Origin: Parvularia atlantis
Lineage: Eukaryota; Opisthokonta; Rotosphaerida
Assembly: GCA_943704415.1 (NCBI GenBank)
Contig: CALSCO010001763.1
Coordinates: 1-34,299 of the forward strand
Length of the DNA: 34,299 nucleotides
Direction: 5' to 3'
Positions 1 to 34,299 of this stretch are shown in pieces. The translations under genes were made by a program, and so were the position numbers. Each line of letters begins with the position of its first letter. The first letter of the stretch is position 1. A model generated the notes under the pieces. The model was not told where the DNA came from, made no database searches, and was given only the letters and a program-made list of their open reading frames with translations.

Positions 1-278
1 CGCTCGGCAATGTATCCCGCAAAGAGGTCAAGCTCCTGCTTGCGACCGTAAAACAGCGGCGCGCGGTACTCGGAGCCGTCGCCGGCGTGCATGCCGTCAG
101 CAGTGCTCGCCCCGCAGCCGGGCATTTCTCGCGCTATGTTTGGCCCGGAAAGCACATTGAGCCTGAGCCGCAACTTGCGCTTCTCATGCTCCAGCGTCCT
201 GCCACCTACGGCAATGATGAGCCGCTCCAGGCTCTGCCAGCCGGGGGCGTCCGTCGCCGCATCCGAGCTTGCCGACAT
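1..278 (-). CDS. Partial gene, 5' end: protein with a possible AAA/NACHT-type ATPase entry motif
   Basis: Read on the minus strand from an ATG at 278, the frame stays open to the window edge (about 92 codons) with no intron seen. The protein begins MSASSDAATDAPGW. It then has a basic, charged stretch (EHEKRKLRLRLNVLSG) and, near the edge, APLFYGRKQELDLFAGYIAE. The FYGRKQEL segment resembles the 'GR-x-E-L' entry motif seen just before the P-loop of AAA_16/NACHT/NB-ARC-like ATPases. The Walker A itself would lie outside the window, so this is only a hint. Codon use and protein-like composition support a real gene. It is transcribed away from the acyltransferase gene, with only 80 bp between the two ATGs. 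Product unknown. Confidence 0.6.
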   Translation of the reverse strand, partial: MSASSDAATDAPGWQSLERLIIAVGGRTLEHEKRKLRLRLNVLSGPNIAREMPGCGASTADGMHAGDGSEYRAPLFYGRKQELDLFAGYIAE

Positions 279-358
279 GCCGCACGAGTGAATGCCAGGC
301 AAAAACGCGAACTGAGGAACTTTTGTCTGATCGCCGCGCACGGATCGGTGTGGCCGCG
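279..358. promoter_or_regulatory. Very short shared 5' region of two divergent genes
   Basis: Only 80 bp separate the start codons of the left-edge minus-strand gene and the plus-strand acyltransferase. Both 5' UTRs and any core promoter elements must sit here or inside the neighbouring coding sequence. No TATA box is evident. This is an inference from the gene starts, not a recognised motif. Confidence 0.4.
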
Positions 359-1792
359 ATGGAGAAGTTCTCAAAGTGGCGGGTGAGTGCGCGCGTGCGT
401 TGCGCGCTGCCGCCGCTGGCTCACGCCGTGATGCGTGCGCAGGATGCGAGCACGGGCATCCAGCCGTTCCTGCCGCCCCGGCCGCCCGCATCGACCGAGC
501 TGGTGCGGTAGATGCGACGTGCGCGCAACGATGGCGTCTGACGCACTGCATGTGCGCGCGTCAGGACCGGCGCGTGCTGCACGCGCTCAAGTACTACGCG
601 CTGGGCCCGCTCGTCGCACTCGTGCGGCTGACGCTCGCCGGCGTTGTGATGTTGTGGCTGCTCGTGTTTTCGACCATCGCGGCGGCGGTGCGTCTGAGAG
701 AGCCTGGACGCCTGCAGGTCGGCGCTGAATGTGGTTTGCAGCTGCCGGTCGCGCCGCTGCGCTGGGGCCTGCGCACGTACATAAGTGCGCTCGGGTGCCG
801 GGCGGTGCTGCTGCTACTCGGCTTCTGGTGGATCGGCAGCGAGTGGACGACGCTTCGCAAGGGGCGCGACGCACTGGACACGTCTGGTGTGCCCGGCGGC
901 GGTCTGCGCAGCGGCGACGTCGTGGTGGCCAACTGGTCCTCGTACGTGGACGTGCTCTATCTGGGCTTCCGCTTCGCGCCGACGTTCACGCGCATCGTGC
1001 GCTCGGGGGCGCAGGTGCCGTTGCCCGGCGCGCGTGCGTCGTTGGCTGACGGCGGACGTGAGCGCAGTACCGGCTCGTTCCCGTGTCGCTGTTTGGCGCA
1101 TTGCGGCAGGCGTTCGCCGTGCCGACGCTTGCCGGCGACGCGAGCGAGCCGTCGTTCACGCTGCCCGAGCTGCAGGCACGCGCGGCATCAAGCTGGGGCG
1201 GGCCGATCGTGGTTTTCCCTGAGGTGCGCTGGTGCCGTACCATGCGCGCGTGTGACACCGGGTGCGGCGGACCGCAGGCAACAACGTCAAACAACCGCGC
1301 CGTGCTGGCCTTTGTGCCAGTGCTTGTGCCGACGGCGGCGCGCGCTCTGCAGATCGTCGGTCTCAAGTGAGTTGGCGATGCGTCGCTCGCTGCCGCGTCT
1401 GAGCGTGGGCTCATCGCAGGTACTCGTACGACGACTACGCGCCGACGTACACGGCCGGCTCGCCGTGGGCGCATGTGTTTGGTCTCGCGTGCCAGGTGCG
1501 GACACGGGCTTTACCGGCGTTCGCGGCGCGGCTGACGCACGCATAGGCCATCAACACGCTTGAGGCACACTACCTGTCGCGTGGCGAGACCGAGAGCATG
1601 GGCGGCGGGGCCAGCAGCGGCGGCGGTGGCGGCGGCGGTGGCGGCGATGCGGAGGAAGACGCGATGGGCGCGCAGGTAGCCGCGGCGCTGGCGCAGATGC
1701 TGCGGCTGCGTCGGGTGCGGCTGGGCGTGGTGGACAAGGTCGCGTTCTTGGAGTTTTACACGTCGCAGAAGGCGCGTGGGCGCCGCGAGTGA
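359..1792 (+). CDS. Lysophospholipid acyltransferase, Loa1/Vps66-like
   Basis: Probable membrane-bound PlsC-fold acyltransferase of glycerolipid synthesis, resembling fungal Loa1/Vps66. Exons are joined by introns at about 383-440, 509-567, 1015-1065, 1221-1275, 1368-1420 and 1501-1550, all GT-AG. The N terminus has hydrophobic segments (LVALVRLTLAGVVMLWLLVF; AVLLLLGFWWIG). The acyltransferase block follows as VVVANWSSYVDVLYL, then a substrate-loop region ending GGPIVVFPE, then YSYDDYAPTYTAGSPW and a C-terminal EFYTSQKARGRRE. The last two motifs and their order are what point to the Loa1/Vps66 group. In the usual NHx4D box the His is replaced by Trp (N-W-S-S-Y-V-D), so catalysis is not assured. 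A glycine run (about 1604-1648) precedes the C terminus. The start ATG opens a 24-nt first exon. An in-frame start downstream is possible. Confidence 0.82.
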
Positions 1793-1922
1793 CTGCGCGG
1801 CCGTTGAGCGTTGTTGAGTGACATGCACGTCCGTACGCTCAACCGGTGTCTATCAAATGATAACACTTCCCTGCACCAACTCGCGGCAGGCTGACGTGCG
1901 CCCGCCGTCCCCGCCCCAGGCC

Positions 1923-3151
1923 ATGTACCAGCCGTCGTTCGCGCCCCGGCTGCAGCCGCAGCCGTCGTCCGCGCTGCTGGCGCCGGCGTCTGCCCTCCCC
2001 GCGGCGCAGCCCGCGACGCTCGCCGGCCCGACGACGCGCACGCAGGACCCGGTCGTGACGGGCACGTCGGTGCTGGCGGTCAAGTACAAGGACGGCGTGA
2101 TGATGGCCGCCGACACCCTCGGTGCGCCGTGCACCCGTGCGCTGTGCGCCGTGCGCCGTGCGCCGCTCACCCGCCCGCGCGCTCGCCAGCGTCGTACGGG
2201 TCGCTCGCGCGCTTCAAGGACATGGAGCGGATGCTCGCGGTCGGCGACGGCACCCTCCTCGGCTTCTCGGGCGACATGAGCGACTTTCAGTACATCAAGA
2301 ACGTGCTCGAGACGCTCTCGTGCGTGCTCCCACCGCGCGCGCGCGCGGCCGCGGCCTGGCGTGACGTCGCCGCGCGCGCAGCTCGGAGGAGTACTCGCTC
2401 GACGACGGCCACAAGATGTCGCCCTCGCACCACTTCCACTACCTTGCCTCGGTCCGCGCCGCGCCGCCCGCGCCCCGCCCGCGCCGCCCGCTCACACACA
2501 CGCCGCGCGCACCGCCAAGGTCATGTACCAGCGCCGCAACAAGATGAATCCGCTCTGGAACAACGTCGTCGTCGCCGGCTTCAAGGACGACGAGAGGCGC
2601 GTCCACTGCATCCCCCGCCGTTTGCGCGTATAATGCTGACGGCACACACGCGCACGCGCGCAGCTTCCTTGGCGTCGTCGACCTGCGCGGCGGCACGTAC
2701 AAGGCCAGCACGATCGGCACGGGCTACGGCTCGTATCTCGCGCAGCCGCTGCTGCGGAAACGGGTGCGCACCCGCTGCCTGCTCGGTCGCCGCGGTGCGC
2801 GGTCCAACGCCGTTGGCGCGCGGTGCGGCGCAGGTGGAGGGTCGTGAGCACGAGATTACCGAGGCCGAGGCGCAGAAGATCCTGGAGGAGTCGATGCGCG
2901 TGCTGCTGTACCGCGACGCGCGCACGATCAACCGGGTGCGCGGGCGTGCGCCGCCGCATGCGGGGTGTACCCGGGCGCCGCTGAGCCGCGCGTGCGTAGA
3001 TGCAAGTCGCCAAGGTGACCGCGCAGGGCGTGACGATCAGCCAGCCGTACTCGCTCGACACGGACTGGTCGGTCGGCACGGTGAGTGAGCGCGCGGCGGA
3101 CGGCGACAGCCCTGACGCGCTCGTGCACAGATGGTCGAGGGCTACAAATGA
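1923..3151 (+). CDS. PSMB4: 20S proteasome subunit beta type-4 (beta-7)
   Basis: Non-catalytic beta subunit of the 20S proteasome core. A Pro/Ala/Gln-rich propeptide is followed by TQDPVVTGTSVLAVKYKDGV, which matches the usual mature N terminus of PSMB4. SYGSLARFKDMERM, GDMSDFQYIKNVLE, MYQRRNKMNPLWNNVVVAG, LGVVDLRGG, GTGYGSYLAQPLLR, MRVLLYRDARTINR and DTDWSVGTMVEGYK then follow in family order. I infer seven introns. The one starting at about 2600 must use a GC donor (GAGAG|GCGCGTCC) to keep the SFLGVVDLRG frame. The start was placed at 1923. An in-frame ATG at 1857 would add 22 residues and leave only 64 bp to the upstream gene. Assembly with the other proteasome subunits follows from the family. 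Convergent with the RING/NHL gene downstream. Confidence 0.93.
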
Positions 3152-3379
3152 AAATGCTGCGGACGCTCGCTGCGCGCAGCCCGTCGCGTCCCGGTGTGTG
3201 CGCGCGCTATCCAGACAGAATCAGCGTTCACGTACACACGGGCGTGGGGAAAACCAATATCAGCACGGTTCAGAGCACTGATGGGGAACTTCAGCGTCAT
3301 GAGCTGCCACATGTGTCCAGGCACACAGTGCCGATCACGGCATGGGCAGCACGCACATGCACCAGCATCATCGTTCACT
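3152..3379. other. Intergenic region between convergent genes
   Basis: This 228-bp stretch lies between the PSMB4 stop and the minus-strand RING/NHL stop. It must hold both 3' UTRs and polyadenylation signals. I see no gene and no clear AATAAA on either strand. Confidence 0.5.
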
Positions 3380-5849
3380 TCAAAAGACTTGCACGCGGTT
3401 GTTGTCCGTGTCCGCGACGACGACCTTGCCGCTCTCGAGGTGGCGCACGCACCATGGGTGGTTGAACTGGCCGTGCGCGGCGCCCTCGCCGCCCCACTCG
3501 TGCAGGCGCCGCCCGCCGGCCAGGGCCCAGACCGAGATCGTGTGCGTGCGGTACTCGGCCACGAGGAGCGAGCAGCCGTCGTTCGAGAGCGTCACGTCCA
3601 CGGGCTGATTCATGCGCGTGCGGCCCGGTGCGACGCCGCCGATCGTGCGCACGTGGTGGCCGTCGACCGTGCTGTACACCTGCAGCCGCGCGTTGCTCGA
3701 GTCGGCGACAACGATCTCCTTCATCAGCGTCGGGCAGATGCCGCGCGGCCCGTGCATATCCGTGGTCCGGAAGCCCATCTGGCCGATGCGTAGGCGCTCG
3801 CTACCGTCGCATGCGTTAAGGATGACGACCTGAGCGCGCGTACGTGCGTGAGTGCGTCTCGCGATCGGCCGCGCGGCGCACAGCACCTGACACTTGGCGC
3901 CGTCGACGACCGCGATTTCACCCTCCGGCAGCACGGCGATGTTGCGCGCGTCAGGGAAGCGAATGACGTTGTGCACGCGCCCCTCCAGGTCCATTACCTG
4001 CCGCGCGCGCGCCAGGTCAGCCACGGCCCCGTTGCAGCGGCGGACCGCACGCACCACGAGCCGTTCGTTGTCGCGGTCCGCCACCCACAGGCGCCCCTGC
4101 TTGTCAAGCGCCATGCTCCACGGCTTGTTGAGGCGCGTGCCCATGCTGCCGCGCACGTTGGGCGCGCACTCGAGGTCGCGGCCGATCGTGCGCACATGCA
4201 CTCCCTCCTGCGTCACCTCCTGTGCACCCCGCGCGCACGTGCTGCGGTGAGTCACGCATCAACGTCGCCAACAGCGCGCTGCACCTGCAGGCGGTGGTTG
4301 TTGAACTCGAGTATGAGCAGGTTGCCGTTCGGCAGCTCGACGACGCTGATCGGGCTGCAGAACTCGAGCGTGCCGTGGCCGTGCTTGCCAAAGACGGTGC
4401 TCGGGGCGCGCACTTTGCTAAAGTCGCGCGTCTTCGCCTCAGCGCCGCGGCCGGGCTGGCGGTAGATGATGCCGATGTCGCAGATGGGCATGGCAAAAAT
4501 GTCCGACGCGGGCGGCATGCTGAAGCGCAGCGTGTTGCCCACGAGCGGCTCCACGTTTGGCTCGCTCAGCGCGGCCGCGCGCACGTGCCGCGCAACGACG
4601 TCTAGAATGCTGACATACTCGAGCTGCTGCTCGTTCGGCGCCGGCGGCTCATCGTCGCCACGCTCGCGCGCGTCACGCAGGAACAAGCGCGCCATGTCGC
4701 CCTTCTGCTGGAACGACTGCCGGAGCACCTCGAGGCTGTCTGCCTGGTCCTCGAGCATCTTGTGGGCTTCATTTGATAGCTTGTTTATACTTTCCTTCAC
4801 TTCCATCTTACGCGCTTCGAGCTCGGCAATTACGACGTCGTAGGCGCTCGTCACATCCTGACACAGGTCCTGCGCCCGCCCCAGGACGCCGGCTGCAGTG
4901 CGGCGCACGGCCACCACGGCGGTTGCAAGGGCGCGTACGTTGTTGTCGACTAGGGGAATCTCCGTTGCCAGCTGTTCAACGAGCTCCTTGTGCTTCTCGC
5001 TGAGACGAATGACCTGGTGGTCCACATGTGACGAGCTGCTGGCGCAGAGCGAGCACACGAAGACGCGACAGACGGGGCAGTAGCACGACATGTAAAACGC
5101 TTGATGCAGCGGGCACTTTCCGGCGCTCGCACTGCGCACCACGGCCTGCACATGTGCACCATTTGCACACGCGTTGGCACTGACATCGTCCGGCTGCAGA
5201 AACGCATCGACGAAAGAGTCATCAGCATTGGCTTGATCAGCGCCGTCATGAATTTGGCGCCCTTTCTTGTTGTGATCGTGAGGCCCGGCATCAAACGGTG
5301 CACGAAGGCGCTTTAAAGAGGCCGCAGGGGCGAACGGATCGAGCGGCCCAAGGTCGAGGTCGGCCTCCTGCTTGCCGATCACAGACGGCGGCACGTGCGG
5401 CGGCGAGGCGTCGCGCGAGCCCATCGACTCGTGGCAGACGACGCATATCCACTTGCCCGCGTTGGCATTGGCGTCCTTCTTGCGGTCGGCGTAGCACTGC
5501 GCGCGGCGCACGTCGTATCAGCCGCCGCCGCCCAGCCCGGCGCGAGCTGGCAAAGCACACGCACGTCGGGACACAGCGCGTGCAGGCACGGCAACAGCAG
5601 CGCGCCGGTCGCGGCGCTGAACGGCTCGTTGCAGAACGCGCACACGTCGGCCGGCGGCGCCGTGCTGGCCTCGGGCGCGCCGTCGGGCGGCGGCTCGTCG
5701 CGCGGCTGGGTGACGTCAGCCGAACGGATGTCATGGACCGGGTCGCGCTTCACTCTTGCGCCGTTCGCGGCGGTGCTCGGGTCGGGCGCCCAGCCGAGCT
5801 CGACGTCGAGGGAGCGGTGGAGGTGCGTGTCCGGCACCCCAGGCCTCAT
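3380..5849 (-). CDS. TRIM-like RING / B-box / coiled-coil / NHL-repeat protein
   Basis: Likely E3 ubiquitin ligase of TRIM-NHL architecture. Splicing at about 5550-5484 joins PCLHALCPD to CYADRKK and completes a RING: CAFC, then C-x-H-x2-C-x2-C, then CVVC. A B-box follows (CPLH, CPVC, CSLC, HVDH) and a long helical region consistent with a coiled coil (about codons EKHKELVEQL to ARLFLRDARERGD). The C-terminal half has repeated beta-propeller blades with NHL-type motifs: NGNLLILEFNNHRLQ, GRLWVADRDNERLVV, KEIVVADSSNARLQVY and GKVVVADTDNNRVQVF, the last ending the protein as a Velcro strand. Four introns are inferred. The start is uncertain: the ATG at 5849 is the nearest upstream of the RING, but the frame stays open to an ATG at 6077. 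NHL propellers bind RNA or protein partners in animals. The target here is unknown. Confidence 0.85.
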
Positions 5850-6105
5850 CTTCACAGTCCCTGCTTCGCCGACGTTCGTCGCTTCTGTTTGCGGAACACC
5901 ACGCGGCCAAAGACGGTTTCTCGCGTCGCGTCGACGGGTGCCCGAGGCGACGGACGGGCGGCGAAGGAGGCCCTGCGAAAATGAGGCCCGGGGGTGCGGT
6001 TGGCCAGGCGGTTGGCCGGGCGCGCGAGGTCGGCAAGTGGCGCCAGTCACACACACTTTGTGACTTCCCAAGCCCAACGTGGCCGCGGATGAGTGACAGC
6101 GCCCG
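5850..6105. promoter_or_regulatory. Divergent intergenic region, RING/NHL gene and SLX1
   Basis: 256 bp lie between the two proposed start codons on opposite strands and should contain both promoters. If the RING/NHL protein starts at the in-frame ATG at 6077, the gap shrinks to 28 bp. No specific motif recognised. Confidence 0.35.
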
Positions 6106-7230
6106 ATGAGCGCCGCGCCGCCCGACCCGCTCTTCCTGGGCTGCTACCTGCTCACGTCGCTCGCGCCGGGCTGCGCCGGCCGCACCTACATCGGCTTCAC
6201 CGTCAACCCGCCGCGGCGGCTGCGCCAGCACAACGGCGAGATCAAGGGCGGGGCGCACCGAACGCGCCTGCGCCAGCCGTGGTGCGCGGGCGCTATCGCT
6301 GGCGTCGCAGCAGCACGGGGACCCGTCGCGGCTGACGACGGCGCACGCGCGCACAGGGAGATGGTCCTCGTCGTCCACGGCTTTCCCAACAAGCTCGTCG
6401 CGCTACAGTTCGAGTGGGCCTGGACTAACCCGCACCAGTCGCGCCACTTCCGCGCGCGCCTCGCCGGCGGCTGGACCCGGCGCCGCCCGGGCTTCCTCCT
6501 GCGCGACAAGGTTCTCGTCGCGCTCGAGATGCTCTCGCTGCCGTGCTGGGCGCGCCTCGCCCTGCGCCTCACCGTCGTCGCGCCGCACCACTGGCCGCTC
6601 GTCCAGGACCAGTTCACGCGCTTGAGCACGCCCGTGCCGGCGCACATGCCCGTGGCCGTGCTGCCACTCGATCGCATGCCGTACACCTTTGCACGTGGCC
6701 GAGGGACCGCGGCGCGGGCGCACGACGACGCGGACGGCATGAGCGACGGCGAGAGCAACGGCGAGGATGGCGACGCCGAGGACGAGGACGAGGACGACCC
6801 GGACGTGGTCGCGTCCATCCTGCGCTCGCCCGTGGCGGCCGCGATCGCGCCGGGACGCGCGGGCAGCAGCAGCCAGGGCGTGCTCGGGTCGTGCTGCGCC
6901 GTATGCAAGATGCCGCTCAGCGCCGCCGACGCGCTCGACTACGCGCTCACGTGCCCCGGCGCGCCCTGCGAGATGGTCAGCCACCTGACGTGCCTCGCGA
7001 CAGCGTTTCTGGAGACCGACCCGACCACGAGCACGGCGCTGCTGCCGTGCACGGGCACATGCCCGCGCTGCGGCAAGACGCTCACCTGGGGTGACCTCGT
7101 CAAGCAGCTGCAGCTGCGGCGCAAGCGGCGCCTGCTCGAGCTGCGCGGGACGGTGGTGGCGGGCAGCGGCGTCGCCGACGCGGACCGGCGGCGGCTGCGG
7201 TTCGGGGACGACGACGACGACGAGCAGTGA
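6106..7230 (+). CDS. SLX1: Structure-specific endonuclease subunit SLX1
   Basis: Catalytic subunit of the SLX1-SLX4 nuclease that cleaves branched DNA such as Holliday junctions and flaps, in the nucleus. The N-terminal GIY-YIG domain is seen as [27 protein letters not shown] with the catalytic Arg, and [10 protein letters not shown] with the metal-binding Glu. The C-terminal zinc RING/PHD-like domain has [19 protein letters not shown] and [16 protein letters not shown], as in family members. An acidic, Ser/Asp/Glu linker (about 6730-6795) separates them. An intron at 6282-6356 (75 nt) joins RLRQPW to [10 protein letters not shown]. It is a multiple of three and stop-free, so the unspliced frame reads through: 374 codons unspliced, 349 aa spliced. 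The protein ends in a basic helix and an acidic tail (DDDDDEQ). Usually works with SLX4, which is not in the window. Confidence 0.93.
6282..6356 (+). other. In-frame, stop-free intron in SLX1
   Basis: Starts GTGCGC, has GCTGACG near the 3' end and finishes CGCACAG. Removing it restores the conserved [13 protein letters not shown] block of SLX1. Length 75 nt, divisible by three, with no stop codon in the host frame. Confidence 0.85.
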
Positions 7231-7262
7231 ACAGCTCACCTTGTAGAGCTTGAGCTTGAACG

Positions 7263-8614
7263 ATGGAGGGCGCACGCGCGACACAGGGCGCCCTGCGCGA
7301 CTTCCTACTGCTGCTCAGCCTGCGCGTGCGCAAGCCCGAGGACGTGGAGCGGATTGGCGACGCGCTGGAGAAGGCGCGTGCGGGCGGCGCGGTGTACGGC
7401 GCGCGTGCTGACGCCGCGCGGCCGGCCGTGCAGAGCGGGATCACGCAGGAGGGCCTGATCACGGTCTCGGTGCAGACCATCCTCGACCGCATCACGACCA
7501 GCCACCAGGAGGCCGCGGCCGTGCTGCACACGATCGCCGGTGCGCACGCGTGTGCGGCCCGCGACCGACCGCCGAACGTGGCGCGCGACAGACTACTTCT
7601 TCGGCATCGACCCGATGGGCACGACGCGGCGGCGGCGCGCGGCCAGCGGGGGCGGTGGGCGCCCGTCCGTGCGGCTGCCCGGCACGCGCTGAGCCGCCGC
7701 GCGCGGGGGCGCAGAGGACGAGTTTGACCGCCTAACGCCGAGCAAGCGCGCGCGCATCCTTGCCTCAACCGTGCGCCGATGCCGACGCCGACGCCGTCCC
7801 GGCCGCGCACTGATGGCTCGTCGCGGCCGCGCAGGTCGTCAACAGCGCGCACGGGCAGGTCGTGGCCATCTGCCGCACGTCGTTCAACGAGACGTTTGGG
7901 ACGGCCATGAGGTGTGCGGTGCTGTATGCGCTGTTGCTGCCTCTGTATGCGCTGTTGCTGCCTCGCTGACCTCGCTGACCTCGCTGACCTCGCTGACCTC
8001 GCTGACCTCGCTGACCTCGCTCGCCTCGCTCACCTCGCTCGCCACCCGGCGGCACGCGCCGACATGACTCCTCTCGCACCCCCCAGCGGCATGACCAAGT
8101 GGAACGAGATGGTCGAGCTGCAGGGCCCCGGTGGCCGCGGCGCGCTGGACGAGTGGGCCGAGCAGATCGTCGAGCGCATCCGCGAGATGCTGCCGGACCA
8201 GGCTGACGGAGTCGAGGTGCTGCCTCGCCTCGCCTCGTCGTGCGCGGCGTGACGCGTGACCCGTGGCCGCGCCGCGCAGGTCGACAACGTGCTCGCCTGG
8301 GCCAAGGAGTACTTCCTCAACCGCAAGTCGTACAAGAAGAACGCCGACAAGGCGCGCGCGCTGGCTGCAGCGGGCGGGCGGTCGCGGCGGCTGACGGCGC
8401 GACCGCGCGCGGCCAGGTCAAGGACCGCGCCAAGCAGCGCTACTTGGCCGGCGTGCGCGGCGGGGCGGCCGCGGCGGCGCACGGCAGCGGCGGCGGCGGC
8501 GGCGGCGGGCACGGCGGCAGCAGCAGCGGCAGCGGCAACGAGGGCGCGGCGCCGGCTGCGCCCGGGCAAGCGGCGGCGTCGCTGACGGGCGGGGTGGGGC
8601 GCGCGGGGGCGTAG
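7263..8614 (+). CDS. Unrecognised soluble, mostly helical protein
   Basis: A real spliced gene by frame continuity, but I do not recognise the family. Exon 1 (MEGARATQGALRDFLLLLSL) has two helical blocks, including LITVSVQTILDRITTSHQE. Later exons give DYFFGIDPMG, EDEFDRLTPSKRARIL, VVAICRTSFNETFGTAM, MTKWNEMVELQGPGG, LDEWAEQIVERIREMLP and VLAWAKEYFLNRKSYKKNA. The tail is a low-complexity Gly/Ser/His/Ala stretch (about 8485-8600). There is no signal peptide or membrane segment. Introns start at about 7541, 7646, 7772, 7912 and 8211. A last one near 8370-8419 lacks a good GT donor in the right phase and may use a GC donor. The start lies 32 bp after the SLX1 stop. Confidence 0.6.
7912..8086 (+). 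repeat. Long intron with a 21-bp duplication and a 9-bp tandem array of CTGAC motifs
   Basis: This 175-nt intron (GTGTGCGG...CCCCCAG) is about three times the local norm. It contains a 21-bp unit twice in tandem (7922-7942 and 7943-7963). Six perfect copies of the 9-mer CTCGCTGAC follow, with CTGAC at 7966, 7975, 7984, 7993, 8002 and 8011, then three degenerate copies. CTGAC is also the branch-site-like motif found before the acceptors of many introns in this window. Confidence 0.9.
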
Positions 8615-8744
8615 TGCGCGCAGTGCTACATGTCGTGTCTGCTGCTGCGTGCCGCGAGGGAGAGAGACACGGCGGCGCTCACTTGCTCGTGCCCAGGCCG
8701 TCCTGCGACCTCGTCAGCCCTCCCGCACCCCGGCCCACCCCGGG

Positions 8745-9088
8745 TCACGCGCCGCACACCGACTGGACGTTGTGACGGCCGGTGATGCGCGCGTCGCGCT
8801 CGATCATGCGCCGGTCCCACTCGTCCAGCAGCGTGCGGCGCGGCTTGCCGTTGTTGAACGCGCGGTGGACGAAGCTCATCCCGTACCCGGCGATGCCCAC
8901 GAGCCCCGTGATAATGATGAACGCGGGGAAGACCTGGGCCGTGCGCGCGGGTCGAGGTGTGCGTGGTGAGGGCAGGGCACGGGCGCGGCAGGGGCGGCGC
9001 GGCAGGGCGGCGCCACCTCGAAGGTGCCCATCGGCGACACCATGATGGGCTGGGCGGCGCGCGGGATGCGACGCACGTAACTATACAT
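8745..9088 (-). CDS. NDUFA1: NADH:ubiquinone oxidoreductase subunit MWFE
   Basis: Small single-pass accessory subunit of mitochondrial complex I, needed for assembly of the membrane arm in known cases. Two exons are joined by a GT-AG intron (about 9016-8933). The core reads MGTFEVFPAFIIITGLVGIA, aligning with the animal MWFE start. A short helix then leads into SFVHRAFNNGKPRRTLLDEW and DRRMIERDARITGRHN, the conserved matrix/intermembrane tail with the W-D-x-x-M-E-x-R-D pattern. The start is ambiguous. The ATG at 9031 matches the usual family start; 9043 and 9088 are in frame upstream and would add 4 or 19 residues, the longer form being Arg-rich (MYSYVRRIPRAAQPI). It lies 91 bp downstream of the phosphate transporter on the same strand and is easily mistaken for its last exons. 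Confidence 0.85.
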
Positions 9089-9179
9089 CTACAAGCACGA
9101 GGGGTATACACGTCTCGCTTTTTGCATCGTGCTTAGGCCTATCTGGCAAGAAGGGGGAGAAAAAAAAATGCATGGCTCC

Positions 9180-11508
9180 TCACGGCGCAAAGTGCGCAAA
9201 CGAGAAGATGCCCGCCGTGACGATGCTCGCAAACAGCAGCGTGAACACCCACGACGTGAACGTCTTGATGAACAGCATCGCGTTGAAGCCGCTCTTGCCC
9301 TCGAGCAGCCCCACCGCCACCGTCGAGCCGACCTGGCAGTGCGTCGACGAGATCGGCAGGCTCAGCATCGACGCCGAGATGACAACCGTGGCCGACGCAA
9401 GCTCAATGCAGAAGCCGCGCGCGGGCGTGATCTTGATCAGCTCGATGCCGATCGAGCGCATGACCTGGCGTGCGCCGTGCGCGCACGGTCAGCCTCGCGC
9501 GGCACCGCAGCAGGACAGGCACGCACGTGGTAGCCGTACGTGAGCAGGCCGACGACGATGCCACCGCCGCCCATCGCCAGGATCCACAGCGGCACGGTCG
9601 ACGTCGACGACACGTTGCAGTCGTTGTAGATGTTCACGATGGCCGAGAACGGGCCTGCGCCGGCGCATCAGCCCTCGCCACCAACAGGCCGTAAGGGGAG
9701 ACTGACGTACCGATCGAGTTGGCCACGTCGTTGGCGCCGTGCGCGAACGACATGAAGCACGCCGTCACAACCTGCAGGTACGAGAACAGGTGCTCGGTCT
9801 TGACGTCAAACAGCTCTGCGTTGCGGTGCATCTCCTTGACGTGCTCCTGCGGAAACCGTGCCCGCGTTCAGCGCGGCGCACGTGACACCCATGTGCCCTG
9901 TCGCACCGACTCGAACGCCGTCTCCTCCATGTCCTCGCCCATCATGCGCCGCCACTGCGCCTTTAAGAACGACTTCTCGTCGTCGATCGGCACGACCGCG
10001 CTCAAGCTGCTCCCAGCCACCTGGGCACCGTGCGTCAGTGCACCGCGCAGGCAGCAGTATACCGCGCGCACCGCCTCATCGCCCTTGGTCGCCTCGTCCG
10101 TGCCCTGCAGACGAGCGCACAAGGACGTGTGAGCAACGCCGGACATGCCGCGGCGCAGAGTGGGTGGGGGTGGGGGGCGGCGGCGTGCACAGCCGGAAGG
10201 GAAGACGAACGAAGGGGGGAAATCGCTGGCCTGGCAAAGCGCGCGGGCAAGAGCAAGGGGTCCGCGTGGCGAAAAAGAGAATGACCTGATAGGTCGCCAC
10301 CTGGGTGGTGTTGATGAGGCTCTGGCGCGGGTTCTCGAGGTTGTCGTAGTCGGCCGTCGTCGCTGGGGCCTGCTGGATGTGCGTCCGGGCGCGCCTAGGT
10401 GAGCGAGGCACTGCGTACGCGCCCGGGTGCTCACCGTCGCGCCCCACGAGTGCGTCTGCAGGCGCTTGGCGAGCCACGGCACGAAGGTGAAGTGAACGAT
10501 GATAGCAAGGCCGATGCCGATGCCGATGGAGATCAGCAGACCCTGCGTGCCGGCCGAGGTCAGCTACAGGCAGCGGAGAGGCCCGGTAGCGCACGTGCCT
10601 GCCAGACGGGCAGCGTGTCATCGATGTTGAAGCCCGAAAGGCCCTTGTAGGTGATGTAGAAGGCGTTGATGACGACCGTGACGAAGACGAGCAGCGGATA
10701 GAAGTTGAGCCCGCGCGCGACCGAGTTTGGCGAGCGCAGGATGAAGCGGCGCACGCACTGCACGCGGCGTTGTGCGTGAGGCGGCCGCGCGAGGGACCGT
10801 GCACGCGACACGGGCGACGCACGTAGAAGACGCTGGCCGAGACGAGGCCGGCGAGGACGGGCGAGATGACCCAGGAGAGGACGATGAAGCCGACCTCCTC
10901 CCAGTCGACCGCACCCCAGCCGTGCGCGACGATGGCGAAGCCCATGATGGCGCCGACGATCGAGTGCGTGGTCGAGACGGGCAGGCCGAGGCGCGTGGCG
11001 ATGAGCACCCAGCCGCCGGCGCCTGGCGCGACGTCGTCAGTGTGGTGACAGTGGCAGCAAGGGCAGCAGAAGGCGCACCCATCAGCGCCGTCAGCATGCC
11101 CAGCATGAGCACGGCCGGCTCGTCCTTGAACAGGTTCGGGTCCGTGATGCCCTTGGCAATCGTGCTCGTGACCGACGCGCCCATCAGCGACCCGGTGAAC
11201 TCGAGCACTGCGGCGATGCACACGGCCTGGCGTCGCCGTCCGCGTCAGGGCCGCCGCGACCTACCGGCGTCCGCACGACGGCGCGCACCTGCCACAGCTT
11301 GAGCGTCTTGGAGCCGACCGAGGTCGCGAAGGCGTTGGCGACGTCGTTGGCGCCAATGCCGTACGCCATCACGAACGAGAAGATCTTTGGCGCGCGAATC
11401 AGCGCCCGCACGGCCTAGCCCGCCTGCGCGCACCCCGCCGACGACGACGATCCAGAGGTAGTCGCGCGGGTTGTACTCGCCGTACGACTCGCACAGCGCG
11501 TCCGACAT
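9180..11508 (-). CDS. PiT/PHO4-family inorganic phosphate transporter
   Basis: Cation-coupled phosphate symporter of the PiT (SLC20, PHO-4) family, expected in the plasma or a vacuolar membrane. Both halves carry the family signature: [18 protein letters not shown] in the first exons and [10 protein letters not shown] in the second half. The paired motifs [11 protein letters not shown] and [11 protein letters not shown] mark the two inverted repeats. About ten hydrophobic segments are visible, for example [39 protein letters not shown] and [20 protein letters not shown] hydrophilic central loop contains [19 protein letters not shown] and [17 protein letters not shown] infer about ten introns, including one longer intron of roughly 180 nt (about 10300-10118). 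The protein starts [20 protein letters not shown] and ends FSFAHFAP. It is divergent from the RidA gene. Confidence 0.92.
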
Positions 11509-11985
11509 GGCGAAGGGCGACGAACGGCGCGTCACGCGGCGGCGACAGTGAAGTGGCTGGCCACGCGCGCTGGCCGTCGCCACGTGCCCGTGCTGTGCGT
11601 GCTGGTTGGCTGGCCGTGCGCCACACTGCAGTGCGCGCGACTCGCAGACATGCGCGCATGATGGCGGTGCATCCGTGACGGCGAGTCGCGGCGTGCGGGC
11701 GGCTCGTGTGGCCCGTGTGGCCCGCCGTGCGGCTCGCCGCTTGCTGTGCGGGTGCAAGGGACGCCGCTTGTGCTGCCTGTGCGTTGCGTGCGATTCTGGT
11801 GGCGCTGCGGGGAGAAGAATGACCGCGCCCGGGCTGTGCACTCGCACGACCTGCCCGGCTCACGCACGCACCACCTGCCCGAGCTCAATCGCCCGCCCGC
11901 TCGGCGACTGACACGGCGCCACGCCACGCCGGCACCACTGGTGCAGCCGCAGATTACCCCACTTGCGTCGACCCGCAGGCCGCGC
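11509..11985. promoter_or_regulatory. Divergent intergenic region, phosphate transporter and RidA
   Basis: 477 bp without a supported gene. It should carry the promoters of both flanking genes. A GTGTGGCCC/GTGCGGCTCG-rich patch at about 11690-11740 contains short imperfect repeats. ORFs here have the biased composition of shadow frames and no recognisable motif. Confidence 0.4.
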
Positions 11986-12575
11986 ATGGCATCGCTGCAG
12001 CTGATCAACGTCGCCGAGGCGACCATCGGCCCGTTCTGTGCGCCAACACCTGATCGCACTCACACCCGCTCACGCACGCTCGCGCGCAGCCAACGCGGCC
12101 GTCGTTGACGGCAAGATCGTCTACCTCAGCGGCATCGTCGGCGTCCCGCCCGGCGGCCCCCTGCCCGACGCGTTCGAGGCGCAGCTCACGCAGATCTTTG
12201 TCAACCTGCGCAGCGTGCGCCCGCATCCCCGCTCCCCGTTGGTCGCGGCTCACTGTCGCTGTACGCGCAGGTGCTCGCCGCCGCCAAGTCGGACCTGCAG
12301 CACGTCGTCAAGTGCGCCCTTTGCCGCCCTCGAGCGCACCGTCCTCACGCGGCCGCGCCGCAGGTGCAACGTGTACCTGATCGACATGAACGACTTTGCC
12401 AAGCTCAACGAGATGTACGCGGCCGAGTTCAACGGCCACAAGCCTGCGCGGTGCGCGCCCCTCGCCACCCACCTGCCTGCCGTGCCAACGACGCCGCAGC
12501 ACGACCGTGCAGGTATCGCGCTTGCCGCTGGGCGCCAAGGTCGAGATCGAGGCCGTGGCCGTTGTCGCGCAGTGA
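11986..12575 (+). CDS. RIDA: RidA (YjgF/YER057c/UK114) enamine/imine deaminase
   Basis: Hydrolyses reactive 2-aminoacrylate and other enamine/imine intermediates made by PLP enzymes. It forms a trimer, in cytosol or mitochondrion. After splicing, the sequence runs through the family hallmarks: GPFSNAAVVDGKIVYLSGIV, the Q-L-x-x-I-F-x-N-L helix, VVKCNVYLIDMNDFAKLN, YAAEFNGHKPARTTVQVSRL and KVEIEAVAVVAQ to the stop. The conserved Arg in PART and the Glu in EIEAVAV are both present. Four short GT-AG introns (about 12038-12093, 12220-12270, 12312-12361 and 12452-12500) were placed by frame and family match. The spliced length (about 128 aa) is typical. The start Met begins MASLQLINVAEATIGPF. Confidence 0.93.
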
Positions 12576-12677
12576 TGCCGCTGTCGCGGTCGGGACACGC
12601 AGCTCGTTGTGCGACACACGGCAAGGGGGGCAAGGGAAGGAAAAAGCACGCAAACAATCGGGAAGAAACGATCGTGC

Positions 12678-13726
12678 CTACACCTTGGGCTTCTGCTCGG
12701 GATGGCCCGTGGTGTAGTACGTCTGCTCGTTGTCGCGGTTGAGGCGGCGGGCCTCGTCCAGCAGCGCCTGCGTCGGCGCCGCCGCCATCGTCAGCGGCGT
12801 CGCTCGCAACCCGGCCAGCGGCCAGCGGCGTCCGCACCTGCTCGCGCTCCTCCTTGGTCGGGATGCGCTGGATGAGGCAGCACGCGAACAGGATCACGAG
12901 CAGCTCGAGCGCGCCCACGCAAATCGCCGTCACACCGATGGCAAACAGGTTCTGCGCGCCGCGCGCGATCAGCGGCGGCGGCAGAGGTGGTGAGCGGCGG
13001 CCGCGAGACACACCTGCTCGATCGAGTTGACGATCGCGCCCTCGCAGCCCATCATGCTATCCGACATGCATCCGGGCGAGGCGCGGTCGGTGGAGTCAGT
13101 CCTGTGCGCGCGAAGCGTCAGCACCGGCGTTCGCAAGAAACGCGCGTGCGCACCAGCCGCAGCAGTCGAATGCGTTCTCGAGGTCCGCCTTGCCTTGCGG
13201 GGTCAGGTTGGTCCAAGCCTCCGAGGCCCACGTGGGGATGTCGTCGCGGAGGACGTAGGCGGTGATGCCGAGGGCGATCTGAGCGGGCGCAACGTCAGCG
13301 CTGTGCCACACGAAGAGGAGGCGGGCGCACCTGGATGAGCATGATCACGAGCACAAAGCCAAAGTAGGCCTTGAGCAGGCCGCGGCTCTCGTACATGGCG
13401 CCGCAGCAGCCGACGAGGGCGATGAGCGTGACGAGACAGCCGAGGACGATGAGGCCTGCGGCGGCGCGGGCGTGAGCGACACAAGAGCGAGGACCGAGTG
13501 AGCGCACCAATGGCCAGGTTGGTGCTCGAGATGCCCTCGACGTAGTTGGTGAGCGACCACGAGCCGAGGGCGATGAGCAGCACGCCGCCGACCTGCGCGC
13601 CGCGCGTGCGTGCGTCAGTCGGGGGTTGCCCCACGCCCCTCAGCCGGCGCTGCGGCGCACGAGGAAGATGAAGTCGACGAGGACGAGGAGCAGCTTGTAG
13701 CACTTGAGGTCTGCGGTGAAGCCCAT
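12678..13726 (-). CDS. Tetraspanin
   Basis: Four-pass membrane scaffold protein. In order: a short cytoplasmic MGFTADLKCYK; TM1 (LLLVLVDFIFLVGGVLLIAL); a small extracellular loop (NYVEGISSTNLAI); TM2 (LIVLGCLVTLIALVGCCGAM); ESRGLLKAYF; TM3 (GFVLVIMLIQIALGITAYVL); and a large loop with the diagnostic FDCCGW, then PGC and a further Cys (MMGC). TM4 (IGVTAICVGALELLVILFAC) and a cytoplasmic tail ending EQKPKV follow. Seven GT-AG introns were placed by frame. The loop has four visible cysteines, the minimal tetraspanin set. The stop is only 102 bp from the convergent RidA stop. Partners are not predictable. Confidence 0.9.
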
Positions 13727-13871
13727 GGTGGCTGGCTGGCTCGGGGTGGCTGGCGGGGCAGGGTGGCGGGGCTGCGGGCAGCAGCGGTCGCGTGCGCGGC
13801 GGGGTCAATGTCAAGCGGTGACGTCGACGCGGCTGATGTGCGGCGCGGCGGGAAAAGGCGCGTGTGCGCGC

Positions 13872-13906
<35 letters not shown>

Positions 13907-14479
13907 GGGGACAGCGGGTGGGCACGGAGGGGGGAGGGCGCAGAGGCGCGGCGTGAGGCGCGGCGTGAGGAGCGGAGAAGGGCAGCGGCGTGCGGCGGCG
14001 GGCTGAGGAAAGGGAAGTTCCCCATTCTGTTACCCGGGTAGCAGTGTGACAGCGCATGCCGGCGAACGCATGACGCCGATCGACGCGCCCGATGTGCCCC
14101 GCCCCACACGGCCCCAGCACGCGGATCGCACCCGGCATCGATCGCAGCCTGCCGCCCGCAAACAGCCCGCATCGTGGGAGCCGCACGGACACTGCACCGC
14201 GCACGGCCCAGCACGCCCCACTCGTTGATTTGCGTCGCTGCGGAGGGCCACGTGCCGCCGCCGCCGCCGCCTCCCCGCCGCCTTTCCGCCGTCCGCGCAC
14301 CCCCCGCGACCGCAAGCGCTCTGTTTTTTTTTTCGCCGCGCGCGTCGCCTGCTGCACGTCGCCCGCGCGCGGCTGACCTGCACCGCCGCGCCTGCCAAGC
14401 CCTGCCCTCTGCGGAACATTCGGCCCGCTTGCCTGCTCCTGCCGCGGAACATAAGCATCACAAGACCCGCGGGCGCACC
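13727..14479. promoter_or_regulatory. Divergent intergenic region, tetraspanin and hybrid kinase
   Basis: At 753 bp this is the longest gene-free stretch in the window. It contains a (GT)n microsatellite near the tetraspanin start and a 10-T run (14324-14333) about 150 bp before the kinase ATG. No conserved protein is encoded. The long minus-strand frame through here is a composition shadow. Confidence 0.45.
13876..13904 (+). repeat. (GT)n dinucleotide microsatellite
   Basis: About 14 uninterrupted GT units lie 150 bp upstream of the tetraspanin start codon, flanked by CGTGCG-type sequence. Potentially Z-DNA forming, but no function can be assigned. Confidence 0.9.
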
Positions 14480-17400
14480 ATGCTCGAGACCCTCGCGCGC
14501 GCCGTCCCCGCGCCCATGCGCCGCCTCGGCGCCGCCCTGTACGGCTGTGTCGACGCGTCGCTGCCACCGTGCTCGGTGCGGACGCGCCGCTGTGCGCGCA
14601 CACTGGCAGGCTGCAAGTGCTGACCCGCCCGTGCGTACGGCGCGCAGGTCGAGCAGGTGCGCCGGCGCCTCGTCATGACGATGGTGGCCATGGGCGTCGT
14701 CTTCTTCTGCGTGCGCCTCTGCGCTTACTCCGTCAGCACCGCCCCGCGGCAGCTCAACGTGTGCTCGTTCGCTGCGGGGCCTGCGCCGTGCTCACGCGAG
14801 CGCCCTCGCCCGCCCGCCCGCCAGCTCTGGATGGACGTGGCCGCGCTGATCGTCCACTCGGGCGCGTTCTCGATGCTTGAGCGCGATGTGATTGATGCCG
14901 CAACCGTCGGGTGAGCGCGCACGTCTGCTGCCTCCTTGCGCGCGCTGCTGACACGCCTGTGCGCAGTGACGTCGCCGTGTGGATGTTCGCGGCGATGTAC
15001 GCCATGAACGTGTTTGTGATCGAGGAGCACATGTTCTCCCTCATCTCGTTCGCGTCGACCATCCTACCCGTCCTCGCAAGCTTCATCGCCACACGCAAGA
15101 CGGCCGCGCGGGTGAGCCTGGTGCACCTGCTGCCTCTGGCGCCTGACGGCACCGACGCCGCGTCGCAGATCATCGCCTTTATGACCTTCATGTACATCGT
15201 CGCATTCTGCAAGAGCGCCGACCGCCCCGCGCGCACGCTGCAGGTGCGCAGGCCGCGCGCTTTGCAGACACCAGACCGCTCATGCTGCCCGCCGCGTGTG
15301 CACTCAGCTGACCGACGTCGACGGCCTGTTCACGCTCCTCGGCACGGTCGTGTGCATCTCGCTACTGGCACAAATCTACGTCTCGCACGTGCAGCGCAAC
15401 TTTGACGGTGCGGCGCACCCCGACCGCTCCGTAGACCGCTCACTCGGCCGCCGCCGCCGCAGCGATGGTCCAGACGACCGGCACGGTCGAGCAGGCCAAC
15501 ATGACCAAAACCATGTTCATCGCCAACATCTCGCACGAGCTGCGTACGCCGCTGCACGCGATCCTGGCCGCGGCGTCATTCCTCAAGAGCGCGGACTTGT
15601 CGTCGGTGTGCGCACGGCTCGGACGCGGCTACGATCGCTCACGCGCGCGCCGCCGCAGGAGAGCCACATGTTTGTGAACACGATCCTGACCTGTAGCGAC
15701 ACGATCAAGTCGCTCGTCGGCAACATCCTCGACCTGTCGCGGATCGAGGCCGACATCCTCGAGTGGAACTGTCAGACGTTCGACCTGCTCGGCCTGGTCG
15801 AGGAGGTGCGGCGCGGGGCGGCGCGGGGCGGCTCGTACGGCCCGGCTGACACGCGCTGCGGCAGGTGGTCGACGGCATGGCCGTGTTTGCGCACAACAAG
15901 GGCATCCGGCTGCACCTGCGCTGCCCGATCGCCCCGCCCTTCCGCTGGCAGTACATCTACTCGGACAGGATCCGCCTTAAGAAGATTGTCGGAAACGTGC
16001 GTCTCGCTGTTGTGTCGGCAGCGCACCACCTCAACCGGCGCGCGCGCAACGTCAGCTGGTCGACAACGCGATCAAGTTTTGCAACGTCGGGCGCGTCGAC
16101 GTGCGTGTGACTTGCGTCGGCTACTACGGTGCGCGCCGCGTGTGCGCCGAGGGCGGCGTGGGCTGACCCTGCGTGGCCCGCAGTGAGCGCCAGCGTCAAC
16201 AGCGACGAGCTGCACCCGATGTCGTCCATGCGCAAGACGCCGGCCACGGTCGTGTCTGAGCTGTTCCCGAACTACGTGCGTGGCGGCCGGCAACCGTCGC
16301 CGAGGCTCACGCGCGCGGCGCAGCACCGCGACTTTGTGCCGCCCAACTCGCCCCTGCGCCGTCAGCCGTACGCCGCGCGCATCCGCTTCGAGGTCAGCGA
16401 CACGGGCATCGGTGCGCTCGCCTCGCGAAAGGGGACGTGGGCGCACTGATCGCTGCTTGTGCGCAGGCATCGCCCCGCACTACCTGCCCGACGTCTTCGA
16501 GCCGTTCAGCCAGCCGCTCCGGCTCAAGGAGGGCCCCGGGCTGGGCCTGTGCGTCTCGCAGCGGCTCGCGCTGGGCCTGGGCGGACGCATCCACGTCGAG
16601 AGCAAGCAGAACGAGGGCTCGCGGTTCTGGTTCGAGCTTGTTGTGCCCGTGACGTGCGTGCCACGTGTGCGCGCGAGTGATTGACGCGCGGCTCAAAACC
16701 GCACAACCGCACACATATGCAGCCCCTGCGTCGAGCAGCAGCACGCGAAGGAGGCCGTCATGCCGCTCGCCGAGGGCGACGTCAACATGTCATCGTCGTC
16801 GCGTTCGAGCTCGGGCACGATGCCGGGCGGGCGCTCAGCCGTGTGCAGCCGGCTGCTCAGCGACCTGCACGAGCGGCGCACGCTCGGGCGCTTCTACTTC
16901 TGCCGCGAGCTGACGCCGTGCGGTGCGTGCGCGCACCTGCTTGCTTGCAGGCGCTCTGACGCGCTGCGCGCAGCGGAGGACTTGCTGGAGGAGCTTGACC
17001 TGTGTGGCTTCGCAACGTGCAAGATTGCAAAGCGTGAGCTGCTCGCCCTGCTGAAAGTGCGCCCCTCTCTTGCGGCTGTGCCATGTCGCGCTCACCACAC
17101 GCCCACCCGCAGTCGCGCCACCAGCCGCACACGTCGAACGGGGCTGGGACGATCGACCTGGTGCGCAGGGCTGCGCGGGGGTGTGCTGCGGGTGGCACGC
17201 CTCACGCCGCACGGCGCGCGTGCGCGCGCAGAGTGTCGAGCGCGCGACGCAGGCGCTGCACGAGCTGGACGTGGTCGTGATCGACGAGCAGCTGATGACG
17301 CTCGAGGAGGTGCTGCCGTGGCTGCAGTCGCAGACGTTCAACGGGGTGCGCTCGCGCGCGCACGTCCGCTCGCGTCTCATGTCACGCGCGGCCAGCAGAA

Positions 17401-19394
17401 AAGCTTCTGCCCCGTGGTCGTCTTCCTCGCGCTGATGGGCCAGGAGGACATGGTCCTGCGCACGCTCAACCAGCAGCAGCAGCAGCGCCTGCTGATCATC
17501 AGCAAGCCCGCGGGCCCGGTACGTCGCATGTGCCAGCGACGCTGAACCCCCGTGTGTGTGACAACTGCACGCTGCGCAGATCAACCTGCTGCAGTCGCTC
17601 AACCGTCTGATCGACATGGTCATGCAGTACTACGAGAACGTGGCCGAGCGCCCGCGCCGCCTGCTGCTGCCGCGCCCGACGATGAAGTGCGCCCGCTGCC
17701 CGGCCCATGCGCGTGCTGAACTGCTTTGCGCAGCCGCACGGCGTCCGTCGCTGGCACGGCGTCCTGGGCCGCGCATGCGAGTCGCGCGGGCGCCCCGGGC
17801 GGCTCGGTGGCGATGTCGCCGCGGCGAGTCGCACACGACCATCCGTCGGGTGCGCGTCGCAAGCATCGTGTGCACCCGCTGTGTGCTCACCCGAGCTTGC
17901 GCGCGAACAGTCGTCAGCAGCGCGTCCTTCACCCTATCGCATGCGCCCGTGCGCGCGGCCGCGATCGCACGGTGCGCGTGCGCTGCGGTATCAGCGGCGC
18001 AAGGTCGCGCTGACACCGCGAACACAGGTCCAAGAGCGACCAGACGCAGGCGACACCCGGCGCGTCCTTCCGCGGCCGGCGGCCGGCTCCCGTCCTTGCG
18101 CCGATCCCGGAGCACCCGGACGAGCACCAACGTGCGGGACGCTCACTGCGCATCGCCGCTGTGTGACGCGCGCTTGCACGCAGCCCTGACGCCGCTCTCC
18201 CCCGTGCACGAGGAATCGCCCGCGACGCCCGCGACGCCCGCGACGCCGGCCTCGCCGCCGGAGCAGGAGTATGGCGGCACCAAGACCCCGGTCGAGCACG
18301 GTACGCGCCCGATTGCGCCTTGACATGCCGGGGCCGGCTAATCGCGCATGCCCCGCCGCAGAGCACCGTCTCAAGGGCGAGCCGACCGCGCACGATGAGG
18401 GCGAGCACAACGGCGAGCACAACGGCGAGCAGTCGAGAGGCCCCAACGAGATCGACGACATTACGCCCGCGGGACCGAGCGAAGCAGCCGAGCACAGCGA
18501 CGACGGCGAACACGGCGACGACGAGGAGGACGACGACGACCTGTCGATGGACCAGACGTCGCTCTCGCACCGCCTGATCGGTGTGCCGACGGCCGCGATG
18601 GCCGCACATCCCGACGTCTCCGCCAGGTGTGTTCATGTGTGCGCATGCGGCGCGTCTAAGCACTGGCACAGCCTGCGCGGCGAGCGGTCGCTGTCGATTG
18701 AGACGGCCAGCGAGACGGTCCTGAGGTGCGCACGTCCCCTTGCGTGCGCCGCAAGCCGCTGACGTCGCGGCGGCAGCGGCGAGGGGCGCAAGCAGCCGCT
18801 GCCGATCCTTGTCGTGGAGGACAACCCGATCAACCAAATGATCATGAAGCACCTGATCACGAAGAAGATGGGGCTCGAATGCGAGGTGTGCTCACGCACG
18901 CGCGGTGCGGCCGAGACGAATGCTCGCGCCCAGATCGTGGACAACGGCCGCAAGGCGCTCGAAGCGTGGAGCGAGCGCGACTTTTCGCTCATCTTTATGG
19001 ACATCCAGATGCCCGTGATGGACGGGTGCGCGCCTGCCCCGCCCCGCGCACGTGGCCAGTGCTCACTGTGCGCGTTTGGCGCAGGCTCACGGCGATGCGC
19101 GAGATCCGCCGCCTGGAGCGCCTGGAGGGGCGCAAGCGCGTGTGGATTGTCGCGATGACCGGCCTTGCGTTCATGGAGGACCGCGACGCGGCGGTCGAGG
19201 CCGGTGCGCACGCATTCGCGGTGCGGCTGAGCGGCGCGTGCGCTGAGACACGGCGCGACGGCGCAGGCTGCGACGAGTTCCTGTCAAAGCCGGTCGACAT
19301 GGAGATGCTGCAGAACCGCGTCCTGGTCTGGCTGGCCGAGTCGTCGGCGTCGCCCGCGACCGCGCTCGGGCCGCCCGGAGGCAGCGGCGCGTGA
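14480..19394 (+). CDS. Membrane-bound hybrid histidine kinase with receiver-like and receiver domains
   Basis: Two-component sensor. The N-terminal third has about six hydrophobic segments (for example MTMVAMGVVFFCVRLCAY, DVAVWMFAAMYAMNVFVI and LFTLLGTVVCISLLAQIYV) of unknown ligand. HisKA follows with MFIANISHELRTPLHAIL, the phosphoacceptor His codon at about 15534. The HATPase domain shows the N box (LVDNAIKFC), G1 (VSDTGIG), F box (VFEPFSQP) and G2 (GLGLCVSQRLALGLGG). A receiver-like domain comes next (LDVVVIDEQ ... VVVFLAL ... LLIISKPAGP), whose N-terminal acidic pair I cannot recognise. A linker holds a long Asp/Glu/His-rich stretch, then a canonical receiver: PILVVEDNPINQ, FMDIQMPVMDG, VAMTG and FLSKPVD. 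About 20 introns are inferred. The splicing between 17840 and 18030 is unclear. The order kinase, receiver-like, receiver recalls plant cytokinin receptors. No output domain is fused, so an Hpt partner is expected elsewhere. Confidence 0.9.
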
Positions 19395-19655
19395 GGAGCC
19401 GAGAGTGAGAGCGCAGAGAACGAACTGATCAAATGCTGACATGCGTATGCCGCCATGCCGGACACCGCGCCGTCAGCCAGTGCGGCGCATGCCATGGCCG
19501 AACATTGCCCGATCAGCCAGAGCGGCGTCGCACAGCATGCCGGACATTGCGCTGTCAGCGAATCGCGCGTCTGTGATGGCAGACGGCTGATGTCGCTCGC
19601 CTCCGCGCTCAGACCCGCGCAACAGCTCAGCGCCCCGCCCTGCCCCAAGCCGCCG
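19395..19655 (+). repeat. Intergenic stretch with three imperfect direct repeats
   Basis: Between the kinase stop and the SH3 gene start, a unit of about 34-40 bp recurs three times, beginning at 19454, 19493 and 19536. Each copy starts CATGCCGGACA or a close variant, continues with a TTGC/CCGC block and contains (A/G)TCAGC. The copies are diverged from each other. They could be 5' regulatory sequence for the SH3 gene or decayed repeats. No protein match. Confidence 0.6.
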
Positions 19656-20473
19656 ATGGACGCCGACACCCTGGCCGGCGTGGCCGTGCGCGATTTCGCC
19701 TACAAGCCCGAGGACCCGCGGCACGCCGGGCCGCCGCTGGACCACAGCGGCGCGCCAAAGTACGCGCCCAAGCACGACCCCGCGGACGACGACGGTGCGG
19801 GGCGCGGGGGCACGCGGACGTGCGGGGCGTGCGGGCGTGCGGGCGTGGCCGTGACGCGCGGTGCAGAGGACGAGCCGGTCAAGGTGCAGGCGCAGTACGA
19901 CTTTGACACGGAGGTGCCCGGCGAGCTCAGCTTCAAGGCGCGTCCGTCCGCCTGCGGGCATCGGCGCCGTCCTTGGCTCGGCTGAACGTGGCGCCCGCGT
20001 CGTCGACCGCACGCGCACACGCACGCGCACCGCGCTCGACCGCAGGCCAACGACATCATCATCGTGACCGAGAACCGCGGCGATGGGTGGCTGCGCGGCA
20101 AGCTCGCGGGCGTGTCGGGCTTTGTGCCAGAGTCGTGCGTGGCTGCTGTGCGATGCGCTCTCCGCCGCTCTGCTCTGCTCTGCTGCGCCTGTCGCGCTTG
20201 CCTGCCTGCTGTGCCGCTCGCCTTGGCCGGCTTCACAACGCGGTCTCATACAGCCGCGAGCGCAGCTACGTCAAGCCGCTCGACACGCCCGCGTCCAAGC
20301 ACAACAAGCTTGGCAGCGGCGGCCCGGGCGCGGCGCAGGGGGCAGCCGCGGCGATGGCAGCCGTCGCGGCAGCTGAGGCCGTGGCCGCGAGCAGCGCTGC
20401 GTCGGCCAGTGCCGCTGCCGCCGTGCCATCGTCGGCCGCGCCATCGTCAACCGCGTCGTCGATTTCGGCATGA
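19656..20473 (+). CDS. SH3-domain protein with Ala/Ser-rich tail
   Basis: Small adaptor-like protein. The first exon encodes a charged, Pro/His-rich N terminus (MDADTLAGVAVRDFAYKPED). After an intron, the SH3 domain reads VKVQAQYDFDTEVPGELSFK, then ANDIIIVTENRGDGWLRGKL and GVSGFVPES. This gives the ALYDF-like strand, the acidic RT loop, the G-D/N-G-W-W/L motif and the G-x-x-P-x-x-Y region with the terminal Tyr replaced. Joining FK to ANDIII needs a GC donor (CAAG|GCGCGTCC, about 19938), because no GT lies in the right phase. The C-terminal third is low-complexity Ala/Ser/Val (about 20330-20470). Ligand unknown; SH3 domains bind proline-rich peptides. Confidence 0.78.
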
Positions 20474-20493
20474 TCCGACCCGTCGCGCCCCCT

Positions 20494-20556
20494 GTCGCCC
20501 CTGTCGCCCCCGTCGCCCCTGTCGCCCCCGTCGCCCCCGTCGCCCCCGTCGCCCCT
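20494..20556 (+). repeat. 9-bp minisatellite (GTCGCCCCY)n
   Basis: Seven tandem copies of GTCGCCCC(T/C) start 21 bp after the SH3 gene stop and lie within the short gap before the next gene. The period is a multiple of three, but the array is outside any supported exon. Confidence 0.9.
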
Positions 20557-20610
20557 CGTACGGTTGTGTGACAGAACGTGCGTGACACGAGTTGCAGCCA
20601 GGCGAGAGAC

Positions 20611-23600
20611 ATGGCCGACGTGCGCCGCCGCGCGCCGCCGCCGTCGTCGGCCTTCGCGGGGCTCGACGCGGTGCGCCGCCCTCCCTGCCGCCGTGCCGTG
20701 CAGCGCTGTGCCGTCTCACGGCGCTGCACGCCCCGCACACACAGCAGCAGCCCGCGCGCAACGCCGCCCTCGCAGCGCTCACCGGCGCCGACGCCGCGCC
20801 CAAGCTGACGCTCGACCTGCGCGCGTCGGCGTTCCAGCACAATGCGCGCCTCTGGGTCGCGTTCCTGCCCTGCGCGCTCGTCCTGCTCGCGTTTGGTGGC
20901 CAGCTGTGCGCGCGCCGCTCGCACCGCTCGCGCCAAGCTGACCCGTGCACCGCGCACAGGATGGCCGCCATCGTCGTCCTCGGGCTGATCGTCGCCTACA
21001 TCGCCGACGCGTTCGGCAGCCGCGAGGGGTGCGCCGCGCGCTTAGCGTGCCCGGTGCATGCTCAGCACCCGCGCGTGCGCCCACGCGCACGCAGCAACCT
21101 CGGCGCCGTTTGGGCCACCGTCATCGGCGTCGAGCTGCACCTTGTCGTGCTCGGCTCGGGCCTGCTCTGGTGCGCGCGCGCAGGCCGCCTGCACTGCGCG
21201 TGCACACGTGCTCAGACTCGCGCACAGGAAGTCGCTCATGAACATTGGCCTGCTCTACGTCTTCGGCGCGTACACGCTGCTAACGGGGCTCTGGGCCACA
21301 ATGCAGTTCCACTGGGTCGTGCGCGAGTACCCAAGCTCGATGATCGTGCGCGACGCCGCGCTCGCCTCGCACGCACGCGCTCTGATGTTGTGCGGCGGCC
21401 CCGCGCAGCTGTTTGAGCGCGTGCTCGTCGCCGCTTTCCCCGTGCAGTGCTTCGGCATTCTCGCGTGGGGCCTGATTGGCATGGCCGGGCCGACCGCCGC
21501 ACCCGTGCGTCTCGCACCCTGGAGCATCGCACGGCACGTCGGCCGTCTCATGCACGTCGCTCGTGCGCGCGCAGTTTTACCTCGCGTTCGCTGGCGCCGT
21601 CATGGTCGAGCTGTACTCTCTGCCGGTCTGCGCGCGCCTGGGCAACGCCCGCCGCCGCTCACCGCCACACGCACGTCCGCCGCAGCTCACGTCCTCGTTC
21701 CGCTTCGCCATCGCTGACCCCAAGGCGACGAACAAGTTCGGGCGGCGAACGTACGACGTCGACCAGGGTGTGCCGTGTGCGCCAGCCATCGTCGCTGCTC
21801 ATGCGTGACACTGCGCGCGCCGCGAAGGTTACATCCTCGGCAAGCTCGACGTCGGCCTGCAGCTGCTCTTCTTCCTGTACTCGCCGGGTGCGCTCAGTGC
21901 GGCGCGATACTGAGTAGTGCCGCGGTCTGACGCGCTTGGCTGGCGCAGCTATTGTCTACGTGCTGCTCAACTTTTTCGAGATTTGGGCCGACTGGACGCG
22001 CCTGACCGACGTCGCGCTGCTGCTGTCCATCCCCGTCTTCAACATGTACCGCCTGTCCCACCGCGGTATCCTCTGGTGGTGCGGTGCGTAGAGCGGAACG
22101 CGCGACAGGGATGCCGAGCAAACTGCTCACGCATCCCCACAGACATCAGCGAGGAAGACCTACAGTTTGTGCAGAGTGCGACGATCGGCGCGGCCGCGCT
22201 GCTGCTCCTCTTTTTCTTCGAGGTCCGCATCGTCTTTCGGGTGCGCGCGCTGTCGCTGCCTGTGCCGTGCTGACAAGGCTGGCGCCGCCGGCGCAGTCCT
22301 TCCGCTCGCTGATTGCCATTCCGTTTCCGTGGAACGTCGTTGCCGTGACGGTCGGGCTGCTTGCGTCGGCCGGCGTCATGCTGTACGCGTTTGTGAACCC
22401 GCGAAAGTGCGCCGCCGTGCCTCGCTCGCGTGCACCGCTGCTCACGCGCGTGTGCAGAACCCAGTTCGCCATGATCGTCTCGCTCGTCGTCGGCGCGGTC
22501 GGCACGTCGGCGCTGTGGTTCGCGCTGCAGCTCGGCTGGATCTACCTGCTGCTGCTCAACGGGAGCGTCCTCTTCCTGATCGCATTCATCTACCAGCGCA
22601 GTCTCTGGGTGCGCTTGCTCGCCGCACTTTTCTCAGCTGCACGCACCGCCTCACATGCGCCCTGCACAGGAGTACATCAACTTCTGCATGTGCACGACGC
22701 TCACGTTCATCCTGCTCTTCCGCTCGCACGTCGGCTTCCTCAAGTGTGCTCGGTGCTCGATGTGCTGCGCGCGGTGGCCGCTGAGACGCGCGTGCGCTGC
22801 GCAGGTTCTCGTTCTCATCGGTGCAATGGGACTTTAACACGTTCGGCTTGACGCTGCTCGTGTCGATCATCATCGCGATGCTCATTCCGGGCTTCCTGAT
22901 CACGCCGGTGCGCTGCTTGCCGCGCAAGCTGTACGCACGCAGCTTACAGAGCGGCTGCGCAGGGCCTCTCGCACGGCCTTGTGTCGACCGTCGTGAACCT
23001 GTCGCTGCTGGTCCACGCGGCGCTGTTTGCGTGCCTCGAAGACGCCCTGTTTATGCAGCACGAAGGTGCGCTGGCGCGCGCGTGGAGCGCGTGCCTTGCT
23101 GATGCCTGCCGCAGAGATGTACCCGGCGTACTGGGTCCTCGGCTCGTCCGTCGTCGGCCTGTACATGACGCACTCGCTCGCATCGGCGCGCCAGCTGGCC
23201 GACATGACGCGTGTCGGCCTGACGACGATCTTCGTGGCCAAGTGCGTGGCGCAACGCGGCGACGCTCGTGCAGCCGGCTCATGTGCACGCGCGCAGGCTT
23301 GCCGTGCTCGTCGTGTCGGACAGCTGGCTGACGGTGCCGTGCACGGGCGCGCTCGTGGCCCTTGTGTCGCAGCTCGAGCTCGTCGAGCAGCCAAAGCAGC
23401 TGACCACGACGCACGTGCGCGCCCCCAACAGCTTGCGGTGAGGGTGTCGAGTGCTGAGCATGCGCGCGCGTACGCAGGGCATCGTCTACGGCGTACTGCT
23501 GCTCGCAGCGTCGTACGCCGCCAGCTTCTTTGTGCCGCGCCACATGCTCGCGCTGCTGCTCCAGAGCGACTCGGAGGCGACATGGCTTGGTGCGCCTCGC

Positions 23601-25628
23601 CACGTATGTGCGTGTGCGCCCTTGCACTTACACGCGCACTAGCGTCCTGGCTGCTTACCTGGGCGGCGTCGCTGCTGCCGCTCGCGCTGCGCTTCTTCCC
23701 GGAGGTGTGCTACACGTTGACTGCGCTTTGGCTGCGATGGCTAACGCAGGCGTGTGGCAGGAGCGCACGCTGCGCAGGCTCGTCGCGTCCGTCGCGGCCG
23801 TTGCGGCCCTGCTCGCGTACCTGCAGCCCTCGCTCGACCTTGCAGCTGTGCTGAGTGCGTTCAGGTATGCGCTTTGCACGCTTGTACTGTGGCCGGCACG
23901 CGCTCATGCACATCGCGCAGGCTGTCGTGGACCGCCGGGCCAACGGCCGTCCTGCAGCAGGGGCATCTAAAGTGCGCACCGTCGCCATCGCGGGCCGCGC
24001 ACGCTGACAGTGTGCCGCACGCAGCTCGTCGCTGTGGACGCCCTGGGCGCTCATCGCTCTGCTAGTCGTCAATGCGGCTCATGCGCTCAACCCGCCGAAG
24101 CCTGGCGGGCCGCCGCTCGTGTCGGTGCGCCCACATACGTGCATGCGCGATGTTGCAGCAGCCCACGCGTCGTGCGCACAGCGCCTCACATCTTTGGCCA
24201 CGATCGTCGCTTCGGTCGCCCTTGTCGCGCTCTACATCTGGGGCGCGCTGTATCCTCGCGTCGCGTTCCTCGGTGCGCGGCGCGGCGAAGCATTGCCTGC
24301 CCGTGCGGCTGACCATCGACGCCACCGCGCCACAGGCTCGCTCATCTTTGCGCTGTACGTGCTCGCGCTCGTGCTGCTGGCCGCGGTCGTGCAAGAAATT
24401 GTGATCCGCCGCGAGCGCGCCACCGCGTTTGTGCTCTACGTTGGGTGCGCACCTCAGCTGGCGTGCGACGCCGGCGTGCCTGCTGAGGAGCGCGTCCGTG
24501 GCGCAGCTTCTATGGCTTTGTGGTCATGCTGCTGGTCATTCTGCGGATGCAGTCGCGCGTGTTCCTGCAGCTGGGCACGATCGTCAACCGCGGTGCGACT
24601 CGCTGCAGCGAAGACGTGCCGCACGCGGCTCTGACGCGGCGGAGCAGAGAGCAAGGAGGACGTGACGACGCTGCTGCTCGGCGGGTACGCCGTGGCCACG
24701 ACGCTCGTTGCGCTGCTCGTAAAGCTTACGACGGACGCGCACCACGTGCGTCTGCATTGCGACGACGGCCGTGTGCGCTTACGCTCGCGCCGGCCGCAGA
24801 CTGCGCTCGCTGCGGGCGCGGGCGGGTCACCGCAACGGCCGTCGCGGTCTGACCTGCGGGAACGCGCTCTGCTGCGCGTTCTGCCGGTGCGCACGCGTGG
24901 CGTACTGTGCGTGACGCTCACCTCGTGCGCGCTGCAGGCGTCAGCCGGGTCAGGCACGGCGGCCGCCGTTCCCTCGGGCAGCCCGCTCGCCGCCCTCGCC
25001 CATGTCGGCAACGCGGCCGTCGTACTCTCGTTTGGCCTGGCGACGTACATCGCCTTCCAGTCGTTCCACGCGCCGCTGCTCGCCCCGGTTGTCCTTGCGC
25101 CGCTCTTCCTGCTCCTGTCGCGCGGGGCGACGCCAGCGACAGCCTGGCTCAGCACGAGCAACCGCTACGGTCCCGTTGCGCTCGCGGCTGCCGCGTCGCT
25201 CGGCGTGCGGGCCGCGCACGACGTTGTGCAGACCGGTGCGTGCGCGTCGCTGCTGCGTGTTTGAGTGTGCTGACGGTGTGCCGCGCTGCGCAGCGACCGC
25301 GTACTATGCCACACTTTGGTTCACGGCGCTGCAGCTGGCGCTGCTCGTGCTGACGCTGCCGGCCGTCTTCGCGACGCTGAGCTTTGCCTTCGCGGCGTAC
25401 ATGACGTCGGCCTCGTGCGTGGCCGCGCGTTCCATGCGCGCCGCCAATTGACGCTGGTGCGGCAGGCTGCTGCTCTCGCCCTACTGGATCGGGCCTGTGG
25501 CGCTGCTGGCGGCTGTCGTCGCGTCGTCGCCGGCGCTGCAAGTGCTCGCCGCCGGGGCGGTGCTGGGCGCGGTGGCGCGGGAGGTGGTGGTGCAGCGGCG
25601 GCGGAGTGCGTCGCTGCGGGTCCTGTGA
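20611..25628 (+). CDS. Giant polytopic membrane protein, family not recognised
   Basis: A single gene by frame continuity: 30 exons joined by 29 short GT-AG introns, 24 of which start GTGCG. No stop is met until the TGA at 25626. The predicted protein is roughly 1,150 residues with some 20-30 hydrophobic segments spread along its whole length. Examples are AVWATVIGVELHLVVLGSGL, LLYVFGAYTLLTGLWATM, GAAALLLLFFFEVRIVF, NTFGLTLLVSIIIAMLIPGF, YGFVVMLLVILRMQSRVFLQ and YWIGPVALLAAVVASSPALQ. Short loops contain KATNKFGRRTYDVDQG and RLSHRGILWWCDISEEDLQF, the best candidates for conserved family motifs. The N-terminal 60 residues are hydrophilic. I see no transporter, GPCR, channel or glycosyltransferase signature. 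Adjacent predicted genes could in principle have been merged, but no internal start/stop break supports that. Confidence 0.72.
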
Positions 25629-25689
25629 ACAACTTCTAGATGGGCGAATGAGCGGGACCCGCAAGGGAGAGAGGTCGGTTCATGACAGC

Positions 25690-26705
25690 ATGCCGGCGAA
25701 GCGCGGGCCACGTGGCGCGGCCGTGCGGGACGTGTACGACGCGCTCGGCCTGAGCGACGACGAGAGCGCCGACGAGGCCCCGGCGCCCGTGCGGCAGCGG
25801 CGCGAGCGGCGTGCGGAACAACAGCAGCAGGCCGATGCGCGGCCACCGGCCAAGAAGCAGCGCAAGCCAAAGCAGCGCGACGCAGCAGAACTTCAAGCCG
25901 ACGACGCGGACGAGGCGCCGCCCGCAGCCGAGGCGCCGCCCGCAGCCGAGGCCGAGGCTGCCGCACCGGCCAAGGCGCCTGTCGTGGCCGAGCACAAGCA
26001 CATCATCAGCAAAGGTGCCGCTGCTGCTGCTGCTGCCGCCTTGCGCCATCGATGGCTGACGCGGCGGCGCGGCAGCCCTCGCGCAGCTACCGCAGGACCG
26101 GACGGTGCACATCGGCAACCTGCCGTACGACGCGGACGAGGCCGGGCTCAAGGCAGTGCTGGTGCGCGCGCGATGCATGTGGCGCGTGCTGCCGCCGTCC
26201 CACGACCGACGCGGCTGCGTGTGTGCGCGCGCACAGGAGGACGGCGCCGGGGCGCTCGAGTCGATGGTCTTCCCGCGCAACAACTCGGGCCGCGCGTCGG
26301 GCTACGCCTTCGCGGCGTTCGTCGACCCCGACACCGCGGCCAAGGCGGTTGCGGCCGAGCTTGATCTGCTGGGGCGACGGCTGCGTGTCGTGCCGTTCAA
26401 CCGCAAGGTGCGCTCCGTCTGCATGGTGTGCACTGCATGTGCCGTGCGCGTGACGCGCTGCTGCAGTTTGCGCTCAAGCAGCGGCAGCGTGTCAAGCCCA
26501 AGCAGATGAAGAAGCTGGCGGCGCTGCAGCGCGAGAAGCGCAAGTCGCGGCTCCAGGTGGGCCTCGGGGCGGCGGCCAAGCGGCGGCCGCTGACCCGTTG
26601 TGCGCGCGCGGCCCGCAGAAGAAGGAGCGGCGGCAGGACCGTCAGAAGGCCAACAAGAAGGCGGGCCGGGCCAAGGCCGCGACGGCGGGCGACGACTGGG
26701 AGTGA
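25690..26705 (+). CDS. RRM RNA-binding protein, nucleolar-type
   Basis: The N-terminal third is acidic/Ala-Pro-rich with a basic KKQRKPKQR cluster and two copies of a PPAAEA unit (about 25917-25950). Splicing with the acceptor before CCCTCGCGCAG joins IISK to ALAQLPQDRTVHIGNLPYDA, giving RNP2 (VHIGNLPY). RNP1 is RASGYAFAAF, followed by AKAVAAELDLLGRRLRV, completing one RRM. The C-terminal part is very Lys/Arg-rich (KPKQMKKLAALQREKRKSRL; KKERRQDRQKANKKAGR) and ends DDWE, as in ribosome-biogenesis factors of the Nop12/RBM34 type. That assignment is tentative because only one RRM is visible. Introns start near 26014, 26161, 26407 and 26561. An in-frame ATG at 25648 would add 14 residues. Only 61 bp separate it from the upstream stop. 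Confidence 0.8.
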
Positions 26706-26773
26706 GGGGTGGCGGATGCTGTTGCCGCGCTGAGGCTGCCGCTGCCGCACTTCCAGTTTGACTGATCAGCTCG

Positions 26774-28064
26774 ATGGACCGCTGCATCGCCTGCCTCGAC
26801 GACGCGACGGCCGCACCGCTGCTCGTGCTGCCGTGCCTGCACCGCACGTGCACCGCCTGCGCCATGGACCTGGCGGCGCGCGGCCGCTGCGTCGAGTGCG
26901 ACGCGCCGGTGCCGCGATCGCCGGCCGCGCTGTCGCCGCTGCGCCCGACTGCGAGCACCGTGCCGCGTGCCGCCGGCCGCCCGCCCGCGCCCGCACGACA
27001 CTCGCCGCTACCGAGGGCGGTGCCGGGGCCGCGCGGGCGCGCGCAGCAGCTGCTGGCGGCGGCCGTGGCGCGTCTGGCCGCGTCGGCAGCGGCATTGGAC
27101 GCGGAAGCGGCGACGGCGGCCGTCGCCCCACCCGTCGCCGTCCCCGACGCGTCGCCGGCGCGCGTCGCGGTGCTGACGGCGCGCGCGGCCGGGCTGGCGA
27201 CGGCGCGGCGCAAGGCGCTGGAGGACGCGGCCGACGCGGTGCGGCTGCAGGCGGCGCGGCTCGCGGCGCTGCGCGACGACGGCGGCGCACCGATGCGCCT
27301 CGTCCGCGCGCGGCTCGACGACGCGTCGGCGGCCGAGGACGTGGCGCGGCGCGCGCGGCCGGCGCCTGTGCGGCTCGCGGTGCTGCGGCCGGGCGCCGTG
27401 TCGGCGACGTGGGCGGCCGCGCTGCCCGATGCGGCGCGCGGCTACGTCGGCGGGCTGTGGCGCGACTACGACGCGGTGGCGCGGCGGCTGCTGTCGTCGG
27501 ACGTGGCGAGCGACGCCGAGGAAGGCGACGACGAAGGCGACGAGGACGAGAGCAGCACGGACGACGACGACGACGACGATCAGCAGCAGCAGCAGCAGCA
27601 GCAGCTGCTGCTGCTGCGCTTCCCGTGCGGCGCGTGCGCCACGGCCGACGGGCGCCGCGTCGTCGTCGCCGACTCGCTCAACCGGCGCCTCGTCGTGCTG
27701 GACGCGCGCGGGCGCACGCGCGGCACCGTCGACACCGGCGGCCTGCGCCCCTTCGCCGTCGCCGTCGACCCGCGCTCGGGCCACGTCGCCTTCACCTCGG
27801 TCGACGCCCTCGCCGTGCTCTTCGTCGCCCTCCCGTCCGGCCTGGCGCAAGGGCCGGCGCGTGCTGGGCGGCGGCGTGCCGTCTTCTTTGATGTGCGCGA
27901 CGACGACGAGGACGACGAGGACGACGACGAGGACGACGAGGACGACGACGAGGACGCGGACGAGGGCCAAGACGACGAGGGCAGCGTGTACGAGGACGCG
28001 CCCGAGCAGCTCGAGGACGACGACAACGACAACGACGATGGCAATCAGGACGATCAAGACGACC

Positions 28065-28119
<55 letters not shown>

Positions 28120-28845
28120 CCAAGCCAATCGGGACCACGACGACGAGGAGGGCGAGCAGCCGCCGATCACCCGCCGCGTCGACTGCGCGTCCGACAACCG
28201 CGGCCTCGCCTTCGCGCGCGACGGCAGTGCCATTGTGGCGCGCGCGGTCGAGAAGGACCACTTTGTGACGCGCCTCGCCCTCGCACCGGGCCCGCACGGC
28301 GCCGCCGTCGAGCGCTGGACGAGCCACGGTGCCGGCTTTGACCTGCCGCTGGGCGTGGCCGTGCTGCAAAACCCGATCGACGCCGCGCGCGACCCGGACG
28401 CCGGCACCGTCGCCGTCTGCGACGCGCGCACCGACCGCGTTCAGCTGCTGGCCCTGGCCGACGGCGCGCTGCTGCGGCTGCTCGGCGCGGGGCTGCTGCG
28501 CGTGCGTCCCGCGAAGTTCTCGCTGATCGCTCGCTGATCGGCTCGGACGCGCGCAGACGCCCAACCACTGCGCCGCCACGCCCGACGGCCACCTCGTCGT
28601 GACCGAGGCGCACACCCACGAGGGTGACCGCGTCTCCGTCTGGGACGTCGCCACCGGCGAGCTCGTCTGGGCCCTCGGCGTCACCGGCGTCCTCCCCGGC
28701 CAGTTCCGCTTCCCGCGCGGTGCGCCGTCACCCGCCCTTCTGCCCGCCATGACTGGTGCTCACGACGCGCGCAGGCGTCGCCGTCCTCAACAGCGGCCGC
28801 ATCGCCGTCGTCGAGAGCGGCAACTGGCGCGTCCAGTTCCTGTGA
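26774..28845 (+). CDS. RING-finger / beta-propeller protein with acidic and polyglutamine inserts
   Basis: Probable E3 ubiquitin ligase. The RING is at the extreme N terminus: CIACLDD, LPCLHRTCTACA, CVECDAPVP. A long Ala/Arg-rich helical region follows. Propeller-like strands then appear (GRRVVVADSLNRRLVVLDAR; AVDPRSGHVAFTSVDALAV), interrupted by an Asp/Glu-rich insert (about 27898-28060) and a pure glutamine tract. Later strands include GTVAVCDARTDRVQLLAL and, after an intron at about 28500-28550, HLVVTEAHTHEGDRVSVWDV and SGRIAVVESGNWRVQFL at the stop, an NHL-like closing strand. The first exon is about 1.7 kb without an intron, unlike neighbouring genes. The architecture resembles the RING/B-box/NHL gene at 3380-5849 but lacks a B-box. 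Polarity is supported by the family match. Minus-strand frames over the repeats are shadows. Confidence 0.8.
27581..27616 (+). repeat. (CAG)8 directly followed by (CTG)4: hairpin-forming repeat
   Basis: Within the RING/propeller coding sequence, an in-frame Gln run is immediately followed by Leu codons that are its reverse complement, so either strand can fold into a stem. It encodes Q8-L4. Confidence 0.85.
28066..28119 (+). repeat. Pure (CAG)18 repeat encoding polyglutamine
   Basis: Eighteen uninterrupted CAG codons follow an Asp/Asn-rich stretch and end at CACCAA. A pure tract of one codon suggests recent expansion and likely length variation between strains. Confidence 0.92.
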
Positions 28846-28861
28846 CCCGTCTCGCATGTAC

Positions 28862-31817
28862 TTACAAGAAGTCGTCGTCGCCCGCCACGCGCGCCTTGTG
28901 CAGCTTCTTCTTCCGCGGCTTGGCTGCCGCCGCCGTTGCCGCTCCCGCCCCCGCCGCTGCGCTCGAGCCCGACCCGCCGACGTAGCCCACGCTCGACATG
29001 ACCGAGGACCCTGTGCGCGGCACCGCCGTCAGACAGCGCACCGCGGCACAACAAATGCGAGCGCGCACCGGCGTCCGGCAGGTGCACGACTGTCTTCTTG
29101 GACGGGTAGAACGCGTTGTTGAGCTTCACGGCCGGGTTCACGTTCGCGCCCGCCTCCCACCCCTGGAAAACGGGCTGCATCGGCGGCGTGTACTGGCACG
29201 CACAATGCCTCGTCAGCGTGACCACTTCCGTCGCCCACCGTGCACGCACCACCTCCGGCGGCAGCATCTTGCCGAGGCGCCGCACCGTGTCTAGGTCCTG
29301 CACGCACCGCCGTTCCGTGTCAAGCATCGGCCGCATGCGGTCCCTCCGCCGGCCTTTCTTGCTCGTCTTCGTCACCTGCACCGCTCCCACGTCAGTCGCT
29401 GACACGCCACGCCAGCACGACGCAGAACGCACGAAGCGCCGCTGGTAGACCGCCTCGACCTGCTTCGAGGCCGTGCTCAGCAGCGTCTCGTACTCCTGGA
29501 ACGCCATGAACTCAAACGCGCGCGGATGCAGCCGCGCACGCCGCGCGTTGTTGAGGGCGACCTGCCGCCTCGAGCATCAGCACCGCAAAAGCCACCCTCG
29601 TCGCCGTCGCACACCTGCACACGCAACTGCGACTGCAGCACGCGCAGCTGGAACGAGATCTCGTCGTCCTGCCGCTCGTTCGACGGCAGCAGCAGGGCCG
29701 GCTGGCCCTCGGGGTCGTTTGGCGACGCATCCGGGCCGTCCTCCTACAGCACCGTTCAAACTTTCTCCACCTGCCGCACACGCGCGCACCTTCTCGTCGT
29801 CCAGCAGCCCGGCAAAGATCAGCTCGCGCTTGATCCGCGTCTCTAGCAGCGTCGGGTCCATGCGCGCCGCGCCCTTGCCGGCGGTCTCGCCCGCGCCTGC
29901 ACACGCGCGTCAGCACGGGATTTCAGACAGAGTAGCAATCACACACCGTCCTCCACAGCGTCACCCGGGCCCTGCACCGCGTTTGCGCCCGCCGTGATCG
30001 AATGCGGCAGGAAGCCCTCCTCAAGCATGGCGCCCACGAGCCGCGACACGAGCGTGCCGCACGGCGGTGTGATCGTCTCGCCCTCGGTCGCTGTCGCGCC
30101 CATGAGCGCAAGCCACGGAGGCGTGCACGGACGCACGTGGCGAAGCGTAGACGCGCGCCTGCTGCGTCAGATCCTCCGTGTCGTCGCCGATCAGCCCAGG
30201 GTACGCCAGCCGGTCCTGCTTGGCCCACTCAAGCGCGTAGTGCGGGCCGAGCGGCGGGATCAGGTACACGTACTCGTCCACCTCCTGCAGACCACGCGCA
30301 GTGAGTCGCAGTCACACCCAGATGGTGTCATCAGAGCTCTACCGGCGAAACTTCCAGCGACGTCAGGTCCTGCTCGGTCAGCGGCCTGAAGTACGGTTCA
30401 ATGAAGCGCAAGAACGTGTCGAACGAGCTGCTGCCCGTCTGCAACCCCCCAGCGTGTCAGCGACGCGCCTGATGCACCTCTGAAACGTACCTTGGCTGGC
30501 CGGCTGTCGTCCTCGAGCAGGTCGACGTTCTTGAGCGCCGCCGTCGGCTGCGACTGCGACTGCCCCTCGCCACTCGCAGCGTCGCCAGCCTGCGCCTGTG
30601 CCCCGGCCACCGTGCCTGCGCGCACTCAGTGTAAGCACACTGGTACCGCACACTAGTACGCAAGCGAGCGCGCGCGAGCCGCACCGCTGCTGCTGACTGA
30701 CTTTGACGCGACCGACTTTGACGAGTACTTGCGCTTCTTGAGCTTGTTGTCCTTGAGCATCGACGATGGCGGCGGCGAAGAGCCCGGCGACGAGCCGAAA
30801 GGGGGCGCGCTCGCAGACGCGTCTGCACAGCGGGTCGTCAGCCAGCAGTGGCGCGTACATGTATGTGCGGCCGCACCACGCAGGGGCAGTGCCGCGTCCG
30901 ACCCTGCCGGCCTCGACAGCGACGCGGCGGCCGACACGGTCATCGTGCCCGTCAACGAGCCCATCGACGTGGCGATGTCGGTCGGGATACGGATGCGGAA
31001 GCTGGGCGCGGCGGCGGGCACGGTCGCGCCCGTGCTGCTGCTGTTGCTGCTGCTGTTCTGGCTCATGGAGGGCGCTGCAGGCACAGCTGCAGCCGTGGTG
31101 CTCGCGCTGGCCGCCACCGCGAGCAACCCGGGCGGAACCGTTTTGCCGATCGTCGGTGGGTGCGGCACGTCGCCGCTCGCGACGCGCTTGCGCTTGTCTG
31201 CAGGCACCACACAATCAGCGCGCCCTTCAACCACGCGTGGACGCGCACCGGCCGCGTCGGGGCTCGTCGGCGCCTCGCCCTCAAGCGCATCCGTCCCCTT
31301 GCGCTTGACCGTCGTGCCCCGCCCGGCGCCGCGCGCCGCCTTGACCTTCGCGCCGAACGCGTCCTCTGCCGCCGCCGCCAGTCGATCAGCACGGTCACGT
31401 GCGCGGCCGTGTGGGGTCACGTGCCCTGGAAGTCTTCGAGCGAGTCGGCCTCGGACGAGGGCGGCGCGGCGCGGCGCGAGGTCGGCGGCGGACGGGGCGC
31501 CCAGGGCAGCTGCTCGGCGGCCGCATCGCTCCCAAGGCGCTCGACGCCGTCCAGCTGCTGCTGCAGCACGGCGCGCTGCGTGCCGGTGCTGGACGCGAGA
31601 TGCCCAAGCTCGAGCTGCAGCTGCCGCAGCTCGTCGAGCGGCGGGACGGCGGCGAGCGGGCGCTCTGCGCTCTGGTGCGGTCGAGATTAGCAGCTCGGCA
31701 CGAGACGCGGGACCGCAGGCGGCGCACCACGAGCGCGGCGTAGCGCGGATGCGACGGGGCGGCGGGCGGCGCGGCCCGATCCAGCCCCGCCACACCTAGT
31801 AGCGACCCTAGCTCCAT
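28862..31817 (-). CDS. TADA3: Transcriptional adaptor ADA3 (SAGA/ATAC HAT module subunit)
   Basis: Nuclear scaffold that, with GCN5 and ADA2, forms the histone acetyltransferase module. The N terminus (MELGSLLGVAGLDRA) leads to LDELRQLQLELGHL and SEADSLEDFQ. Long Ser/Thr/Ala low-complexity and basic segments follow (LKDNKLKKRKYSSKS). The conserved C-terminal half then reads SSSFDTFLRFIEPYFRPLTE, DEYVYLIPPLGPHYALEWAK, GTLVSRLVGAMLEEGFLP, ETRIKRELIFAGLLDDEK, DDEISFQLRVLQSQLRV, AFEFMAFQEYETLLS and RRCVQDLDTVRRLGKMLPPE. It ends KPRKKKLHKARVAGDDDFL. About a dozen introns are inferred; the one near 31425 has no GT in phase and may use a GC donor. The frame upstream of the chosen ATG is open, so the true start may be further 5'. 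Its stop is 16 bp from the stop of the convergent RING/propeller gene. Confidence 0.85.
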
Positions 31818-31949
31818 ATGTATCTCCCACCGTGCATGGATGGACGACTGTCGTAAACACACTCCCACCTCCAAGACGCACACCACCAACACCACAGCAC
31901 AAACGCACCGCTCGTCCCGTCCACCACCGTCGACGTGAACGACACCCCG

Positions 31950-32281
31950 ATCCAGCTTGACCAGGCTCGTCTGCACCGCCGCGGCCTGCTCTGCCGGCGA
32001 CGGCACCGCGCGCTTGCCCGACGACGCCCCCGCCAGACCGTTGATCGCCTCCGTTAGGCTCGCCACCGTCGACACGTACTCGCCCGCGCTCTCGCCCGCG
32101 TACGCCACCAGCGCCTCGAGCACGTCCAGCAGCGCCTGCACGCTCGCCCCAGACAGCTCCGACGGCTTGCTCGACAGTACCTGCACCACCTGCGGGTGCA
32201 CAACGCATCAGCAGCGGCAAGCGGCCCAGCATTCAGCAACGCGGACCACACCCGCGCTCCGACCACGCGTTGATCGCGCAT
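31950..32281 (-). CDS. Uncertain short coding segment upstream of ADA3
   Basis: From an ATG at 32281, a 30-nt exon (MRDQRVVGAR) can be joined by a GT-AG intron (about 32251-32190) to an exon reading VVQVLSSKPSELSGASVQAL, LDVLEALVAYAGESAGEYVS and TVASLTEAINGLAGASSGKR, then AAAVQTSLVKLD. The composition is protein-like and amphipathic helical, loosely like the helical part of extracellular GAIN-type modules. I do not assign a family. The frame stays open into the ADA3 first exon. It may be an N-terminal extension of ADA3, a separate small gene whose 3' end I cannot find, or a remnant of one. Confidence 0.35.
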
Positions 32282-32340
32282 CACGAGATACTCCGGGTGC
32301 GACGGTCACGCGGCCCGGCTGGCACCCTGGCGGCGTGCAC

Positions 32341-32370
32341 AAGCAAACGTCCAGGAAGCAAACGTCCAGA
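32341..32370 (+). repeat. 15-bp tandem duplication
   Basis: AAGCAAACGTCCAGG is followed directly by AAGCAAACGTCCAGA, in the gap downstream of the SDR gene stop. It is one of the few AT-richer spots here. No function visible. Confidence 0.85.
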
Positions 32371-32476
32371 GGTACAACAACGAGCGACCTGACATTCACG
32401 TCGACAGCCACGGTCCGTCAGCGTCCACGCCGCACAGTCCACACGGCACGCGGTCGACACGGCACTCTCGCGCAGC

Positions 32477-33444
32477 TCATGCCCAGCCACCCGCAAACGC
32501 CAGCACCTGACCCGTGATAAAGTCCGACTCGCGCGAGGCCAGGAAGATGACATACTGCGCGGCCTCGGCGGGCGCGGCCAGGCGGCGCAGCGGGATCGCG
32601 GCTGTGATTTTGGCGCGGCGTGCCGGGTCGACCAGCACCGCCTCCGAGAAGTACGACGGCGACTCGACGTAGTTGGCCGCGATCGCGTTGCTCGTCACGC
32701 CCAGCGGCGCCAGCTCCTTGGCCAGCGAAAGCGCCAGCGCGTTGATCGCGCCGCGCGCCGTCACGTACGGCGCGTAGTTGGGCAGCCCTGCACCCGTCGC
32801 ACGTCAACCACGTCCATCTTTCCCGCCCACGAGAGCACACACGCACCTCTCAGCGGCGCGGCCGACGACAGGAACAGCAGCTTGCAGCCGGCCGCGCCAC
32901 CCGGCTGCGCCTTAATCTGGCGCACGACCTGGCCCGCAAGCATGAACGGGTCAACGGTGAGCGTCCGCAGCGTCGCCAGCAGCAGCTGCTCGTCGCAGGC
33001 ATCGATGGGCGCGCGCGTGGCCGGGAAGACGTCGTTGCTGACGAGCACGTCGATGCGCCCGTGCGTCCGCGCCACATCCTCCACGAGCCCTATTGCGGCG
33101 TGCTCAGCGCCATCACGCGGCGGATCGCCGGCCGCGCACCGTCCAGCAGCGGCCGCGCCGAGACGTGCAGCCCGGGGAACCGTGCCCCAAAGCGATCGCG
33201 TGCCGCCGCGTCGTCCACGAACGTGGGGTCGTGCGCCGTCACGCGCGCGCCCTCGCGCAGCAGCGCATCCACAGCCGGCGTGCCGAGAAAGCCCTGCGCG
33301 CCACGCATCGCACGCGCGATCAGCGCACGCACCGATCAGTGCACACAGACGCACGAGCACGTTGGTCACAAGCACGACGCGGCCCGCCAGCCGCCCCGCC
33401 ACCGCGACTTGCGCCGCGACACTGCCGATCCGCCCCGCCGCCAT
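32477..33444 (-). CDS. Short-chain dehydrogenase-fold protein of halohydrin dehalogenase type
   Basis: Rossmann-fold SDR relative, about 267 aa in four exons. It lacks the normal SDR hallmarks and instead shows both motifs used to define halohydrin dehalogenases. First, T-x4-F-x-G in place of the NAD-binding glycine motif (VVLVTNVLGFLG). Second, S-x12-Y-x3-R as the catalytic triad (LFLSSAAPLRGLPNYAPYVT, then A-R), where ordinary SDRs have Y-x3-K. Tyr is encoded at 32765-32767 and Arg at 32753-32755. GRIDVLVSNDVFPA, LAKELAPLGVTSNAIAANY and SDFITGQVLAFAGGWA also resemble bacterial HheC. Such enzymes reversibly convert vicinal haloalcohols to epoxides and halide. Three GT-AG introns with host-type GTGCG donors show it is resident. 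The first 22 residues (MAAGRIGSVAAQVAVAGRLA) lack acidic residues and could be a mitochondrial targeting peptide. An in-frame ATG lies at 33486. Activity is inferred from motifs only. Confidence 0.82.
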
Positions 33445-33548
33445 GCTGCACTCAACTTGTCTGATAAACATACGGGACCCGCTCATCGCTCACTCGCTCA
33501 AAGGCGGTCATGCAACAGCGAAAGGGGTATAGGTAAAGCAAGCGCGAG

Positions 33549-33648
33549 ACACGGACGAAAGCGAAAGACACGGTCCGAACGGAACAGCGAGCGGGTACAT
33601 AGAAAGGGCGAGAAACGGACGAAAGCGAAAGACACGGTCAGAACGGAA
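33549..33648 (+). repeat. Two copies of a ~35-bp direct repeat, 64 bp apart
   Basis: Copies at about 33549-33585 and 33612-33648 share ACGGACGAAAGCGAAAGACA and continue with CGGTC(C/A)GAACGGAAC. The right-hand copy overlaps the last codons and stop of the stalked membrane protein gene (minus strand), so the repeat appears to be a duplication of that gene's 3' end and flank. Confidence 0.88.
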
Positions 33649-34299
33649 CTTCCTTCTCGTTGTTCGCGACGGTGGACGACGGGTCGCTCGGGCCGCCGAG
33701 CTGCCGGCACCAACAGTTAGTCAAAGCGACGACCTGGCACCCACGACCGACACACCTCCATGAGCTCGGTGAGACGCTGGTCGGCGTCGAGCGAGCGCCG
33801 CGATGCGCCCACGTTGAACGTGCCGGCGAAGATCGACGAGCGCGAGCGCATCGGCTCCGCATCATCATCGCCTGGTCGCACGCACGCCGTGTAAGTGCAC
33901 GTCCGCTCGCACGCGCAAGCAGCCACACACACCCTTGCCCTCCTTGCGGTTGCGTGCCCACATGAACGCCACAATGATCGCCAGAATCACCACCACGCCC
34001 AGAACGACGCCCACCGTCACGCCGATGATGACCTGAGCGGCATGCCGTCAGCACACCTTTGCGCAGCAGCACAGGCGAGCGACGCGCACCGGGTTGTTGG
34101 ACTGCTCCGCCGAGCCAGTTGGCGTGCCTGTCGGAGCCTCGGTCGTTGGGGCGTTGGTCGGACTGTTGGTCGGGCCGTTGGTTGGGTTGGAAGTCGGGCC
34201 GCTGGTTGGGCCGTTGGTTGGGTTGGAAGTCGGGCCAGACGAGGGGCCGCTCGACGGGCCGCTGGTAGGGCCAGACGAAGGGCCGCTGCTCGGGCCGCT
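33638..34299 (-). CDS. Partial gene, 3' end: single-pass membrane protein with Pro/Ser/Thr stalk
   Basis: The 5' part lies beyond the right edge. The visible part starts with a long run of four-residue repeats of the form SGPS, SGPT, SNPT and NGPT (34299 to about 34140), then EAPTGTPTGSAEQSNNP. After an intron (about 34095-34037) comes one strong membrane segment, VIIGVTVGVVLGVVVILAII, with a positive stop-transfer WARNRKEGK. The cytoplasmic tail has RSRSSIFAGTFNVGASRRSL, DADQRLTELMELGG and ends NEKEVPF. Two further introns (about 33949-33890 and 33766-33709) are inferred. The proline-rich repeat looks like an extended, probably O-glycosylated stalk lifting an N-terminal extracellular domain off the surface, as in adhesion or sensing proteins. 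The extracellular domain is not in view. Confidence 0.75.
   Translation of the reverse strand, partial: RPEQRPFVWPYQRPVERPLVWPDFQPNQRPNQRPDFQPNQRPDQQSDQRPNDRGSDRHANWLGGAVQQPGARRSPVLLRKGVLTACRSGHHRRDGGRRSGRGGDSGDHCGVHVGTQPQGGQGCVWLLARASGRALTRRACDQAMMMRSRCARARRSSPARSTWAHRGARSTPTSVSPSSWRCVGRGCQVVALTNCWCRQLGGPSDPSSTVANNEKEVPF

Follow-up and report, generated by a model that had tools for sequence, protein, structure and literature searches.

Does a eukaryotic nuclear genome encode a halohydrin dehalogenase (HHDH) and, if so, where did the gene come from? The available text of two HHDH papers (PMC4989007, PMC11976700) describes bacterial enzymes. A preliminary description of a contig from Parvularia atlantis had nevertheless proposed an HHDH-like gene with three introns, all with GTGCG donors, and suggested that it was acquired from bacteria. 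We analysed the whole stretch of 34,299 nucleotides (the window) in which this gene lies. In the reading that we consider quite likely, the locus is a nuclear eukaryotic HHDH gene that was gained horizontally from an alphaproteobacterium, has since become intron-bearing and would encode an enzyme with an HheC-like mechanism. The kind of enzyme is already known; its eukaryotic host is unexpected.

Gene model and splicing

Joining four minus-strand exons gave 798 nt with a frame open up to a TGA stop, encoding a protein of 265 amino acids (hereafter the query). Exon 1 of the rebuilt model (33355 to 33444) encodes residues 1 to 30, with the protein start and the first half of motif 1 (TNVL). Intron 1 (33294 to 33354; 61 nt, phase 0, GTGCG...CAG) splits this motif, and exon 2 (33140 to 33293) runs from its second half, GFLG, to PLLD. 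Intron 2 (33090 to 33139; 50 nt, phase 1, GTGCG...TAG) is followed by exon 3 (32847 to 33089), which encodes the SNDVF segment and the predicted catalytic Ser157 (codon 32865-32863). Intron 3 (32788 to 32846; 59 nt, phase 1, GTGCG...CAG) splits motif 2. Exon 4 (32477 to 32787) encodes Tyr170 (32767-32765), Arg174 (32755-32753) and, according to the alignment, an NYV equivalent of the halide loop and the TGQV...AGGWA end before the stop codon. All three introns were placed by their splice signature, and exons 2 to 4 by the gene model together with tblastn. Because introns 1 and 3 each cut one motif, both motifs are present only once the gene is spliced.

The exon limits were compared with homology on raw DNA by running tblastn with 13 proteins against the unspliced window, without use of the splice sites. 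Seven queries were from the HHDH family (six loci and the PDB sequence 6a41); the remaining six were HheC, HheA, HheD2 and three SDRs. With the HHDH-family queries, the exon-4 piece begins at 32788 in six of seven cases (predicted 32787), at up to 64% identity, the exon-3 piece stops at 32845 in all seven (predicted 32847), and the exon-2 piece begins at 33290-33293 in six (predicted 33293). The limits of intron 2 are less sharp: exon-2 pieces end scattered over 33168-33105 (predicted 33140), and exon-3 pieces begin at 33159-33060 (predicted 33089), some of them overrunning the predicted intron. No piece of its own was obtained from these queries for the 30-residue exon 1, because it is too short. 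With HheC, HheA, HheD2 and the SDRs, each query matched in one or two pieces, whose ends were looser; HheD2 and FabG gave matches that cross intron 3. By this measure, predicted introns 1 and 3 agree with the bacterial homologues, and intron 2 does so less sharply.

In our protein alignment (alignment A2), all three exon junctions are gap-free against the HHDHs shown; close to the second junction, FabG carries an insertion. A different first splice site that would destroy the spacing of motif 1 had been named as a weak point of the gene model. Between 33354 and the intron acceptor (33294), the other GTGCG and GTGTG donors listed would lose the frame with that acceptor and were rejected. The proposal of a three-intron HHDH-like gene with GTGCG donors is thus borne out by the rebuilt exons and the tblastn pieces.

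Around the start codon (33444), position -3 is A and position +4 is G; further in-frame ATGs lie upstream at 33471 and 33486. The N terminus had been described as Arg-rich and acid-free and as a possible mitochondrial targeting signal. The first 18 residues indeed hold no acidic residue, with three Arg or fewer. Their targeting role is unconvincing in view of the two upstream ATGs and a modest helical moment, whose N-terminal maximum of about 0.41 ranks at the 92nd percentile for this protein. Mitochondrial targeting of the putative N terminus is weakly supported.

Family membership and bacterial relatives

HHDHs are part of the SDR superfamily (PMC4989007). Passages of two papers (PMC4989007, PMC11976700) distinguish HHDHs by the fingerprints T-X4-F/Y-X-G and S-X12-Y-X3-R, and SDRs by T-G/A-X3-G/A-X-G and S-X10-14-Y-X3-K. 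Both HHDH signatures, as originally claimed, occur in the spliced protein, as T27-N-V-L-G-F32-L-G34 and S157-x12-Y170-x3-R174. The classical SDR patterns are absent, the TGxxxGxG site reading TNVLGFLG and the YxxxK site YVTAR. The HheC-like segments SND(V/I)F and TGQV...AGG, also part of the preliminary description, were recovered in alignment A2.

The top match in the PDB was 6a41, named as a dehalogenase (187.6 bits, phmmer E 2.9e-54, 45% identity over the whole length). The best 14 distinct PDB sequences were HHDHs or 6a41, and the first ordinary SDR scored 73.4 bits; 7b73 and 8xxb, which carry SDR names in the sequence search, are titled HheD2 and HheD8 in the structure match list. G-type HHDH structures (8hqp, 8h8y and 7wkq; 61-64 bits) rank amid ordinary SDRs, and the PDB ranking therefore separates nearer HHDHs only. 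Matches to NCBIfam comprised 165 generic SDR families, and none of the best 25 exceeds its cut-off. Identity is about 41-54% to alphaproteobacterial HHDHs and 29-36% to eight SDRs, with distant HHDH types at 33-40%, overlapping the SDR range.

Trees of 39 and 58 rows, each with eight SDRs, separate HHDHs from SDRs with support of 100/100 and place the query with the HHDHs. This placement holds when the motif columns are removed. Neither a position inside a canonical SDR clade nor an intact glycine motif, which had been named as evidence that would speak against an HHDH, was found. At the sequence level, the assignment of the query as a predicted HHDH and not an SDR is firm.

We searched bacterial and archaeal genomes with a query-6a41 alignment and retained 80 of the 88 relatives that it yielded. 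Nearly all of these (77/80) are 41-57% identical to the query in the best segment, under titles that are alphaproteobacterial or unspecifically proteobacterial, with one Marinimicrobia; Enhydrobacter and Vineibacter, which are among them, are Alphaproteobacteria. The other three, at 32% identity, are Acidimicrobiales, Acidimicrobiaceae and Pseudomonadales records. Both HHDH motifs are present in 75 of the 80 relatives, one of the 75 fitting the SDR motif-1 pattern as well. Motif 2 occurs in all 80, the YxxxK form in none. The five relatives without motif 1 are a truncated sequence (L077), three with S for T and one with W for F. Three alphaproteobacterial proteins (L063, L073 and L074) thus read SN-x-x-K-F-x-G, with Ser in place of the motif-1 Thr, and L050 has Trp in place of Phe. 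Five of 33 further loci lack motif 1, and one lacks motif 2.

HHDH-like matches to the query in seven bacterial genomes scored 156-220 bits, and other matches in them 82 bits or less. Around the genome of L072, a relative titled Geminicoccaceae, homologues at E<=1e-30 were found in 3 of 31 genomes of its family, in at least 42 of 385 genomes from its class and in at least 2 of 398 from its phylum, both of the latter already in the class sample; the centre genome is counted each time, and the two large scans give lower bounds because six candidates were scored per genome. Tandem pairs of HHDH-like genes, each gene 36-37% identical to the query, were seen in three small genomes of 1.6-2.3 Mb (G133:C6, G241:C1 and G330:C32). 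Two scans of viral contigs returned no relative. Eight phage records matched, none spanning 80% of the query; the five phage matches listed have ~29-31% identity, two being annotated as 3-hydroxybutyrate dehydrogenase and three unannotated. Among 855 matching plasmid records, the best holds an HheA-type enzyme with 34% identity.

Host DNA around the gene

With intron-like spacing, the window holds 74 copies of the signature GTGCG..CTGA[CTG]..YAG; the expectation from 100 dinucleotide shuffles is 27.0 +/- 5.8, and none of the shuffles reaches 74. GTACG is likewise in about twofold excess (88 versus 42.9 expected). In addition to the spliced protein, 19 ORFs of the window were scanned against Pfam. 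SLX1_C with GIY-YIG, PHO4, Ada3 and B-box with NHL scored above the cut-off, and RING/NHL, HisKA and others below it. Eleven of the 19 ORFs had no Pfam match even at E 0.1, none was found for six ORFs between 29.4 and 32.2 kb, and the window gave zero Rfam matches. The SLX1 C-terminal and Ada3 domains are eukaryotic families. Two frames resemble the TRIM type, one with RING/NHL on the plus strand (26762-28537, below the Pfam cut-off) and one with B-box/NHL on the minus strand (4252-5517).

Taking out GTGCG introns raised the Pfam scores of two of these genes, from 88.0 to 136.1 bits for PHO4 (intron 11078-11023) and from 38.8 to 54.0 bits for the GIY-YIG domain of SLX1 (intron 6282-6356). PHO4 and SLX1 are clean controls for GTGCG introns. 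Splicing also raised the score of the Ada3 gene, ~3 kb from the HHDH gene, from 31.4 to 67.9 bits. Ada3 was dropped as a GTGCG control since the gain comes mainly from a GTGTG donor; of the three GTGCG introns in this gene, two have lengths divisible by three and so offer no test of the frame.

The HHDH exons have a GC content of 0.744/0.519/0.895 at codon positions 1/2/3, and the SLX1 ORF of 0.73/0.553/0.929. Third-position GC is 0.93 in one Ada3 exon and lower in the HisKA ORF (0.698) and a PHO4 piece (0.796, frame unverified). The gene is flanked on one side by Ada3 and on the other by a reading frame that contains an intron-like stretch at 34089-34033, which agrees with the earlier statement that it sits between host genes. 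The latter frame is a piece of an upstream gene on the minus strand (33638-34297), with Ser/Gly/Pro-rich repeats and, judged by eye, a likely membrane segment; its intron-like stretch is of the GTGCG type. Taken together, the introns of the window, the PHO4 and SLX1 controls and the codon GC show the HHDH gene at home in a eukaryotic genome. The related claim, that the gene shares its donors with its neighbours and is not contamination, held up against both the motif count and the score gains.

Origin and predicted activity

In the 39-row tree, the query pairs with L072 (83/72). With support of 96/96, the 58-row tree groups it with L072, L089 and L091, which all come from one bacterial family. 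Support for this group is 97/93 without the SDRs and other HHDH types, and 92/72 with the motif columns removed. The genome of L072 encodes another HHDH, L092, which the 58-row tree places with HheA and HheC. The trees took in HHDH types A, B, C and D and left out E, F and G. In the 58-row tree the query lies outside the rows of subtypes A/C (94/93 with L092) and B/D (100/100) and outside the 6A41 clade proper; HheA and HheC sit among alphaproteobacterial rows. The end branch of the query is long (0.91-1.14), and omitting L072, L089 and L091 shifts it to a weakly supported place (42-58).

A position of the query as the sister of every bacterial HHDH in the tree was not rejected by an AU test. 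Two tests of this one split returned p 0.48, with a likelihood 1.39 lower, and p 0.76, with a likelihood 8.33 higher than that of the free tree. Alphaproteobacterial kinship is well supported by the trees. Because the AU test allows deeper branching, a Geminicoccaceae-like donor is no more than our best guess.

The best reading of the locus is acquisition from bacteria followed by intron gain, the source being alphaproteobacterial and perhaps Geminicoccaceae-like. The preliminary description had come to the same sequence of events, and the alphaproteobacterial kin in the trees support it, with deeper branching allowed. The nuclear gene of a G+C-rich eukaryote would thus encode an HHDH from among the alphaproteobacterial HHDHs, a set that includes PDB 6A41. 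We infer that the transfer ran from an alphaproteobacterium to the eukaryote and that three host-type introns were acquired afterwards.

In the proposed mechanism, Ser157 would hold a vicinal haloalcohol, and Tyr170, its pKa lowered by Arg174, would accept the hydroxyl proton. The substrate oxygen would then displace the neighbouring halide, giving an epoxide, and the halide would exit to a pocket with a lining formed by Phe32 and the loop N201-Y202-V203, at the position that NAD(P) has in an ordinary SDR. The serine of HHDHs holds the substrate. According to the passages available (PMC4989007, PMC11976700), the tyrosine accepts the proton of the substrate hydroxyl while the arginine lowers its pKa, and the halide pocket occupies the nicotinamide site and is lined by the aromatic residue of motif 1. 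Tyr170, Arg174, Ser157 and Phe32 are kept in the query, and N201-Y202-V203 aligns with HheC N176-Y177-L178. A structure was modelled for the bacterial relative L072 alone (AlphaFold, mean pLDDT 85.8); its best PDB match is 6a41, and the first 19 of the 50 PDB matches listed are 6a41 and HHDHs.

Motifs and family point to dehalogenation and epoxide opening as the probable activities of the query. In the portion of PMC4989007 at hand, a representative selection of 19 HHDHs chosen by motif was confirmed active. The same portion names only two known HHDH genes whose operon also holds an epoxide hydrolase; it regards other physiological functions as possible. In the eukaryote, the substrates may be haloalcohols or epoxides from the environment, or else some epoxide of its own.

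The bacterial neighbourhoods of six loci were scanned as well, 20 queries covering 13 different neighbour genes. None of the 13 is an epoxide hydrolase, and with no common pathway among them the neighbourhood was discarded as a guide to function. A peptide/nickel-type ABC transporter follows the HHDH gene in Reyranella massiliensis (L027), and the neighbours elsewhere are an FdhF/YdeP-type oxidoreductase (L062), a divergent acyl-CoA dehydrogenase (L075), and methyltransferase-like and oxidoreductase-like genes (L001). In L072 (1217-4717), the start of the HHDH frame lies at most 15 nt from the end of serA, the phosphoglycerate dehydrogenase gene, which is itself preceded by serC, and a serA-type gene lies equally close before the HHDH gene in L091 (1-2214); this link of HHDH to serine synthesis is unexplained. 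In contrast, the HheA gene of a Microbacterium plasmid has an epoxide hydrolase gene on one side and a glycerol kinase gene on the other.

The alternative that deserves most attention, although we consider it unlikely, is an HHDH-family protein with lost or altered activity, which might act as a binding protein or turn over a different epoxide or alcohol. The long end branch would fit this, as would a four-residue insertion (A147-C150), Ala200 at the position of HheC Pro175, and bacterial neighbourhoods that give no pointer to haloalcohols (serC-serA in L072, no epoxide hydrolase among 13 genes). Against it stand the intact frame of 265 residues, the retention of the catalytic residues and both motifs, and the activity that others found in motif-selected relatives (PMC4989007, as far as its available text goes). 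Inheritance with the alphaproteobacterial ancestor of mitochondria, without later transfer, would explain the alphaproteobacterial affinity and the deep branching allowed by the AU test. It would require loss in nearly all eukaryotes, and the best trees tie the query to one bacterial family; we regard it as very improbable.

Still less credence is due to a eukaryotic SDR that converged on the HHDH motifs. HHDHs do lie within the SDR superfamily (PMC4989007), and the AU test allows branching just outside the sampled bacterial HHDHs, but the query is 43-54% identical to alphaproteobacterial HHDHs as against 29-36% to eight SDRs (distant HHDH types 33-40%), and its place on the HHDH side survives removal of the motif columns. 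Least probable of all is bacterial contamination or a chimaeric assembly. The closest relatives found are bacterial, but three spliceosomal-type introns refute this origin, and the codon composition resembles that of the SLX1 ORF. Contamination is excluded because the intron signature recurs throughout the window and the host genes PHO4 and SLX1 confirm it.

A horizontally acquired alphaproteobacterial HHDH with host introns remains the preferred reading. The stronger version of it, namely the first eukaryotic HHDH within the literature covered, working, cofactor-free, derived from a Geminicoccaceae-like alphaproteobacterium, furnished with three host introns, kept under selection and possibly organellar, has in our judgement slightly less than an even chance of being right as a whole. 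Among the titles listed for HHDHs in eukaryotes, fungi, chytrids, algae or protists in openly licensed literature, none reports a eukaryotic HHDH. An intron-bearing eukaryotic copy suggests that HHDHs are useful beyond pollutant-degrading bacteria, and the query offers a distant new sequence for biocatalysis. The likely source would be a broad alphaproteobacterial group, with homologues in at least 42 of the 385 genomes sampled from one class.

Comparison with known enzymes

The query shares the Pfam family adh_short_C2 with classical SDRs such as FabG. It differs from them in having TNVLGFLG, SNDVF and YxxxR in place of TGxxxGxG, NNAG and YxxxK. HheA (4Z9F), HheB (4ZD6), HheD2 (7B73) and HheD8 (8XXB) share the HHDH motifs with the query and fall with it on one side when the trees separate HHDHs from SDRs. 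An enantioselective HHDH from an Alphaproteobacterium has been characterised (Xue et al. 2019, Catal. Lett., as cited in the accessible part of PMC11536340).

The resemblance to HheC of Agrobacterium radiobacter (1PWX) covers the Ser-Tyr-Arg triad, TNV-x2-F-x-G, VLVSND(V/I)F, NY(V/L) and TGQV...AGG. Identity to HheC is nevertheless 32%, and the query lacks both its longer halide loop and the C-terminal extension with Trp249 described in the available text of PMC4989007. At the position of HheC Pro175, the query has Ala200 and 6a41 has Ser.

Closer likeness is seen to 6A41 and its clade (Reyranella, Rhodospirillales), which have both motifs, SSAAPLRG-x2-NYAPYV-x-AR, NYVE-x-P-x-YF and the AGGWA end. 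Compared with 6A41, the query has an N-terminal extension of ~18 residues, the four-residue insertion and the introns, and motif 1 reads GFLG instead of KFAG. The form T-[NH]-V-x-G-F-[LV]-G of motif 1 is common to the query and L072, L089 and L091. These three are bacterial, are each encoded in a single open frame and have ~50% identity to the query.
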